Source: Terriglobales bacterium (GTDB taxonomy: Bacteria; Acidobacteriota; Terriglobia; Terriglobales; Acidobacteriaceae). Taken from it: a stretch of DNA of 64,000 nucleotides. A model generated the notes under the pieces. It was given only the letters and a program-made list of their open reading frames with translations. It made no database searches and was not told where the DNA came from. Numbering within the stretch: the first letter of the stretch is position 1; each line of letters opens with the position of its first letter. The position numbers and the translations under genes were made by a program. Of the stretch, positions 1 to 64,000 are shown piece after piece. The stretch is taken from the NCBI GenBank assembly GCA_015655585.1, contig JAATEV010000018.1, positions 1 to 64,000 of the forward strand, read 5' to 3'.

Positions 1-32
1 AATGGGTTATAAGCTTGGGCGATTGCGCTGGA

Positions 33-209
33 TTAGTGCTGGCCGAGGCCGCAGGCGCTGGGAACGTGGGGATCGCAGGTGGGGACGGGCAGAACACTGA
101 CGCGTTCCATGGTGATCTTGCTGGGAGTCGCGGCGGACGAGATCTGTGTGGAGGCAAAGGCGCCGGTAAGAGCCAAGGCAACGACGAAAGCGCGGACGAT
201 ATTTTTCAT
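33..209 (-). CDS. Small exported peptide, copy 1 (58 aa)
   Basis: No family recognised. The minus-strand gene has a good Shine-Dalgarno (AAAGGAG, about 10 nt before ATG). It begins MKNIVR, followed by a hydrophobic stretch (FVVALALTGAFA) and a likely signal peptidase site near residues 24-27 (SSAA), so a mature peptide of about 30 residues is expected outside the cytoplasm. The C terminus PVPTCDPHVPSACGLGQH is identical in all three copies and has two Cys eight residues apart, which could form a disulfide. Copy 1 differs from copy 2 by Ala for Ser at residue 27 and Glu for Ala at residue 35. It lies last in a three-gene run. The function (signal, toxin or envelope peptide) cannot be told from sequence. 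Confidence 0.8.
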   Translation of the reverse strand: MKNIVRAFVVALALTGAFASTQISSAATPSKITMERVSVLPVPTCDPHVPSACGLGQH

Positions 210-272
210 TTGGGTATAACTCCTTTTGAATGTTTCAGGTAATGGGTTATAAGCTTGGGCGATTGCGCTGGA

Positions 273-449
273 TTAGTGCTGGCCGAGGCCGCAGGCGCTG
301 GGAACGTGGGGATCGCAGGTGGGGACGGGCAGAACACTGACGCGTGCCATGGTGATCTTGCTGGGGGTAGAGGCCGACGAGATCTGAGTGGAGGCAAAGG
401 CGCCGGTAAGAGCCAGGGCAACGACGAAGGCGCGGACGATGTTTTTCAT
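273..449 (-). CDS. Small exported peptide, copy 2 (58 aa)
   Basis: Middle gene of the array, encoding the same 58-residue design: a basic start, a hydrophobic signal core at about residues 7-19, a probable cleavage site near residue 26, and a two-Cys tail identical to its neighbours. Its Shine-Dalgarno (AAAGGAG) lies in the DNA shared with copy 1. The gap to copy 1's start codon is 63 nt, matching the gap to copy 3's stop, so the three genes are evenly spaced and probably co-transcribed. Differences between copies are few and mostly conservative or silent, as expected for a recent duplication of a translated gene. No homologue is recognised. Confidence 0.8.
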   Translation of the reverse strand: MKNIVRAFVVALALTGAFASTQISSASTPSKITMARVSVLPVPTCDPHVPSACGLGQH

Positions 450-512
450 TTGGTTACAACTCCTTTTGAATGTTTCAGATACTGGGTTATAAGCTTGGGC
501 GATTGCTCGGGA

Positions 513-689
513 TTAGTGCTGGCCGAGGCCGCAGGCGCTGGGAACGTGGGGATCGCAGGTGGGGACGGGCAGAACACTGACGCGAGCCATGGTGATCTTG
601 CTGGGGGTAGAGGCTGACGAGATCTGAGTGGAGGCAAAGGCGCCGGTAAGAGCCAGGGCAACGACGAAAGCGCGGATAAGGGTGTTCAT
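513..689 (-). CDS. Small exported peptide, copy 3, promoter-proximal (58 aa)
   Basis: First gene of the array in the direction of transcription. The N terminus differs (MNTLIRAF instead of MKNIVRAF) but from residue 6 it is the same as copy 2, including the two-Cys tail. It has its own ribosome binding site (GAGGT about 9 nt before ATG) and an AT-rich upstream region with a promoter-like motif. It is probably the parental copy. The family is unknown. The signal-like N terminus and short Cys-containing mature part support an exported peptide, while the role is open. Confidence 0.8.
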   Translation of the reverse strand: MNTLIRAFVVALALTGAFASTQISSASTPSKITMARVSVLPVPTCDPHVPSACGLGQH

Positions 690-1106
690 TTTTGGATTAC
701 CTCGAAAGTGGTATTTACTTCTAAAATTTCGCTGGACACATCAACTGAAATAAACATAAAATGTAAACTTGGATAAGTCCAATATAATGAGATATATAAG
801 GCGATATTAAACACATAATATTACCGAAGTAATTTCTGGTTTTTACATGAGCAGAACCCTGCATTCAAGCCTTGGGGATGGCTTGAAAAAGACTGGCTGT
901 GGGTGGGGTGCGGCGGGGGATTTTAAAAGCGAAGAGGGGATGGGGGCGCCTTCCGGGAGGCACCTTTGCGGGGAAAATCTTTGTTTTCTGTCGGTTTCGC
1001 TTTAGAGGCGGGTTGCGCTTCTGGGTGTTTTCTGGTCAGGTCGTGCGGATCGAGAGGCTGGGATGCAGGTTTGGGAGGGGGTGCGGCGGATGGTTTATGC
1101 AATCTT
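690..1106. other. Intergenic region without a supported gene
   Basis: AT-rich from 700 to 850 (promoter region of the peptide array), then G-rich up to the infC end. A 7-bp inverted repeat (TCAAGCC at 865-871, GGCTTGA at 880-886) is present but weak. Reading frames here show no ribosome binding site or recognisable product. Confidence 0.6.
753..782 (-). promoter_or_regulatory. Putative promoter of the peptide array
   Basis: On the minus strand TTGGAC (782-777) is followed after 18 nt by TATGTT (758-753), about 64 nt before the first peptide start. The surrounding 700-850 stretch is much more AT-rich than its neighbourhood. No other gene is there for it to serve. Confidence 0.4.
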
Positions 1107-1156
1107 CTGCGTGGTCCACCTGTGGTGATTTGGTGGTAAATGGGTGGACCACGCAG
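1107..1156 (-). terminator. Hairpin just after infC
   Basis: A perfect 14-bp inverted repeat, arms 1107-1120 and 1143-1156 with a 22-nt loop, starts 7 nt beyond the infC stop codon. No U-tract follows on the minus strand. It may be an atypical terminator, an mRNA 3' stabiliser, or an unrelated palindrome. Confidence 0.45.
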
Positions 1157-1162
1157 TGGAAA

Positions 1163-1822
1163 TTACGCTTGTACGGTCTCGGGTGGGGCAACCTCGGCCT
1201 TTGCCTCGGAGGCTGGCACGGGCGGCGCGGAGGGTTTTCCGGCAGCGGCAGGAGGTGCTGCCGGCTTTTTGGGAGCAGGCGGCTCGGCCTTCTTCGTGGG
1301 GGCGAGGATCGCGTGGAGCGTGGTTCCCTCCATGCGCGGCATGAACTCCACCGTTCCCGCGTCGCCGATATCGACAATCAGGCGGTTGATGATCTTGTAG
1401 CCCAGGTCGCGGTGGGCCATCTGGCGACCTTTGAAGCGCAGCGATGCCTTGACCTTGTCGCCTTCGCCCAGAAAGCGCACGGCCTGGTTTTTCTTGGTCT
1501 GGTAGTCATGCTCGTCTACCGTGACGGAGAACTTCACCTCTTTGATGGTGATGATCTTCTGTTTTTTGCGGGCTGCGCGGTCGCTCTTGTCCTTCTCGTA
1601 AAGGAACTTGCCGTAGTCCTGAATCTTGCAGACCGGCGGAACGGCGTTGGGGGAGATCTCGACGAGGTCGAGCGCTCGCTCACGAGCCATCTTGAGAGCT
1701 TCGAACGGGGCCATTACCCCTAGCTGCTCGCCGTTCTCGTCAATGACGCGAACCTCGCGTGCGCGGATACGTTCGTTGGTACGGATAAAAGACTTTGCGG
1801 AACGTTTATCGATCGGTGGAAT
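1163..1822 (-). CDS. infC: Translation initiation factor IF-3
   Basis: Binds the 30S subunit, prevents premature 50S joining and proofreads initiator tRNA and start codon. Both IF-3 domains are present: the N-terminal domain (RTNERIRAREVRVID through the YGKFLYE region) and the C-terminal domain (VKFSVTVDEHDYQTK, then KASLRFKGRQMAH). The start chosen is an ATT at 1820-1822: GGAGG lies 6 nt upstream, and IF-3 genes classically use AUU for autoregulation. A TTG at 1865-1867 in the same frame has no comparable ribosome site. This gives 219 residues, longer than the usual ~180, because of a roughly 45-residue Pro/Ala/Lys tail with no structured domain. The usual rpmI-rplT partners are not next to it. 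Confidence 0.95.
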   Translation of the reverse strand: MPPIDKRSAKSFIRTNERIRAREVRVIDENGEQLGVMAPFEALKMARERALDLVEISPNAVPPVCKIQDYGKFLYEKDKSDRAARKKQKIITIKEVKFSVTVDEHDYQTKKNQAVRFLGEGDKVKASLRFKGRQMAHRDLGYKIINRLIVDIGDAGTVEFMPRMEGTTLHAILAPTKKAEPPAPKKPAAPPAAAGKPSAPPVPASEAKAEVAPPETVQA

Positions 1823-2035
1823 AATTCGCCTCCACAGCGGGCATCTGGCCTCGCCATGCTTTCTCAAGGTAATTGGATGCAGTTTGTATATGGGGCCGCT
1901 GCTGCAAAGTGAAGTATAGCATCGTCTTGGGAATCCTGTTCGCGGCGGAAGGCGCCGACGGTAGGTTTATTTGAAGTCACTGATTCCATGCCTCCTTCTG
2001 GCGTGTCAGGGGAGCATTTTGGGGGAGGCAATAGA

Positions 2036-2482
2036 ATGGCGCAGATGAAAATAACACTCCACATCAGCTTTCCCGGCAATTGCGAGGAAGCCTTCCGTTT
2101 TTATCAGCACTGCCTGGGAGGCGAGATCACAACCATGCTGAAATGGGGCGATTCGCCGATTGCGAATTTATTCCCCTTGGCTTGGCATGGAAAGATATGT
2201 CACGCGACGCTTGATCTGGGAGCGGCCGTTCTGCACGGAGCCGATCCGCCTCCACGCGAGCAGGAACGCTTTGGCGGTTTTCAGATTCTGCTTGGGGTGG
2301 AAGATGCCGCCCGGGTGGAAGAGGTCTTCAAGGCGCTTGCAGAGGATGGCGCCGTCAAGCTGCCGCTGCAGAAGACCTTCTGGGCGGAACGCTACGGTAT
2401 CCTCGTGGACAAATTTGGCGTTCAATGGAAGGTCCAGTCTCAAGAACCTCCTGAAGCGAGAGTGCAATCTCAGGTTTCATAA
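2036..2482 (+). CDS. VOC-fold protein, PhnB/3-demethylubiquinone methyltransferase-like
   Basis: 148 residues with the layout of the glyoxalase/VOC superfamily PhnB-like group: ITLHISFPGNCEEAFRFY at the start, LGGEI in the first module, then HATLDLG and a closing DKFGVQWKV. Members bind small molecules or metals; most, including this one, have no proven reaction. GGGAGG sits 8 nt before the ATG at 2036, favouring this start over an upstream in-frame ATG. It is divergent from infC and stands alone. The cellular role is not predictable from context. Confidence 0.85.
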   Translation: MAQMKITLHISFPGNCEEAFRFYQHCLGGEITTMLKWGDSPIANLFPLAWHGKICHATLDLGAAVLHGADPPPREQERFGGFQILLGVEDAARVEEVFKALAEDGAVKLPLQKTFWAERYGILVDKFGVQWKVQSQEPPEARVQSQVS

Positions 2483-2617
2483 GCCAAAGGCCTCGGGTGC
2501 AGGCCGTTTGAGCAGGGTGGATTCAGGCCGACCTGCTGGCGAAGAGCCCGGAATCCTTTTGAAAATGCTTCCCCATGCTGTATGTTTGCTCGGAAACCCT
2601 TTCCCGGAGAGATAGTA

Positions 2618-3250
2618 ATGAGACGACGGATTCTGCTGGTGGACGATGAAGTAGCCATTCTGCTGACCCTGAAGGCCGTTCTCGAGATCGGCGGGTTCGA
2701 CGTCGATACGGCCGCGTCCGGACGCGAAGGCGTCTCCCGGCTGCACACGCACGAGTACCAGATGCTCATTACCGACATGCGGATGGAGCATGACGAGGCC
2801 GGGATGGAGGTCATCCACGCTGCCCGCAATGCCGCGTATCGTCCGGCAATTGCACTGCTCTCCGCCTTTCCGGTGGCCGAAGAGGACTGGCAGGAGATGG
2901 GAGCGGACAAACTGCTGGTGAAGCCGACGCATACCCGCGTGCTGCTCGAACAGATCGAGCGGATGTTCGACAGCCACGAAAAGAAGCTGGCCAGTCCGGA
3001 TGCGGCTACGTCTCCTGTAAAGATTCCGGACAGCGTCTCGGCGAAGAAGACTCCGGCAAGAAAAACGGCGGTGAAGAAGGCAGCCAGCAAGGCTCCGAAG
3101 ACGAAGGCCACAACAGTAAAAACGCCCGCAGCCGTAAAGAAAGCTGCAACCGCGAAGAAGGCTGTTGCAAAGAAGGCAACGGCGGCAAAGACTCGCCCGA
3201 TTGCTGTAGCCGCGAAGAAATCCGCAACGAGGCCGAAGCTTCGAGCGTAG
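2618..3250 (+). CDS. Response-regulator receiver with histone H1-like Lys/Ala tail
   Basis: Residues 1-115 form a CheY-like receiver with all key residues visible: acidic pair D9-D10, phospho-acceptor D53 (LITDMR), S82 and K102 (LLVKP). There is no known output domain. From about residue 125 to 210 the chain is a low-complexity basic tail rich in Lys, Ala and Thr with repeated AAKK/KKAV-type motifs, as in histone H1 C termini and bacterial H1-like proteins, which bind DNA without sequence preference. GGAGA 8 nt before ATG 2618 sets the start. A short DHp-like protein is encoded convergently downstream. The inference is phosphorylation-modulated nucleoid binding; alternatively the tail may serve localisation only. 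Confidence 0.85.
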   Translation: MRRRILLVDDEVAILLTLKAVLEIGGFDVDTAASGREGVSRLHTHEYQMLITDMRMEHDEAGMEVIHAARNAAYRPAIALLSAFPVAEEDWQEMGADKLLVKPTHTRVLLEQIERMFDSHEKKLASPDAATSPVKIPDSVSAKKTPARKTAVKKAASKAPKTKATTVKTPAAVKKAATAKKAVAKKATAAKTRPIAVAAKKSATRPKLRA

Positions 3251-3285
3251 AGGCGCTTGAAAGATCGGTTTTGCCGCGTGGAAAA

Positions 3286-3357
3286 TTCCCTTGGCGACTA
3301 AAGTCGCGTTGAATGCGGGAGATTTACGGCGGGGCTAAAGCCCCGCGCCTTCAAAAC
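3286..3357 (-). repeat. REP-like palindromic element, family A copy 1
   Basis: 72-bp element made of two palindromes, GCGGGGCT..AGCCCCGC and GCGACT..AGTCGC. It is repeated at 29249-29320 and 38249-38320 in the opposite orientation with most positions conserved. Here it follows the receiver gene, just ahead of its terminator. Confidence 0.9.
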
Positions 3358-3384
3358 AGCCACGCGCAACGTTCTCTAAAGCCT

Positions 3385-3409
3385 CGCTCTTTCAAAAGAG
3401 CGACTTTTT
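3385..3409 (+). terminator. Rho-independent terminator of the receiver gene
   Basis: CGCTCTTT and AAAGAGCG form a perfect stem (3385-3402), followed by AC and five T residues. Confidence 0.8.
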
Positions 3410-3436
3410 CAGCATCCTCGTAAGCTGGGGGCGGGC

Positions 3437-3700
3437 TTATACGGAGCTGTGTTGCTTGATGAAGGTGCGCAGGGCCAGGTTCAGGTCCATGGCTTTCTGG
3501 ACGCCGCTATCCAGCAGCCGCAGCCAGTCGGTGGCCGGAGCTTTCAGCTCGACCGTGCCCAGCAGATAGCTGGTCTGGACCACGATTTCCAGCGCGTTGC
3601 TCAGATCATGGGCAATGCGTCGCATCTCGACCGCAATCTCTTCGGGAATCTCCTCGCCGGAGCTCGGCGCGGGCATATCTGCAGGGTTCTTTTCAGTCAT
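3437..3700 (-). CDS. Small DHp/HisKA-like protein without ATPase domain
   Basis: 87 residues. The central segment MRRIAHDLSNALEIVVQTSY resembles the H-box of histidine kinase dimerisation domains (H-D-L-x-N), followed by a second predicted helix rich in Leu and Ala. There is no HATPase catalytic region, sensor domain or membrane segment. It could act as a phosphotransfer or dimerisation partner, or be a relic of a larger kinase. It is convergent with the receiver-H1-tail gene, which makes a functional pair plausible but unproven. No strong ribosome site is visible before the ATG at 3700, so the start is less certain. Confidence 0.65.
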   Translation of the reverse strand: MTEKNPADMPAPSSGEEIPEEIAVEMRRIAHDLSNALEIVVQTSYLLGTVELKAPATDWLRLLDSGVQKAMDLNLALRTFIKQHSSV

Positions 3701-3773
3701 GGTTGGAGAGACGCACCTTTACGTTTGGTTAAGACGCATTTTTTTTCAAAGAGGATTCACCTTGTCTGTCGAA

Positions 3774-3801
3774 TTGACATGGGCCGCCGGGTTTGTAAAA
3801 C
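3774..3801 (+). promoter_or_regulatory. Likely sigma70-type promoter of tRNA-Leu
   Basis: TTGACA (3774-3779), 16-nt spacer, TAAAAC (3796-3801), about 58 nt before the tRNA 5' end. Confidence 0.6.
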
Positions 3802-3859
3802 TAAAGATCGGTTAGCGTGTGTGCCCGCGCCCTTCGGGGGCAGAAGGGAATCACGCCGC

Positions 3860-3946
3860 GCCGTAGTGGCGGAATTGGCAGACGCGCATGGTTCAGGTCC
3901 ATGTACTCGCAAGGGTGTGGGGGTTCGAGTCCCCCCTTCGGCACCA
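3860..3946 (+). tRNA. tRNA-Leu, anticodon CAG
   Basis: 87 nt including an encoded CCA. The anticodon stem CATGG/CCATG encloses TTCAGGT with anticodon CAG at 3894-3896. The long variable arm (ACTCGCAAGGGT) and G-rich T stem with TTCGAGT loop identify a class II leucine tRNA. The acceptor GCCGTAG/CTTCGGC has one U-U mismatch at pair 5-68, where an A-U pair is more usual. A promoter lies upstream and a terminator directly downstream. Confidence 0.95.
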
Positions 3947-3968
3947 AAATATTTGGTTCCTTCATGAA

Positions 3969-3996
3969 ACGAGCATCCCGCGGGGTGCTCGTTTTT
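3969..3996 (+). terminator. Rho-independent terminator after tRNA-Leu
   Basis: ACGAGCA (3969-3975) pairs with TGCTCGT (3986-3992), and a five-T run follows. Flanking TCATGAAA and TTTCATGA extend the stem. Confidence 0.85.
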
Positions 3997-4048
3997 CATG
4001 AGCTGTGAATCGTAAGGCGCAGTCGGAGAATCTTCTTAAGGAAAGAAC

Positions 4049-4852
4049 ATGCCTACCAAGCTCGAAGAGATCCTCGCCAATACACTGCTCGAAGTTCAGG
4101 TCCGCAAGTCTGCTGCCGACTACGGCCTTCTGGAGAGACAGGCCGCCGCGCATACTCCGCGAGGCTTTATCGCCGCGCTTCGCTCTACCGCTGCCACGCA
4201 TCCGGCCATCATCGCGGAGCTGAAGAAGGCATCGCCCTCGAAGGGGCTGATCCGCGCCGAGTTCGACCCCGTCGCACTGGCTGGCGCGCTGGAGGCCGCA
4301 GGAGCTGCGGCGTTGTCCGTTCTCACCGACTCCGCTTATTTCCAGGGCTCGCTCGCCAATCTGGAGAAGGCCTCGGCCGCAGTCCGGATTCCCTGCCTCC
4401 GCAAGGACTTCGTCGTCGATCCCTTCCAGATTCTGGAGGCGCGCGCCGCCGGAGCCGATGCGATCCTGCTGATCGTCGCCGCGCATGACGACGCCACGCT
4501 GGCCTCCCTGCGCGACCAGGCAGCCACGCTGAACCTCGACGTTCTTTGCGAGACCCACAACCGCGAGGAGATGCAGCGCGCCATCGATCTGGGCTTCGGC
4601 CTGATCGGCGTCAACAGCCGCGATCTCCGCACCTTCACCATGCATCCTGAGCTGCTGCCGGAGCTGGCGAGCCTTGCCCCGGCGGGCTCCGTGCTGGTGG
4701 CCGAGAGCGGCCTGCGGAGCAGGGAAGACATTCTCGCGCTGCGCGAGGCCGGATACCACGCCTTCCTCATCGGCGAGACGCTGATGCGCGAGGCTGACCC
4801 CGCCGCCACGCTCGCCCTGTTGCTCGATCGCCAGTACGCTGCGGGAGTCTGA
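4049..4852 (+). CDS. trpC: Indole-3-glycerol phosphate synthase
   Basis: Closes the indole ring of tryptophan from CdRP in the cytoplasm. The 267 residues form a standard single-domain TIM barrel. Catalytic and substrate residues match the family: E57 and K59 in IIAELKKASPSKG, K119 in LRKDF, E168 in LCETH, N189 in GVNSRDL and S220 in VAESG. AAGGA precedes the ATG. trpF follows after two bases, so the two are co-translated. The other trp genes are not in the window, and no Trp-rich leader peptide is visible upstream. Confidence 0.97.
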   Translation: MPTKLEEILANTLLEVQVRKSAADYGLLERQAAAHTPRGFIAALRSTAATHPAIIAELKKASPSKGLIRAEFDPVALAGALEAAGAAALSVLTDSAYFQGSLANLEKASAAVRIPCLRKDFVVDPFQILEARAAGADAILLIVAAHDDATLASLRDQAATLNLDVLCETHNREEMQRAIDLGFGLIGVNSRDLRTFTMHPELLPELASLAPAGSVLVAESGLRSREDILALREAGYHAFLIGETLMREADPAATLALLLDRQYAAGV

Positions 4853-4854
4853 CC

Positions 4855-5535
4855 ATGTGGATCAAGATCTGCGCCAATACCAGCCTTGAGGATGCGAAGC
4901 TTGCGGCGGAGCTTGGCGCGGATGCCGTAGGCTTCGTCTTCGCGCCCAGCGTCCGGCGGGTTACGGTGGCCGAGGTCGCGCAGATTACGCCGCACCTGCC
5001 CGCTCAGGTGGAGCGCGTCGGCGTCTTTCCCGCGCTTCCGGCGGAAGAAATTGCCCAGGCCGTGCAGCAGGCGCAACTTACCGCGGTGCAGTTGCACGGC
5101 GGCTTCGACGCGGAGCTGATTGAGCGGCTGCATCGGCTGCTCGGTGAGACGGCGATCATCCAGACCGTCCACTGGCAGGTGGACGCCGACGAGGCCAGCG
5201 GCGCGGCCGTTCGCGCGCATCTCAGCCAGCTCGTCGCGCAGGGTATCGTGGAGCGCGTTCTGATTGATTCCAAGGTCGGCAACGCCACGGGAGGCACGGG
5301 CACGCCCTTCGACTGGAAGGCCGCGCGCATCGCTCTTAGCGAGGCCGCACGCGGTCTCAAGCTCATCGTCGCAGGAGGGCTTCGTCCCGAGAATGTGGCC
5401 GAGGCCATCGCGAATTTAGAACCGTGGGGAGTGGATGTCGCCAGCGGCGTCGAGGCCGAGCCGAGGCGCAAGAGCCCGGAGAAGCTGGAAGCCTTCCTCC
5501 GTAACGCACGAGGCGCGGAGAGTCCTTCCAGCTAA
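4855..5535 (+). CDS. trpF: Phosphoribosylanthranilate isomerase
   Basis: Amadori isomerase acting just before TrpC in tryptophan synthesis. At 226 residues it has the normal TIM-barrel length. The N terminus WIKICANTSLEDAKLA carries the general-base Cys (C6), and VLIDSKVGNATGGTG holds the conserved Asp and phosphate-binding glycines. The ATG lies two bases after the trpC stop codon, a compact two-gene operon. The C-terminal 15 residues are hydrophilic and variable. Confidence 0.96.
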   Translation: MWIKICANTSLEDAKLAAELGADAVGFVFAPSVRRVTVAEVAQITPHLPAQVERVGVFPALPAEEIAQAVQQAQLTAVQLHGGFDAELIERLHRLLGETAIIQTVHWQVDADEASGAAVRAHLSQLVAQGIVERVLIDSKVGNATGGTGTPFDWKAARIALSEAARGLKLIVAGGLRPENVAEAIANLEPWGVDVASGVEAEPRRKSPEKLEAFLRNARGAESPSS

Positions 5536-5661
5536 GCCGAGGTTGTTGATTTGTGTGGGAGAGGGATGATGATCCGGGCGGAACGGGCTTCGTTTCCTGC
5601 TCGTTCCTTGCCTTGTGGGATCGGTGTTGCATCGCAGCGTTAAGCCGCCGCGCAAACAGAT

Positions 5662-5817
5662 TTAGCTGTGGTGCGGAGCTGCCTGATGCACATGCGCCTT
5701 CGGAGTGCGGTCGTGATAGCTCTGCTGCCGAACATGCGCCGTCTCCTCGTGGGGACGCGCCGAGGCCAGGGCCGGAGCCAGGGCAAGCAGCGTCGCGATG
5801 GTGGTTTTAAGCTTCAT
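5662..5817 (-). CDS. Small His-rich exported peptide (51 aa)
   Basis: Starts MKLKTTIATLLALAPALASA, a typical signal peptide with cleavage near residue 20. The remaining ~31 residues hold eight His and end PHHS, suggesting metal or heme binding outside the membrane. AAAGG is 9 nt before the ATG at 5817, which is preferred over an in-frame ATG 19 codons upstream that would bury the signal. It lies alone between trpF and a parvulin gene. No family recognised. Confidence 0.6.
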   Translation of the reverse strand: MKLKTTIATLLALAPALASARPHEETAHVRQQSYHDRTPKAHVHQAAPHHS

Positions 5818-5937
5818 ACGAATAACCTTTCTGCTACGTCTAATAAGATTCCTGGAGGACTTCTCCGGATTCAAGATTCTGTAACAGAAAAGGTGTCTTC
5901 GCAGCGCGAAAAAGCGATGCTGTTGTTTTGAAAGAGC

Positions 5938-6963
5938 CTAGTGTTGCGCCCGCTCCACCAGGCTCTTTGCGAAGTAGTTTTCTACCTTCGCGCGGGTGCG
6001 CAGCATCTCCCAATAGGCGTTGCCCAGCACCTGCGCCCGCTCTTGCCGCAGCTCTACGAGGATGCTCTGCTGCACCTGCGGATCGCTGAGGTCGCGCTGG
6101 CCTGCGGGGGAGCGTTCGATCAGCCGGTAGATCACGTAGGCGTCGGGCTTCTCCGACTTCGCCTCGTGCGTCAGCGCGTCCGTGGCGGAGTGAGCCAGCA
6201 CGCCGGTAAATCCCCCCGCCTTCAGCCGCTTGATCGCCTCCGCGTCTCCTGTCGCCGCTTCGAGCTGCGACTCCAGAACCACGCCCATGTCGCCCTGATT
6301 TTTCTTCGACTGCTCATCGTCGGAGAACGAGGCCGCCAGTCTGCCGAAGTCCGCGCCCTGTTCCAGTTGGCTCAGCAGCCACGTGGCCTTGCCGCGGTTG
6401 TCCGGCTTCACCACGATCTCCGCCAGGTGATATCCCGGCTCCGTCTGGTTGAACGCGTCTTTGTGCATCGCGTAGTAGTGCGCGACGTCCGCATCCGTCA
6501 CCCGGATCTTCGAGTTGATCACCATGTTGTAGAGCTTCTCCTGCGAGCGCTCCTGTCGAATCTGCCGCTTCAGGTCGTCCAGCCCCAGCCCGATCGTCTT
6601 CAACTGCTGCAACTGCGCGTCGAACTCCTCCTTCGAGAAGTCTGCCCTCAGGTCGTCGAACTGCTCGCCCACCTCTTCCGGCGTCGCCGCCACATGCATC
6701 CTCTCGGCCTCCTGCTGCAAGACCTCTTCCTGGATTAGTTGCAGCAGTACCTGGAGCCTCAGCGCATCGCCGTTGTCCACGGCATTTCCCGGAGTTCCCG
6801 TGCCGACCTCCATCCGGTACCGCGCCTCCACCTGCGGGCGATAGATGTAGCGGCCATTCACCTTCGCCATAGCGTCCTTCGGCGCTGCCTCGTTCTGGCA
6901 GCCCATCAGGCCCATGCAACAGCAGGACGTCATCACCACCGACAGATAAACCGCTCTCTTCAA
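5938..6963 (-). CDS. Peptidyl-prolyl isomerase lipoprotein, SurA/PpiC type
   Basis: Extracytoplasmic folding catalyst or chaperone. The N terminus has a Cys-rich signal ending in lipobox LMGC with the lipidated Cys at about residue 22. Residues 35-190 are a SurA_N-like helical chaperone module (AKVNGRYIYRPQVEARY, then EEVLQQEAERM), and residues ~185-310 a PpiC rotamase module (YHLAEIVV, ADFGRLAASFSDDEQSKKNQGDMG). At 341 residues it has one rotamase domain, shorter than E. coli SurA. It is monocistronic as far as can be seen. Confidence 0.88.
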   Translation of the reverse strand: MKRAVYLSVVMTSCCCMGLMGCQNEAAPKDAMAKVNGRYIYRPQVEARYRMEVGTGTPGNAVDNGDALRLQVLLQLIQEEVLQQEAERMHVAATPEEVGEQFDDLRADFSKEEFDAQLQQLKTIGLGLDDLKRQIRQERSQEKLYNMVINSKIRVTDADVAHYYAMHKDAFNQTEPGYHLAEIVVKPDNRGKATWLLSQLEQGADFGRLAASFSDDEQSKKNQGDMGVVLESQLEAATGDAEAIKRLKAGGFTGVLAHSATDALTHEAKSEKPDAYVIYRLIERSPAGQRDLSDPQVQQSILVELRQERAQVLGNAYWEMLRTRAKVENYFAKSLVERAQH

Positions 6964-7154
6964 TCCTGCCCCAGCTCCCTCAGCGCATCGATCTTACGAG
7001 AGAGGAAGCCCCACGGTACATCTCCCTCTATCCTTGCCTCGTCGATGAAAAACGTCAGCATCTGTTGAATGTTAAGCAACTCTCTTTTTCGATACTAAGC
7101 AACTCTCCTTTTCGATGCGAGTCCTCCGCCGCAGATATCTCTTCCTATGGAAAC

Positions 7155-7203
7155 AAAAAGCCTTCCGATCTTCCCATAAGAAGGAGAAGAAGACCGAAAG
7201 GCT
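7155..7203 (-). terminator. Terminator of the PEP-CTERM gene
   Basis: Read on the minus strand, AGCCTTTCGGTCTT pairs (two wobbles) with AAGATCGGAAGGCT and runs into TTTTTG. It starts 24 nt beyond the stop codon at 7228. Confidence 0.75.
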
Positions 7204-7227
7204 TTGGAGCTGAGAGAAACAGCAGGT

Positions 7228-7869
7228 TTAGACAAACCGACGACGAAGCACTCCGGCGGCTCCGAGGATGCCCGTTCCCAGTAGAAGCAGGGAAGAGGGC
7301 TCAGGAGTTGCAGCCGTGGGCGCGGTATTGATCGCAGACAGGCCCGTGCTGCCGGAGGCGTCCTGAATGTCCGCAACGAAGTAATAGCCGTTGCTGTTCG
7401 CAACAAAGCTGCTGTAGGAGATGCCCGCCGCATCGGTAATGTCGAAGACCAGGGGGCCGTCATTGTGCGCGTTGGAGCCGTTGCCCGGATTCGAGATGTA
7501 GTAGTCGAACGTTCCCAGAGCAGGACCATTCGTCGTGAAGGTGTTCAGGTGGATATCGCCCGAGTCCCACGGAGAGCTGATGTTCGAGATCGAGATCGTG
7601 GGATCGCCGTCAAGGTTGAAGGCAAACCCCGGATGGTTATTGCTTCCCGTACTGACGAAATAAGAGGCTCCGTCGGTCAGGGTAACTGTAACTTCCATCT
7701 CGGTGGAACTGAGCTGATTGAGATCGACATTGAAGCAGCACTTACCGGCCTGAGAGCCGATGAAGAGTTGATCCGCCTTTGCAACGGAGGCAGTCATTCC
7801 CGTGACGATCAATGCAAGACAGACGCAAAAGAAAATCTTCCTGGTAATCAATTGGGTGGTCCTTTCCAT
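7228..7869 (-). CDS. PEP-CTERM sorted extracellular protein
   Basis: 213 residues: signal peptide (IFFCVCLALIVTGMTASVAKA), a beta-rich Asn/Gly/Ser-rich middle without a known domain, and a C-terminal PEP-CTERM sorting tail. That tail reads TPEPSS, a hydrophobic helix LLLLGTGILGAAG, then RRRF. Such proteins are processed by an exosortase (EpsH/XrtA) and usually belong to the extracellular matrix. No exosortase gene lies in this window, so it must be elsewhere. Cys-Cys at positions 44-45 is unusual for the family. Confidence 0.9.
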   Translation of the reverse strand: MERTTQLITRKIFFCVCLALIVTGMTASVAKADQLFIGSQAGKCCFNVDLNQLSSTEMEVTVTLTDGASYFVSTGSNNHPGFAFNLDGDPTISISNISSPWDSGDIHLNTFTTNGPALGTFDYYISNPGNGSNAHNDGPLVFDITDAAGISYSSFVANSNGYYFVADIQDASGSTGLSAINTAPTAATPEPSSLLLLGTGILGAAGVLRRRFV

Positions 7870-8254
7870 GGAGAACCCTCAACGTCTTCCAGTAAGTGGC
7901 CCCAGAACTGGTATGACAAGTGGTTCCTTCCGTATACCTGTAGATATGCATTCATCTGGCCAATCTTTCCTTAAGCGATCCTGAATCCATAAACTAATTT
8001 GTTTCAGTTGTTTACAAAGAAATTCCCGTTTCGGGAGGGAATTAGGCTAGGGATGTGTGAAATAAATTGCACTTTGCCGATGGAAATGGATTGCCCATGA
8101 TGTCAACTGTCGTGTTTTCAATTACTTAATTGGTGAAAGCCACAAGGATATTTTCTTAAGATTCGCTTAATATTTGCTTTCCCGCATAACGAGTTACCAA
8201 AGGGATTGCACACGCAAAATCGGCGCGAGGGTAAGGCTCATCAGCGTTCAACAG
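7870..8254. other. Intergenic region, no gene seen
   Basis: AT-rich stretch upstream of the PEP-CTERM gene, presumably holding its promoter. A short inverted repeat (AATTCCC 8021-8027 and GGGAATT 8037-8043) is the only structure noticed. No reading frame with a ribosome site and plausible product was found. Confidence 0.6.
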
Positions 8255-8301
8255 GCAAACGAAAGCGGCGAAGCATGACATGCTTTGCCGCTTTCGTTTG
8301 C
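8255..8301 (-). terminator. Very stable long hairpin
   Basis: GCAAACGAAAGCGGC (8255-8269) pairs perfectly with 8287-8301, and the inner AAGCAT/ATGCTT extends the stem, giving about 22 bp almost without interruption. It lies 19 nt beyond the stop codon of the minus-strand gene at 8320. No T-run follows on either strand, so it may be a transcript 3' end stabiliser rather than a simple terminator. Confidence 0.6.
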
Positions 8302-8319
8302 GTCGCCTATGTTCGGAAT

Positions 8320-8730
8320 TTAGCGATGCCCGCCATGACCGCCACCCGGTCGGCCGTGGCCGCCGCCTGGTCTTCCATGACCGCCTCCGCCGGGTCTGCC
8401 CCCAGGGCGGCCGTGATACACAGGCCGTCCGCCATACCGGCGTCCCGGAACATACCGTCCTCCGCGAGCGCCTACGAAGCGATGCCCGCCCCAGCCGTGT
8501 CCATAGCCCCAGTTCCTCCAGGGGCCGACCCCGAGGAAGATGCCGTTATAAAAATATCCCGGCCCATAAAAACCGACGGGCGCGCACGCATACGGAGGAT
8601 ACTCATAGTATCCATAGGGGCAGGTCGGCGGAACGCCGATGTTGATGGAAACCTGCGCCTCGCTCTTCGGCGTCAAACCCAGCGACAGCAGCAATGCCAC
8701 CATCACGAACAAGACCTTTAATCCACGCAT
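8320..8730 (-). CDS. Secreted Gly/Tyr/Arg-rich protein
   Basis: 136 residues. A signal peptide (VLFVMVALLLSLGL, cleavage near SEA-Q, residue 25) is followed by a Tyr/Pro/Gly segment (PPTCPYGYYEYPPYACAP, GPGYFYNGIFLGVGPW). The chain ends in GGGHGRPGGGH-type repeats rich in Gly, Arg and His. Similar proteins are common in acidobacterial genomes without known function; the composition suggests an envelope or matrix protein. The two Cys in the Tyr-rich part could pair. It is monocistronic, with the strong hairpin at 8255-8301 downstream. Confidence 0.7.
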   Translation of the reverse strand: MRGLKVLFVMVALLLSLGLTPKSEAQVSINIGVPPTCPYGYYEYPPYACAPVGFYGPGYFYNGIFLGVGPWRNWGYGHGWGGHRFVGARGGRYVPGRRYGGRPVYHGRPGGRPGGGGHGRPGGGHGRPGGGHGGHR

Positions 8731-8904
8731 TAAATCTTCTCCTAAAGTGCCACGATCTCGAAACCCTGCTGTATCGCAGCGTCTCGCTCATACTAGTCCA
8801 TCGACGCGTCGCGGCGTAACATGATCGTCTTCGGCGTATGCAAGAGATCAACCCTCTTTGTGGTGTGCCGAAACCAAATGTGCTGCAATCAGGAACCGCA
8901 AGCG

Positions 8905-9417
8905 ATGAGTTTCGCCAAGCAATCCCTGCAAGCCGATCTGGCTTACTCCGAGTGGGCCACAGGCCGTTTGCTCGATGCTGCCACCCTGCTGACGCCGGAA
9001 GAGAGAACTCGCGACCTCGGCCTCTCGCACCGCAGCGTCCTCGGCACTCTCAGCCACGTCTACGAGAGCGAACAGTTCTGGATCGGCTGCCTCCTCACGC
9101 ACACCCTGCCTCCGATGTACGAGGTCGGCAACTCCGATACAGAGCCGGAACACATGTTCGAAGAGTTGCAACAGCTCTGGCCCGGAGTATGGCTTTCGGC
9201 CAGACAGTGGCTCGCCACCGTGCCTGAAGAAGAGCTGGCCCATGCCATTCCGTGCAGGATCACGCCTGAGGCCGAGCGTCCCTTTCCCCGCTGGGAGCTG
9301 ATTCGACACTCCGTCAATCACGCCACGCAGCATCGCGGACAAGTCGTTGCGATGCTGCGGATGCTGGGCAAGCAGCCACCCAACGTAGACATCATGGGCT
9401 TCTACCTGTCGCAGTAA
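8905..9417 (+). CDS. DinB-family protein
   Basis: 170 residues forming the DinB/YfiT four-helix bundle: SLQADLAYSEWATGRLLDAA in helix 1, HVYESEQFWI in helix 2, and HSVNHATQHRGQVVAML in helix 4. His residues in helices 2 and 4 would give the usual metal site (HVYESE, and H..HATQH). Such proteins are often metal-dependent thiol transferases or of unknown role. AGGAA lies 9 nt before the ATG at 8905, preferred to in-frame starts upstream. It is convergent with the prolyl oligopeptidase, with only 4 nt between the stops. Confidence 0.88.
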   Translation: MSFAKQSLQADLAYSEWATGRLLDAATLLTPEERTRDLGLSHRSVLGTLSHVYESEQFWIGCLLTHTLPPMYEVGNSDTEPEHMFEELQQLWPGVWLSARQWLATVPEEELAHAIPCRITPEAERPFPRWELIRHSVNHATQHRGQVVAMLRMLGKQPPNVDIMGFYLSQ

Positions 9418-9421
9418 ATCG

Positions 9422-11512
9422 TCAGGCCGGAACTTCCATTCCCAGCTCCCGAGCCATAAACGCATACTGGTCCACCGCGGCCTCCAGACGCTTGCGCAGC
9501 GGCATTCCCGCTCCATGCCCGGCGCGCGTCTCCACGCGGATCAGGACCGGGTTCGTGCCTGCCTGCGCCGCCTGCAACGCCGCCGTGTACTTGAAGCTGT
9601 GCGCCGGATACACCCGGTCGTCATGGTCCGCCGTCGTAATCAGCGTCGCGGGATACTCCGCGCCTTCGCGCACATTGTGCAGCGGCGAGTATTTGTAGAT
9701 CGCCGCAAATTCCTCCGCGTTCTCCGTAGGCGAGCCGTACTCTGCCTTCCACGCCCAGCCGATCGTGAACTGGTCGAAGCGCAGCATGTCCATCACGCCC
9801 ACCGCGGCGTGTACTGCGCCGAAGAGATCGGGCCGCTGCAACTCGCAGGCCGCCACCAGCAACCCGCCGTTGCTCCCGCCCGAGATCGCCAGTCGCTTCG
9901 GCGAAGTGTACTTGTTCGCCACCAGCCACTCCGCCGCGGCGATGAAGTCGTCGAAGACGTTCTGCTTCCGCACGCCCGTCCCAGCCTCGTGCCAGGCTTC
10001 GCCATACTCGCCGCCGCCGCGCAGACTCGGCTGCGCGTACACCCCGCCCATCTCCATCCACAGCACCAGCGTGGGCGAGAACTCAGGCATCAGCGAGATA
10101 TTGAACCCGCCATACGCATACAGCAGCGTCGGAGCGTCTCCGTTCAGCGCCAGCCCCTTCTTATGGCTCACGAACATCGGTACCCGCGTGCCGTCTTTGC
10201 TCGTGTAGAAGACCTGCTCGGTGGTGTATTCAGACGGGTCAAACAGCAGCTCCGGCCTGCGAAACAGCGTGGACTGCCACGTCTTCATGTCCAACCGGTA
10301 CGTCATTCCCGGCGTGGTGAAGTTCGAGAACTGGTAGAAGGTCTCCGTGTCCTCGCGTCTGCCGCCGAAGCCTCGCACCGTCCCGATCCCCGGCAGCGCT
10401 AGCCGCTCGATCAGGGAGCCATCGCGCCCATGCAGCGTCACCACGCTCTGCGCGTCCGTCAGGTAGCTCACGATAAACGTGTCGTCGATCATCGAGACAT
10501 CGTCCAGATTGTGCTCATTCTCGGGAATCACCGTCGTCCAGTTCTCCCGCCCCGGCTGTTCGAGATCAATCGCGATCACCTTGCCGTGCGGAGCATCCAG
10601 CGTCGTCCGCAGCCAGAAGGTGGTGCCGTCGTTCTCGATCGGCGCATACACCGCGTCCGGCGTATCGATCAGCTTCACAACCGGAGCCTCCGGTTGTGCA
10701 AGGTCCATCACCGAAAGCTCATTATTCGGACTCGTCCCCTTGCTCTGGTACAGCACAAGGTAGCGGCCATCGTCAGTTACTTGTGCGCCAATGTTGATCT
10801 CGCCGTCGTCCGGCCTCTCGAAGATCAGTTTGTCTTCGCTCTGCGGCGTGCCCAGTTTGTGCAGATAGACCTTGTGGAAGTAGTTCGCCGCCTTCAGCGC
10901 CTCGGCATCATGCACACCCTCTGCGGGAGCGTCGTACCGCGCATAGAAGAACCCGCTTCCGTCCTTCAGCCACGAGGCTCCGCTGAACTTCGACCATCGC
11001 ACCACGTCCGGCAGGTCTTCGCTCGTCGTCACATCGCGAACATGCCAGCGCACCCAGTCGCTGCCCGCCTCGGCAACCGAGTAGGCGGCAAGCCCGCCGT
11101 CGTCCGTAATGCTCAACCCGCTGATCGCCACCGTCCCGTCTTCCGAGAGAGTATTCGGGTCCAGCAGCACCTTCGCCTCACCCTCCAACCCCTCCTGCCA
11201 GAAGAGCACGTTCTGGTTCTGCAAGCCACTGTTGTGCGCGTAGAAGTACCGCGTCCCCCGCCGCGCCGGAGCGGTGTAGCGAGCGAAGTTCGTCAGCTCC
11301 ATCAGCCGCGACAGCATCCTCTCGCGCCCCGGTGTCTCGGCCAGATACCGCTGCGTCAGCTCGTTCTCCGCATCGACCCACGCCTTCACCTCGGCCGAGT
11401 CCACGTCCTCCATCCAGCGGTAAGGATCGAGCACCGTGGTGCCGAAGTAAACATCGGCCTGATCGCTCTTGCGAGCAGCCGGATAGGCAAGAACAGGGGA
11501 GACAGGGTTCAT
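9422..11512 (-). CDS. Prolyl oligopeptidase (S9A serine peptidase)
   Basis: Cleaves short peptides after proline. From ATG 11512 it is 696 residues, the normal length. An N-terminal helix segment (DPYRWMEDVDSAEVKAWV) leads into a seven-bladed beta-propeller and a C-terminal alpha/beta hydrolase. The nucleophile motif is ISGGSNGGLL (Ser near residue 546), with DHDDRVYPAHSFK (catalytic Asp region) and ETRAGHG (catalytic His) near the end. A GTG at 11551 is in frame but would only add residues unlike the family. No signal peptide, so cytoplasmic. It is divergent from the VWFA gene. Confidence 0.95.
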   Translation of the reverse strand: MNPVSPVLAYPAARKSDQADVYFGTTVLDPYRWMEDVDSAEVKAWVDAENELTQRYLAETPGRERMLSRLMELTNFARYTAPARRGTRYFYAHNSGLQNQNVLFWQEGLEGEAKVLLDPNTLSEDGTVAISGLSITDDGGLAAYSVAEAGSDWVRWHVRDVTTSEDLPDVVRWSKFSGASWLKDGSGFFYARYDAPAEGVHDAEALKAANYFHKVYLHKLGTPQSEDKLIFERPDDGEINIGAQVTDDGRYLVLYQSKGTSPNNELSVMDLAQPEAPVVKLIDTPDAVYAPIENDGTTFWLRTTLDAPHGKVIAIDLEQPGRENWTTVIPENEHNLDDVSMIDDTFIVSYLTDAQSVVTLHGRDGSLIERLALPGIGTVRGFGGRREDTETFYQFSNFTTPGMTYRLDMKTWQSTLFRRPELLFDPSEYTTEQVFYTSKDGTRVPMFVSHKKGLALNGDAPTLLYAYGGFNISLMPEFSPTLVLWMEMGGVYAQPSLRGGGEYGEAWHEAGTGVRKQNVFDDFIAAAEWLVANKYTSPKRLAISGGSNGGLLVAACELQRPDLFGAVHAAVGVMDMLRFDQFTIGWAWKAEYGSPTENAEEFAAIYKYSPLHNVREGAEYPATLITTADHDDRVYPAHSFKYTAALQAAQAGTNPVLIRVETRAGHGAGMPLRKRLEAAVDQYAFMARELGMEVPA

Positions 11513-11570
11513 TGATTCGCTTTCTTTCCGTGGAGAGAGAAACACAGCCACCAGACACCACTGAGTCTAC

Positions 11571-11695
11571 TTTAAATGCGCCCTGACGCCGGGCGGACGG
11601 CACTTCTGCGTGGGTCTCCCGTTGGTCGACGGAAGGATTTTCCATCCGACCAACGGGAGGCCACGCGCCTCTTTAAGAGGGCGCGCGAACGTCCC
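11571..11695 (+). repeat. Inverted-repeat element family B, left copy
   Basis: About 125 bp, beginning TTTAAATGCGCCC and containing a hairpin with arms 11609-11628 and 11647-11665 (core CTCCCGTTGGTCG). The same element recurs in reverse orientation at 12761-12905, so the two copies bracket the VWFA gene. Confidence 0.85.
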
Positions 11696-11710
11696 AAGTA
11701 CACTGAATCC

Positions 11711-12754
11711 ATGAGGCTCCTGCTCACTGCGCTGTTCCTCGCCCTCGCACCCGCGCTCGTCGCGCAAACCACCCCGCCCGCGCAGACCCCGCAGCAAGCG
11801 ACGCAGCCTCCGCAGCAGGACCAGACCTACACCCTTCGCACCCAGTCCAGCATCGTCCTCGTTCCTACCACCGTCCAGACCAAGCACGGCGACATCATCT
11901 ACACCCTCAAGCAGAACCAGTTCGTCGTTGAAGACAACGGCGTTCCCCAGACCGTCCATCTCGATCAGGATAACGACGCCCTCGGCCTCACCCTCGTCGT
12001 CGTCGTCCAGTGCAGCCGCTCCGCCGGATACGAGTTCCCCAAGATCGACGGCCTCGGCACCATGATCGACGACATCGCCGGAGGCGCACCCCGGGAGATC
12101 GCCGTCGTCACCTACGAGTCCGCGCCGCTGCTCCTCAGCAAGTTCTCCAGCAGCCCCGCCGCACTGGGCCGGGCCCTCGGCCAACTCGCCCCCTGCGAGG
12201 GCGACGGCGTAGCCACGCTCGACGCCGTCAACTACGCCACCAAGCTCCTCGACGCCCAGAAAGACCACAACCGCCACGCCATCCTGCTCATCAGCGAGAC
12301 TCGCGACCACGGCAGCGTCACCAAGGCCGCCGAAGTCATCGCCGCCCTTGGCCGCACCAACACCATCGTCGACTCCGTAGCCTTCGGCCCCGGCAAGACC
12401 GAGATTCTCAGCGACCTCAAGTACGGCGGCGGCAGCGGCCCCATCGGTCTTCTCCTCATGGCCGTTCAGGCGCTCCGCAAAAATACCGCCCGCGAGCTGG
12501 CTGCGCTCTCCGGCGGCGAGTACATCAACTTCACCACGCAGAAGGGCTTCGATGCAGGGCTCCACTCGCTAGCCAACCACATCCACAATTACTATCTCCT
12601 CAGCTTCCAGCCCAAAGCCGAGGCCAACGGCGAACCTTCTTCCGGAATGCATCGCCTTCGCGTCACTGTTCCCGACTACCCAGACGCCAAGATTCGTTTC
12701 CGCGAGAGCTACTTCGCCGGTCAGTTGGATACTTCTGCTATTCCCGATAACTAG
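11711..12754 (+). CDS. VWFA-related acidobacterial secreted protein
   Basis: 347 residues. A signal peptide (LLLTALFLALAPALVA), a Gln/Pro/Thr-rich linker, then a VWFA-like domain of the type widespread in Acidobacteria (TIGR03436). Strand motifs: FVVEDNGVPQTVHLDQD before the domain, LTLVVVVQCSRSAGYEF at the first strand, HAILLISETRDHGS, and NYYLLSFQP near the end. The usual metal-site motif DxSxS is replaced by QCSRS, so MIDAS metal binding is probably lost or altered. The start is the ATG at 11711, directly followed by the signal peptide. Role unknown; related proteins are envelope-associated. Confidence 0.85.
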   Translation: MRLLLTALFLALAPALVAQTTPPAQTPQQATQPPQQDQTYTLRTQSSIVLVPTTVQTKHGDIIYTLKQNQFVVEDNGVPQTVHLDQDNDALGLTLVVVVQCSRSAGYEFPKIDGLGTMIDDIAGGAPREIAVVTYESAPLLLSKFSSSPAALGRALGQLAPCEGDGVATLDAVNYATKLLDAQKDHNRHAILLISETRDHGSVTKAAEVIAALGRTNTIVDSVAFGPGKTEILSDLKYGGGSGPIGLLLMAVQALRKNTARELAALSGGEYINFTTQKGFDAGLHSLANHIHNYYLLSFQPKAEANGEPSSGMHRLRVTVPDYPDAKIRFRESYFAGQLDTSAIPDN

Positions 12755-12760
12755 TCCTGC

Positions 12761-12905
12761 CGGGCGTTCGCACGCCTTTGTAAAGCTTCGCGTGGGCCTT
12801 CCGTTGGTCGGATGAAAGACTCTTCCACCGACCAACGGGAGGTCCAAGCGAAGCGACATACAGCACGAAGTGCCGCCCGTCCGGCGTAAGGGCGCTTTTA
12901 AAACG
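12761..12905 (-). repeat. Inverted-repeat element family B, right copy
   Basis: Reverse-oriented relative of 11571-11695. It keeps the CTCCCGTTGGTCGG hairpin core, the GGCGGCACTTC block and the TTTAAAA-GCGCCC end, with a ~15-bp insertion between them. It begins 7 bp after the VWFA stop codon. Confidence 0.85.
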
Positions 12906-12941
12906 CATAAACCCGGCTTTTGGGCCGGGGTTTATGCGTTT
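12901..12941 (-). terminator. Terminator of the BON-LysM gene
   Basis: Stem of about 17 bp (AAACGCATAAACCC.. with one bulge) closed by a short loop. On the minus strand it is followed by TTTTAAAAG, 16 nt after the stop at 12957. Confidence 0.8.
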
Positions 12942-12956
12942 CTATCTGTGCAACTC

Positions 12957-13349
12957 TTACGAGAGAACTGGCAGGTTCAGCGTTTGGCCTACCGAAATAT
13001 GGTCCGGGTTGTCGATGCCGTTCGCCTTGGCGATCTCGGGATACTTGTGCGCGCTGCCGTAGAACAGCAGGCTGATCGTAGACAGATTATCGCCCGACTT
13101 GATCGTGTACGGCTGCTCCGCGCCGCCGGTCGTCGCGATCTCGTGGTGCAGGTCCGAGTACGTCGCGTCCACCTTCTTGATCGCGTCCCAAACGCGGTTC
13201 GCAATCACCTCAGAAGGAACTGTGCCCTTCAGGTGCAGCTTCTCGCCGTCCAGATCCACGGATTCCAGCGTCGCACCATAGGGAGCGAACTTCTCGATCG
13301 TCTCGATCACCGGGGCATACTTCTGCTTCAACTGTTCCAGATCCGCCAT
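12957..13349 (-). CDS. BON-LysM protein, Kbp/YgaU type
   Basis: 130 residues. A BON domain (about 20-70; GATLESVDLDGEKLHLKGTV then VWDAIKKVDATY) is followed by a LysM domain (about 80-128; YTIKSGDNLSTISLLFYG, then NPDHISVGQTLNLP). The order and size match E. coli Kbp, a cytoplasmic potassium-binding protein. There is no signal peptide, consistent with that. An ideal AGGAGG precedes the ATG at 13349. It lies head to tail with the DUF937 gene upstream, about 107 nt away. Confidence 0.88.
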   Translation of the reverse strand: MADLEQLKQKYAPVIETIEKFAPYGATLESVDLDGEKLHLKGTVPSEVIANRVWDAIKKVDATYSDLHHEIATTGGAEQPYTIKSGDNLSTISLLFYGSAHKYPEIAKANGIDNPDHISVGQTLNLPVLS

Positions 13350-13456
13350 GACGTATTCCTCCTAACAAGGTTGGTCGTACTGACACAATGATCGGTGCGA
13401 CGCAGCCATACAGCGCCGCCCGCCGGTTTCGAATCTTCTATGAAGTTGTTCCGTGC

Positions 13457-13864
13457 TTAGACCAGCTTGCTCAACAGCGCTTCCGCCATGCTGCCCATCG
13501 AGTTCTGCGGCGCAGCCTGGCCATTCGGCGCAAAGTGCTGGATTACCATCGGCAGCACCGTCGCCAGTGCCGTCTGCACTACCTGCGGCGAGACGCCAAG
13601 CTTCTGCGCGGTCGTCTCCACCAGGCCCGTACCGCTCAACCCCTGCTGTACCTGGTCCGGAGTCGCAGTCGCGGCCTGCCCCGCGCCCCATGCGTTCACA
13701 TGGTCGGCCATGCCATTGTTCTGGAAGGCGTTGAGGACACCCTGAATCCCCTCGGGGTGCTGCGAGAGCGCTTCAATAAAGCCACCGGCAACCTTCGCCG
13801 TATCAGTTCCAGCATCCTGGCTGGTCTGTCCTGCCAACGATTGGAGCATGTCCAGAAGTCCCAT
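13457..13864 (-). CDS. DUF937/YidB-like protein
   Basis: 135 residues, starting MGLLDMLQSLAGQ like YidB-family proteins. It contains helical segments with LSQHPEGIQGVLNAFQNNGM and a C-terminal VLPMVIQHFAPNG...MAEALLSKL repeat-like unit. Molecular function is unknown; family members are often envelope-stress or homeostasis proteins. GAGGTG 6 nt before the ATG at 13864 sets the start, and an in-frame upstream extension lacks such a site. It may be co-transcribed with the BON-LysM gene downstream. Confidence 0.8.
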   Translation of the reverse strand: MGLLDMLQSLAGQTSQDAGTDTAKVAGGFIEALSQHPEGIQGVLNAFQNNGMADHVNAWGAGQAATATPDQVQQGLSGTGLVETTAQKLGVSPQVVQTALATVLPMVIQHFAPNGQAAPQNSMGSMAEALLSKLV

Positions 13865-13904
13865 GGTGTTCACCTCGCCCCCAATCATACTTCTCCGACC
13901 TTTG

Positions 13905-13933
13905 TTGACAAGCCCGCGGAACAAAATTTTATG
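13905..13933 (+). promoter_or_regulatory. Putative promoter of the ridA-like gene
   Basis: TTGACA (13905-13910), 17-nt spacer, TTTATG (13928-13933), about 69 nt before the start codon. Confidence 0.45.
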
Positions 13934-14001
13934 GTTTCGTCATCCAATTTTGGGACAAGCCCTCATGTGCCCCACATTCCAGACGATATACACTGGCCCT
14001 T

Positions 14002-14403
14002 ATGAGCGATCACAAGAAAACTGCAATCGTCACCAAGGATGCTCCCGCCGCCATCGGCCCCTATTCGCAGGCCGTCCAGAGCGGCAACTTCCTCTTCACT
14101 GCCGGCCAGCTCGGAGCCGACCCCGCCACCGGCCAGCTCGTCTCCGCCGACGTGGCCGAGCAGACCGAGCAGGCGCTCAAGAACATGACCGCCGTGCTCA
14201 AGGAAGCCGGCTTCGAGATGTCGCAGGTCGTCAAGACCACCGTCTTCCTCGTCGCCATGTCTGATTTCGCCGCCATGAATGAGGTCTACGCCAAGTACCT
14301 CGCGCCCGAGGGCGTCGCCGCTCCGGCTCGTTCCACCGTCGCCGTCGCCGCGCTCCCCAAGGACGCTCGCGTCGAGATCGAGGTCATCGCCCGGAAGTCC
14401 TAA
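14002..14403 (+). CDS. ridA: RidA-family enamine/imine deaminase
   Basis: Hydrolyses reactive 2-aminoacrylate-type intermediates released by PLP enzymes. 133 residues, the family length, with AAIGPYSQAVQSGNFLFTAG at the N terminus, DFAAMNEVYAKYL in the middle, and PARSTVAVAALPKDARVEIE holding the substrate-binding Arg. It acts as a cytoplasmic trimer in the family. msrB follows 43 nt downstream on the same strand, so both may form a small protein/metabolite-repair unit. Confidence 0.93.
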   Translation: MSDHKKTAIVTKDAPAAIGPYSQAVQSGNFLFTAGQLGADPATGQLVSADVAEQTEQALKNMTAVLKEAGFEMSQVVKTTVFLVAMSDFAAMNEVYAKYLAPEGVAAPARSTVAVAALPKDARVEIEVIARKS

Positions 14404-14446
14404 CCGCTCCCCGAGCATCCAATCCCCAGCAGAGGAGGCTTGATTC

Positions 14447-14863
14447 ATGGCCGAGATTGAAACCGGAAAAGGCGAAAAGATCCAAAAGACCGAGGCCGAG
14501 TGGCGCGAGCTGCTCACCCCGGAGCAGTTCCACGTCCTGCGCGAGGGCGGCACCGAGCGCGCCTTCACCGGCGCACTGGTCGACAACCACGACGACGGCA
14601 TCTACCACTGCGGGGCCTGCGACGCCCCGCTCTTTACCTCGGACAAGAAGTTCGAATCCGGCAGCGGATGGCCCAGCTTCTGGCTACCCGTCTCGCCCGA
14701 CGCCATCGAGGCTCGCGAGGATAACTCGCACGGAATGAGAAGGATCGAGGTTCTCTGCGCCCGCTGCGGCGGCCACCTCGGCCACCTCTTCCCCGACGGC
14801 CCCAACCCCACCGGCCTGCGCTACTGCATCAACAGCGCATCGCTGAACTTCAACAAGCAGTAA
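14447..14863 (+). CDS. msrB: Peptide-methionine (R)-S-oxide reductase
   Basis: Repairs methionine-R-sulfoxide in proteins. 138 residues. The structural zinc site is complete (C55, C58 in HCGAC; C104, C107 in [10 protein letters not shown]). The catalytic Cys is C127 in RYCINSASL, and [11 protein letters not shown] is the classic substrate-loop motif. A purine-rich AGAGGAGG precedes the ATG. No signal peptide, so cytoplasmic. It shares a bidirectional terminator with the convergent rpmB. Confidence 0.97.
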
Positions 14864-14886
14864 CTGCATAAAAACAAACAGCAAAA

Positions 14887-14915
14887 GCCCCAGCTAGCAG
14901 GTCCATAGCTGGGGC
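14887..14915. terminator. Bidirectional terminator between msrB and rpmB
   Basis: GCCCCAGCTA (14887-14896) pairs perfectly with TAGCTGGGGC (14906-14915). On the minus strand it is followed by TTTTGCTG. It lies between convergent genes. Confidence 0.8.
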
Positions 14916-14944
14916 GATTCTGTTTCTGAAAGATTCTAGGAGAC

Positions 14945-15133
14945 TTAGCCCTTAACGATCTTGCCGGTCTTGATACAGCTCGTGCAGACGCGCATCCGGC
15001 GGCTCACGCCATCGACCACGGCCTTCACCGGCTGCAGGTTCACGTTCCAGCGACGCCGCGTGGTGTTGTGGGCGTGCGAGATGTTGTTTCCGAACTGCGG
15101 ACCCTTGCCGCAGAGTTCACATTTAGCTGCCAT
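14945..15133 (-). CDS. rpmB: Ribosomal protein bL28
   Basis: 62 residues, a normal L28: AAKCELCGKGPQFGNNISHAH at the N terminus and RMRVCTSCIKTGKIVK at the C terminus. Two CxxC pairs (CELC and CTSC) make this the zinc-binding C+ form. GGAGT 8 nt before the ATG at 15133 fixes the start. It stands alone, convergent with msrB. Confidence 0.96.
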   Translation of the reverse strand: MAAKCELCGKGPQFGNNISHAHNTTRRRWNVNLQPVKAVVDGVSRRMRVCTSCIKTGKIVKG

Positions 15134-15324
15134 GACAAATGACTCCAATCTCTGATCGCAGTGGCCTTCCCGGAGTGGCAAATCTAATAGACCGGGCCAC
15201 GGACGCGGCGGGCAAAGAAATCTACCTAACCTCTACCACGTCAAGCACAAGCTGCCGAGCTATCAGCATACCACGACCACCCCCGCCACCTCAATGGACA
15301 ATTGTCTACATGCGGCCGGTTCGC

Positions 15325-16008
15325 CTATGGAGCCAGTGATCGAGCAGACTGGACGGGGTAGACGCTTGAATCGACTTTGAAGAGAGAAGGATCGGGCTCG
15401 CCCTGTTTGAATTGAGAGACTGTTTCGGTTCTTGTGGTTCCGCTTTGCAGGTCTTCGAGGGTTTGTTCAAGCACGACGCCGAGAGTATTCGATATCCAAT
15501 ACTCTTCTGTTACCTTGCTCTCTGCCCGGGTTCCGTCAGCCGCTGCGGGAATAACCCTGGTGAAGCGAAATCCCTCCGCCTGAAGTCCGCGGATCATGCG
15601 GGAAGGCAACCGCTCCACACTCCAGACTTTGGCGATGACCTCAGGACGAGGCATAGGAGCCACACTGGCGGTTTTCGTCGCAGGGTACAGGATGGTGTCT
15701 GTACTCTTGCCGGGATCCTTGATAGACACGGCACTCAGGCGTCCGTCCTTGTAGAAAGACTCCTCGCACACGAGGCCTGCCGAGTTGCGGTAGACGTCCA
15801 TTTCGGAGACGTAAGTCTGCGGCCCATTGGTTCCGTTTACGCTCGTAGCTGTCCGGGTGAGCTTCAGGGTGTAGGGCGCATTCGCCCGTCCCCAGATGGC
15901 CGGGTCCACTCTTGGCGGAATCGCAGGCAGTTCCTGCGACAAGCTGGAGGTTGCGGGCAGAATGCAAGCAAGTGCGAAGGCAATGCAGAGACCAGAACGA
16001 ATACCCAT
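15325..16008 (-). CDS. Secreted protein of unknown function (227 aa)
   Basis: The signal peptide (LCIAFALACILPATSSLSQ) has cleavage near residue 25. The mature part has ANAPYTLKLTRTATSVNG, YVSEMDVYRNSAGLVCEESF, and later SRMIRGLQAEGFRFTRVIP and EEYWISNTLGVVLEQTL. The pattern recalls acidobacterial beta-rich secreted proteins found near VWFA or TIGR03435 genes, but I cannot name a family. AGGAGAGG precedes the ATG. It is divergent from the TIGR03435 gene, with about 200 nt between starts. Confidence 0.65.
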   Translation of the reverse strand: MGIRSGLCIAFALACILPATSSLSQELPAIPPRVDPAIWGRANAPYTLKLTRTATSVNGTNGPQTYVSEMDVYRNSAGLVCEESFYKDGRLSAVSIKDPGKSTDTILYPATKTASVAPMPRPEVIAKVWSVERLPSRMIRGLQAEGFRFTRVIPAAADGTRAESKVTEEYWISNTLGVVLEQTLEDLQSGTTRTETVSQFKQGEPDPSLFKVDSSVYPVQSARSLAP

Positions 16009-16210
16009 GGTTCCTCTCCTTGAACGGGCACATCTGAATCTGCGATCAGCTTACTCGCAGAGATGTTGTTTTGGGAATCCCAAAAACAACGGCGCTTTCG
16101 GTAACTTTGGCCATACCAGAGTTCAATCAGAGCAACGACCTTATCGCCAAAGTGCGGGCTTCGCTCTAACGCGGGAGCAAGAGGAGAGTCTAATTCCCAA
16201 TGACACCCCC

Positions 16211-16984
16211 ATGGCAACTCCAAGATGCATGGCGTTAGCGATCCTGCTCGCAGCCGGTTCCGTCGCGATCGCCGCCGCTCAAACCAGCGCCAGCCAGACG
16301 GCTGCTCCTGCATTTGAGGTGGCGTCGATCCGCCCCCATCAGCCCCCTTTGCAGACCATTATGGGCTTCGAGGCATCGGGTCCTCGACTCAAGCTCGAAG
16401 GATATACGCTACGCGGGCTCATCATGGAGGCATACGGCCTCCGGAACTATCAGGTCTCCATTCCAGCGGAGGACAACACCTTCTTCGACGTGGCCGCAAA
16501 AGCGGAAGGTGAGGGCTCGCCGACAAGAGCCGAGTTCAGGCAGATGTTGCAGTCGCTTCTGGCCGAACGGTTCCACCTGAAGTTCCATTACGAACCGAAA
16601 GAGATGCCCGTCTACGCGTTAGTCGTCGGCAAGGGCGGCACAAAGTTCAAAGAGAGCTCCCCCGATACGATATCGAAAGGCCTCTTCATGGGCGTCAATG
16701 GCCGCAATCAGGTCATCACTGCTCCGCGCGAGACCATGGACTCCCTCGCCAACGACATCTGGGGCAGTTTTGTGGATCGACCGGTAGTGGACAGGACGGA
16801 CCTTCATGGGATGTACAACATCCGGCTGGAGGCCACTCCGGCATTCAGGCTCGCGAATCCGCAGCCGGAAGATATCAGCATCTTCACCGCCGTTCAGGAG
16901 CAGCTAGGCCTGAAGCTGGAACCCACCAAAGCCGATGTGCAGGTGTTGGTCGTAGACCACGCGGAGAAACCACTGGAAAACTAA
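16211..16984 (+). CDS. TIGR03435-family secreted protein
   Basis: 257 residues. A signal peptide (MALAILLAAGSVAIAAAQ) is followed by the hallmark opening of this Soli-specific family: FEVASIRPHQP, then LKLEGYTLRGLIMEAYGL, FFDVAAKAEG, LLAERFHLKFHYEPKEMPVYALVV, and the closing RPVVDRTDLHGMYNIRLEATP. The family is expanded in Acidobacteria and its function is unknown. The start at ATG 16211 is the first in-frame Met before the signal peptide; the AGGAG nearby is rather distant (about 24 nt), so the start is tentative. Confidence 0.88.
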   Translation: MATPRCMALAILLAAGSVAIAAAQTSASQTAAPAFEVASIRPHQPPLQTIMGFEASGPRLKLEGYTLRGLIMEAYGLRNYQVSIPAEDNTFFDVAAKAEGEGSPTRAEFRQMLQSLLAERFHLKFHYEPKEMPVYALVVGKGGTKFKESSPDTISKGLFMGVNGRNQVITAPRETMDSLANDIWGSFVDRPVVDRTDLHGMYNIRLEATPAFRLANPQPEDISIFTAVQEQLGLKLEPTKADVQVLVVDHAEKPLEN

Positions 16985-17012
16985 CGGCATCTCTCTGCAT
17001 CAGTAGTGTGGC

Positions 17013-17330
17013 CTAATGCTGACTGACCATGTGATAAGAGACGATCGGGTTTCCCTGAGAGCATTCAAGTTCTACGGTGCGTCCGCTTGAAAGAGTGTAA
17101 GAAACCATGCGCGATTGGTTGCCAGAGCTATCGCTGCGCAACAAGTTGACGATTACTGTACTGGGCTGACTATTGGTAGTAGCCGGAGGATCGGACAGCA
17201 CCCACATTCCGCCCTGCTTCGCCTTCACACATCGGTTCTCTGGATTCGAGTCGAGACGCAACACCACAGATTGAGCGTTACCGGCGGTCGAGAAGAGGAC
17301 GCCGACCGCAACTAGGATTGAAAGTCGCAT
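17013..17330 (-). CDS. Small secreted protein of unknown function (105 aa)
   Basis: Starts MRLSILVAVGVLFSTAGNAQ, a signal peptide with cleavage after NAQ. GAGG 5 nt upstream fixes the ATG at 17330 and rules out a longer in-frame extension. The mature part has two Cys (NRCVKAKQGGMWVL and VELECSQGNP) that may pair, with a Ser/Thr/Gln-rich middle. No family recognised. The region is less GC-rich than the neighbours. Confidence 0.6.
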   Translation of the reverse strand: MRLSILVAVGVLFSTAGNAQSVVLRLDSNPENRCVKAKQGGMWVLSDPPATTNSQPSTVIVNLLRSDSSGNQSRMVSYTLSSGRTVELECSQGNPIVSYHMVSQH

Positions 17331-17539
17331 GTATCCTCTTCCACCTACGAACGCGTCGATGATAACAAATTTCGTCGGAACGTTCTTATTCGATGCTATG
17401 ACTAACCGAAGAACGAAAGCCCACAGGACATGGCGGAGTTGCCGGTAGTGGCTATGGCCACTCGAACGTAGTTTCCGCAAAACGGCATTTGCGGCAACTT
17501 TGATTTCCGCAGAATTCGAACTGGTTCATTATCAGTCCG

Positions 17540-19351
17540 TTACTCCAGCGAAGTAACCCGCCACATCCCCCGCACCGAATTACCAAGAAAGACCTCAGCC
17601 CCTCGCAGATCCGCCAGCGTCAAAACCCGCTCCTCCGCCCCAGTCTCCAGCAAATGCTGCCGATAAATCCCCGGCAAAACTCCCGACTCCAGCGGCGGCG
17701 TAAACAGCTTGCCATCCACTCGCACAAATACATTGCTGATAGCCCCTTCTGTAATCTCCCCGCGCTCGTTCAAAAAGATCACCTCATCAAAACCCTCCGC
17801 CCGAGCCGCTACGAACTCCCGGTCATAAAGCCCCCGCTCAGTCGTCTTATGCCGCAACCAAACATCCCCCGAGTCCACTCGCTCCCGCGAGACCTTCACC
17901 CTCCCCCCCGGAGCTTCCGTCAGCTTCGTACTCGTAATCTTCGTACTCCCCCGCGCATCCAGCAGCAGACGCACCCGCACCCGTTCGCCCGGCTGAAACT
18001 CCTTCGCCGCCTCCATCACCTGAGTCGCAACCGCATCCCGGTCGCATACAAACCCGAAGTACTCCGCCGATCCCGCCAGCCGGTCCAGATGCATCTCCAG
18101 CAGAAAGTATTCGCCCTCCCAAAGCATCGTCTCGATCAGTTCGAACTCCCGCCGCCGCGCAAGAAACCCAGCCTTCAACAAGCATTCTTCATACTCGTCC
18201 GAAGCCTTCGAGTCCGCCACAATCCCCCCGCCAACCCCCATCGCCGCCTCGCCATCCTGCAAAACCAGCGTCCGTATCGCCACGTTAAACGTCGCCCGCC
18301 CGCCCGGAGCGAAGTACCCAATCGCCCCCGTATACACCCCGCGCGGCCCCCGCTCCAACTCTCGGATAATCTCCATCGTCCGATGCTTCGGTGCCCCCGT
18401 AATCGACCCGCTGGGGAAGATGCCTTTGAAGATCTCGTAGTACGAAAGTCCCGGCCGCAGCCGCCCCGAGACCGTCGAAGTCATCTGCAACAGCGTCGCG
18501 TACTTCTCCACGCGGAACAGGTCGTCCACCTCCACGCTGCCCATCTCGCACACCCGCCCCAGGTCGTTCCGCAGCAGGTCCACGATCATCACATGCTCGG
18601 CGCGATTCTTCTCGTCCCGCGCCAGCCGCAGCATCTGCTCGGCATCTTCCGCGACATCCAGCCCCCGAGGCATCGTGCCCTTCATCGGCCGGGTAACAAT
18701 CCGCCCATCCTCGATCCTGAAGAACAACTCCGGCGAGAGCGAAAGCACATGCCGCCCCGCAACATTGAGCAACGCCCCATAGGCCACCGGCTGCTGCCGC
18801 ATCAGCGCGCCAAATGCCGCCTCGGCTGAAAGCTCCGTCCTCACCCGCACCGAATCGGTAAAGTTGACCTGATAAGTCTCCCCCGCGGCGATGTACTCCT
18901 TGATCTTCGCGATCCTCTCGCCATACTCCTTCCGCGAGATCGACAGCCCCACCGCCTCCGCAAACGCCCCGGCATCTCCAGCCGCATCGCCCTCCAGCAG
19001 CTCACCCGAAGCATGGTCGAAGCTCACGCACTCGCGATACACCCCGAACCAAGCCAGCGGCATCTCCTCCGCGCCCGCATCCACAGCAGCGGCGATCCCT
19101 TCAAAGTGATACCCGCACTCATATCCCACATACCCGGCGACAAAACACCCCTCCACCAGAGCTTCCTCCACCCCGCGAAACAGCTCCGGCATCTCCGCCA
19201 GTCGCCGCGCCTCCAGCACCCGCACCGGCTCCACAAACAGCAGGCTCCGCCTGTTCTCCTCGTCGAAGCGAGCCGTCTCCAGCAGCACCGACCCCGGTCT
19301 CTCCGCCGCTACGCGGCGCATCCAGCCCGGAAGCTCCAACCATCTCCTCAA
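17540..19351 (-). CDS. pabB-pabC: Fused aminodeoxychorismate synthase I / aminodeoxychorismate lyase
   Basis: Makes p-aminobenzoate for folate from chorismate. Residues ~1-400 are a PabB-type chorismate-binding module (RIVTRPMKGTMPRG, SGSITGAPKHRTMEIIRELE, GVGGGIVADS). Residues ~405-603 are a class IV PLP aminotransferase/lyase module (KTTERGLYDREF, GFDEVIFLNERGEITEG, NVFVRVDGK). The first codon taken is TTG at 19351, one base after the acylase stop; a TTG at 19339 behind GAGGAG is an alternative. The tight junction suggests co-translation with the acylase gene upstream. The glutamine amidotransferase PabA is not in the window. Confidence 0.92.
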   Translation of the reverse strand: MRRWLELPGWMRRVAAERPGSVLLETARFDEENRRSLLFVEPVRVLEARRLAEMPELFRGVEEALVEGCFVAGYVGYECGYHFEGIAAAVDAGAEEMPLAWFGVYRECVSFDHASGELLEGDAAGDAGAFAEAVGLSISRKEYGERIAKIKEYIAAGETYQVNFTDSVRVRTELSAEAAFGALMRQQPVAYGALLNVAGRHVLSLSPELFFRIEDGRIVTRPMKGTMPRGLDVAEDAEQMLRLARDEKNRAEHVMIVDLLRNDLGRVCEMGSVEVDDLFRVEKYATLLQMTSTVSGRLRPGLSYYEIFKGIFPSGSITGAPKHRTMEIIRELERGPRGVYTGAIGYFAPGGRATFNVAIRTLVLQDGEAAMGVGGGIVADSKASDEYEECLLKAGFLARRREFELIETMLWEGEYFLLEMHLDRLAGSAEYFGFVCDRDAVATQVMEAAKEFQPGERVRVRLLLDARGSTKITSTKLTEAPGGRVKVSRERVDSGDVWLRHKTTERGLYDREFVAARAEGFDEVIFLNERGEITEGAISNVFVRVDGKLFTPPLESGVLPGIYRQHLLETGAEERVLTLADLRGAEVFLGNSVRGMWRVTSLE

Positions 19352-19352
19352 C

Positions 19353-21593
19353 TTAATTCCCCGGATGATACTCGCGCTCCGTGTGCCCCTTCAGTTGCTC
19401 GCGATAGAAGTACACCTCCCGCAGAGCGCCCGTGCTGTACCGCTGCGCCTGGTCGCCAAAGTGCTTCGAAGCCGGATCGCCGCTCTCCCCGCCCGCCGTC
19501 ACCGCCTTCGCCCTCACCTTGTCGCCGAACTCCACCACCGCCACAAAGCTGTTCCCGCTCGTGCCGTACCACTTCTTCGTACCCGGATAAGACTTCGCCC
19601 CAAACGAAGCCAGCGATCCCCACAGCGACGAAGTGAACCCCACCGGAATGCTCGGCTTCGCATCGTCGAACGGCTGCACAATCGCCCCATTCACCCGCTG
19701 ATACCGATTGATCTCCCCCCACGGAATCTTCCACGAGGAGCCAGCGCCAAAGTCCGCCGCCAGCTTGTCCGAGGCCGCCGCCAGCGAGGCCAGCAGCACC
19801 TTCCCCGGCACCTGCACAGCAATAAACTCCGCCGCCGGAGTCCCACCTCCCCGCGCCGCTCCGCCCGCCTCACGCCGAACCTCTTCGCCCCAGAACACGG
19901 CCAGCGAAGTAGGCACCGAACCCACCGCCCACCGCCGATCCCACGCCTTCAGCAGAGCCACCTGCTCGGCAACCTTAGCCTTGGCAGGATCACCCGCCGG
20001 AGCCGCATCCCAGGCCTTCACCAGCGCCGGCAGCGTAATCTCGAACCACGGCAGATAGCTGTCATAAGCCGCCCCAATCAGCGAGTCCAGCGTAAAGTCC
20101 CGCTTGTCCTTCAGCACGCGAATCGCGTGCAGCCCCCGCGCCGACTCCGTTCCCATCTCCACATACGACGGAAAGTCCGCCTTCTTCAAGCTGTCCACGC
20201 CCGCGCCCCACCACGGCGAATTATTCGCGTTGTACAGCCATCCATTCTTCGGGTTCAGCAGGTGCGGAACCGCCTCCAGCGTCATCAACCCATGCCAGTC
20301 CGTCGCGGGATCGCTTCCATCCACCGGCTTCGTAAAGTCGAACCGCGTCTCCCGCTTCGGAATATAGTTCCCATGCCAGTAAGCGATGTCCCCATCCGCA
20401 TCCGCGAAGATCGTATTGTTCGACGAGTTCGCCATCAGCTCCATCGTCTTCTGATACTCCTTATAGCTCCGAGCCTTCGTCCGCAGGTACGACTGCTCCA
20501 GCGCCTCCACCGGCCTCTGCATCAGCGCAATCGTTACCCACTTGCCGTCCAGCCGCCGAGTCACCGGCCCATGCTTCGTCTTGTAGATCGTGAACCGCCT
20601 CTCCGCCATCCCACCAGCGGTCTTGTACGGAACCACAACCTCCTTCGCAATCATCGGCAGCTCTTCCTTGCCGTACTTGTAGAAGAACTTGCCATTGCGC
20701 TCAACCACCGTCTCCACAAACTCATCCACCGCATCCACGCCGCTCGAAGTATGCATCCACCCCGCGCGATCATTGAAGCCCTGATAGATAAAGAACTGCC
20801 CCCAGGTCACCGCGCCGTAAGTATTCAGACCTTCGTCGCTCACCATCTGCAACTCCGACCGGAAGAAGAACGAAGTATGCGGATTAATCAGCAGCAGCGA
20901 GTGATGTCCCGCCGTATTCGAAGGCCCAATCGCAATCCCGTTCGAACCCGAAGGCTCCTTCATCAACTCATCTTCCACATCGAGACGATCATCCACACGA
21001 GCCACCGTAACCCCACGCGAATCTGCAGCCGCCACCGAAGCGGGCTTCCCATAAAAAGCCTCCAACTGCCCCAGATCCACCCGCTCCATGTCCCCGCCAA
21101 TGCTCCCCTCGGTAAACGAGAGAGCCGTCCAGGGCTCAAAGTGCCGAATCACCCGAGGCTTCACCTCCGGATGCTTCGCCAGATAAAAATTCAACCCATC
21201 GGCAAACGAATCCATCAAAGCCTTCAGCCAAGCCGGACTCTTCGCATACTCCGCCTTCAGCTCCTCCGGATCGATAAACAGCCTCATCCGCAGGTCCTGA
21301 TACACCTTTCCCTCACCCTCCGCCTGGGCCAGCCAACCCATCGAGTTCAGGTAGTTCGTCTCCACGCGGTTGAAGTCGTCCTCGGCCTGCGCATACTCCA
21401 TCCCGAAGACGGCATCGGCGTCGGTCTTGCCATACACATGCGCAATCCCCCAGTCGTCCCGCACAATGGTCACGCTCTGCGCCTCGCGCTGCCACCGAGC
21501 CATCTCCGCCGCCGTAGCCGCATGAGCAACCGGACAAGCCAACATCGTCGCCGCAACCGCCAGAACCGTCTTCAAACCAGCCGTAGTCTTCAA
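19353..21593 (-). CDS. Penicillin-acylase-family Ntn hydrolase
   Basis: Periplasmic amidase family that includes penicillin G, AHL and cephalosporin acylases; the substrate here is unknown. About 746 residues. The start is taken at TTG 21593 because AGGAG lies exactly 6 nt upstream and a signal peptide (LKTVLAVAATMLACPVAHA) follows at once; a GTG at 21638 would add 15 hydrophilic residues. The alpha segment contains VTIVRDDWGIAHVYGKTDADA. The processing site is at EPSGSNGIAIGP, where Ser becomes the N-terminal nucleophile; HTSFFFRSELQMV and the Asn motif SSNNTIFADADGDIAYW follow. It is coupled to pabB-pabC. Confidence 0.9.
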   Translation of the reverse strand: MKTTAGLKTVLAVAATMLACPVAHAATAAEMARWQREAQSVTIVRDDWGIAHVYGKTDADAVFGMEYAQAEDDFNRVETNYLNSMGWLAQAEGEGKVYQDLRMRLFIDPEELKAEYAKSPAWLKALMDSFADGLNFYLAKHPEVKPRVIRHFEPWTALSFTEGSIGGDMERVDLGQLEAFYGKPASVAAADSRGVTVARVDDRLDVEDELMKEPSGSNGIAIGPSNTAGHHSLLLINPHTSFFFRSELQMVSDEGLNTYGAVTWGQFFIYQGFNDRAGWMHTSSGVDAVDEFVETVVERNGKFFYKYGKEELPMIAKEVVVPYKTAGGMAERRFTIYKTKHGPVTRRLDGKWVTIALMQRPVEALEQSYLRTKARSYKEYQKTMELMANSSNNTIFADADGDIAYWHGNYIPKRETRFDFTKPVDGSDPATDWHGLMTLEAVPHLLNPKNGWLYNANNSPWWGAGVDSLKKADFPSYVEMGTESARGLHAIRVLKDKRDFTLDSLIGAAYDSYLPWFEITLPALVKAWDAAPAGDPAKAKVAEQVALLKAWDRRWAVGSVPTSLAVFWGEEVRREAGGAARGGGTPAAEFIAVQVPGKVLLASLAAASDKLAADFGAGSSWKIPWGEINRYQRVNGAIVQPFDDAKPSIPVGFTSSLWGSLASFGAKSYPGTKKWYGTSGNSFVAVVEFGDKVRAKAVTAGGESGDPASKHFGDQAQRYSTGALREVYFYREQLKGHTEREYHPGN

Positions 21594-21667
21594 AACTCTC
21601 TCCTCAACATCAAAACGGGGATGGTTCGAGTCTGCCACACTTTCCCTGAACCATTAAACTCGCCACG

Positions 21668-22984
21668 CTAGACAGCTTGGATTTCCGACTGCGGTTCAGT
21701 TGGCATGATCCGGTATCCCCGTAGTCCATAAAAGATTACGAATCCATAGCAGAGGAACGGAACGAATAACGAGTGATGGATACCGTACCGGTCCGCGAGC
21801 CAACCCATCAGAACGGGTATCGCCGCACCTCCTACAATTCCTTGCACCAGGATTTCAGAAGCTCGCCCGGTAAGTGGCCCCAGCTCCGCCACGGCGAGCG
21901 TGAAGATGGTTGGAAACATAATCGAGTTGAACAGACCCACCAGGATGATCGTGACGACAGAGAACAGGCCATGTCCCAGGAAGGACGCAAGAACAAACAG
22001 GGCTGCGCCTGCCCCGGCCCAGGCTAGAAGCCGATTTGGAGCAAACCGCTGCATAACAGCAGACCCCGCGAACCTTCCAAGCGCGGTAAGGAGCCAAAAG
22101 AGTGAGAGCAGCTTCGCTCCGGTTTTGAGTGGCAGGTTTCCAATCTCCGGTTCAGCAAGGTATTTGACCAGGTAGCTGGCCACACTCACTTCGGCTCCCA
22201 CATAGATAAAGATGGCTATCGCGCCCAGGTATAGGTGTGGGTGATTCCAGATGCTGTCCTGCTTGGAATCCAGACTTCCCGGTCGAAAGTCGCGTGTCAT
22301 CTCAAGGCGGGGAAAACGATACAGGGCGATGGTGAGAGCGAGAATCACCATAGTTCCGGCAATGAGCAAGTACGGGAGCTTAATGCTCGTTGCCTGATGA
22401 ACTCTATACGCAGCCAGAGCGGCTTCACCTGACGGGCGCACTGCAGACTCAGCAACGCTTCCGAGGATGAGGATGCTACCGAAATACGGGGCAACGGTAT
22501 CTCCCAAAGTGTTGAAGGCCTGCGTCAAGTTCAATCTGCTGGCAGAGGAAGAAGGTGGCCCCAGGATTGCCACATACGGGTTTGCCGACACTTGAAGCGC
22601 GGTTATCCCTGCTCCTAGAACGATCTCTGCGACAAGGATGAATGAGTAAGACGCGACCGATGCAGCAGGCAACACGAGCAACGCCCCAACCCCAATAGCC
22701 AACAGCCCAACTACCATAGTTTTCTGGTAGCCGATCCACTCGATGAGCTTGCTGGATGGCTGCGCAAAGAGGAAGTAGGACCCGAAGAACGACAACTGGA
22801 CCAGCGATGCCTGCGTATAGCTCAGTCCGAAGATCACCTGAAGCCGCGGAATGAGCGTGTCGTTCAGAACGGTGCAGAAACCCCAAACGAAGAAGAGGGT
22901 TGTCACCATCGCCATCGCACTGTAGTTGGTCTTTTCGACTGGATCGATGTTGAATGGGGTGTGGCTCGCGTTTGCAACAGCCAT
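21668..22984 (-). CDS. MFS sugar:proton symporter, FucP/GluP type
   Basis: 438 residues, 12 predicted transmembrane helices. Hallmarks of the fucose/glucose-galactose branch are FFVWGFCTVLNDTLIPRLQ in helix 1, QLSFFGSYFLFAQPSSKLIEWIGYQ after helix 2, and NPYVAILGPPSSSASRLNLTQAFNTLG around helix 5. It probably imports a hexose, fucose or related sugar. The C terminus is short and cytoplasmic. It is divergent from the Gfo/Idh/MocA oxidoreductase, so the two may form one sugar-use locus. Confidence 0.93.
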   Translation of the reverse strand: MAVANASHTPFNIDPVEKTNYSAMAMVTTLFFVWGFCTVLNDTLIPRLQVIFGLSYTQASLVQLSFFGSYFLFAQPSSKLIEWIGYQKTMVVGLLAIGVGALLVLPAASVASYSFILVAEIVLGAGITALQVSANPYVAILGPPSSSASRLNLTQAFNTLGDTVAPYFGSILILGSVAESAVRPSGEAALAAYRVHQATSIKLPYLLIAGTMVILALTIALYRFPRLEMTRDFRPGSLDSKQDSIWNHPHLYLGAIAIFIYVGAEVSVASYLVKYLAEPEIGNLPLKTGAKLLSLFWLLTALGRFAGSAVMQRFAPNRLLAWAGAGAALFVLASFLGHGLFSVVTIILVGLFNSIMFPTIFTLAVAELGPLTGRASEILVQGIVGGAAIPVLMGWLADRYGIHHSLFVPFLCYGFVIFYGLRGYRIMPTEPQSEIQAV

Positions 22985-23215
22985 AAAAGGCAGCTCCGCT
23001 GGAAGAGTGGACTAGCTGGAAAGATCGCGTCCATCCTACGCGAGAGAGTCCAGCACTGGCTCAATTGGCGATTTAGCAACGATAAACGCGCATATCGTCA
23101 CTTGATTTTCAGATTTGCCAACCAGTGCATCACTACCCATAGCAAATCACCCACTCAACCATGTAACATGAACCGCGCACGAGGTCAGACCAATTCTCCA
23201 AGAGGCAACCCACAC

Positions 23216-24562
23216 ATGCCGCAAGACCAGACTCGCCGCAACTTCCTGAAAACCTCCGCTCTTACCGCTGCTGCCGCCTCCTTCAACGCCCGCAGCTACG
23301 CCGCCATCCTCGGTGCGAACGACCGCGTCAAAGTCGGCGTCATCGGCTGCGGCGACCGCATGAAGGGCGCTCTCATCCCCGCCTTTCAGGAAAACTGCAA
23401 GGACATGAACTTCGAATTCGTCGCCGTCTCTGACATCTGGAGCCGTCGCCGCGAAGAAGGCGCCGCCTTCATCCAGAAACTCAGCGGCAACACCATCGCC
23501 TCCGTCCGCAACAACGACGAGCTCTACGCCCGCAAAGACATCGACGCCGTCCTCATCGCCACCGCCGACTTCCAGCACGCCCGCCACGGTGCCGAGGCCG
23601 TCAACGCCGGGCGCGACGCCTACGTCGAAAAGCCCACCGCCCACACCATGGAGGACGCCCGCCTCTTCCGCGCCGCCGTCCACAAGACCGGCAAGATCGT
23701 GCAGGTAGGCACCCAGCGCCGCAGCACCCCCAGCTATCAAAAGGCCGCCGACTACATCAAGTCCGGTAAGTTCGGCGACATCGTCATGGTCGAGATGACC
23801 TGGAACGTCAACCAGCCCGGCCGCTGGCGTCGCCCCAAGGACGTGCCGCTCCTCAAGGAGCAGGACACCGACTGGAAGCGCTACCTCATGAACCGCCCCT
23901 ACGAGCCCTTCGACGCCCGCAAATACCTTGAGTTCCGCCTCTTCTGGCCCTACTCCTCCGGCATCCCCGACCAGTGGCTCGTCCACCAGATCGACACCGT
24001 CCACTGGTTCACCGGCCTGCCCCACCCGCGCTCCGTCGTGGCCAACGGCGGCATCTATCTCTGGAAAGACGGCCGCAAGAACTGGGACACCATGACCGCC
24101 GTCTTCGACTACGGCCCGCTCGACGACCTCACCAAAGGCTTCCAGGTCCAGTACTCCTCCCGCTTTACCAACTCCGCCGGAGGCGTCAAGGAGCTCTACT
24201 ACTCCAACGCCGGAATGATCGACATGGACAAGCAGACCATCTCCCCGGCCGGCGGTCTCACCGCCAAGTCCGCCGCGGAGATGAACCTCCAGGCCAACCT
24301 CCTGCCCGAGTCCTCTCTCGCCGTGGGCAAGGTGGACATGGCCACCGACGCCAACACCGGCGGCGACCCGCAGACCTCCGCCAACATGCGGAACTGGATG
24401 GAGTGCGTCCGCTCCCGCAAGACCCCCAACGCCAGCATCGAAGCGGGCTACAGCCACTCCATCGCGCTTTGCATGAACGTGGCTGCCATCCAGACCGGCC
24501 AGAAGGTCACCTTCGACGACAAGACCCAGCAGGTCATGGTAGGGGGCAAAGTCTATGCCTAA
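23216..24562 (+). CDS. Tat-exported Gfo/Idh/MocA-family oxidoreductase
   Basis: 448 residues. A twin-arginine signal (QTRRNFLKTSALTAAAA) is followed by an N-terminal Rossmann domain (VKVGVIGCGDRMKGALIP), EKPTAHTMEDARLF at the usual catalytic Lys-Pro position, and a C-terminal substrate domain (GIPDQWLVHQIDTVHWF, MRNWMECVRSRKTPNASIEAG). Such enzymes oxidise sugars or inositols with bound NAD(P) and are exported folded. The ATG at 23216 with AGAGG upstream is preferred over in-frame starts further 5'. The last 8 nt overlap the DUF6807 gene, implying translational coupling. Confidence 0.92.
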   Translation: MPQDQTRRNFLKTSALTAAAASFNARSYAAILGANDRVKVGVIGCGDRMKGALIPAFQENCKDMNFEFVAVSDIWSRRREEGAAFIQKLSGNTIASVRNNDELYARKDIDAVLIATADFQHARHGAEAVNAGRDAYVEKPTAHTMEDARLFRAAVHKTGKIVQVGTQRRSTPSYQKAADYIKSGKFGDIVMVEMTWNVNQPGRWRRPKDVPLLKEQDTDWKRYLMNRPYEPFDARKYLEFRLFWPYSSGIPDQWLVHQIDTVHWFTGLPHPRSVVANGGIYLWKDGRKNWDTMTAVFDYGPLDDLTKGFQVQYSSRFTNSAGGVKELYYSNAGMIDMDKQTISPAGGLTAKSAAEMNLQANLLPESSLAVGKVDMATDANTGGDPQTSANMRNWMECVRSRKTPNASIEAGYSHSIALCMNVAAIQTGQKVTFDDKTQQVMVGGKVYA

Positions 24563-25595
24563 ACTCACAACCCTCGCAGCCTCCGCCGCCATCCTCATGT
24601 CCACCGCAACCATGTACGCTCAAGGCGTCAAAGTTACCGCCGACGAGGCCCATCGCCGCGTCGAAGTCACCATCGACGGCAAGCCCTTCACCACCTACAT
24701 GTGGCCCACGTCCCTCACCAAGCCCGTGCTCTACCCGCTCATCGACGACGCGGGCATCACCGTCACCCGCGGCTACCCGCTCCACCCCCTCAAGGGCGAG
24801 CGCGTAGACCACCCCCACCACGCCGGAATGTGGTTCAACTATGGCAACGTCAACGGCTTCGACTTCTGGAACAACTCCGACGCCATCAAGCCCGAAGACC
24901 GCCACAAGATGGGCTCCGTCTACGAGCGCAAGATCGTCTCCACCAAGAGCGGAGCCAATCAGGGCGAACTGACGGTGGACTCCATCTGGACCACCGGCGA
25001 GGGCAAGGACATCCTCAAGGACACCACCCGCTACGTCTTCTCCCGCAATAAGGACTCCCGCGCCATCGACGTCATCGTCACCCTCACCGCCCTCGACAAA
25101 GCCGTCTTCAACGACGACAAAGAGGGCCTCTTTGGAATGCGCGTAGCCCACTGGCTCGAATCACCCGAAGAGAAGGGAGGCACCTTCCTCGACGCCAGCG
25201 GCCGTCCCACGCAGGTAGCCAACGTCGATACCTCCGAGTCCACCGGCGTCTACCTCACTAGCGAAGGCGTCAAAGGCCCCGCCGTCTGGTCTACCCGTGG
25301 CCGCTGGTGCACCCTCACCGGCCACGATCCGGAAGGCCACACCGCAACCATAGCCATGATCGACAACCCCAAAAACCCCGGCTATCCCACCTACTGGCAC
25401 GCCCGAGGCTACGGCCTCTTCGCGGCAAACCCGCTGGGCCGCCACATCTTCGACGCCAAACAACCGGCCTTCAACTTCACCTTGGAAAAGGGCCAGTCCA
25501 CCACCTTCCGTTACCGCGTAGTCCTCTTCTCGCACACGGTAACTCCCAGCCAGATGAACCACGAAGCCGACCTCTTCTCCGCCACCTACAAATAA
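24555..25595 (+). CDS. PmoA-like DUF6807 secreted protein
   Basis: 346 residues with a signal peptide (LTTLAASAAILMSTATMYAQ). The family is annotated as methane oxygenase PmoA-like by name only; no methane role is implied. Conserved stretches are PFTTYMWP, GYPLHPLKGERVDHPHHAGM, FDFWNN, and late GRHIFDAKQPAFNFTLEKGQ. Clusters of His (DHPHHAG) suggest a sugar- or metal-binding beta-sandwich. It starts inside the end of the oxidoreductase gene (8-nt overlap). Oxidoreductase plus DUF6807 pairs are typical of polysaccharide-use loci in soil bacteria. The biochemical role is unknown. Confidence 0.85.
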   Translation: MPKLTTLAASAAILMSTATMYAQGVKVTADEAHRRVEVTIDGKPFTTYMWPTSLTKPVLYPLIDDAGITVTRGYPLHPLKGERVDHPHHAGMWFNYGNVNGFDFWNNSDAIKPEDRHKMGSVYERKIVSTKSGANQGELTVDSIWTTGEGKDILKDTTRYVFSRNKDSRAIDVIVTLTALDKAVFNDDKEGLFGMRVAHWLESPEEKGGTFLDASGRPTQVANVDTSESTGVYLTSEGVKGPAVWSTRGRWCTLTGHDPEGHTATIAMIDNPKNPGYPTYWHARGYGLFAANPLGRHIFDAKQPAFNFTLEKGQSTTFRYRVVLFSHTVTPSQMNHEADLFSATYK

Positions 25596-25620
25596 CCAAA
25601 ACCAACAACCAAAACCAAAA

Positions 25621-25653
25621 GGGCGTTCGATCCCGAAAGGGAATCGAACGCCC
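25621..25653. terminator. Terminator after the DUF6807 gene, usable on both strands
   Basis: GGGCGTTCGATCCC and GGGAATCGAACGCCC form a 14-bp stem with a GAAA loop. T-rich sequence follows on the minus strand (CTTTTGGTTTTGG), and the stem sits 25 nt after the plus-strand stop. Confidence 0.75.
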
Positions 25654-25660
25654 AAACCAT

Positions 25661-25788
25661 TTAAATCGCTTTTGCCTTAAATCCCGTCTTAGCTTTTAAA
25701 TCCGTGAAAATCCGCGCCATCCGCGGTCGCCGTCTTAAAAATCAGCTCTTATCAGCCTTCATCCCTTTGATCACCGTTACGCCTTTAG
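25661..25788. repeat. Dispersed intergenic repeat family C, copy 1
   Basis: Shares long blocks with 47582-47693: TTAAATCGCTTTTG, ATCCGTGAAAATCCGCG, ATCCGCGGTCG, GCTCTTATCAGCCTT and TTTGATCACCGTTACGCCTT. The main difference is a ~20-bp insertion here. It ends inside the stop region of the next minus-strand gene. Confidence 0.85.
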
Positions 25789-26279
25789 TCGTACTCCAGG
25801 ATATGCGGAGCCGGATAAGTAAGTGTTCCATCGCTCCTCTGGTACCACACAAAAATTTTCTTCCCGCCGTTCACCCGCGACGCCACGATCACGCCGCTTC
25901 CGAACGCTCCCGACCCGTCCGTCCGCGAGATATCCACATGGTGCTTCGTAATTGGCCCGCCCACCGGGCTCTCGCTCGTCCAGTCCTCTGTGAACCGCTT
26001 CAGCGGATAGTCCGCGTGCTTTTCCGGATGCTGCTTCCACTCCGGGTCATTCGTATAGATCGCATAGGCCGTCTCATAGTCCTTGGTCTCCAGCGCCGTG
26101 AAGAACTTATCCACCGTATGCTCCATCGGCAGGTTCGAGAAGAACCACCCATGCCCCATCACATACCCGCCCATCCCGATCACAATCGCCAGCACAACCA
26201 CCACGCCAGCGCCGATCAGCAGATTGCGGTTCCGTGCCTCTTTGCGGCCGTCATACTCCGGTGCATTCAACAGCGTCAT
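25785..26279 (-). CDS. Membrane-anchored protein of unknown function (164 aa)
   Basis: Short cytoplasmic head, one transmembrane helix at about residues 20-42 (LLIGAGVVVVLAIVIGMGGY), then an outside domain of about 115 residues. That domain has MEHTVDKFFTALETKDYETAYAI, which resembles the opening helix of NTF2-like/DUF4864-type domains; this likeness is from memory and weak. The stop codon overlaps repeat family C, so the last residues derive from repeat sequence. No operon partner is evident. Confidence 0.65.
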   Translation of the reverse strand: MTLLNAPEYDGRKEARNRNLLIGAGVVVVLAIVIGMGGYVMGHGWFFSNLPMEHTVDKFFTALETKDYETAYAIYTNDPEWKQHPEKHADYPLKRFTEDWTSESPVGGPITKHHVDISRTDGSGAFGSGVIVASRVNGGKKIFVWYQRSDGTLTYPAPHILEYD

Positions 26280-26345
26280 CGTTCCTTACCCTCAACTTTA
26301 GTTAGACACCGGACCCGCCAGAATCGGATCATCCCCGTGCCTTCT

Positions 26346-26813
26346 TCAACTCCATCCAAACGCCGCCCGGTGCAGCTCGAACTCAATCCTAGATGCAGCT
26401 CCAGACTCTATCCCAGACCGAAGTAAGTATACCGACACCACATCGAACCGCACCGCCACACTCTCCCGCAACTCCTCCGGAAACCGCCGCAGATAAGCCC
26501 TCGCCATCCGCTGCAACATCCTGCGCTTGTCCTCATCCACGGCGGACTCCGCACTGGCCACCTCCCGCGATCCCCGCGTCTTCACCTCGACAAAACACAG
26601 CGTCGCCCCGTCCCACGCAATCAAATCCACATCGCCCCAGATCCTCGGCGTCTTCCATCGCCGAGCCACCACCACATATCCCTGCCTCCGCAGATAGAAC
26701 ACCGCCTCCCGCTCTCCACGCTCCCCCAACGCCAGATGCCCGTCGCCGTGTTCCAGCCACCGCATCGCGCCTACCTGCGCTCCCAGCCAGACTCGTTCCA
26801 CCGCCTTCAACAT
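26346..26813 (-). CDS. YraN/UPF0102 endonuclease-like protein
   Basis: 155 residues. Core motifs of the restriction-endonuclease-like fold are LGERGEREAVFYLRRQGYVVVARRWKT, GDVDLIAWDG and LCFVEVKTR, the E..D..ExK set of this nuclease superfamily. The C-terminal part (KRRMLQRMARAYLRRF) is standard. The N-terminal ~25 residues are longer than in most YraN proteins. Function is unproven, although nuclease activity or a DNA-repair link has been proposed. Confidence 0.9.
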   Translation of the reverse strand: MLKAVERVWLGAQVGAMRWLEHGDGHLALGERGEREAVFYLRRQGYVVVARRWKTPRIWGDVDLIAWDGATLCFVEVKTRGSREVASAESAVDEDKRRMLQRMARAYLRRFPEELRESVAVRFDVVSVYLLRSGIESGAASRIEFELHRAAFGWS

Positions 26814-26851
26814 GCAGCCATTCTAAGAGATCGTCATTCTCAAAATCCGGG

Positions 26852-27073
26852 TTATTTCTCCCCCACCGACCCCGGCGTAGTGTTCGAGTCCTCCGGAGCC
26901 GAAGGATTGATATGCCCCAGCGTATTCTCCGGCGTCTTCGACTTCACCGTAGTCGAACCCGGCCCCGCCGTAGCCGGGTTGTCCCCCTTCGGTCCCGAAG
27001 GCGTCACTCCCGGATACCGGTCCGAGTGCCGTGCCTGCTCCTGGCTCTCCGGCTGCTGTGTCTGTTCGCTCAT
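26852..27073 (-). CDS. Small hydrophilic, probably disordered protein (73 aa)
   Basis: AGAGGAG lies 5-6 nt before the ATG at 27073, a strong start signal. The product is rich in Pro, Ser, Thr, Gly, Gln and Glu (SEQTQQPESQEQARHSDRYP at the start) and has no Cys, no membrane segment and no predicted fold. No family recognised. It lies 38 nt upstream of yraN on the same strand. Confidence 0.5.
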   Translation of the reverse strand: MSEQTQQPESQEQARHSDRYPGVTPSGPKGDNPATAGPGSTTVKSKTPENTLGHINPSAPEDSNTTPGSVGEK

Positions 27074-27215
27074 ACACGCTCCTCTTCATCCTGTAGGAGC
27101 CCCATCCCAGCCGCAGAAGTTGCCTTCCCGGCCACTTGAACTTTGCCCTCATCACACCATCTATGTACCCTGTTAGAGTCTTCCATGGGCAAAGCAAATT
27201 AAAGAAAGCGGCATC

Positions 27216-28361
27216 ATGATTAATCAGCAGAGAAACCCGGATGCAGGCTCCCAGGCTCCCATCCTCGTCACCGGCGGAGCCGGTTTCATCGGCAGCAACT
27301 TCGTCCTCGACTACCTCGCCTCCGGCAGCGGCCCCGTCGTCAACCTCGACAAGCTCACCTACGCGGGCAATCCTGAGAACCTCGCCTCCGTCCGGCACGA
27401 TCCCGCCTACACCTTCGTCCACGGCGACATCAACGACGCCGCCCTCGTAGCCGAGCTCCTCCAGCGCCACCAGCCCCGGGCCATCGTTCACTTCGCCGCC
27501 GAAAGCCACGTCGACCGCTCCATCGCCGGTCCCGAGGCCTTCCTCCGCACCAACATCGACGGCACCTTCACCCTTCTGCAAGCCGCCCGCGCCCACTTCG
27601 CCACGTTGAGCGAAACCCAGCGCAGCCAGTTCCGCTTCCTCCACGTCTCCACCGACGAGGTATACGGCACCCTCCTTCCCGAAGACCCAGCCTTCCACGA
27701 AGACACCCCCTACGCGCCCAACAGTCCCTACGCCGCCTCCAAGGCCGCGTCAGACCACCTCGTCCGCGCCTGGGTCCACACCTACGGCCTGCCCGCCATC
27801 ATCACCAACTGCTCCAACAACTACGGCCCCTACCAGTTCCCTGAGAAGCTCATCCCCCTCATGATCGCCAACGCCCTTCAGGGCAAGCCGCTCCCCGTCT
27901 ACGGCGACGGCCAGCAGGTCCGCGACTGGCTCTACGTCATCGACCACTGCCGAGCCCTCCGCACCGTGCTCGAAAGCGGTCGCATCGGCGAGACCTACAA
28001 CGTAGGCGGAGGCAACCAGCGCAGCAACTTAGAAGTAGTCAACACCCTCTGCGCGCTCCTCGACGAGCTGGTGCCCACATCAAAATTCGCCCCCCACAAG
28101 CAGCTAGTCGCCTTCGTCACCGATCGTCCCGGCCACGACCGCCGCTACGCCATCGACGCCCGCAAGCTGGAGAACGAGCTGGGCTGGCACGCCGAGGAAA
28201 GCTTCGAGACCGGCCTCCGCAAGACCGTCCAGTGGTATCTCGCCAACTCCACCTGGGTCGAGCACGTCACCAGCGGGGCCTATCAGAACTGGATCGCCCA
28301 GAACTACGCCGCCCGCGAGTCCTCCAGCACCGCAATCGCAACCGCGGAGGCCGCACGATGA
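27216..28361 (+). CDS. rfbB: dTDP-glucose 4,6-dehydratase
   Basis: Second step of dTDP-L-rhamnose synthesis. 381 residues, slightly long. NAD-binding GGAGFIG at residues 20-26, catalytic Thr-Asp-Glu in HVSTDEVYG, and YxxxK in [22 protein letters not shown] and GNQRSN.EVV are typical of RmlB. The first ~12 residues before the Rossmann strand are unusual in composition. It overlaps rfbA by 4 nt (ATGA), so the two are coupled. Confidence 0.96.
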
Positions 28362-29233
28362 AGGGAATCATCCTCGCCGGAGGCTCCGGCACCCGTCTCC
28401 ATCCCGTCACACAGGCCGTCTCCAAGCAGCTTCTGCCTGTCTACGACAAGCCCATGATCTACTACCCCCTGTCCGTGCTTCTGCTCGCAGGGATTCGCGA
28501 AATCCTCATCATCTCTACCCCCGAGGACACCCCGCGCTTCCGCCAGCTTCTGGGCGACGGAACCCAGTGGGGCATCTCCCTCCAGTACGCCGTCCAGCCC
28601 TCGCCCGACGGCCTCGCCCAGGCATTCCTCATCGGCAAGGAGTTCCTCGCCGGAGAAGGCTGCTGCCTCGTCCTCGGCGACAACATCTTCTACGGCCACG
28701 ACCTCGCCAAGACCCTCCATCAGGCTGCGCAGAGCAAAGAGGGAGCCACCGTCTTCGCCTATCCCGTCCTCGACCCCGAGCGTTACGGCGTAGTCGAGTT
28801 CGACTCCGAGCGCCGCGCCATCTCTATCGAAGAAAAACCCCTCAAGCCCAAATCCAAATATGCCGTCACCGGAGTCTACTTCTACGACGAGCAGGTAGTC
28901 TCCATAGCCGAAGGCCTGAAACCCTCGCCACGCGGAGAGCTCGAAATTACCGACGTAAACCGCTGGTATCTAGCCAAAGGCCAACTCCGCACCGAGGTCT
29001 TGGGCCGAGGCATAGCCTGGCTGGACACCGGCACCCACGACTCGCTCCTCGACGCCTCCATGTTCATCCAGACCATCGAGCACCGTCAGGGCCTCAAGGT
29101 AGCCTGCCCCGAAGAGATCGTCTACCGCCTCGGCTACATCGACGCCGGACAGCTTCAAACCCTCGCCGCAAAGATCGCCAAGAGCACCTACGGCAAATAC
29201 CTGCTCCGCGTCCTCGAAGAGACCGTGTACTAG
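28358..29233 (+). CDS. rfbA: Glucose-1-phosphate thymidylyltransferase
   Basis: First step of dTDP-rhamnose synthesis: glucose-1-phosphate plus dTTP. 291 residues. Nucleotide loop [29 protein letters not shown], the dTDP/Mg site LGDNIFYG, and EEKPLKPKS in the sugar-binding region. GGAGG is 7 nt before the ATG, which lies within the rfbB stop (ATGA overlap). REP family A copy 2 follows 16 nt after the stop. Confidence 0.97.
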
Positions 29234-29248
29234 AGGACTCGACAACTT

Positions 29249-29320
29249 GTTTTGAAAGGGCAGGGCTTCAGCCCCGCCGTAAACCTCACCAACCTAGCGC
29301 GACTTTAGTCGCTGAGGGAA
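29249..29320 (+). repeat. REP-like palindromic element, family A copy 2
   Basis: Same two-palindrome 72-bp unit as 3286-3357 and 38249-38320. Its right end overlaps the 3' end of the minus-strand gene at 29294, supplying that gene's last codons and stop. Confidence 0.9.
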
Positions 29321-30070
29321 TGTTGTAGGAGGCACAAGGTTCCCCGCAAGAGCTTCTTTCCATTCGATCAAATCTTTGCTCACCGCGGTTTCCACAGCGG
29401 TGGACTTTGGTACTCCCTGCTTGACCAGCGCGGTTATGCTGGGGCGACGATTCGGTCCTTCAAGAGAAGGAACATGCAAATCTATCTGCTTCTGGAGAAG
29501 ATAAGATACCTCACGTATCACAAATACCTCACCGCGGACGATTACCGGATCGGGAGGATCAGTACTTACTTGAATTGCCTTCTGTTCGAGCGTCTTTATG
29601 ACCTCATCCGTTTGTATCGAACCGTTCAATAATTGCTGCAACACGTTTTGTGCGAAATCGATTCCCATGTCAATGCCGACTCGCCGATGGTAGAAGAGGT
29701 CGATCACATCTTTCGAACCCTCAGCATGGCCATCTGCAAAGATCGCTGCCTCAATCTTTGCGGGGCACTTGCTGTTGGAAGCTGGAAAATGTAGCAGAGC
29801 GGTTCCATGTGCCATAAGCGGTCGATCATGTCCAAAATGAAAGAGCGAATCATTCAAAGAGGTGTCTGTTACGTTGCTTACTCTGTCGTTGGAGTCCAAG
29901 CCAAGACAATGTTTAGAAACTTGCCAGGCAATCACAGGACTATCACTATTATTTGTGAGGGCATACAAACCCGATCCGTCCTTTGCATCTATGCCGGTTA
30001 CGCTTGTTATCTGGGCACTCATGCTCAGCGCGAAGCTCAAAATCGGGATAACCAAAATTAGTTTTCGCAT
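29294..30070 (-). CDS. Secreted protein of unknown function inserted among rfb genes
   Basis: 258 residues. The signal peptide is LILVIPILSFALSMSAQ. The mature part (YALTNNSDSPVIAWQVSKHC, HFGHDRPLMAHGTALLHFP, VDLFYHRRVGIDMG-like helices later) is not recognisable. GGAG 7 nt before the ATG supports the start. The last eight residues, FPQRLKSR, and the stop are encoded by REP family A. Base composition is visibly less GC-rich than in rfbA and rfbD on either side, and the gene runs opposite to them, so it is probably a later insertion. Confidence 0.65.
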   Translation of the reverse strand: MRKLILVIPILSFALSMSAQITSVTGIDAKDGSGLYALTNNSDSPVIAWQVSKHCLGLDSNDRVSNVTDTSLNDSLFHFGHDRPLMAHGTALLHFPASNSKCPAKIEAAIFADGHAEGSKDVIDLFYHRRVGIDMGIDFAQNVLQQLLNGSIQTDEVIKTLEQKAIQVSTDPPDPVIVRGEVFVIREVSYLLQKQIDLHVPSLEGPNRRPSITALVKQGVPKSTAVETAVSKDLIEWKEALAGNLVPPTTFPQRLKSR

Positions 30071-30244
30071 ATGCGATCTCCCTATACGTGACTACTGAGA
30101 ACAGCTTGCATAGACTGATGCGGTGACTGGTGAATCTACAGCGTCGTAACTGTCTGGGTATTGCCCTCTCCAGAGGTACAACTATCCACAAGCGAAGCAT
30201 AATAATTATGCACAAAAAAGAAACATCCTTAGGAGATCGTTAGA

Positions 30245-31186
30245 ATGCCATCCAACGCCCGAATCCTCCTCACCGGCGCAACCGGACAGGTAGGCAGCGA
30301 ACTCCTGCCCCTCCTCGAACCCTTTGGCAACGTCATCGTACCCTCACGGGCCGAGATCGACCTCGCCAACCCCGACTCCCTCCGAGAACTCATCCGCAGC
30401 GTCCGCCCCCGCTGGATCGTCAACCCCGCCGCTTACACCGCGGTGGACAAGGCAGAGTCCGAACCCGATCTCGCCTACGCCATCAACGCCGAGGCAGTAA
30501 AGGCCATCGGCGAAGAGGCCAGCGCCATCGGGGCCACCGTCATTCACTTCTCCACCGACTACGTCTTCGACGGCTCAGGAACCACCCCCTACACCGAGAC
30601 CGACCCCACCGGCCCGCAATCCGTCTACGGAGCCAGCAAACTCGCCGGGGAACAAGCCCTCATCGCCTCCGGAGCCGCTCACCTCATCTTCCGCACAAGC
30701 TGGGTCTATGGAGCCACCGGCAAAAACTTCCTCCTCACCATCCTCAAGCTCGCCCGCGAGCGCGACACCCTCCGCATCGTGGCCGACCAGCACGGGGCTC
30801 CCACCTGGAGCCGAGACCTCGCCCGCATGACCGCCCACGTTATCCACCAGTGCGAAGCTCTGGCCGGAGTTCGCCCCCTCAGCGAAGCCCTCGCCAGCCT
30901 AAGCGGCATCTACCACGCCGCGGGCAGTGGAGAGACCACCTGGCACGGCTTCGCCGCCGAGGCCGTCCGGCTCCAGCGCGAGCGAGATCCGGAGAGCAAA
31001 CTGGCCACCCTCCATCCCATCCTCACCTCCGAATACCCCACCCCCGCCAAACGCCCCGTCAACTCCAGAATGAGCTGCGAAAAGCTGGCCCACCGCTTCG
31101 GATGGACCATGATGGACTGGCAGCAGTCCCTGCAAGACGTCCTCGCCGAGCTTTCCGTTACCCAGCCCGCCGAGGCCACCCGCTAA
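30245..31186 (+). CDS. rfbD: dTDP-4-dehydrorhamnose reductase
   Basis: Last step of dTDP-L-rhamnose synthesis. 313 residues. NADPH site LTGATGQVGSELLP, the early motif NPAAYTAVDKAESE, STDYVFDG, and YGASKLAGEQ containing YxxxK. FRTSWVYG is also typical of RmlD. The start at ATG 30245 follows AGGAG at a suitable distance. It is separated from rfbA by the REP element and the orphan gene. Confidence 0.96.
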   Translation: MPSNARILLTGATGQVGSELLPLLEPFGNVIVPSRAEIDLANPDSLRELIRSVRPRWIVNPAAYTAVDKAESEPDLAYAINAEAVKAIGEEASAIGATVIHFSTDYVFDGSGTTPYTETDPTGPQSVYGASKLAGEQALIASGAAHLIFRTSWVYGATGKNFLLTILKLARERDTLRIVADQHGAPTWSRDLARMTAHVIHQCEALAGVRPLSEALASLSGIYHAAGSGETTWHGFAAEAVRLQRERDPESKLATLHPILTSEYPTPAKRPVNSRMSCEKLAHRFGWTMMDWQQSLQDVLAELSVTQPAEATR

Positions 31187-31394
31187 AACCGGGAGGGAAC
31201 GATGCTTGACAGGCCGCCAGTAAGAAAATCTAACTGGAAGAGCGCAGCCTTTCAGCCTCCCCCGCAATTTCCACGCAGGCAGCATTCAGAAGCCAAATCC
31301 CACCCGCAAAGAACCACGTCCCAACCACCACAAACCACCATCCCAACCACCGGATTTCCCCCAAAAAACAAGGGTTCCGCCACAAGCAGACTGT

Positions 31395-31967
31395 TTACGC
31401 CGGAGGCGGCAATTCTGCCTTTCCAAGAGAACTCCCCTTGTCGTCCTTCGCGCTGACGGAAGGAGTCACCCCACCCAAAGCCTCCAACGGCCATCCGATC
31501 GCCAGCGTGGGATCATTCCACCGGATACACCGCTCCCCCTCGGGAAAATAAGGGTTCGTAGTCTTGTAAAGCACTTCGGCTGTATCAGATAGCACCAGGA
31601 ACCCGTGCGCGAACCCCTCCGGAATCCAGAGCATCCGGATCTCCTCCTCCGCCGACGGAGCCTTCAAATCGAACCCGGCCCACTTCCCAAAATCAGGAGA
31701 ATCCGGCCGAAGATCCACCGCCACGTCCCATATATGTCCAGCCAGCACCCGCACCAGCTTCCCCTGCGGTTTACCAAGTTGGTAATGCAGGCCACGCAGC
31801 ACTCCCTTTGCCGAAAAAGACTGGTTATCCTGCACAAAACCCGTAGGCAGCCCCGCACCCGAGAAGGCGGCCTCATTGTAAACTTCAGCAAACCAGCCGC
31901 GACTATCTCCAAAGCGTCTGGGTTGGATCAGTTTGACGTCCCGTAACGAAGTAGTAAAAACCTGCAT
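31395..31967 (-). CDS. rfbC: dTDP-4-dehydrorhamnose 3,5-epimerase
   Basis: Third step of dTDP-L-rhamnose synthesis. 190 residues of cupin-fold RmlC: RRFGDSRGWFAEVYN, KGVLRGLHYQ with the catalytic His, VAVDLRPDSP containing the catalytic Asp, and PEGFAHGFLVLSD. The C-terminal ~20 residues are extra. It is on the opposite strand to rfbD and convergent with it, so the four rfb genes are not one transcript. Confidence 0.95.
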   Translation of the reverse strand: MQVFTTSLRDVKLIQPRRFGDSRGWFAEVYNEAAFSGAGLPTGFVQDNQSFSAKGVLRGLHYQLGKPQGKLVRVLAGHIWDVAVDLRPDSPDFGKWAGFDLKAPSAEEEIRMLWIPEGFAHGFLVLSDTAEVLYKTTNPYFPEGERCIRWNDPTLAIGWPLEALGGVTPSVSAKDDKGSSLGKAELPPPA

Positions 31968-32368
31968 CGAAATAGTTTACGAGATGACGATTGAGCGTAT
32001 GGTAATTCCTGAATCGGAACGTGTAAAAAGAAGAAGCCATAAAGAAAGTTCTATGCGGAAGCGATTTAGATAAGTAAACTGAACAAGTTAGAATCGTTGG
32101 AGTATTGGCTGCCTTTTCATTAGAAGTGAGCTGCAGTGGGTTGCTGCAGTGGGTTCTAGATCAGTGCATGGTGACTGACGCGGATATCGTAAAGAAGAAA
32201 AAAGTACAAAAGTAATTGAGAGGCGCTGACGCCTGTCGGTATGGATATCTAGCCGCCAGAGACGAGGCAAAACGAAGGAACCCTATAGTGTTTGGGTAAG
32301 CAACCCGTATGGGTAGGCAGCGTGCGGCAGAGTGATGTGCACATGCACCATACAGATACAGGACCGGG
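31968..32368. other. AT-rich divergent intergenic region
   Basis: Separates rfbC (minus) from the sugar transferase (plus) and presumably holds both promoters. It contains two back-to-back copies of a 13-bp unit, GCTGCAGTGGGTT, at 32130-32155, and a TTGAGA...TATGGA pair near 32216-32245 as a weak promoter guess. No gene is supported. Confidence 0.5.
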
Positions 32369-33109
32369 ATGCAGGCTGAATACCAATCTCCAGAGTCGCG
32401 CACTGCGACGATCGAGGGTTCTTATTCATACACGGGATCGATAGCTTCCCCATCGAAAAGAGCGACATGGGTTAGCCATCTTCCGGCGGAGTACTTCCGG
32501 TACAGGGTGATCAAGCGCCTGTGCGACGTCGCGCTTGTCCTTCTCTCGGCTCCTGTCCTGCTGTTCCTTATGGCGACTGTAGCGGCCCTGGTGAAGCTGA
32601 GTTCCCCCGGCCCTGTCTTTTATTCTCACCGCAGAATCCGCAAGGATGGCGCGTTCTTTTCCATGTGGAAGTTCCGCACCATGTGCGTCAATTCGGCTGA
32701 GGTTCTGGAGGAGTATCTAAGCAACCATCCGGAGGCGCGCGCCGAGTGGAACGCAACCCACAAGCTGCGCATCGATCCGCGAATCACCAGGATCGGCCTC
32801 TTCCTGCGCCGTTACAGCCTGGACGAGCTGCCGCAGTTGTGGAACGTTCTTGCCGGGCAGATGAGCCTTGTAGGCCCGCGTCCCATCGTCGCCGCGGAGG
32901 TAGAGAAGTACGGCGACTGCTTCGACTGCTACTGCCGGGTGAAGCCCGGTCTTACGGGGTTGTGGCAGGTATCCGGACGCAGCGCGTTGACCTACAAGGA
33001 GCGCGTCGTGCTGGATTGCCGCTACGTGACGCAGTGGTCCCTGACCGGGGATGTCAAAATTCTCGCTAAGACCTTCTCCTCGGTGGTCAATCAGGACGGA
33101 GCTTACTAA
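32369..33109 (+). CDS. Polyprenyl-phosphate sugar-1-phosphate transferase
   Basis: Initiates surface-polysaccharide repeat units by moving a sugar-phosphate to undecaprenyl phosphate. 246 residues with a single hydrophobic re-entrant helix ([19 protein letters not shown]), then the catalytic core [54 protein letters not shown], and [15 protein letters not shown]. It has the core domain only, without the extra N-terminal helices of WbaP. It stands just downstream of the rhamnose genes, consistent with a rhamnose-containing exopolysaccharide. Confidence 0.93.
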
Positions 33110-33250
33110 AAGAAGCAAACCCAGATTTCTCAAGTAGTTCAGAGAATCTCTGCGGCTGGATTTTCCTTCTCGTGCAGCCACGTTGCTCTTCTCCCTCTTT
33201 CAAGGCGGTATCCTGATTCAGGCTGCGGCCGAAGGGGAAGAGGCGTATCC

Positions 33251-33547
33251 ATGGCATTGCAGGGAATGCGGGAGTTGATCGGAGCATCGATCTCGCAAAG
33301 TTTAAAATCCCTTCAGGACGAGGACCGGCTGGCGGCAGCATGGCCGGTGGCCTGTGGTAAGGCGATGGCGGAGCGCGCGGTCGTTCTGGGATATGAAGAG
33401 GGCATTCTCCGGATGGAGGCCACCGATGATCTCTGGCTCCGGCAGTTGACCGCCATGCGGGGGCAGCTTGCCGGTGAGATATCGAGAATCGCCGGAGTGA
33501 AGGTGCGCGAGATACACTTTGAATTGAAGAGGAACAACGCACGATGA
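33251..33547 (+). CDS. DUF721/DciA-like protein
   Basis: 98 residues. The pattern LAAAWPVACGKAMAERAVVLGYEEGILRM...WLRQLTAMRGQLAGEIS matches the KH-like domain of DUF721, which in DciA loads the replicative helicase DnaB. It is shorter than full DciA proteins and lacks a long tail. It overlaps gatC by 4 nt (ATGA), so it is co-translated with gatC-gatA. Confidence 0.8.
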   Translation: MALQGMRELIGASISQSLKSLQDEDRLAAAWPVACGKAMAERAVVLGYEEGILRMEATDDLWLRQLTAMRGQLAGEISRIAGVKVREIHFELKRNNAR

Positions 33548-33867
33548 GTGAACAGGCTGTATCGATCGAAGACGTCCGCCGGGTCGCCGAACTGGCGAAC
33601 CTGGAGCTGACGCCCGAGGAAGAGCCGCGAATGCAGCGGGATCTGAATGCCATTCTGGGGCATATCGCTCAGTTAAATGAGCTGAATACGGAGGGTGTGC
33701 CTCCGATGGCGCAGGTCGGCGAGATGCTGGGTGGAGTCCCGGAGAGTCACGGTGAGCCCCTGCGCACGGACGCCGTGCGTCCTTCCGTGGACCGAGCTGC
33801 CGTCATGGCGGTTGCCCCGGAGAGCGATGGCCGCTTCTTCAAAGTGCCGAAGGTGATTGAACGTTGA
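33544..33867 (+). CDS. gatC: Asp/Glu-tRNA amidotransferase subunit C
   Basis: Small subunit that holds GatA and GatB together in transamidation of misacylated Asn- and Gln-tRNA. 107 residues: [42 protein letters not shown], and LRTDAVRPS near the end. It overlaps the gene before and gatA after it by 4 nt each. gatB is not in the window. Confidence 0.94.
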
Positions 33868-35315
33868 GTGAAAAAATAATGGAACTAGAGAGTTGGACGA
33901 TCGACGCCACGCGATCTGCTTTGGCGGCGGGCACGATCACGGCGACGGAGCTCGCGGAACGGCATTATTCCGAGATCGCCGAGCAAGATAAAAAGATCAA
34001 CAGCTTTTTGGCCCTGAGCCGCGAACGCGCCATGGCCCAGGCGGCCAGAATCGACGCACTGGCAGCCAAGGGTGATCCCCTGCCCGCGTTGGCAGGCGTC
34101 CCGGTGGGAATTAAGGACGTCCTGACGATGAAAGGCTCGCCCGCCACGGCAGGTTCCCTGATCCTCAAGGGCTATCTTCCGCCATATGACGCCACTTCGG
34201 TGACGAAGCTGGAGGCTGCGGGAGCCGTGCTTCTGGGTAAGTTGAATTGCGATGAGTTCGCCATGGGCTCCTCCAACGAGAACTCCGCCTACGGGCCGGT
34301 GTTGAACCCGAGAGCTCTTGATCGCGTTCCGGGCGGCTCCAGCGGAGGTTCGGCCGCGGCTGTTGCGGCAAACTTCGCAATCGCCTCGCTTGGAACCGAT
34401 ACCGGTGGTTCCATCCGTCAGCCGGCGTCCTTTTGCGGCGTCGTCGGCGTGCTGCCCACCTACGGGCGAGTCAGCCGCTATGGTCTTATCGCCTTTGCGT
34501 CGTCGCTCGACCGTGTAGGTCCATTCACGCGCAACGTAAAAGACGCGGCTACCGTGCTACAGGTCATCGCCGGTCAGGACGTCATGGATGCGACCTCCTC
34601 CGAGCGGCCGGTCGAAGACTACGTTGCCGCGCTCGACCAGCCCGTGGAGGGTCTCCGCGTCGGCGTGCCCCAGGAGTACTTTGGAGAAGGTCTCGATCCC
34701 GAAGTGCGCGCCGCGGTGGAGCGTGTTCTCGACAGCCTCAAGGCCGCCAAATGCATCATCAAGCCGGTCAGCCTGCCGCACACCCGCTATGCGATCCCGG
34801 TCTACTACGTGATCGCCACCGCGGAGGCGTCTTCCAACCTCTCCCGCTTCGACGGCGTGCGTTTCGGCCTTCGCGCGGAGGAGTCCAATACCCTTGCGGC
34901 TATGTACCGCAAGACCCGCGACGAGGGCTTCGGCGCCGAGGTCAAGCGCCGCATCCTGTTGGGAACCTACGTTCTCAGCGCGGGCTACTACGATGCCTAC
35001 TATCGCAAGGCCCAGCAGGTAAGAACGCTGCTTACGCGGGACTTTCTCTCGGCCTTCCATGATGTGGATGTGCTCGTCGCGCCCGTTACGCCTACCCCGG
35101 CGTTCAAGCTGGGAGAAAAGACCGATGACCCGGTCAAGATGTACCTCGAAGATATCTATTCGGTAGCCGCCAGCCTCGCGGGAATCTGCGGCATGTCTGT
35201 CCCCTGCGGCCAGACGAGCGCGGGGCTTCCGATCGGGGTGCAGGTGATGGGCCAGCACTTCGGCGAGGCGACGATGCTCCGGGTGGCCCATGCGATCGAG
35301 GCATCTCGGGCATAG
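33864..35315 (+). CDS. gatA: Asp/Glu-tRNA amidotransferase subunit A
   Basis: Amidase that frees ammonia from Gln for tRNA transamidation. 483 residues. The Ser-cisSer-Lys triad is visible at the family spacing: K84 (PVGIKDVL), S159 ([10 protein letters not shown]) and S183 ([12 protein letters not shown]). The start is taken at TTG 33864, overlapping the gatC stop, with AAGGTG 9 nt upstream; an ATG at 33879 lacks a ribosome site. Confidence 0.96.
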
Positions 35316-35463
35316 ATCGCAGGCAGGATTCGCTTATCCCCCTGTTGCGGAGTCCGGTACGCTGAGGTCACGATTTCAGTGGGACCGGGCCCCGCAGAAT
35401 TAGACTGTATGCGAAGTGCAGCACAGGATCGTATTGAACGTTTCATATTTGTGAGGGTGCTTG

Positions 35464-38232
35464 ATGCAGTTTGGCCGTTCCAGAAGAGTCCTGCAGCTTG
35501 GACAAGTCGTTTTTTTTGCAGTCATTGCAGGCTCAGTGTCCGCTCATGGACAGCAGATCGGGGATATTCTCGGCGGCGGCGGTTTGACGCAATCGTCCAG
35601 CGGGTGTGCGCCGACAGATCCGGGTTGCCAGTCCGACTTCGGGCAAACGAACAATCAATACAACAACCCCAACTACTCGGGACAAGGCGGTCAGATTCCC
35701 GCGGTACGCGGCGCGAATCTCCCTGGCCAGACGCAGAACCCGCAGAACGATACTACGGATGCGCAGCGCGCTCAGTTGGATCAGCAGAGGCAGACTCGGC
35801 AGCCGCTGGACCTGCCCACCGAGTTCCAGCAGATGGTGGCGAACTCGACCGGAAAGATGCTGCCCATCTACGGCGCGAAGATGTTCCGCCTTCCGCCATC
35901 CACCTTCGCGCCCCTCGATATGGTGCCGGTCACGCCGGACTATCTCATCGGGCCCGGAGATGAGCTTCTCATTCAGATCTGGGGACAGGTCACACTCAAC
36001 ACGCGCATCGTCGTCGATCGTACCGGCAACGTCTACATCCCTCAGGTAGGACAGGTGCGGGTAGCCGGTCTTCCGTTCGCACAACTGCAAGAGTATCTGA
36101 AGGGCCAGATTTCAAGGGTCTTCCGCAACTTCGACCTCAATGTGAACATGGGGCAGCTCCGCTCCATCCAGGTCTTCGTCACCGGCCAGGCGCAGAAGCC
36201 GGGCAACTTTACGGTCAGCGCTCTCAGCACCTTGGTCAATGCGCTCTTCGTCACGGGCGGTCCCACTCCGCAGGGAAGCCTGCGCCACATCGAGCTGAAG
36301 CGAAGCGGTAAGGTCATCGCGGACTTCGACCTCTACGACCTCCTCCTTCGCGGCGACAAGTCGAAGGACGTTCAGCTTCTTCCGGGCGATGTCATCTACA
36401 TTCCGCCGGTGGGCCCACAGGTGGCCGTCGCGGGAAACGTCAATACACCCGCGATTTATGAGCTGAAGTCCTCCGGCGATTCGACCCTTGGCGAGGTCAT
36501 CTCGCTCGCCGCCGGTCTTACAAACGTGGCCTCGCAGCAGCGTGTCAAGATCGAGCGCATCGACGAAGGCCGTATGCGCAGCATCCTGGAGGTCTCTCTA
36601 GACACTGCGGGCAAAGCGACCAGGTTGCAGAGCGGCGACATCCTCGAGTTCGGCGCCGTGGTCAATCAGTATAAGGACGCCGTTACGCTGCGCGGCAACG
36701 TAGCCAATCCCGGCCGCTATGCGTGGAAATCGGGAATGCGCGTGCATGACCTCTTCCCCGATAAAGAGTCGCTGATTACGCGAGACTACTGGCTCAAGCG
36801 CAGCCAGCTCGGTCAACCCATGTTGACCTTTATTCCGACATGTTCTCCGAAAACTCCATACGGCATCCCCAACCTGCGCTACGGACTCCCTGCGGGCGAA
36901 GGCAACGAGGAATCGCTCTGGCAGTATGCGGCCATCCGGAACCCCAATCTCATCGGTCAGGCCTTCCGGGGCCAGGAGAGAAAAACCTCCAACGATCGGA
37001 GCAACGGGAACGATAGCAGCGAAAGCGATCCTGCAAATAGTCTGCCGACGACGGATGGAGGACTCGATTGCGAACAGCGGGATGAGGCGCAGCTCCCCCA
37101 ATATCCGACCCCCACGACTTCGCTGACCAATCCGCAGCAGTCCCTGTCCGCAGGGAACTCGGATATGACCAGTCTTTCGAGGCAGGCCAGGGCGCCGAGG
37201 CAGGGAAGTGCTGCGGGTGCCAGCGTCGTCGGGTCAGAGCAGTTCCTGCCTCGCAACGATGTGAAGATGCTAGAGCCGGATATCGACTGGAGCTACGCCG
37301 TCATCGAGCGGCAGAGCAAGGAAAATCTCTCCAGCTCCCTACTCCCGTTCAATCTGGGCAAGGTTGTCCTGCAGGGGGATCAGTCTCAGAACCTCATGCT
37401 GGAGCCGGGCGATGTCGTCACGATCTTCTCTACGGCCGATATCCACGTCCCGCAGGCCCAGCAGGCGAAGTACGTCCGTCTTGAGGGCGAGTTCGCCTCC
37501 GCCGGAATCTACAGCGCGCTGCCCGGCGAAACGCTGCGCCAGCTCGTAAAGCGAGCCGGAGGTATCACGCCCGACGGGTATCTCTTCGGGTCGGAGTTTA
37601 CGCGCGAATCGACCCGTCTCGTGCAGCAGCAGAAGTACACGGAGTACATCGACCAGATCGAGCTCCAGGCAAGCACCAACGCCGCCAACGGGCAGGGCCG
37701 CGCCATCAACGCTCAGGACAGCGCTGCGGCCTCCGCAGCCCAGATTCAGGACCAGAACATCGTCAACCGCCTCCGCCAGGTCCATCCTACCGGGCGCATC
37801 GTTCTTAACCTCTCTCCCGATACCCGCGACATCTCGCAGATTCCCGACATCCCTCTGGAAAATGGAGACCGCTTCATCGTGCCGCGTGTGCCTACGACGG
37901 TGAGCGTGGATGGAGCGGTCTACAATCAGAACTCGTTCCTCTACGCCCCGCAGCGCCGTGTCGGAGGCTATATCCGGCTGGCGGGAGGAGCCAACCGTGA
38001 CTCCGACAAAAAGCGCGCTTACGTCATCCGCGCCGATGGCTCGGTCATCAGCAAGCAGTACAGCTCCACTCTACGCGGAAACAACTTCAATTCTCTGCGT
38101 CTCTATCCCGGAGATACGGTCATCGTCCCGCTCAACCTCAACAAAGGCCAGGGGCTACGGACTCTCGTAGACGTCGCCCAGGTCGTGGGGCAGTTCGGTA
38201 TCGCTATCGCCGCCGCCAACCTGGTGTTCTAG
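35464..38232 (+). CDS. SLBB-domain polysaccharide export protein, Wza-like
   Basis: 922 residues, much larger than E. coli Wza (~380). A signal-like N terminus (VLQLGQVVFFAVIAGSVSAHG, no lipobox) is followed by a Gln/Asn-rich low-complexity stretch to about 130. The Poly_export domain (~157-235; PDYLIGPGDELLIQIWG, VDRTGNVYIPQVGQVRVAG) precedes several SLBB domains (about 240-330, 325-400, then after 650 and 800). Between ~510 and 600 lies a Ser/Gln/Asn-rich linker. It probably forms an outer-membrane or periplasm-spanning export channel. GAGGG precedes the ATG. No Wzc kinase or Wzx/Wzy is nearby. Confidence 0.88.
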   Translation: MQFGRSRRVLQLGQVVFFAVIAGSVSAHGQQIGDILGGGGLTQSSSGCAPTDPGCQSDFGQTNNQYNNPNYSGQGGQIPAVRGANLPGQTQNPQNDTTDAQRAQLDQQRQTRQPLDLPTEFQQMVANSTGKMLPIYGAKMFRLPPSTFAPLDMVPVTPDYLIGPGDELLIQIWGQVTLNTRIVVDRTGNVYIPQVGQVRVAGLPFAQLQEYLKGQISRVFRNFDLNVNMGQLRSIQVFVTGQAQKPGNFTVSALSTLVNALFVTGGPTPQGSLRHIELKRSGKVIADFDLYDLLLRGDKSKDVQLLPGDVIYIPPVGPQVAVAGNVNTPAIYELKSSGDSTLGEVISLAAGLTNVASQQRVKIERIDEGRMRSILEVSLDTAGKATRLQSGDILEFGAVVNQYKDAVTLRGNVANPGRYAWKSGMRVHDLFPDKESLITRDYWLKRSQLGQPMLTFIPTCSPKTPYGIPNLRYGLPAGEGNEESLWQYAAIRNPNLIGQAFRGQERKTSNDRSNGNDSSESDPANSLPTTDGGLDCEQRDEAQLPQYPTPTTSLTNPQQSLSAGNSDMTSLSRQARAPRQGSAAGASVVGSEQFLPRNDVKMLEPDIDWSYAVIERQSKENLSSSLLPFNLGKVVLQGDQSQNLMLEPGDVVTIFSTADIHVPQAQQAKYVRLEGEFASAGIYSALPGETLRQLVKRAGGITPDGYLFGSEFTRESTRLVQQQKYTEYIDQIELQASTNAANGQGRAINAQDSAAASAAQIQDQNIVNRLRQVHPTGRIVLNLSPDTRDISQIPDIPLENGDRFIVPRVPTTVSVDGAVYNQNSFLYAPQRRVGGYIRLAGGANRDSDKKRAYVIRADGSVISKQYSSTLRGNNFNSLRLYPGDTVIVPLNLNKGQGLRTLVDVAQVVGQFGIAIAAANLVF

Positions 38233-38248
38233 GCCGTATCGACATATT

Positions 38249-38320
38249 GCTTTGAAAGGGCGGGGCTTCAGCCCCGCCGTAAATCTCACCAACTCAACGC
38301 GACTTTAGTCGCTGGGGGAA
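38249..38320 (+). repeat. REP-like palindromic element, family A copy 3
   Basis: Same 72-bp two-palindrome unit as 3286-3357 and 29249-29320, 16 nt after the SLBB gene stop, the same spacing as copy 2 after rfbA. Confidence 0.9.
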
Positions 38321-38379
38321 TGCTTCACGGCAACACTGATTTTTCTGCTCCTTCTTCAGCCCAGCAACAAAAAAAACGG

Positions 38380-38407
38380 ACGCCGGAGATGCACTGATCT
38401 CCGGCGT
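38380..38407. terminator. Bidirectional terminator between SLBB and YeiH genes
   Basis: ACGCCGGAGAT and ATCTCCGGCGT form a perfect 11-bp stem. T-runs follow on both strands (GTTTTT on plus, an eight-T run on minus). Confidence 0.9.
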
Positions 38408-38434
38408 TCGCGTTTTTCCGTTCTCAGGTTTCGC

Positions 38435-39595
38435 TTACAAGTGGTAGATGTGGTCGGCTCCCAGCACCAGCAGCAGAGTGATTGCCGCAATCGCAATCTC
38501 CCCCAGGGCGCCCACGATGAACGGACGCGCTCCCTGCTTGAACAGGTCTTTCAGGTTCGTCCGTAGGCCTACCCCGGCAAACGTCAGCAGGAAAGCCCAC
38601 CGGCTCAGATTTCCCAGAGCCAGCAACTGTGCCTTGTTGAAGCCCAGCGCGGCGATGCTCGGGTTGGTAGAAGAGCCCAGCGTGGCCAGCAACGAGATGA
38701 ACAGGAAGCCCAGCACAAACTTTGGAAACTTCTTCCACAGGAACGCGCCCTTGTTCTCAAGCTGTGCCGCAGCCTCCTGGCTCGCGAGTCCTTTGCGCGC
38801 CCACTGAATCGCATACGCCAGCACCACAAACCCGATCAGCGCATTCCGGCACGTCTTCGCCAGCACGGCAAACTTGCCCGCCGCGTCGGAGTACAACGCA
38901 CCCGCAGCCGTTGCCTCGGCCGTATTGTCCACGGCCAGCCCGGCCCACAGCCCATAGGCATGGTCGCTCATGTGCAGCACGTGCCCGATCACGGGAAACG
39001 CAAACAGCGAGATAGCTCCCAGCGCCAGAATCGCCGCAATCGCGGTAGAGGAATCTTCCTCATCCGCATCGATCGCGCCCTGCGTCGCAATAATCGCCGA
39101 AACACCGCACACGCTCGAACCTACCGCCAGCAGCGTAGTAAGCTGCGGCCCCAGGTTGAATGTCTTTCCCAGCCACGTCATAAACGTCAGCGAGAACGCG
39201 AAGGCGATAAAGACAAGAAGCAGCGAGATTCCGCCCAGCTTCAGAATGTCGCCCAGAATAAACCGTGCGCCCAGCAGGATAATGCCCGCCTTCAGCCAGA
39301 ACTCGTAGGTCGCCACACCTGCGCGAAAGATCTTCGGCAGTCCCACCGTATTGGCGATCAGGATGCCGAACAGAATCGCCCACAGTACATATTCAATGTT
39401 GGGCAGCACCAGGTGATTCGTCTTCCCGTACACGGAGATAAAGTGTTCGACGAACTTTCCCGCATAGCCGACCACGGCCAGCAGAGCGATGCCGGGCAGC
39501 AAGCCCAGCAGGGAAGAAGGCTCCTTGGGATCTGCTCCCGGAGCGTGCGGGGGATACTCTTTGCGAAGGTCAGGCAGTGAAGTCGATGAGGCCAT
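38435..39595 (-). CDS. YeiH-family putative sulfate exporter
   Basis: 386 residues, about ten transmembrane helices: LGLLPGIALLAVVGYAG, YVLWAILFGILIANTVG, and the family signature LLAVGSSVCGVSAIIAT. The family is named as putative sulfate exporters; the substrate is not proven. GGAG 7 nt before the ATG at 39595 fixes the start, and an in-frame extension overlaps the mini-protein in another frame. It follows the 35-residue membrane mini-protein by 32 nt, and both lie downstream of a Cys-ending leader peptide. This context supports a link to sulfur or cysteine state. Confidence 0.9.
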   Translation of the reverse strand: MASSTSLPDLRKEYPPHAPGADPKEPSSLLGLLPGIALLAVVGYAGKFVEHFISVYGKTNHLVLPNIEYVLWAILFGILIANTVGLPKIFRAGVATYEFWLKAGIILLGARFILGDILKLGGISLLLVFIAFAFSLTFMTWLGKTFNLGPQLTTLLAVGSSVCGVSAIIATQGAIDADEEDSSTAIAAILALGAISLFAFPVIGHVLHMSDHAYGLWAGLAVDNTAEATAAGALYSDAAGKFAVLAKTCRNALIGFVVLAYAIQWARKGLASQEAAAQLENKGAFLWKKFPKFVLGFLFISLLATLGSSTNPSIAALGFNKAQLLALGNLSRWAFLLTFAGVGLRTNLKDLFKQGARPFIVGALGEIAIAAITLLLVLGADHIYHL

Positions 39596-39627
39596 TTTGG
39601 TTCTCCAATTTTGATGAGATACGTCGA

Positions 39628-39735
39628 TTACCAGGGGACGGTCTTCAGCAGACCGATGCGGACAGCCGCTGCCAGCACAAGCGACAGCACAATGGCCCAG
39701 GTATCGGCAGAAAGACGAGGACGAGCGGTAGACAT
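39628..39735 (-). CDS. 35-residue single-helix membrane mini-protein
   Basis: Starts MSTARPRLSADTWAIVLS, continues as one hydrophobic helix (about residues 12-25), and ends LLKTVPW. AGGAG lies 9 nt before the ATG at 39735. It sits 32 nt before yeiH on the same strand and cannot belong to its frame. The helix and the KTVPW end recall the N-terminal segment of longer YeiH-type proteins (from memory), so it could be a split-off first helix acting as a subunit. Alternatively it is a regulatory membrane peptide. The ribosome site and position make it very likely real. Confidence 0.7.
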   Translation of the reverse strand: MSTARPRLSADTWAIVLSLVLAAAVRIGLLKTVPW

Positions 39736-39757
39736 GGGGGTGTTCTCCTGAATGCAG

Positions 39758-39785
39758 ATACATCCCTCCCAGAAGGGGGATATAT
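39758..39785 (-). promoter_or_regulatory. Leader hairpin before the mini-protein
   Basis: In the minus-strand RNA, AUAUAUCCC pairs with GGGAUGUAU (one wobble), with CC/GG extending the stem. It ends 9 nt before the AGGAG ribosome site and lies about 40 nt after the leader-peptide stop. No U-tract follows, so it is a candidate for ribosome-site control or an anti-structure rather than a terminator. Confidence 0.45.
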
Positions 39786-39825
39786 CGAGAATTTTTTTAG
39801 AAAAGGGGGTAAAGCAAGGAAGGAA

Positions 39826-39879
39826 TTAACAACAACAGGCTGTGAGGCGCATCAGCACGGATTGAAGACGGCCTGTCAT
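39826..39879 (-). CDS. 17-residue leader peptide ending in Cys-Cys-Cys
   Basis: MTGRLQSVLMRLTACCC then TAA. Three consecutive TGT codons stand right before the stop. The ATG is only about 2-3 nt from the expected transcription start set by a TATAAT box, so the peptide is probably read from a leaderless or nearly leaderless mRNA. Leader peptides with runs of Cys codons upstream of sulfur genes are known, in actinobacteria for example, as cysteine-responsive attenuators. Here the downstream genes are a mini-protein and a putative sulfate exporter. The reading is direct; the regulatory role is inferred. Confidence 0.65.
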   Translation of the reverse strand: MTGRLQSVLMRLTACCC

Positions 39880-39887
39880 GGTGGTCT

Positions 39888-39915
39888 ATTATACACAGCA
39901 AATCCCGCTTGCAAG
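39888..39915 (-). promoter_or_regulatory. Promoter of the leader-peptide / YeiH transcript
   Basis: Consensus TATAAT (39893-39888) with CTTGCA (39915-39910) 16 nt upstream on the minus strand. The expected start site near 39881 almost touches the leader-peptide ATG at 39879. Confidence 0.6.
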
Positions 39916-40075
39916 ATGAATTCGTCCCAAGAGGTCCTGGGGTTTGCCAGCGCAGCCTCACAGGCAGCAAGATATCTCTCAGGTGTGCATGAAGATCTGA
40001 ACGCCGTATCGTTTCTGCTCTATCTCCCCTCCCAGGAGACGGAAACGGTATAAACCTCCGATTTTGAGAGACCCC

Positions 40076-40711
40076 ATGAAATATCTCCCCGCATCGTCGT
40101 TCCTTGCCATCGCCTTCTTTTCGAGCGTAGTCCTCGCCGCCCAGGTTCCCGCCACCCCGGTGGAGCCCAACCGGGCAGCCCCCTCCGCAACCATGCAGCC
40201 CGCGCTCACAAGCCTTCAGGACGCCCTCAGCATCGTCCGCGTAGATCGCTGGAAGACCTCCGGTGCCATCCGCGATCAGGCAGAAACCAACATCAGTTCC
40301 ATCCATCGCGATCTTGAAGGTACGCTGCCGACCCTGCTCACCAGCGCCGACTCCGCGCCCGACTCCGTAACCCGCCTGCTCCCCGTCTACAGCAACGTCA
40401 ACGCGCTTTACGATGTGCTTCTGCGTATCTCCTCGGTAGCCCGGCTCTCCGCGCCAGCCCAGCAGAGCGACGCTCTCGACCACGCCCTGACCGACCTCGA
40501 CGCCGCCCGCCGTAGCTTCAGCGAGCGCATCCAGTCGAGCGCCGCCGCGCAGGAGCAGCAGATTGGCGACCTCAAGGCATCGCTCCGTTCCGCGCCCCCT
40601 GCGCCCGCTCCCGCGCCCATAGCCTGCCCGCCAGTTCCGCCGGCGCCCGCCAAAAAGCGCGTCATCAAGCCCAAACCGAAGGCCGCCACACCGGCAACGC
40701 AAACGCACTGA
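40076..40711 (+). CDS. Secreted protein with Pro/Ala tail, unknown function
   Basis: 211 residues. A signal peptide (SSFLAIAFFSSVVLAAQ) is followed by an alpha-helical mature part (LTSLQDALSIVRVDRWKTSG; ALTDLDAARRSFSERIQSSA) that could form a coiled coil. The chain ends in a low-complexity tail of Pro, Ala and Lys (PAPAPAPIACPPVPPAPAKK). No family recognised. The shorter start MKYLPAS at 40076 places the signal peptide at the N terminus; an in-frame ATG four codons upstream is possible. It is convergent with the transglutaminase gene. Confidence 0.65.
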   Translation: MKYLPASSFLAIAFFSSVVLAAQVPATPVEPNRAAPSATMQPALTSLQDALSIVRVDRWKTSGAIRDQAETNISSIHRDLEGTLPTLLTSADSAPDSVTRLLPVYSNVNALYDVLLRISSVARLSAPAQQSDALDHALTDLDAARRSFSERIQSSAAAQEQQIGDLKASLRSAPPAPAPAPIACPPVPPAPAKKRVIKPKPKAATPATQTH

Positions 40712-40733
40712 GTCCGCGCGTGCGACTCAGCGC

Positions 40734-41753
40734 CTAATCCAGCTCCGGCACCGGCTCGGCATAGACATCCTGCTGCTGTTGCGCGATCTGCTGCTGCCTG
40801 CTCAAAGGCGGCGGTTGATCCGGAAGCTGTTGCGCCTTCTCCACCAGGATTGACCAGTCCTCCGGCACCGGCAACTGCTGGTCCAGCGAAGGAGTCCCCG
40901 AGCTTGGCGTCACCCTTACCGCCACCGTAAGCTCGCTGTCCGCGCGCCCGCGAAAGATTCCATGCGTCGGCGGCACATCCTCATAGTCTCTCCCAATCGC
41001 TGTGCGAATATGCCTGTCTCCCGCCACCAGCCAGTTCGTCGGGTCGAACCCCACCCATCCCAGCCGCGGAATCAACGCCTCCACCCATGCATGGGTCGCC
41101 GAGCTCACGGAACGGTCCATATCGCTCTCGCCATGGAATAGATATCCGCTCACATAGCGGCACGGAATCCGCAGCTTCGTGCGCACCAGCGCAATCATGA
41201 TGTGGGCAAAGTCCTGGCACACCCCTGCCTTCGTGCTCAACGCCAGATCGATCGGCGAGTCCACCTTCGTGGACTTCGGCTTGTAGTCGAAGTATTCATA
41301 GATCTGCTGATTCAGCTTGTGCAGCACCATCAGCGGATCGTCCCTGCGCCTGACGTCCAGCTCTTCCGCAAGCCTGTCCAGAGCTTCCGTAGGCCGGGCA
41401 AATTCGCTCGGTAGCAGCATCTCCCAATAGTCGCCCTGGTTCACCATCGCATCCAGATCGGCCCACGCGTCCGGAGCCAGAAACGCGGGCACCGGAGCCA
41501 CAGGCTGCATCTCCACCAGCGACTCAGCCACAATCACCAGTTGCCCATGCATCCCCGGAATATCGAAGTGGTGTACCTGGTTTGCCAGATGGTCCCGGTA
41601 GCTGAACACGCGACATCGCGGACTCACCGAGAGATGAAACGTCAGGCACCGCTGATTCTGATCGCTTCGCGGATGCATCCGCGTCTCCATCATGCTCTCG
41701 CTCACCGGATTGCTATAACGAAACTTCGTCAGATGGCGGATCGAGTAATACAT
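40734..41753 (-). CDS. Transglutaminase-like cysteine protease
   Basis: 339 residues: a bacterial transglutaminase N-terminal beta domain (YYSIRHLTKFRYSNPVSESMMETRMHP) followed by the papain-like core with Cys in KAGVCQDFAHIMI, His in ATHAWVEAL and Asp in GWVGFDPTN. AGGA 8 nt before the ATG at 41753 sets the start. It ends in a Gln-rich tail. Last gene of an operon with cpATP-grasp, alpha-E and acyltransferase genes; in many bacteria this trio without the acyltransferase forms a conserved unit of unproven peptide-modifying role. Confidence 0.92.
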   Translation of the reverse strand: MYYSIRHLTKFRYSNPVSESMMETRMHPRSDQNQRCLTFHLSVSPRCRVFSYRDHLANQVHHFDIPGMHGQLVIVAESLVEMQPVAPVPAFLAPDAWADLDAMVNQGDYWEMLLPSEFARPTEALDRLAEELDVRRRDDPLMVLHKLNQQIYEYFDYKPKSTKVDSPIDLALSTKAGVCQDFAHIMIALVRTKLRIPCRYVSGYLFHGESDMDRSVSSATHAWVEALIPRLGWVGFDPTNWLVAGDRHIRTAIGRDYEDVPPTHGIFRGRADSELTVAVRVTPSSGTPSLDQQLPVPEDWSILVEKAQQLPDQPPPLSRQQQIAQQQQDVYAEPVPELD

Positions 41754-41793
41754 CCCATATTCCTTTCGTGTCCGTCGCTGCGGATCGTCCTCG

Positions 41794-42801
41794 CTAAAAC
41801 GGCCATTGGAAGAGCCATCGCAGCCGCCACTTGTCCTGCCGATACCAAAGGATGGCCGGGGGAATCGTAGCCAGTAGCGTAGACACCAGCAACTGCGGCA
41901 AAACCGCCTTGCTATGGAACACCTTTGCCAGAATCTCGCGCCCCGCGCCCTGCCCGAACTCACTCAGCAGAAACACCGCCAGCGAAGCCTGTCCCATCCA
42001 CGCCATGAAGTCTCCCGGCGACTGCCCATCCAGCACTCTGGCGGCCAGCAGCAGCGCGGCCGTGCCCGTCAGTCCCAGCCCGATGTAGGTCCACTGCGTC
42101 GGTTGGCCAAAGAGGTAGATCATCGCCACCTGGAAGGCGGCCAGCAGTGCAAAGCCGAGTCCCGCTGTGACCACGCTTATCTGGTCGATCCAGTAGATCC
42201 TCTTTCCCACCCACATCCCCATCGCCAAAAAACAAAACTCCCGCACAGTCTGGTTCGTCAGCGGAGGTCCGGAGGGCAGCGTCATCCCTGCAATGGCAGC
42301 CAGTACAAAACGCAGCCAGTTCGGCATCTTCACCGTCAGCAGGGCAAGCATCAGGCAAAGGAACAGGACAAACAGAAACCAGCTAGCCTTCCCATCCAGA
42401 AGGTCCAGAAGGAATTGCTTCCACTCAAACGGATGCGCTCCGGAGCGGAAGCGCTCGACAAGAGGTTCGATGGCTGCGCCGATTACCGCAAACAGTGCAT
42501 ATGGATACAGAATCGTCTTCAGCTTTTCCGTCGTGAAGCGTGCGGCTCCGCGCTTCGCAATGCTCCCCGTCACGAACAATCCGGATACGAAAAAGAACGC
42601 GGGCATGTGGAAGCTGTAGATCAGGGTATTGATAAAGTGCGCCGAGGGTGTCGTCCACCACTCTCGATGAATCAGTCCCTGTGCCGTATGTCCATACGCA
42701 ACCAGGATGATGGCGATTCCTTTTACGATATCGACCACGTTCGAGCGCACGCCGCTTGTCACAGACTTCGTCGTCATCGGATTTTGTATTTGAGTATTCA
42801 T
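41794..42801 (-). CDS. Acyltransferase-3 family membrane protein
   Basis: 335 residues, about ten transmembrane helices. The start VVDIVKGIAIILVAYGHT carries the His conserved in O-acyltransferases of the OafA/WecH group, and SFHMPAFFFVSGLF follows in helix 2. It would transfer acetyl or another acyl group to a sugar or lipid across the membrane. Its ATG directly follows the alpha-E stop (zero-base gap), and the transglutaminase gene starts 40 nt after its stop, so it sits inside the operon. Its presence there is unusual. Confidence 0.88.
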   Translation of the reverse strand: MNTQIQNPMTTKSVTSGVRSNVVDIVKGIAIILVAYGHTAQGLIHREWWTTPSAHFINTLIYSFHMPAFFFVSGLFVTGSIAKRGAARFTTEKLKTILYPYALFAVIGAAIEPLVERFRSGAHPFEWKQFLLDLLDGKASWFLFVLFLCLMLALLTVKMPNWLRFVLAAIAGMTLPSGPPLTNQTVREFCFLAMGMWVGKRIYWIDQISVVTAGLGFALLAAFQVAMIYLFGQPTQWTYIGLGLTGTAALLLAARVLDGQSPGDFMAWMGQASLAVFLLSEFGQGAGREILAKVFHSKAVLPQLLVSTLLATIPPAILWYRQDKWRLRWLFQWPF

Positions 42802-43788
42802 CTATCCTGCCAGCGCCGCCTGAATCGCATAGTCCATATAAAGCGCATAGATCGTCTCGTGGATCGTCATGCACTGTTCCTGAATGCCTCTCAGGTAAGC
42901 CACCGCGTCCTGCGTCAGAATCTCTTCCGCGCTGCTGTAGCTCAGCGAGGCCTGTAGCCTTCCGCTCAACTTCCGCAACCCCTCCCCACGGCTTCGTCCG
43001 CCGTCGCCTTCGATCCTTTCAAGCGCACATTGCAGGCTGTCGATCGAGAACCGCACCGAATGCGGAAACTCCTCGTCCAGCAGAAGGAACTCGAAGATCC
43101 GGTCCGGCGTCAGGTCTGCCGTATACACCTTGCAGTACGCCTCAAACGCAGTAGCCGACCGCAGCAGCCCCATCCACTCCAGAAACTCATTGCCCTCGGT
43201 CGCGTGTTCATGCCGAGTCCACAGGTCCTCGTGATACGCCTCCAGCAGCAGCGTCGTCGCATACGCCCGCTCAATGTAGCGCCCCACCTGAATAAACTGC
43301 CAGCCCTCGCCGTGATTCATCGTCGAGTCCGTTACCCCCTGGAACTGGTGTACCGACTCCATCACCGACTGCAAAAAGTCGGAGGACTGCATCGTATCGT
43401 TCGCCGCCACGCCCGCCCGGTCCCTGTTCTTCAGTTCAGGCCGGGTCACCTGTAGATACATGCTGTTCAGCCTGTGCCACTGCTCCGTCGAGATCTGCTC
43501 CCTCACATGCCGCGAGTTCTCCCGCGCCGAAATCATGCACGACAGAATCGAGGACTTGTGTTCCCTGTCGAAGATCAGCGTCTGCGTCAGCGTATACGGA
43601 TCACCTTCCCATGCAATCCCCTTCGGCTTGCCCAGAGCCTGCAACACCCTCAGCCAGCGCCGTTCCGCACTCTCCGGCCCCTCATCCAGCATCAGGTTCA
43701 GATTCACATCCAGCAGCCGGGCCGTATGCTCCGCCCGCTCCAGATAACGGCTCATCCAATACAAACTATCCGCAACCCGGCTCAACAT
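42802..43788 (-). CDS. Alpha-E domain protein (DUF403)
   Basis: 328 residues, nearly all helical. MLSRVADSLYWMSRYLERAEHTARLLDVN is the classic opening of the family; VGRYIERAYATTLLLE repeats the RYxERA pattern. Biochemical function is unknown; it regularly accompanies circularly permuted ATP-grasp and transglutaminase-like proteins. It starts 13 nt after the ATP-grasp stop and ends flush with the acyltransferase ATG, so the genes are co-transcribed. Confidence 0.92.
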   Translation of the reverse strand: MLSRVADSLYWMSRYLERAEHTARLLDVNLNLMLDEGPESAERRWLRVLQALGKPKGIAWEGDPYTLTQTLIFDREHKSSILSCMISARENSRHVREQISTEQWHRLNSMYLQVTRPELKNRDRAGVAANDTMQSSDFLQSVMESVHQFQGVTDSTMNHGEGWQFIQVGRYIERAYATTLLLEAYHEDLWTRHEHATEGNEFLEWMGLLRSATAFEAYCKVYTADLTPDRIFEFLLLDEEFPHSVRFSIDSLQCALERIEGDGGRSRGEGLRKLSGRLQASLSYSSAEEILTQDAVAYLRGIQEQCMTIHETIYALYMDYAIQAALAG

Positions 43789-43801
43789 CGGCGACCTCCT
43801 T

Positions 43802-45298
43802 TCACTGGCTCAATACCCACGTATCCTTGCTTCCGCCGCCCTGCGACGAGTTCACCACCAGAGACCCGCTCCTCAGCGCCACCCGCGTCAGCCCTCCTGG
43901 CACAATCGTCACCTTGTCGCCATACAGAACATAGGGCCGCAGGTCCACATGCCGCGGTTCCAGCTCATCCTCGATCAAGCACGGAGCACGAGAGAACGAG
44001 ATCGTAGGCTGCGCGATATAGTTCCTCGGGTCGGCCTCGATCTTCCGCGCAAACTCCTCCCGTTGCGCCGCCGTGGACTGCGGCCCGATCAGCATCCCAT
44101 ATCCGCCGCTCTCGACCACCGCCTTCACCACCAGCTTGTCCAGATTCTGCAACACATGCTGCCTGACCTTCGGATCTGTCAGCAGAAACGTCTCCACGTT
44201 GTTCAGAACCGGCTCCTCGCTCAGGTAGTACCGTATGATCTCCGGAACATACGCATACAGGGCCTTATCGTCCGCCACACCAGTCCCAAACGCATTCGCC
44301 AGCGTCACATTGCCTGCGCGATAAGCATTGAACAGCCCCGCCACGCCCAGTATCGAGTCCCCGCGAAACGCCATCGGATCGATAAAGTCGTCATCCACCC
44401 GCCGATAGATCACGTCCACCCGCCGCAGTCCGCTCGTCGTCCGCATGTAGACGACGTTGTCGTGCGTCACCAGGTCGCGCCCCTCCACCAGCTCGATCCC
44501 CATCTGCCGGGCCAGGTACGCATGTTCGTAATACGCCGAGTTGAACACCCCCGGCGAGAGCAGCACGATGTTCGCCTCCGGACGTCCCTCCGGAGCCAGC
44601 GACCGCAGAGCCCCCAGCAGTAGTTGTGTGTACTGCTCAATCGGCCTCACGTTGTAGCCGCGGAACAGTTGCGGAAAAATCCTCTTCATGACCCTGCGAT
44701 TCGTCAGCATGTAGCTCACGCCGCTCGGCACGCGCAGGTTGTCCTCCAGCACCACGAACTCACCGTTCTCCAGCCGTATTAAATCCGTCCCGCAGATGGC
44801 GATATACACATTTCTGGGCACCTGCAGCCCCATCATTTGCCGCCGATAGTGCCTGCAGCTATAAACCACCTCACGCGGAACGATCCCGTCATCCAGAATC
44901 CGCCCCTCGTTGTAAATGTCTTTAAGGAAAAGGTTTAGCGCCGTAATTCGCTGCGTCAGCCCTTTTTCGACCTTCGCCCACTCCGCCGCCGTCACAATTC
45001 GCGGAATCAGGTCATACGGAAAGATATTCTCCGCGCCCTCGTCCCGGCCATACACCGTAAACGTGATGCCCTGGTTCAGAAAGCTAAGGTCTGCGGCCTG
45101 TTTTCTGCGTTGCAGCTCATCCGCCGGAAGGGAAGAGAAGTGCTTGAACAGCAGTTCATAGTGAGGACGCAGCTTCTGCGGCCCTGCGAACATCTCGTCA
45201 TACGCGTGGTCCAGCAAATATTTTTTGAGTGTGCTTTGCTCGAACTGTCTGGCCTGGGCAGTTTGCATTAGGGTAGCCTGAGTATAGCGGCACGGCAT
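43802..45298 (-). CDS. Circularly permuted type 2 ATP-grasp protein
   Basis: 498 residues. Family motifs: [24 protein letters not shown] near 80-100, [23 protein letters not shown] with the ATP/Mg acidic residues, [16 protein letters not shown], and the late [15 protein letters not shown]-grasp ligases join a carboxylate to an amine or thiol; the substrate here is unknown, and a peptide-ligase role together with alpha-E and transglutaminase partners has been proposed. The ATG at 45298 has GGAGG only 4 nt upstream; the ATG at 45268 is an alternative. Confidence 0.93.
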
Positions 45299-45482
45299 AA
45301 ACCCTCCAACCTCATTGGCTTTCCTCTTTTGCCCGCGTCAAAATATCGTTTTTCTCATCAGCCATTTACACGATCTTCTTCTCATCCCGTAGTCCCAACT
45401 GCGGCATCTAGGCTAAACTAGAAGCGACGCGCATTTCCCTGAAAATCCCACACCCCAGCGCACAGACAGGACACAAAAAGCA

Positions 45483-47315
<1,833 letters not shown>

Positions 47316-47364
47316 CCCGCAGTCGCAAGTAATCCGGTGTCAGCGAGCAAGCTGACAGCAGGCG

Positions 47365-47408
47365 GATAAACCATGAGGCGTGCCAACCGGCACGCCTCAT
47401 GGTTTATC
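47365..47408. repeat. Perfect 20-bp palindrome, 4-nt loop
   Basis: The arm GATAAACCATGAGGCGTGCC and its exact complement surround AACC. It starts 50 nt after the typA stop. No T-run follows on either strand, so it may be a stabilising structure, a protein site or an unusual terminator. Confidence 0.85.
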
Positions 47409-47581
47409 CCACCCAGCAAGAGCTCCGCGTTTCGCTTTGACCGTTGTCTTCCCATCCTCTCCCAGAAAAGGGGTGCCCCATCTTCGCGACGGCCTCATCG
47501 TCGCTAAGGTGGGAATGTAAATCTCTCCCCAGCCAGCCTTTGCCGTTGTTCTTGCTTTTGCTTTAAATCCAGCATTTGTCT

Positions 47582-47693
47582 TTAAATCGCTTTTGTCTTT
47601 CATCCGTGAAAATCCGCGAAATCCGCGGTCGGCTTTTAAAAATCCGCTCTTATCAGCCTTTAAAAATCCCTTTGATCACCGTTACGCCTTTAA
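47582..47693. repeat. Dispersed intergenic repeat family C, copy 2
   Basis: Same order of conserved blocks as 25661-25788 (ATCCGTGAAAATCCGCG, ATCCGCGGTCGG, GCTCTTATCAGCCTTT, TTTGATCACCGTTACGCCTT). Two copies 22 kb apart indicate a dispersed element. Confidence 0.85.
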
Positions 47694-47782
47694 ACCTGTC
47701 AAGCCCCCACAACCCCCAACCCAAGCCAGACCAACAACATCCGCGTGGCATACTTACCCTCGCCGCCAACGTAAAATAGAAA

Positions 47783-47815
47783 GAGAAAGGCCCCGGCAAA
47801 ACCGGGGCCTTTCTC
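47783..47815. terminator. Intergenic terminator before sodA
   Basis: GAGAAAGGCCCCGG pairs perfectly (14 bp) with CCGGGGCCTTTCTC around a CAAAA loop. It lies between repeat family C and the sod gene, about 110 nt after the sod stop read on the minus strand. Confidence 0.75.
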
Positions 47816-47924
47816 CATTAACCAAGCAATCAATAACTGATTCATAAGTCCAACCCTAAACCAAATGAATCGAAGACTTTACACAAAATCGAGGGGGAGG
47901 GGGGGTACCCTCCCCCGGCAAGAT

Positions 47925-48536
<612 letters not shown>

Positions 48537-48737
48537 GTCGTTCTCCTGTTTTTTCGGGTTTGTCAGTCAGGAGCACCCTGACCGCTTCCTTCGTCTTCGA
48601 TGCGGTCCGGCAGGCCAGCGATGCACGCATACCGGGCGCTTTACGCAACCTTCGCATCATACCCCACCTCGGTTTACGATTCATTGACAGGGAGCCCCAT
48701 CCCCGTTTCCTCCATTTTTGGTTTCTAATAAAGCCTA

Positions 48738-51224
48738 ATGAACGATCTCACCGCAACATACCGCTGGCTCGAAGATGACGGGCCTGCCTTTGGGGCTCCC
48801 GGTGTAGAGCCGCGTTGGACCTCCAGCCAGAAAGATGCCGTAGCCACCGCCTACGCCGCCTCCAGCCGGGTCTGGTTCACCATCTCCCACGGTACGTTGA
48901 ACGAGATCTACTACCCCACCATCGACCGGCCCCAGACCCGCGACATGGAGCTTCTCTTCAGCGACGGAGAGACTTTTTTCTGCGAAGAGAAGCGCGACCT
49001 CACCTACGACTTCCAGTACATCGACGAGTCCGCTCCCGCCGTGCGAGTCACCGCGAACGACCCGGAGAGACGTTACAGCGTAACCAAGGAGTTCATCTCC
49101 GATCCCCACCATCCCGTCGTCCTGATGAACGTGCGGATCACCGGCGACGAGGACGTCTTCTCCCGCCTGAAGTGTTACGCCCTCCTCGCGCCGCATCTGG
49201 ATGGCGGCGGAGCCGGCAACTCGGCCCGTTCCATCGACGTGGCCGGCCAGCGCTGCCTGCTCGCCTGGAAGAACGAGACCTCGCTCGCCATGGGAGCCAC
49301 CTGCGGATTCACCCGCTCCTCCTGCGGCTACGTCGGCGCCAGCGACGGCTTTCAGAACCTCATCAAGGACATGAAGATGAGCTGGCAGTTCGGCCAGGCT
49401 CTCGACGGCAACATCGCCGTCATGGGAGAGATCGACGTCGCCCGCTACCGGGAGTTCACCATCGCCCTCTCCTTTGGCGACGGCCACCACTCCGCCATCG
49501 CCCAGATGATGCAGACCCTCGCCACGCCCTACCCCGAGCACCGCGACCGCTTCATCCTCCAATGGACGCGCTCCGACTTCCCGATAGGCCTGTGCCAGTC
49601 CGCGACCGACGGCGGCAAGCTCATGCGCATCAGTCAGAACGTGCTTCTCACCCACGAGGACAAGACCTACTCCGGCGCCTTCATCGCCTCCGCCTCCGTC
49701 CCTTGGGGAGCCTCGAAGAGCGACGACGACCTCGGCGGTTACCATCTGGTCTGGACTCGGGACATGGTCGAGACGGCCTCTGCCCTGATGGCCTGTGGGC
49801 GTACCGATACAGCCCTGCGCGCCCTCGTCTATCTAGCCTGCACCCAGCGCCCCGACGGCAGCTTCGCCCAGAACTTCTGGATCGACGGCAGCCCCTACTG
49901 GAGCGGGATGCAGCTCGACGAGGTTGCCTTCCCCATCATCCTCGCCTGGCGTCTCTGGACGCAGGGCGGCCTTGGGAACTTCGACGTCTTCCCCTTCGTC
50001 GAGCGCGCAGCCTCGTTCCTGATCCGCAACGCCCCGGTCACCCAGCAGGAACGCTGGGAAGAGGCTGCCGGATACTCTCCCTCGACTCTCGCGGCCGTCA
50101 TCTCCGCCCTCATCTGCGCGGCCGATATCGCCCGTTCCCGCCAGTCCGTCGAGTTGGCCAACTTTCTGGAGTCCTACGCGGACTGGATCGAGTCGCACCT
50201 GGACGAGTGGACGACGACCTCTGACGGAGTCCTGCTCCCCGGCGTGAAACGCCACTACGTGCGCATCAGCCCCCCCGCCCCCGGCGAACCCTTCTACAAC
50301 CCGCATCTCCCCGAGGGACACATCCGCGTCAATAACCGGGCGCCGGGCGAACAGGATGTCTTCGAGGCCCGTGAGGTCGTCGATGCGGGCTTTCTTGAGC
50401 TGGTGCGTTACGGTATCCGCCGCGCGGACGACCCCCTCATCGTCGATTCCCTCAAGGTCGTCGATCACATCCTGAAGATCGAGACTCCCTACGGAGACTC
50501 CTGGCGGCGCTACAACCACGATGGCTACGGCCAGAAGAAGGACGGCGGCCCATTCGAGGGCTGGGGGCAAGGGCGTGCCTGGCCGATCCTGACCGGCGAG
50601 CGCGGCCACTACGAGCTTGCCGCGGGGAACGATTACACGCCCTATATCAAGGCGATAGAGCAGTTCAGCTCCATCGGCGGCATGTTGCCGGAGCAGATCT
50701 GGGACTATCAGGACATCCCCTCCGCCGGAATGTATCTGGGGCGTTCCGCCGGATCGGCCCAGCCGCTGGTCTGGGCCCATGCCGAATACCTCAAGCTCCT
50801 CCGCTCCGCCACGGACGGCCGCGTCTTCGACCGCATCCCGGTGGTGGAGGCCCGATACGCCGTTCCGCCGGAAAAGCGAAACTTTACCTGCGATATCGAG
50901 GTCTTCCAGACCGGCCGCCCTATCTCGGCCATCCCGGCAGGCTCCCGCCTCCGCATCGTCGACTACGATCATTTCCGCGTTGTCTACACATTTGACAATT
51001 GGGTAACAATCCAGACTCTAAACTCACACTCAGTTGGTTTTCCCGGATCTGTAGTGGATATTCCAACCAGCGTCGATCAGGTCGGGAGCGTCATCTTCAC
51101 ACTTGTCTGGCAAGATCAGAACCAGCAGGAGCGATGGCTGGGAAGAAATATCGAAGTCAAGCTTGTTTCGCCGCCGAAAACGCCGCATCTTAACCGCGAA
51201 GGCTTATCCCTCGCTTCCCGCTAG
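48738..51224 (+). CDS. GH15 glucoamylase-like glycoside hydrolase
   Basis: 828 residues. Releases glucose from alpha-glucans or related glucosides; the exact linkage is unknown. An N-terminal beta-sandwich (VWFTISHGTLNEIYYPTID, ~45-65) precedes an (alpha/alpha)6 barrel with GYHLVWTRDMVETASALM, the first acid region, and the base region AQPLVWAHAEYLKLL. A C-terminal beta domain follows residue ~715. No signal peptide is present, so it probably acts on cytoplasmic glucan. No clear ribosome site precedes the ATG at 48738. It begins the carbon island. Confidence 0.93.
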   Translation: MNDLTATYRWLEDDGPAFGAPGVEPRWTSSQKDAVATAYAASSRVWFTISHGTLNEIYYPTIDRPQTRDMELLFSDGETFFCEEKRDLTYDFQYIDESAPAVRVTANDPERRYSVTKEFISDPHHPVVLMNVRITGDEDVFSRLKCYALLAPHLDGGGAGNSARSIDVAGQRCLLAWKNETSLAMGATCGFTRSSCGYVGASDGFQNLIKDMKMSWQFGQALDGNIAVMGEIDVARYREFTIALSFGDGHHSAIAQMMQTLATPYPEHRDRFILQWTRSDFPIGLCQSATDGGKLMRISQNVLLTHEDKTYSGAFIASASVPWGASKSDDDLGGYHLVWTRDMVETASALMACGRTDTALRALVYLACTQRPDGSFAQNFWIDGSPYWSGMQLDEVAFPIILAWRLWTQGGLGNFDVFPFVERAASFLIRNAPVTQQERWEEAAGYSPSTLAAVISALICAADIARSRQSVELANFLESYADWIESHLDEWTTTSDGVLLPGVKRHYVRISPPAPGEPFYNPHLPEGHIRVNNRAPGEQDVFEAREVVDAGFLELVRYGIRRADDPLIVDSLKVVDHILKIETPYGDSWRRYNHDGYGQKKDGGPFEGWGQGRAWPILTGERGHYELAAGNDYTPYIKAIEQFSSIGGMLPEQIWDYQDIPSAGMYLGRSAGSAQPLVWAHAEYLKLLRSATDGRVFDRIPVVEARYAVPPEKRNFTCDIEVFQTGRPISAIPAGSRLRIVDYDHFRVVYTFDNWVTIQTLNSHSVGFPGSVVDIPTSVDQVGSVIFTLVWQDQNQQERWLGRNIEVKLVSPPKTPHLNREGLSLASR

Positions 51225-51302
51225 TACACTGTTGCATAGACCGACCGTTAAATAGACTCGGGCCGCGTATACACTGCGGCTCCTTACAGATAAGGAAAAA
51301 GA

Positions 51303-53300
51303 ATGAGCGATCATCAGGACCCGAAGCAGCAAGAATTAGACCAGCTTTCCATCAACGCCCTCCGTTTTCTGGCTGTCGACGCCGTTGAAAAGGCAAAGTC
51401 CGGCCATCCCGGCGCTCCCCTCGGTTGTGCGCCGATCGCCTATCTGCTGTATCACAAGATCATGAAGCATGATCCCTCCGATCCGAAGTGGATCGATCGC
51501 GATCGCTTCGTCCTGTCGAATGGCCACGCCTCGACCCTGCTCTACGGCTCCCTCCATCTCTCTGGTTACGATCTTCCGCTGTCTCAGCTCGAACAGTTCC
51601 GCCAGTGGGGCTCCCACACCCCCGGCCATCCGGAATACGGCGATACGCCCGGCGTCGAAGTAACCACCGGCCCGCTCGGCCAGGGCTTCGCTATGGCGGT
51701 CGGTATCGCCACTGCGGAAAAGCACCTCGCCGCCGTATACAACCGCGACACCTATAACGTCGTCGATCACTACACCTATGTGCTCTGCGGCGACGGCGAC
51801 CTGATGGAAGGCATCTCCCACGAGTCGGCCTCTCTGGCCGGAACCCTCGGCCTCGGCAAGCTCATCGTCCTCTACGACGACAACCTGATCTCGCTCGACG
51901 GCCCCACGGAGCTCTCATACACCGAGGACGTGACCAAGCGCTTCGAGTCCTATCACTGGCACGTTCAGTCTGTCGCAGATGGCAACGATCTCGCCGCCAT
52001 CGAGGCCGCCATTCTCGCCGCCAAGGCCGAGACCGGGAAGCCTTCGCTGATCCGTGTTCGCACCGTCATCGGCTACGGCAGCCCCAAGGCCGGAACCAAC
52101 AAGGTCCACGGCGAGGCTCTCGGCGCGGAGAACGTCAAGGCGACCAAAAAGAACCTCGGTTGGCCCGAGGACAAGACCTTCTACGTGCCCGACGAGGCGC
52201 GCGAAAACTGGAACACCGCCAAGCTGCGCGGCAAGGACGCTCATGCCGAGTGGACCGCAGAATTCGAGGAGTACAAGAAGGCCTATCCGGAGCCCGCAGC
52301 AATCTTCGAGCGCACGGTAGCCGCCAAGCTGGCCGAAGGCTGGGAGAAGAAGATCCCGACCTTCCCCACGGAAAAGCCAGTCGCCACCCGCAACGCCGGT
52401 CAGGTCGTCATGCAGGCCATCGAGCAGGTCGTCCCCGAGCTCTTCGGTGGCGCCGCCGACCTCACCGCCTCGACCAAAACGATCTTCAAGGACTCGCCCA
52501 GCTTCCACGTCGATCCCGTGGGACGCAACGTCTTCTTCGGCGTCCGCGAGTTCGGCATGATGGCGATGGTCAACGGTATGGCTGCTCACGGCGGTCTCAT
52601 CCCGTTCGGCTCCACCTTCTTCGTCTTCTCCGACTACTGCCGTCCGGCTCTTCGTCTCGCAGCGTTGATGAGCGTTCACTCGCTCTTCATCTTCACCCAT
52701 GACTCGGTCGGTCTCGGCGAAGATGGCCCGACCCATCAGCCCATCGAGCACCTGATGAGCCTTCGCGCGATCCCGCAGCTCACCGACTTCCGTCCGGCCG
52801 ATGCGAACGAGACCGCCGCCGCTTGGCAGCTTTCGCTGGAGCGCAAGAGCGCAAGCTTCATGGCGCTCTCCCGTCAGGATCTGCCGGTCATCGATGCCGC
52901 CACGGCTCGCGAGGGCACGCGGAAGGGCGCTTACGAGCTGCTCTCCTACGGTAAGGATGTCATCCTGATCGCGACCGGCTCGGAAGTCGCTCTCGTCGTC
53001 AAGGCTGCCGAGGAGTTGAAGGCTGCTGGCATCGGAGCCACCGTCGTCTCCATGCCGAGCTTCCGCATCTTCGACGAGCAGTCCGATGAGTACAAGGCGA
53101 GCCTCTTCCCCGAAGCCACTCCGAAGCTTGCCGTGGAAGCGGGTGCAACCATGGGCTGGTACAAGTACATCGGCCACAACGGCGCCGTCATCGGTCTCGA
53201 TCGCTTCGGTGCCTCGGCTCCCGGTCCCATCGCATTGGAGAAGCTCGGGTTCAGCGTCGCAAACGTCGTGGAACACGCAACGAAGCTGGTGAAGAAGTAA
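51303..53300 (+). CDS. tkt: Transketolase
   Basis: Non-oxidative pentose phosphate and related two-carbon transfer, ThDP-dependent. 665 residues. KSGHPGAPLGCAPIAYLLY and DRDRFVLSNGHASTLLYG at the N terminus; ThDP motif GDGDLMEGISHE; catalytic EFGMMAMVNGMAAHGG; phosphate site THDSVGLGEDGPTHQP. AAGGA lies 7 nt before the ATG. A terminator at 53307 separates it from rpiB, so the next genes may have their own promoter. Confidence 0.97.
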   Translation: MSDHQDPKQQELDQLSINALRFLAVDAVEKAKSGHPGAPLGCAPIAYLLYHKIMKHDPSDPKWIDRDRFVLSNGHASTLLYGSLHLSGYDLPLSQLEQFRQWGSHTPGHPEYGDTPGVEVTTGPLGQGFAMAVGIATAEKHLAAVYNRDTYNVVDHYTYVLCGDGDLMEGISHESASLAGTLGLGKLIVLYDDNLISLDGPTELSYTEDVTKRFESYHWHVQSVADGNDLAAIEAAILAAKAETGKPSLIRVRTVIGYGSPKAGTNKVHGEALGAENVKATKKNLGWPEDKTFYVPDEARENWNTAKLRGKDAHAEWTAEFEEYKKAYPEPAAIFERTVAAKLAEGWEKKIPTFPTEKPVATRNAGQVVMQAIEQVVPELFGGAADLTASTKTIFKDSPSFHVDPVGRNVFFGVREFGMMAMVNGMAAHGGLIPFGSTFFVFSDYCRPALRLAALMSVHSLFIFTHDSVGLGEDGPTHQPIEHLMSLRAIPQLTDFRPADANETAAAWQLSLERKSASFMALSRQDLPVIDAATAREGTRKGAYELLSYGKDVILIATGSEVALVVKAAEELKAAGIGATVVSMPSFRIFDEQSDEYKASLFPEATPKLAVEAGATMGWYKYIGHNGAVIGLDRFGASAPGPIALEKLGFSVANVVEHATKLVKK

Positions 53301-53306
53301 AAACAA

Positions 53307-53342
53307 GGGGGTGAGACAGCCGTTGTCTCGCCCCCTCATTTT
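53307..53342 (+). terminator. Terminator after tkt
   Basis: GGGG-TGAGACA and TGTCTC-GCCCCC form a stem with one bulge, followed by CATTTTC, 7 nt after the tkt stop. Confidence 0.7.
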
Positions 53343-53427
53343 CTGAGGGGCCATTCTGGAAGCTGGATCAAATCCTTTCCTGCGCCTAAACAGCACGTCG
53401 AAACATCCAAAGAGTCAGAGGTCATTC

Positions 53428-53910
53428 ATGAAGATTGCTATCGCGTCGGATCATGCCGGGTTCCCGCTCAAGGAAGAGGTGCGGGACTTCGTAGCCAAGC
53501 TTGGGCACGAGGTGCAGGATCTCGGTGCTTACAACACCGAGCCTTCGGACTACCCGGACTTCGCCGTGCTGGTGGGCAAGGCCTTGATGGCAGGCACCGC
53601 GGAGCGAGGAATTTTGATCTGCGGCTCCGGCGTTGGCGTCTGCATCGCTGCCAACAAGATGCCCGGAGTGCGTGCCGGCATGTGCCACGATACCTACTCG
53701 GCGCACCAGGGAGTCGAGCATGATGAGATGAACGTGCTCGTGCTTGGCGCCCGTATCATCGGCGCGAGCCTTGCTTATGAATGTGTAGAGGCTTATCTCA
53801 AGGCGAACTTTGTCGCCAGCGAACCGCGCTTTGTCCGGCGGCTCAATAAAGTGAAGGCCATCGAGAAGCAATATATGCCTGCCGTGGCCGGGACCACTCT
53901 CGGCTCGTAG
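53428..53910 (+). CDS. rpiB: Ribose-5-phosphate isomerase B
   Basis: Interconverts ribose-5-P and ribulose-5-P. 160 residues. MKIAIASDHAGFPLKEEV is the family opening; catalytic Cys C65 in LICGSGVGVCIAANK; the nearby CHDTYSAHQGVEHDEMNVL is standard. AGAGG precedes the ATG. It lies between tkt and an SDR gene on the same strand as the rest of the carbon island. Confidence 0.96.
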   Translation: MKIAIASDHAGFPLKEEVRDFVAKLGHEVQDLGAYNTEPSDYPDFAVLVGKALMAGTAERGILICGSGVGVCIAANKMPGVRAGMCHDTYSAHQGVEHDEMNVLVLGARIIGASLAYECVEAYLKANFVASEPRFVRRLNKVKAIEKQYMPAVAGTTLGS

Positions 53911-53997
53911 TATTCGCTGATTCATCGTCGATTCAACATCGACTGGGAAACTCATCTCGCGAACGCCGCGAACCTCAAACCGCAGACTCAGGAGTAT

Positions 53998-54852
53998 ATG
54001 TCCAAGGCCGATTCAGCACGCACATGGTTCATCACCGGAGCCTCTACGGGCTTCGGCCGTCTGCTGGCCGAAGAGGTCCTCAAGGCGGGCGGGAAGGTCA
54101 TCGCCACAGCTCGCAAGCAGGAAAAGATCTCCGACCTCGAACAGCAGTATCCGGGCAAGGCGCGGGCTCTGACGCTGGATGTCACAGATTCAGGCCAGAT
54201 CGACTCCGTTGTAACGCAGGCCTTTGCGGAGTTTGGCCAGATCGACGTTCTGGTGAACAATGCCGGGTATGGTGTGGCGGGGGCCATCGAAGAGGTCTCC
54301 GAGGCAGAGTTCATGCCCATGTTCGAGACCAACGTCTTCGGCCTGCTCCGCGTCACTCGCGCCTTTCTTCCCTATCTGCGCAGGCAGCGGAGTGGGCATA
54401 TCCTCAATCTTTCGTCCATCGGCGGCCTCATCGGCGGCCAGGGAATCGGCATCTACAACTCCAGCAAGTTCGCCGTCGAAGGTCTCTCCGAAGCGCTGGC
54501 CGCCGAGCTCGCGCCTCTAGGCATCCACGTCACCGTCATTGAGCCGGGGCCGTTCCGCACAGACTTTCTGGGGCGTTCGGGGGTCGTCGCCGTCGCACGC
54601 ATCGCCGATTACGACAACACCGCAGGCAACATGCGCAAATACTTCGCAGAAAACGACGGCAAGCAGAAAGGCGATCCCCTGCGGGCAGTCCACGCCATGA
54701 TGCAGGTGGTCGAATCGCCGAATCCCCCGCTCCATCTTCTGCTAGGCCAAAGCGCGCTGCAGCGCTTCCGGGGCAAACTGGATACGTGGCAAAAAGAGAT
54801 CGCCGCATGGGAAGCAGTCACTGTCGGCGCAGATTTTCCCGAGGGGGAGTAG
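53998..54852 (+). CDS. Short-chain dehydrogenase/reductase
   Basis: 284 residues. Cofactor motif TGASTGFGRLLAEE at about 14-27, NNAGYGVAGAIEE, and catalytic YNSSK with a preceding Ser (LSSIGG). The Arg-Lys-rich region after TGASTGFG (ATARKQEK) suggests NADPH use. AGGAG is 4 nt before the ATG, a little close. Substrate unknown. It is inserted within an otherwise pentose phosphate gene series. Confidence 0.92.
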   Translation: MSKADSARTWFITGASTGFGRLLAEEVLKAGGKVIATARKQEKISDLEQQYPGKARALTLDVTDSGQIDSVVTQAFAEFGQIDVLVNNAGYGVAGAIEEVSEAEFMPMFETNVFGLLRVTRAFLPYLRRQRSGHILNLSSIGGLIGGQGIGIYNSSKFAVEGLSEALAAELAPLGIHVTVIEPGPFRTDFLGRSGVVAVARIADYDNTAGNMRKYFAENDGKQKGDPLRAVHAMMQVVESPNPPLHLLLGQSALQRFRGKLDTWQKEIAAWEAVTVGADFPEGE

Positions 54853-54904
54853 GCTCCCGCTGAATCTTTAAGCAATCTAAGTCGTACAGGAAGGGTAACG
54901 CTAC

Positions 54905-55810
54905 ATGGAACTTGGAATCATCGGGCTAGGCAAGATGGGCTTCAATATGGCGGAGCGGCTCCGTCTTGCAGGTCACAAGGTCGTAGGCTTTGATTTCAAT
55001 AAGGATGCGACCGCAAGGCTGACGGCTGCCGGTTCGCTCGGCGTCGATTCTCTCGAAGCCCTGGTCAGCAATCTCTCCGCGCCGCGCGCCATCTGGATCA
55101 TGGTTCCCTCCGGCGATCCCGTCGACCAGACGATCGCCAGGCTTGAGCCCCTCATGCAGAAGGGTGATACGTTCATCGATGGAGGAAACTCCAACTACAA
55201 GGACACGCAGCGCCGTCACGCCCAGGTCACGCAAAAGGGATTCGAATACATCGACTGCGGAACCTCCGGCGGAGTCTGGGGTCTCAAGGAAGGCTACAGC
55301 CTGATGATCGGCGGCGACAAAGCTCCCGTCGAGCGTCTCACCCCGATCTTCGAGGCCCTCGCACCTGCCAAAGCCGAAGGCTGGGGACACGTCGGCCCCT
55401 CCGGCTCCGGCCACTTCGTCAAGATGGTTCACAACGGGATCGAATACGGCCTGATGCAGGCTTACGCGGAGGGCTTCTCCATCCTGAAGGCCAAGACGCC
55501 TCTCGCGCTCGATCTCAACCAGATTGCTCACATCTGGCAGAAGGGTTCCGTCGTGCGTTCCTGGCTCCTTGATCTCACCGCCGAAGCCCTCGACAAGAAC
55601 CCCACGCTGGACGGTCTCGAAGCCTATGTCCCCGACTCCGGCGAAGGCCGCTGGACGGTTACCGAAGCCATCGATCTCAACATCTCCGCTCCAGTCATCA
55701 CCGAGTCCCTCATTCGCCGTCTGCGTTCGCGAGAGGAAAACAACTTCACTGATCGAATGATCTCCATCATGCGTGGTGCTTTTGGCGGCCACGCGGTAAA
55801 GAAATCCTAG
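54905..55810 (+). CDS. gnd: 6-phosphogluconate dehydrogenase, short form
   Basis: Oxidative decarboxylation of 6-phosphogluconate to ribulose-5-P. 301 residues, the short GndA/YqeC-type family, not the ~470-residue E. coli type; NAD preference is common in that group. LGIIGLGKMGFNMAERLRLAGH is the cofactor site. DGGNSNYKDTQRR, GTSGGVWGLKEGYSLMIGG and GSGHFVKMVHNGIEYGLMQ hold the substrate and catalytic Lys/Asn. AGGAAGGG lies upstream of the ATG. zwf follows 79 nt later. Confidence 0.95.
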   Translation: MELGIIGLGKMGFNMAERLRLAGHKVVGFDFNKDATARLTAAGSLGVDSLEALVSNLSAPRAIWIMVPSGDPVDQTIARLEPLMQKGDTFIDGGNSNYKDTQRRHAQVTQKGFEYIDCGTSGGVWGLKEGYSLMIGGDKAPVERLTPIFEALAPAKAEGWGHVGPSGSGHFVKMVHNGIEYGLMQAYAEGFSILKAKTPLALDLNQIAHIWQKGSVVRSWLLDLTAEALDKNPTLDGLEAYVPDSGEGRWTVTEAIDLNISAPVITESLIRRLRSREENNFTDRMISIMRGAFGGHAVKKS

Positions 55811-55889
55811 CTGTTCAAAAAAATCTATCTCCAGCAAAGTCTTGACCGCGCTGTAGAGCCCCAATCAAAGTACGAGAGGTAAATCGACC

Positions 55890-57434
55890 ATGCCGACCAA
55901 AGAAGCAGCCATCACTCCAGCCGGCCAGCAAACCGAGCGCATTCCCGATCCATGCATCGTCGTGATCTTCGGCGCTTCAGGCGATCTCACCAAGCGCAAG
56001 CTGTTGCCCGCGCTCTACCATCTTGAACAAGCCGGTCTGCTGCCGAAGGACTTCGCCGTCGTCGGTGTCGCCCGCAGGCCTCTTGAGAAGACCTTCCCGC
56101 CGGACATGAAGGAAGGCATCATCAGCGGCGGCGGCGTCGAGACCTCCGACCCGAAGCTCGATCCCTTCGTCAGCCGTATCCAGTACCACGCCATGAACTT
56201 CGACGATGCGGCCGGGTACGACTCCCTCAAGAAGACCCTTGCCAATATTGATAAGAAGTTCGGCACCAAGGGCAATCGCCTCTTCTATCTCGCGACTGCG
56301 CCGGAGTACTTCTCCGACATCATCAAGTACCTCGGCGAGCATGGCATGGCCAAGCCTGCCGAGACTGCGGACGGAGGCAAGACCTGGGTCCGCACCATCA
56401 TTGAAAAGCCCTTCGGTCATGATCTGGAATCGGCCAAGGCGCTCAACAATGAAGTCAACAAGGTGTTCGATGAGGACCAGATCTTCCGCATCGATCACTA
56501 TCTCGGCAAAGAGACCGTGCAGAACATCCTGGTCTTCCGCTTCGCCAACGGCATCTTCGAGAACTCCTGGAACCGCAACTTTATCGACCACGTCGAGATC
56601 ACGGCGGCGGAGAGCATCGGCATCGAAGGCCGCGGCCCCTTCTACGAGACCGCCGGAGCCCTGCGCGACGTCATCCAGAATCACGTCATGGAGCTCCTCA
56701 GCTTCGTGGCTATGGAGCCTCCGGTCTCGTTTGAGGCCTCTGCCGTCCGCGCCGAGAAGGTCAAGGTCTGGAAGGCCATTCAGCCCATCCACCCTGCCGA
56801 TACCGTCCGCGGCCAGTATGGCCCCAGCACGGTCGATGGCAAGCAGATCGTGGGATACCGCCAGGAAGACCGTGTCCATCCTCGCTCGCAGACGGAGACC
56901 TATGCCGCCCTGCGCCTTGAGATCGAGAACTGGCGCTGGGCCGGTGTTCCGTTCTACATTCGCGCGGGCAAGCGTCTCGCCAAGCGTGTCACCGAGATCA
57001 CCATCCAGTTCAAGCAGCCTCCTCTGCTGCTCTTCAAGGACGCCGAAGGCAAGGGAGGCGAAGGCATCCGCCCGAACGTCCTCTCCATGCGGATTCAGCC
57101 CGACGAAGGTATCAGCCTCCGCTTTGGCGCAAAGATCCCCGGACCCAGCATGAACATCGGCACAGTGAAGATGGACTTCAGCTACGCAGAGGCCTTCGGC
57201 AAGTCCTCCTCCAATGGATACGAGCGTCTTCTGCTCGACGCCATGCTGGGCGATGGAACCCTGTTTGCCCACCGCGACGGCGTCGAAGCCACCTGGTCGC
57301 TGATTACGCCCATTCTGGAAGCATGGGCGAAGGACCCCATCAAGGAATTGCCCAACTATGCCGCCGGCACCTGGGGCCCTGCAACTGCCGATGCCATGCT
57401 CAAGTCGGATGGCCGCAAGTGGAGCAAACTCTAA
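55890..57434 (+). CDS. zwf: Glucose-6-phosphate 1-dehydrogenase
   Basis: First committed step of the oxidative pentose phosphate path. 514 residues. Cofactor motif VIFGASGDLTKRKLLPALY, substrate and catalytic motif RIDHYLGKETVQN, and structural KPFGHDLESAKALN. GAGAGG is 9 nt before the ATG. It is followed by pgl 37 nt on; the run gnd-zwf-pgl-glk is consistently oriented with small gaps, so an operon is likely. Confidence 0.97.
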   Translation: MPTKEAAITPAGQQTERIPDPCIVVIFGASGDLTKRKLLPALYHLEQAGLLPKDFAVVGVARRPLEKTFPPDMKEGIISGGGVETSDPKLDPFVSRIQYHAMNFDDAAGYDSLKKTLANIDKKFGTKGNRLFYLATAPEYFSDIIKYLGEHGMAKPAETADGGKTWVRTIIEKPFGHDLESAKALNNEVNKVFDEDQIFRIDHYLGKETVQNILVFRFANGIFENSWNRNFIDHVEITAAESIGIEGRGPFYETAGALRDVIQNHVMELLSFVAMEPPVSFEASAVRAEKVKVWKAIQPIHPADTVRGQYGPSTVDGKQIVGYRQEDRVHPRSQTETYAALRLEIENWRWAGVPFYIRAGKRLAKRVTEITIQFKQPPLLLFKDAEGKGGEGIRPNVLSMRIQPDEGISLRFGAKIPGPSMNIGTVKMDFSYAEAFGKSSSNGYERLLLDAMLGDGTLFAHRDGVEATWSLITPILEAWAKDPIKELPNYAAGTWGPATADAMLKSDGRKWSKL

Positions 57435-57471
57435 TCGAAACCCGGAAGTCAAACAGAAACGGACAGAACAC

Positions 57472-58281
57472 ATGCCCCGCCCTGTAACGGTTACATATAG
57501 CGTCTCTCCATCCTCCGCCGCGGTTGCCAGGGCCGCGGCGCAGCTCTTTACCGATGCTGCGGTCAACGCCGTACAGCATAGGGGGACCGCCCGCATCGCC
57601 ATCTCCGGCGGAAATACACCGGAGACCGTCTTCGAGCTTCTGGCCAACCCGGCCCACCCTTTCGTCACGCAGGTGCCTTGGGACAAGCTCGATCTCTACT
57701 GGGTCGACGAGCGCTGCGTCCCGCCGGATCACGCCGAGTCGAACTACTGGATGACCCGCGAGGCCATGCTCTCCAAAGTGCCTCTCGCGGCGGAGCGTAT
57801 TCATCGTATGGAGGGCGAGCTCGATCCGCATGTAGCTGCCGCTCGCTACGAATCGACGATCCGCAACACCTTCAAGCTCGAAGGTGCAGAGACCCCAACC
57901 TTCGATCTCGTGCTTCTAGGCATGGGCGATGACGGCCATACCGCCTCGCTTTTTCCCCATACCGAGGCGCTCGACAACATCACAGATATCGTCATCGCCA
58001 ACCATGTGCTCCAGAAGGAGACGTGGCGCGTCACCCTGACCTTCCCCGTCATCAACCAGGGCCGTCAGGTCGCCTTCCTCATCGAAGGCGCTGGGAAAGC
58101 CCAGGTTCTGCACGATGTCTTTACAGGCCCCTATCAGCCCGAGGTCTTCCCCTCGCAGCTCATTCGCCCCGCCAGCGGTCAGTTGACCCTCCTGCTCGAT
58201 GCAGCGGCCGCGTCCAAGCTTCCCGTCCCCTCCGGGGCAAGCCCTGCGGAGCCCTATATCGGCTCTCTGGAACTCGCCTAA
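57472..58281 (+). CDS. pgl: 6-phosphogluconolactonase
   Basis: Hydrolyses 6-phosphogluconolactone. 269 residues in the DevB/Pgl family: IAISGGNTPETVFELLA, LDLYWVDERCVPPDHAESNY, and VLLGMGDDGHTASLFPHTE with the conserved His. The ATG at 57472 is the first after the zwf stop; a longer frame runs into zwf and is rejected. Its stop is immediately followed by the glk ATG with no gap, so translation is coupled. Confidence 0.95.
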   Translation: MPRPVTVTYSVSPSSAAVARAAAQLFTDAAVNAVQHRGTARIAISGGNTPETVFELLANPAHPFVTQVPWDKLDLYWVDERCVPPDHAESNYWMTREAMLSKVPLAAERIHRMEGELDPHVAAARYESTIRNTFKLEGAETPTFDLVLLGMGDDGHTASLFPHTEALDNITDIVIANHVLQKETWRVTLTFPVINQGRQVAFLIEGAGKAQVLHDVFTGPYQPEVFPSQLIRPASGQLTLLLDAAAASKLPVPSGASPAEPYIGSLELA

Positions 58282-59331
58282 ATGATCCTCGCCGGGGACG
58301 TCGGTGGAACCAAGGTTCATCTTGCGCTCTATGATTTCTCCGGCGGACGTCTGCAAACGATCCGCGATCAGAAGTTCCCAGCGCACGACTTCGGAAGTCT
58401 CGACGAGGTCGTGCACCAGTTCCTCGGCTCCTCTGGGTCAAATGCATCCACAAAAGATGCGATCCTCGCAGCATGTTTCGGCTGTCCCGGTCCCGTCCGC
58501 GATGGGCGTCTTAAACTCACGAATCTTCCCTGGACGCTGGATGAGCGCGAGCTGGTCAAATCGCTCGCTATCCCGCACATCTTCCTCATCAATGATCTCG
58601 AAGCCAACGGCTACGGCATCCCCGAGCTGACCTCGGACAAGCTCTTCACGCTTCACCCCGGAGACCCCGATGCGGTAGGCCACGCCGGTCTGATCTCCGC
58701 CGGAACCGGGCTCGGCGAGGCTCTCCTCATCTGGGACGGCAAGAAGCATCGGCCTCTTCCCTCCGAAGGCGGCCACTGCGACTTCTCTGCCCGTACCGAC
58801 CGTGAGATTGCGCTTCTCGAATACCTTCGCAAGTCGCTCGACGGCCGCGTAAGCTGGGAGCGTGTCGTCTCCGGCATCGGCATCAAGAATATCTACACGT
58901 TCCTTCGCGACGTCGAGAAGATCAACGAGCCCGGCTGGCTGCACGACCGAATGCTCACCGAAGATCCCAACGCCGTGATCGGAGCCTGTGCGGAAGATGG
59001 CTCCAGCGCGCTCTGCTTCGAGACCATGAAGCTCTTCGCCGCAGCCTACGGGGCGGAGGCTGGCAACATCGCCCTCAAAGTCTTGGCGATGGGAGGAATC
59101 TACCTGGGCGGAGGCATCGCTCCCAAGTCCCTCAAGACGCTCCAGAATGGAGCGTTCATTCAGGCATTCCTCGATAAGGGCCGCCTCTCCGCGCTGCTTC
59201 AGGCCATCCCTGTCCGGGTCATCCTCGACGACAACTGCGCACTGCTCGGGGCTGCTGGCTATGCGGAAAATCAGGTGGCGCATCTCTCCGGCTACTCCCT
59301 CCGTGCCGCCTCCGTCCAACCCCAGCCCTGA
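58282..59331 (+). CDS. glk: Glucokinase
   Basis: ATP-dependent glucose phosphorylation. 349 residues, Glk rather than ROK type: MILAGDVGGTKVHLALYDF in the first phosphate loop, AACFGCPGPV, LINDLEANGYG with the catalytic Asp, GTGLGEALL, and PSEGGHCDFSARTDRE. The zero-base junction with pgl implies co-expression. It supplies glucose-6-P for zwf; together with the GH15 enzyme it closes a path from glucan to pentose phosphate. Confidence 0.95.
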   Translation: MILAGDVGGTKVHLALYDFSGGRLQTIRDQKFPAHDFGSLDEVVHQFLGSSGSNASTKDAILAACFGCPGPVRDGRLKLTNLPWTLDERELVKSLAIPHIFLINDLEANGYGIPELTSDKLFTLHPGDPDAVGHAGLISAGTGLGEALLIWDGKKHRPLPSEGGHCDFSARTDREIALLEYLRKSLDGRVSWERVVSGIGIKNIYTFLRDVEKINEPGWLHDRMLTEDPNAVIGACAEDGSSALCFETMKLFAAAYGAEAGNIALKVLAMGGIYLGGGIAPKSLKTLQNGAFIQAFLDKGRLSALLQAIPVRVILDDNCALLGAAGYAENQVAHLSGYSLRAASVQPQP

Positions 59332-59397
59332 TCCTTTCCCAGGGCTGCGGCCTCTCATCAGGATAAGAACGCATTATCATGAGTCGAGGCCCTCTGA

Positions 59398-62103
59398 ATG
59401 TCGGTTCGTTCCACGCTTCTTCTTCTCGCTCTTCTCGTCCTTTCTTCGTTCCATCCAGCACAGGCCCAGCGGCTTCCATCGGGTGTCCATCCCGACTCCT
59501 ACAAGCTTACCCTCACTCCCGATCTCGCCTCCGCCACATTTACCGGCAGCGAAACCATCGACGTAGTTCTGGACGCGCCCAGCAGAACGATCACGCTCAA
59601 CGCCGCCGAGATTAAGTTCATCGCCGTAAAGGCGTACACCCTGCCCATAGCGGCCTACAACTACGGCAAGCTGGGCTCCCAGCCCGTTGCGCTTCGTCCC
59701 ATCGACTCAGACAAGCATCCGCAGACCGCCTCCGTCACGCTCGACACCGCGAAAGAGCAAGCGACCTTCACCTTCCCCAACGAACTCCCCGTCGGAAGAG
59801 TGACGCTCGCTATCCAATACACAGGTATCCTCAACGACAAGCTCCGCGGCTTTTATCTCTCCAAAACCAAAGCCCGCAACTACGCTGTCACCCAGTTCGA
59901 ACCAACCGACGCGCGCCGCGCCTACCCCGGCTTCGACGAGCCCGCCCTCAAGGCGACCTTCGACATCACCCTCATCGTCGACAAGGCCGACACCGCCATC
60001 TCCAACACCAACATCGTCTCGGACACCCCCGGCCCGGTCGCCGGAAAGCACACCATCCACTTCGCCACCACGCCGAAGATGTCCACCTATCTCGTAGCGT
60101 TTCTCGTCGGCGACTTCAAGTGCGCGGAAGACAAGTCCGACGGAGTGCCCATCCGCGCCTGCTCGACTCCCGATAAGGTCGGCCTCACGCACTTTGCCTT
60201 GGACGCGGCGAAGTACGTTCTCCACTATTACGACAGCTACTTCGGCATCAAATACCCCATGCCGAAGCTCGATATGGTCGCCCTGCCCGACTTCGAGGCT
60301 GGAGCCATGGAAAACTTCGGCTGCATCACCTATCGCGAGACCGACTTCCTCGTCGATTCGAAGTACGGCCCCATCCCCGCGAAGAAGCGCGTAGCTATCG
60401 TCGTAGCGCATGAGATGGCGCACCAATGGTTCGGAGACATGGTCACCATGCAGTGGTGGAACAATCTCTGGCTCAACGAGGGCTTCGCCACCTGGATGGA
60501 GGCGAAGCCCGTCACGCAATGGCATCCCGAGTGGAAGTTCCCCGAGGACGTAGCCGAGACCCTTGACGAAACGCTGAACCTCGACGCGCAGAGCACCACC
60601 CACGCCATCCGCGCACAAGCCGAAACCCCGGACCAGATCAACGAGCTCTTCGACGGCATCTCCTACGGCAAAGCAGGCGCAGTGCTCGACATGGTCGAGA
60701 ACTATCTAGGCGAAGAAACTTTCCGTCAGGGCGTCCACAACTATCTGCAAGCGCACATGTACGCCAATGCAACGGCGGAAGATTTCTGGAACGCGCAAAC
60801 AAAGAACAGCCATCTTCCCGTGGACAGAATCATGTCCAGCTTCGTCATCCAGCCGGGAGTTCCCCTGCTTACGCTCGCAGAAAGACACGCGGATACCGTG
60901 CCTGCCACGCAGAGCCGCTTCTTCCTCTCCGAGGCTGAGCGCAACCGGCCCCTCAGCAACCTCGTGCCGCAGTGGTCCATTCCCGTCTGCATCAAAACCA
61001 GCAACCAACCCATCTGCCGTGCGTTCAACTTCGACGAGTCCACAAGCAGCCTGCCCCTCCACGCAGACCTTACGATTCCAGCCGATGCACCCACGCCCTT
61101 CCTCTACATCAACGCAGCGAACAAGGGATACTACCGAACCGCGTACACTCCATCGCAGTTCAAGGCCATCCTCCCTCTGGCCGAGTCCTCCCTCACCGCA
61201 ACCGAGCGCATCGGCCTGCTGGGCGATCGCTTCGCTCTCGTGCGCTCCGGCCAAAGCACCGTCGCCGACTATCTGAACCTCGTACTCGCCTTCAAGCAGG
61301 ACCCCTCCTCGACTCTTCTGGAAGCTGCCCGCAAGCAGTTAGAAAAGATCAACTCCGATATCGCCACCGAAGAAGACCGCAACCTTCTGGCCGCCGTCAT
61401 TCGCCAGCAGTTCGGCCCGGTGTATAAGGCGTTGGGCGAGCCGCGCAAAGCCGAGTCCTACGACCGTCAACAACTGCGCGGCACCCTCATGCAATTGCTA
61501 GGCGCCGCAAAAGATCCCGCCGTCCTCGCACAGGCCAGGCAGATCACGGATCAGATCTACTCCGCTCGCAGCAATAAAAATTTAGATCCGGCATTGGCAG
61601 ATGCCGCCGTGATGGTGACCACAAACAACGGAGACGCCGCCCTCTACGAAAAGCTACTGGCCGCAAGCAAAGACGCAGCCAACCCGGGTCAACAGACCGA
61701 TGCCCTGCACGACCTCGCCCGCTTTCGCAATCCAGCGCTGGTCACGCGCACGCTCGACTACACGGTCTCGGGTCAGGTTCGCAATCAGGATAGCTGGACC
61801 ATCTTCGTGGCTCTCCTCCGCGACCGCGAGACACGCGACCAGACCTGGTCCTACATCAAGACAAACTGGCCGCAGGTCCACGCTCAGTTCACGACGAATT
61901 CAGGAGTCCGCGTCGTCGCAGCCACCGGATACTTCTGCAGCGCATCTCAGCGCGACGATGTAGCCGGCTTCTTCGCCACTCATAAGGTAGACGCCTCCGA
62001 GCGCACACTGGCCAAAGCTATCGATAACATCAATGACTGCATCCAGACGCGCGCAACGCAGGAGCCTGCCCTGCACCAGTGGCTTCTCACCCAACCCAAA
62101 TAG
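59398..62103 (+). CDS. M1 family aminopeptidase, exported
   Basis: 901 residues with a signal peptide (LLLLALLVLSSFHPAQA). N-terminal beta domain (~25-220), then catalytic gluzincin domain with GAMENFG at 302 and the zinc site H338-E339-H342...E361 (VVAHEMAHQWFGDM, NLWLNEGFATWME). A helical ERAP1-like C-terminal half runs from ~560. It trims N-terminal residues from peptides, probably in the periplasm or outside. CGAGG precedes the ATG. It is separated from glk by 66 nt and functionally unrelated. Confidence 0.95.
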   Translation: MSVRSTLLLLALLVLSSFHPAQAQRLPSGVHPDSYKLTLTPDLASATFTGSETIDVVLDAPSRTITLNAAEIKFIAVKAYTLPIAAYNYGKLGSQPVALRPIDSDKHPQTASVTLDTAKEQATFTFPNELPVGRVTLAIQYTGILNDKLRGFYLSKTKARNYAVTQFEPTDARRAYPGFDEPALKATFDITLIVDKADTAISNTNIVSDTPGPVAGKHTIHFATTPKMSTYLVAFLVGDFKCAEDKSDGVPIRACSTPDKVGLTHFALDAAKYVLHYYDSYFGIKYPMPKLDMVALPDFEAGAMENFGCITYRETDFLVDSKYGPIPAKKRVAIVVAHEMAHQWFGDMVTMQWWNNLWLNEGFATWMEAKPVTQWHPEWKFPEDVAETLDETLNLDAQSTTHAIRAQAETPDQINELFDGISYGKAGAVLDMVENYLGEETFRQGVHNYLQAHMYANATAEDFWNAQTKNSHLPVDRIMSSFVIQPGVPLLTLAERHADTVPATQSRFFLSEAERNRPLSNLVPQWSIPVCIKTSNQPICRAFNFDESTSSLPLHADLTIPADAPTPFLYINAANKGYYRTAYTPSQFKAILPLAESSLTATERIGLLGDRFALVRSGQSTVADYLNLVLAFKQDPSSTLLEAARKQLEKINSDIATEEDRNLLAAVIRQQFGPVYKALGEPRKAESYDRQQLRGTLMQLLGAAKDPAVLAQARQITDQIYSARSNKNLDPALADAAVMVTTNNGDAALYEKLLAASKDAANPGQQTDALHDLARFRNPALVTRTLDYTVSGQVRNQDSWTIFVALLRDRETRDQTWSYIKTNWPQVHAQFTTNSGVRVVAATGYFCSASQRDDVAGFFATHKVDASERTLAKAIDNINDCIQTRATQEPALHQWLLTQPK

Positions 62104-62110
62104 TGGAGGA

Positions 62111-62386
62111 TTACATAATCCTGAAGCGTTCCCGCATCAGTCGCTGAAAGCGCGGCCGCCATATCAGGTCATACGCCAGCTCTTTGTCGGGGAACATCGT
62201 CAGCGCAGCTCGTCGCGTATCGGCGATCATCTGCGAGGCCTCGTCAATCGTCAGCGAGCCGTCCTGGGCAATCACCTGCATCGCCATGTTCATCATGAAC
62301 TGCATCCGGCGAATCAGCTTCTGCTCCTCCGCCTTCTCTTCCATGCTCACTACGACAACCTCGGCCTTCGTCTCGTTCAACTCCAT
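62111..62386 (-). CDS. Small acidic protein of unknown function (91 aa)
   Basis: Perfect AGGAGG, 7 nt before the ATG at 62386. The product (MELNETKAEVVVVSMEEKAE then mostly helical, RRMQFMMNMAMQVIAQDGSL, ending RPRFQRLMRERFRIM) is soluble. IAQDGSLTIDEASQMIADTR has the spacing of an EF-hand-like acidic helix-loop, but the loop is too short to call calcium binding. No family recognised. It is convergent with the aminopeptidase and lies just downstream of comEC. Confidence 0.7.
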   Translation of the reverse strand: MELNETKAEVVVVSMEEKAEEQKLIRRMQFMMNMAMQVIAQDGSLTIDEASQMIADTRRAALTMFPDKELAYDLIWRPRFQRLMRERFRIM

Positions 62387-62428
62387 CGAAAATCCTCCTC
62401 GATCCCAGTCATCCGTTCCCACGCCGAT

Positions 62429-64000
62429 CTACTCTTCATTCGATGCATCCATCACTTCCCGGATGCCGCCCTCCCGGTCCATCAGAAACGTAGTCAGGCC
62501 AAACTCATCCGTTCGGTACAGCCTAGTACCAGCCTCAGCGATTCGCTGAATAACTTCGTAGCGGGGGTGCCCAAATGTATTCCCCTTGCCCACCGAGATC
62601 ACCGCATCCCTAGGAGCTGCCGCCCTCAGAAACTCCTGCGTCGTAGAGGTCTTGCTGCCATGGTGCCCCACCTTCAGCAGCGTCACCGCGGAGACGCGCC
62701 CATGCGCCAGCATGGCGTATTCACTCGGAGCCTCCGCGTCTCCCTCCAGCAGAGCGGACGCCTCGCCATACTGCACCCGCATCGCCAGCGAATCGTTATT
62801 GCCCGGAACTCCGGCATTCCTGTATTCAGCTTCAGGAGCCAGTATCGAAACCATCGTCCCGTCCCAGGGAATCTGCGCGCCCGCATGGAGATGCCGCACC
62901 ACAACGCCAAGCTGACCAGCCTCCGCCAGCAACGCTCGATACGTCTCCGAATCCGGATCGATGCTCACCCATAGCTCTCTCGGCCTGAAGTTCCGCAGCA
63001 CCGCAGGCATCCCGCTCATATGGTCGCTGTGCGCGTGCGTCAACACCACCACATCCAGCCGCCGAAACCGCCGAGACCACAGGTAAGGCGAGACCACCTC
63101 CTCGCCAACATCAAACCGGCTCGTGGCCTCCGCCGCTTCGGTAACGCCTCCCACCGGCCCTCCCGCGTCAACCAGCATCGTCCCTCCACGCGGCCCCACC
63201 AGAAAGATCGAGTCGCCCTGCCCCACATCCATCGCTGTAATCTCCATCGCCCCCGCAGAGAGCGCCGGCCTCTCCGGCCAAAGCACCATCACAGCCACAG
63301 CCGGCAACACCAGCACAGCCGCCCACGCCCATCCACGCGAACGCCGCACCGCCCAGCAGCAGAAAACCCATCCACCCAGAGCTAGCAGGCCCACCCACCA
63401 CATCGGCCCGGGAACCCTCATGTCAGCCGCGTGAAGAGCGCTCGCGCGTCCAATCACGCTGGTCGTCCCGTGCAGCATCAAAGCGGTCGCAGCCCCCGGC
63501 AGCATCGCCGCCCACGGGCTTATCAACGCGCCGCAGAACATCACCACCGCCATCGGAGCCAGCAGCGCAACCAGAGGAACGGCCAGCATGTTGGTCGGAA
63601 CGGCCAGCATCGTCACACGATGGAAGTACAGCGCCATCGGCAGCACCATCACCATCTCTACCACCACGCCCACCACACTCAACTCCACAACCACCAGCAC
63701 AAAACGCACCACCATCGCAGGAAGATTCCTCAGCCACCGCCCCCAGCGATTAGCCAGCAACTCCCCCCACATCCGCAACATCGCCCGAAACTGCGCCACC
63801 CGCGGCGGAAATCCAAAGTCCCTCCATCGCTCATCCATCTTGCTGGCCGCTTCCAGATAAGGCAGAAAACTCCGCTCTCCCAACGGCACCGCAATCCCTC
63901 CAATGGCCAGAATCGCCAGAAACGTCATCTGAAAACTGGCCTCAAACAATGCCTCCGGCGACCAAACCAGCGCCCCCAGAGCCGCCGCTCCCAGCGCATT
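62429..64000 (-). CDS. comEC: ComEC/Rec2 DNA-uptake channel protein, 5' end outside the window
   Basis: Open to the window edge, so only the C-terminal ~523 residues are seen; no start codon is present. The visible part has the Competence-domain helices (FEASFQMTFLAILAIGGIAVPL, MLAVPTNMLAVPLVALLAPM) and then a metallo-beta-lactamase domain (TAMDVGQGDSIFLVGPRGG, VVLTHAHSDHMSGMP, LKVGHHGSKTSTT). The channel imports single-stranded DNA in natural transformation; the nuclease-like domain may degrade the other strand. Complete length cannot be judged. Confidence 0.93.
   Translation of the reverse strand, partial: NALGAAALGALVWSPEALFEASFQMTFLAILAIGGIAVPLGERSFLPYLEAASKMDERWRDFGFPPRVAQFRAMLRMWGELLANRWGRWLRNLPAMVVRFVLVVVELSVVGVVVEMVMVLPMALYFHRVTMLAVPTNMLAVPLVALLAPMAVVMFCGALISPWAAMLPGAATALMLHGTTSVIGRASALHAADMRVPGPMWWVGLLALGGWVFCCWAVRRSRGWAWAAVLVLPAVAVMVLWPERPALSAGAMEITAMDVGQGDSIFLVGPRGGTMLVDAGGPVGGVTEAAEATSRFDVGEEVVSPYLWSRRFRRLDVVVLTHAHSDHMSGMPAVLRNFRPRELWVSIDPDSETYRALLAEAGQLGVVVRHLHAGAQIPWDGTMVSILAPEAEYRNAGVPGNNDSLAMRVQYGEASALLEGDAEAPSEYAMLAHGRVSAVTLLKVGHHGSKTSTTQEFLRAAAPRDAVISVGKGNTFGHPRYEVIQRIAEAGTRLYRTDEFGLTTFLMDREGGIREVMDASNEE

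Follow-up and report, generated by a model that had tools for sequence, protein, structure and literature searches.

Background

In the classical trp, his, and leu attenuators, a leader with control codons is followed by a terminator past its stop and by an antiterminator that makes use of the leader RNA. The tnaC leader of Escherichia coli is a Rho-dependent attenuator that works through ligand-induced arrest. Cysteine counterparts are the leaderless, polycysteine short ORFs of mycobacteria; their prediction goes back to Seliverstov et al. 2005 (PMC1262725), and they also appear in Shell et al. 2015 (PMC4633059), and are described by Canestrari et al. 2020, as cited in PMC9031893, PMC13236596, and PMC9094748. 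In the relevant parts of Seliverstov et al. 2005 (PMC1262725), the mycobacterial Cys leaders are without terminators, Rho is proposed, the prediction is termed rather weak, and tnaC is named as the analogue. For Acidobacteria and similar phyla, the corresponding part of one paper gives almost no predicted attenuator with an associated function (PMC2965389), and in that of another the acidobacterial leader genes are treated by their distance to the next gene (PMC4833913). No like Cys-leader system in acidobacteria was among the matches listed in the open literature; subscription papers may differ.

Here we describe a locus in a 64,000-nucleotide stretch of a Terriglobales genome (contig JAATEV010000018.1, positions 1 to 64,000), hereafter the window. 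The element in question is, with good confidence, a cysteine-responsive leader-peptide attenuator that drives a unit of a membrane mini-protein and a PF03601 transporter. An earlier note on this DNA could not place it in a described system. Its place, as far as the sections on mycobacteria in PMC1262725 and PMC4633059 allow the comparison, is beside the polycysteine leaders of actinobacteria: both have a Cys-rich ORF at or near the transcript 5′ end (predicted, in our case) with the Cys run near the stop, both have cysteine or sulfur genes downstream, and the window type, too, is without a terminator. Thus the kind is known, and what is new is the phylum, the architecture, and the targets. In contrast to the mycobacterial ORFs as presented there, acidobacterial sister operons have intrinsic terminators with predicted antiterminators, and among the genes behind the leaders are one for an outer-membrane transporter and the pair of mini-protein and PF03601 transporter. 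In soil acidobacteria, Cys-rich leader ORFs apparently let cysteine shortage switch on several sulfur genes through a pausing ribosome, which would provide an acidobacterial attenuator whose signal can be named and which serves more than one operon. The leader itself, its conservation, its bias toward Cys and TGT, the like leaders before other sulfur genes, and the sister terminators with their competing folds are all read from sequence.

Organization of the locus

The element runs on the minus strand from a promoter to the transporter gene (Table 1). The arrangement previously reported, with TATAAT, ATG, Cys peptide and stop, hairpin, ribosome site, 35-residue protein, and transporter in this order, is correct in both coordinates and reading. 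The view of the leader as near-leaderless and Cys-responsive is likewise supported, the ATG being 8 nt from TATAAT and the Cys run being beyond chance, although the response itself is a prediction. A standard promoter scan of the window reported none at the leader, because it requires a spacer of 16–18 nt and the spacer here is 15 nt. The last codons of the leader ORF are TGT-TGT-TGT, followed by TAA. No intrinsic terminator was seen between leader and gene in the window copy, and in relatives hairpins other than that of the window occupy a similar position, as judged by eye. At gathering thresholds, Rfam gave no RNA family near the leader element, its sole match in the window being a tRNA.

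Table 1. Features of the window locus and of a second Cys-leader locus in the same genome; functions are predicted
Feature	Position	Strand	Remark
-35-like TTGCAA	39909-39914	-	Consensus match only; 15 nt from -10
-10 TATAAT, perfect	39888-39893	-	8 nt to leader ATG, near-leaderless; like spacing in many relatives
Leader ORF MTGRLQSVLMRLTACCC and stop	39826-39879	-	17 codons; Cys codons 39829-39837, TAA stop 39826-39828
Pyrimidine-rich tract right behind leader stop	39800-39825	-	Candidate Rho loading site
Hairpin, no T-run	39758-39784	-	No conservation of its sequence in relatives, as judged by eye
Ribosome binding site CAGGAGAA of mini-protein	39743-39750	-	
35-aa single-helix mini-protein MSTARPRLSADTWAIVLSLVLAAAVRIGLLKTVPW and stop	39628-39735	-	One hydrophobic helix; pattern match
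PF03601 gene, putative sulfur-oxyanion transporter (YeiH-like)	38435-39595	-	Pfam
Leader of locus L194 (own genome, contig C25)	7516-7608	+	Cys leader with terminator
PF25183 beta-barrel gene of locus L194 (contig C25)	7711-11061	+	

The next gene downstream of the transporter encodes an SLBB polysaccharide-export protein and has the opposite orientation. Elsewhere in the window, the genes for an Alpha-E protein (PF04168), an acyltransferase 3, and a transglutaminase are consecutive on one strand (40734-43788, minus).

The proposed mechanism is as follows. The transcript would begin only a few bases away from the leader ATG, so that the first ribosome would translate MTGRLQSVLMRLTACCC at once. 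With ample Cys-tRNA, the ribosome would finish and depart, and expression of the downstream genes would be cut short. With scarce Cys-tRNA, it would be held at TGT-TGT-TGT beside the stop while RNA polymerase continued, and the genes would be ON at low cysteine. In the window's clade, which is without the terminator, the ribosome waiting at the stop would keep Rho from the C-rich stretch behind it. For the window copy, we infer the stalling, the direction of control, and the part of Rho.

Conservation of the leader

A search of 250 genomes from the window's family gave matches to the transporter in 81 (E ≤ 1e-20), and 81 of the 95 matched places were used, 14 fragments or distant matches being left out. 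A second set consisted of the best 80 of 140 relatives from genome contigs, by which the window is placed close to the genera Edaphobacter and Granulicella. The two sets share genomes and are not independent. The strict criterion was an upstream ORF of 15–40 codons with CCC or CC-x(1,2)-CC, and two and three loci, respectively, were dropped for short or identical upstream regions. By this criterion, a leader was detected at 52 of the 79 distinct loci of the first set, against 0/79 on the reverse strand and 0.3% in Markov shuffles, and at 29/77 loci of the second (best 80 of 140), against 1/77 and 0.4%. A loose criterion returned a Cys-rich micro-ORF at 61/81 loci, some of them evidently spurious, with 15/81 on the reverse strand and 13% of simulations (214/1620). 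The Cys run upstream of PF03601 transporter genes is therefore far beyond chance.

Comparison with relatives, which had been suggested as a check, showed that the Cys run and stop are largely kept while other codons drift; the hairpin sequence of the window, also named in that check, is not kept (by eye). Among the terminator-less leaders of the window type (type A), 28 of 41 distinct sequences end in CCC with at most one further codon before the stop, and the remaining peptide drifts. The share of TGT among leader Cys codons is 88% (127/145) in type A, 64% (114/177) in the terminator-type leaders of YeiH-like genes, 69% (46/67) in cysD leaders without a terminator, and 82% (56/68) in leaders of cysD and outer-membrane genes with one; in the PF03601 (YeiH-like) genes themselves it is 8% (17/217, not deduplicated). 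These data bear on the idea that the conserved element is an RNA or a chance ORF whose peptide is not translated. Some leader parts, such as the codons for ISGQRSFRT by our interpretation, do seem to serve as antiterminator RNA as well, but Cys runs recur amid unrelated flanking codons with start and stop kept, the leaders of different operons have little in common except their Cys content, and Cys persists while TGT and TGC are both used. An untranslated element is thus very improbable.

The leaders are not universal, being eroded or absent in a minority of loci. The strict scan gave no leader at 27 of the 79 loci of the first set, six of which have a weaker one by eye (L009, L010, L029, L058, L059, and L075). 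In the second set (best 80 of 140), with the operon leaders described below counted, a leader is present at 48 of the 77 named loci and missing at 29, and eight of the latter again have a weaker one by eye (L091, L093, L094, L099, L102, L107, L116, and L118). Eroded runs in near relatives consist of two Cys (L091 and L093), CRRR (L094), or CCRCR (L099), and further ones of CCR (L009/L102) or of CRCR with a GTG start (L010/L107); in the near relative L096, no Cys run was found. A -10 element ending 4–14 nt before the ATG was present in a fraction of 0.92 of the terminator-type YeiH leaders and of 1.00 and 0.89 in two cys sets, compared with 0.51 of those type A loci that gave any match (35/41), whose promoters match the consensus weakly.

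Cysteine-rich leaders before other sulfur genes

The module does not stand alone in its own genome, where Cys-rich leaders also precede an operon cysD-cysN-cysH-TauE (genes named from Pfam and order), an outer-membrane transporter gene, and the gene of a NirA-like reductase that is putatively a sulfite reductase. Within the window's genus, 19 of 21 cysD loci (PF01507) have an upstream Cys leader by reading, the exceptions being L167 and L183. The leader of the operon in the window's genome, MRISTANTVCRLCCSTCCCCPACPCGCACCR, contains 13 Cys and has a terminator 57 nt past its stop; in the folding analysis explained in the next section, it scored 0.74 with the ribosome stalled, 0.12 with the ribosome at the stop, and 0.57 in the shuffled control. 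Divergent from cysD is an outer-membrane beta-barrel gene with the leader MSIFSFNAMANACCPCCDKATAALTGNRTR, for which the values were 0.70, 0.23, and 0.46, respectively. Its possession of a Cys leader with terminator, beside cysD, hints that this PF25183 protein may take up a sulfur compound. Across the test set of cysD and outer-membrane genes, which includes some doubtful ORFs, a terminator follows 16 of 28 leaders, with means of 0.72 stalled, 0.28 at the stop, and 0.52 in the control. Among 30 loci of the beta-barrel family (44 matches) in this genome, convincing leaders are found at the cysD-divergent gene and at L201, and two more are doubtful. The L201 leader (contig C101), MMNILQQSMALFGLLPDAPRTGCCCCPCCR, spans -208 to -115 before the open frame and ends in GCCCCPCCR before its stop; like the window type, it gave no terminator.

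The NirA-like reductase of the same genome (contig C94) is preceded by MALPWMQIVGVCKMCCRDKVRRRLCPALELIS, with 0.66 stalled, 0.13 at the stop, and 0.32 in the control. In ten genomes, a leader is present at 8 of 10 loci of this putative sulfite-reductase group (L270 being doubtful), at 0/6 loci of a second NIR_SIR group, and at 0/5 loci of SulP genes. A T-run hairpin was detected after all seven leaders tested in the first group (7/7), and in L273, L276, and L277 the stalled value is hardly above the control. The NCBIfam NirA cut-off is passed by two members of the second group and not by two members of the first, which, together with siroheme-synthase neighbors in other genomes, suggests that the first group is the sulfite reductase.

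Terminators and competing folds in the sister leaders

Many sister leaders combine a near-leaderless ORF with a T-run hairpin 44–96 nt past the stop and an antiterminator that is favored when the ribosome stalls at Cys codons. Such hairpins follow Cys-rich leaders in the paralogue clade L064-L081 and on other branches, and a candidate was found at 27–28 of the 28 terminator-type YeiH loci, the automatic pick for L076 differing from the evident hairpin. In the folding analysis, transcripts were cut off within the loop of the terminator to mimic the RNA that the polymerase has made by then, and the probability that the 5′ arm of the terminator pairs upstream was compared between a stalled ribosome, a ribosome at the stop, and shuffled upstream RNA. 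For the terminator-type YeiH leaders (n = 28, some near-duplicates), the means were 0.74 stalled, 0.51 in the shuffled control, and 0.29 at the stop, the stalled value being the maximum over the Cys codons of each leader and hence biased upward relative to the control. At 18 of these loci, the value exceeded at least 95% of the locus's own shuffles, and at 10 it did not. In many of them, the later Cys codons overlap the upstream pairing strand. Equilibrium folds of complete leaders mostly favored the terminator at every ribosome position and did not discriminate, so that the switch is visible in co-transcriptional folds only.

The sister operons thus look like carriers of a classical terminator/antiterminator pair, and since the mean values favor the antiterminator at the Cys stall, low cysteine should mean ON. 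Many of them share the features of the trp, his, and leu attenuators; they differ in that the control amino acid is Cys, and the window copy differs further in being without a terminator.

In a tree of 103 transporter proteins, built with automatic and partly wrong leader labels and a midpoint root, a single group of 37 rows contains 23 of the 28 of type A, its remaining 14 being "none" by the strict scan, and terminator forms are spread over several other branches, including a well-separated one. On this tree, the labels require 27 changes, compared with 51.7 when shuffled, and none of 200 shuffles was as low (0/200). With the root at the midpoint, the terminator would have been lost in the window's clade. 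Five genomes (G130, G158, G201, G214, and G236) contain both type A and terminator-type PF03601 paralogues. Genomes that hold the sensor in both architectures make it possible to study directly how terminators are gained or lost.

Mode of action of the window type

Without a terminator, the window type calls for another mode of action, and two may be weighed. In translational attenuation, in the manner of mycobacteria, the ribosome site of the mini-protein would be paired with leader RNA until a stalled ribosome freed it. The window copy has no terminator, its pyrimidine tract could pair with a GGAG site, and mycobacterial Cys genes are described as translation-attenuated in the passage of PMC13236596 that concerns them. 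To this may be added the folds of 40 type A loci (L082 left out), in 5–7 of which masking of the leader raised the accessibility of the ribosome site by more than 0.1. The mean over the 40 loci, however, hardly rose, from 0.276 with the leader free to 0.305–0.322 with the leader and 0–30 nt past its stop masked, the shuffled controls having a mean of 0.262. Masking is the fairer test, because the stalled and free sequences of the first fold test were nearly identical by construction. Sequestration of the ribosome site was consequently rejected as a general feature of type A (mean 0.28 free, 0.31–0.32 masked, by folding), and translational attenuation appears unlikely in the window. By the same values, the earlier idea that stalling at Cys alters the folding of the leader finds little sign in the hairpin and ribosome site of the window type.

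Our best guess, at less than even chances, is Rho-dependent attenuation. In type A leaders as a group, the Cys codons adjoin the stop, and long pyrimidine runs follow. The tract after the stop has a C content of 0.37, a G content of 0.15, and a mean longest pyrimidine run of 8.5 in type A, compared with 0.34, 0.18, and 5.2 in the terminator-type YeiH leaders; the longest run is 9.4 in the terminator-less cysD leaders. The signal is weak, since the terminator-type cys leaders come close (C 0.38, G 0.12, longest run 7.8) and the C and G contents hardly differ. With the footprint assumed, a ribosome waiting at the first of the Cys codons extends just to the stop and masking of the tract would be partial, so that a stalled ribosome would hinder Rho by its position more than by covering the tract. 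Like the arrested ribosome of tnaC, one that waits at the stop would impede Rho on the pyrimidine-rich stretch behind; in contrast to tnaC, the signal would be a shortage of Cys-tRNA rather than ligand-induced arrest, and the role of Rho in the window is a prediction.

The transporter and its mini-protein

The transporter matches PF03601 with 255 bits (Pfam cut-off, 24.5) and TIGR00698, the NCBIfam YeiH subfamily, with 105.6 bits, below the cut-off of 232.6. Of the name "YeiH exporter" used in the earlier note, the family therefore holds, YeiH is a loose name, and the exporter role is putative. In Salmonella, YeiH protects against sulfite, according to the part of PMC12880088 that treats it. 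As far as that source permits a comparison, both are PF03601-type membrane proteins linked to sulfur, but the window protein falls below the TIGR00698 cut-off, has a separate helix encoded in front, and has no YeiE-like regulator among the window neighbors examined with Pfam.

The family annotation as putative sulfate exporter and the sulfite resistance from Salmonella YeiH (in the relevant part of PMC12880088) would agree with the opposite logic, in which a sulfur exporter is ON at plentiful cysteine or sulfite and the leader represses it at low cysteine. Yet the same leader class heads cysDNH and a reductase, the terminator/antiterminator folds predict ON at low cysteine, and a sulfite safety valve during assimilation would itself fit low-cysteine control; we consider the opposite logic quite improbable. 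Control by low cysteine would suit an importer, or a valve for sulfite while assimilation is under way, better than an exporter of surplus. In this way, the control logic constrains the role of a poorly known transporter. No clear complementarity between SulP and YeiH was seen, SulP being present in 16 of 22 genomes.

The membrane mini-protein noted before the transporter proved to be conserved, and at 153 of 161 YeiH-like loci a pattern located it immediately upstream of the transporter. Among the eight misses, L021 and L061 have one by eye, L027 and L127 offer hardly any sequence upstream, and the others are L122, L146, L156, and L160. In 125 distinct sequences, position -25 is D in 122, and the last residue is W in 116 and F in 9. 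It is plausible that the mini-protein represents the split-off first helix of the transporter. In 4 of 20 distinct outgroup PF03601 loci (L255, L258, L259, and L262), an in-frame N-terminal helix opens with DWLAV, DWWAI, or DWWAV, and this DW(L/W)A(V/I) start resembles the DTWAV of the mini-protein. Such in-frame helices, and the position of the mini-protein directly before the transporter at 153/161 loci, speak against the alternative that it is an independent regulator. In favor of the latter, a profile of the mini-protein had no match above the inclusion threshold in the 20 distinct outgroup loci, and its best match (E 0.15) was L251, a stand-alone ORF of 37 aa resembling the mini-protein. 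An independent regulator is possible, at rather less than even chances. In the HMM comparison, homology of the mini-protein with the fused outgroup helix fell below the threshold, and the likeness in motif alone remains. As a split-off helix, the mini-protein would be a testable missing subunit, of a kind that automatic annotation may skip.

A broader scenario is speculative and somewhat unlikely as a whole. The cysteine regulon of Acidobacteria would be controlled largely by leader peptides, with the terminator form being the older; the window's clade would have dropped the terminator and put its Cys codons at the stop, where the stalled ribosome would block Rho; and the PF03601 protein with its split helix would serve as a sulfur-oxyanion importer or sulfite valve at low cysteine, not as an exporter of surplus.

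Reductase-siroheme-YeiH operons

At 23 of the 80 named loci (best 80 of 140), the transporter lies behind a NIR_SIR reductase, and an upstream match to a siroheme methyltransferase was found at 21, of which 20 are shared with NIR_SIR (L126, L129, and L138 were checked with Pfam). In these operons, the strict scan gave no leader directly before the mini-protein (0/23) and a leader before the reductase at 5/23. A relaxed criterion (at least four Cys including CC), set after that result, gave 19/23, compared with 0 for the reverse strand and 6.5% for simulated sequences, the misses being L129, L144, L158, and L160. Most of these operon leaders have the form M..CCQMMCCPCACNAACRMTPISGQRSFRT followed by the stop, and a T-run hairpin lies past the stop in all of them (19/19). 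Their folds showed a modest contrast, with 0.73 stalled, 0.57 shuffled, and about 0.32 at the stop. Many acidobacteria of gp2 and related groups have retained the tail ISGQRSFRT (L126-L159, before NIR_SIR genes), whereas the Cys part of the leader is variable. The ISGQ codons seem to contain CUCUGGC, which, by our own interpretation, would pair with GCCAGAG in the terminator arm. Three acidobacterial-type loci, L118, L101, and L141, are on contigs titled Verrucomicrobia, Rhodanobacteraceae, and Betaproteobacteria, respectively, which are probably mislabeled bins.
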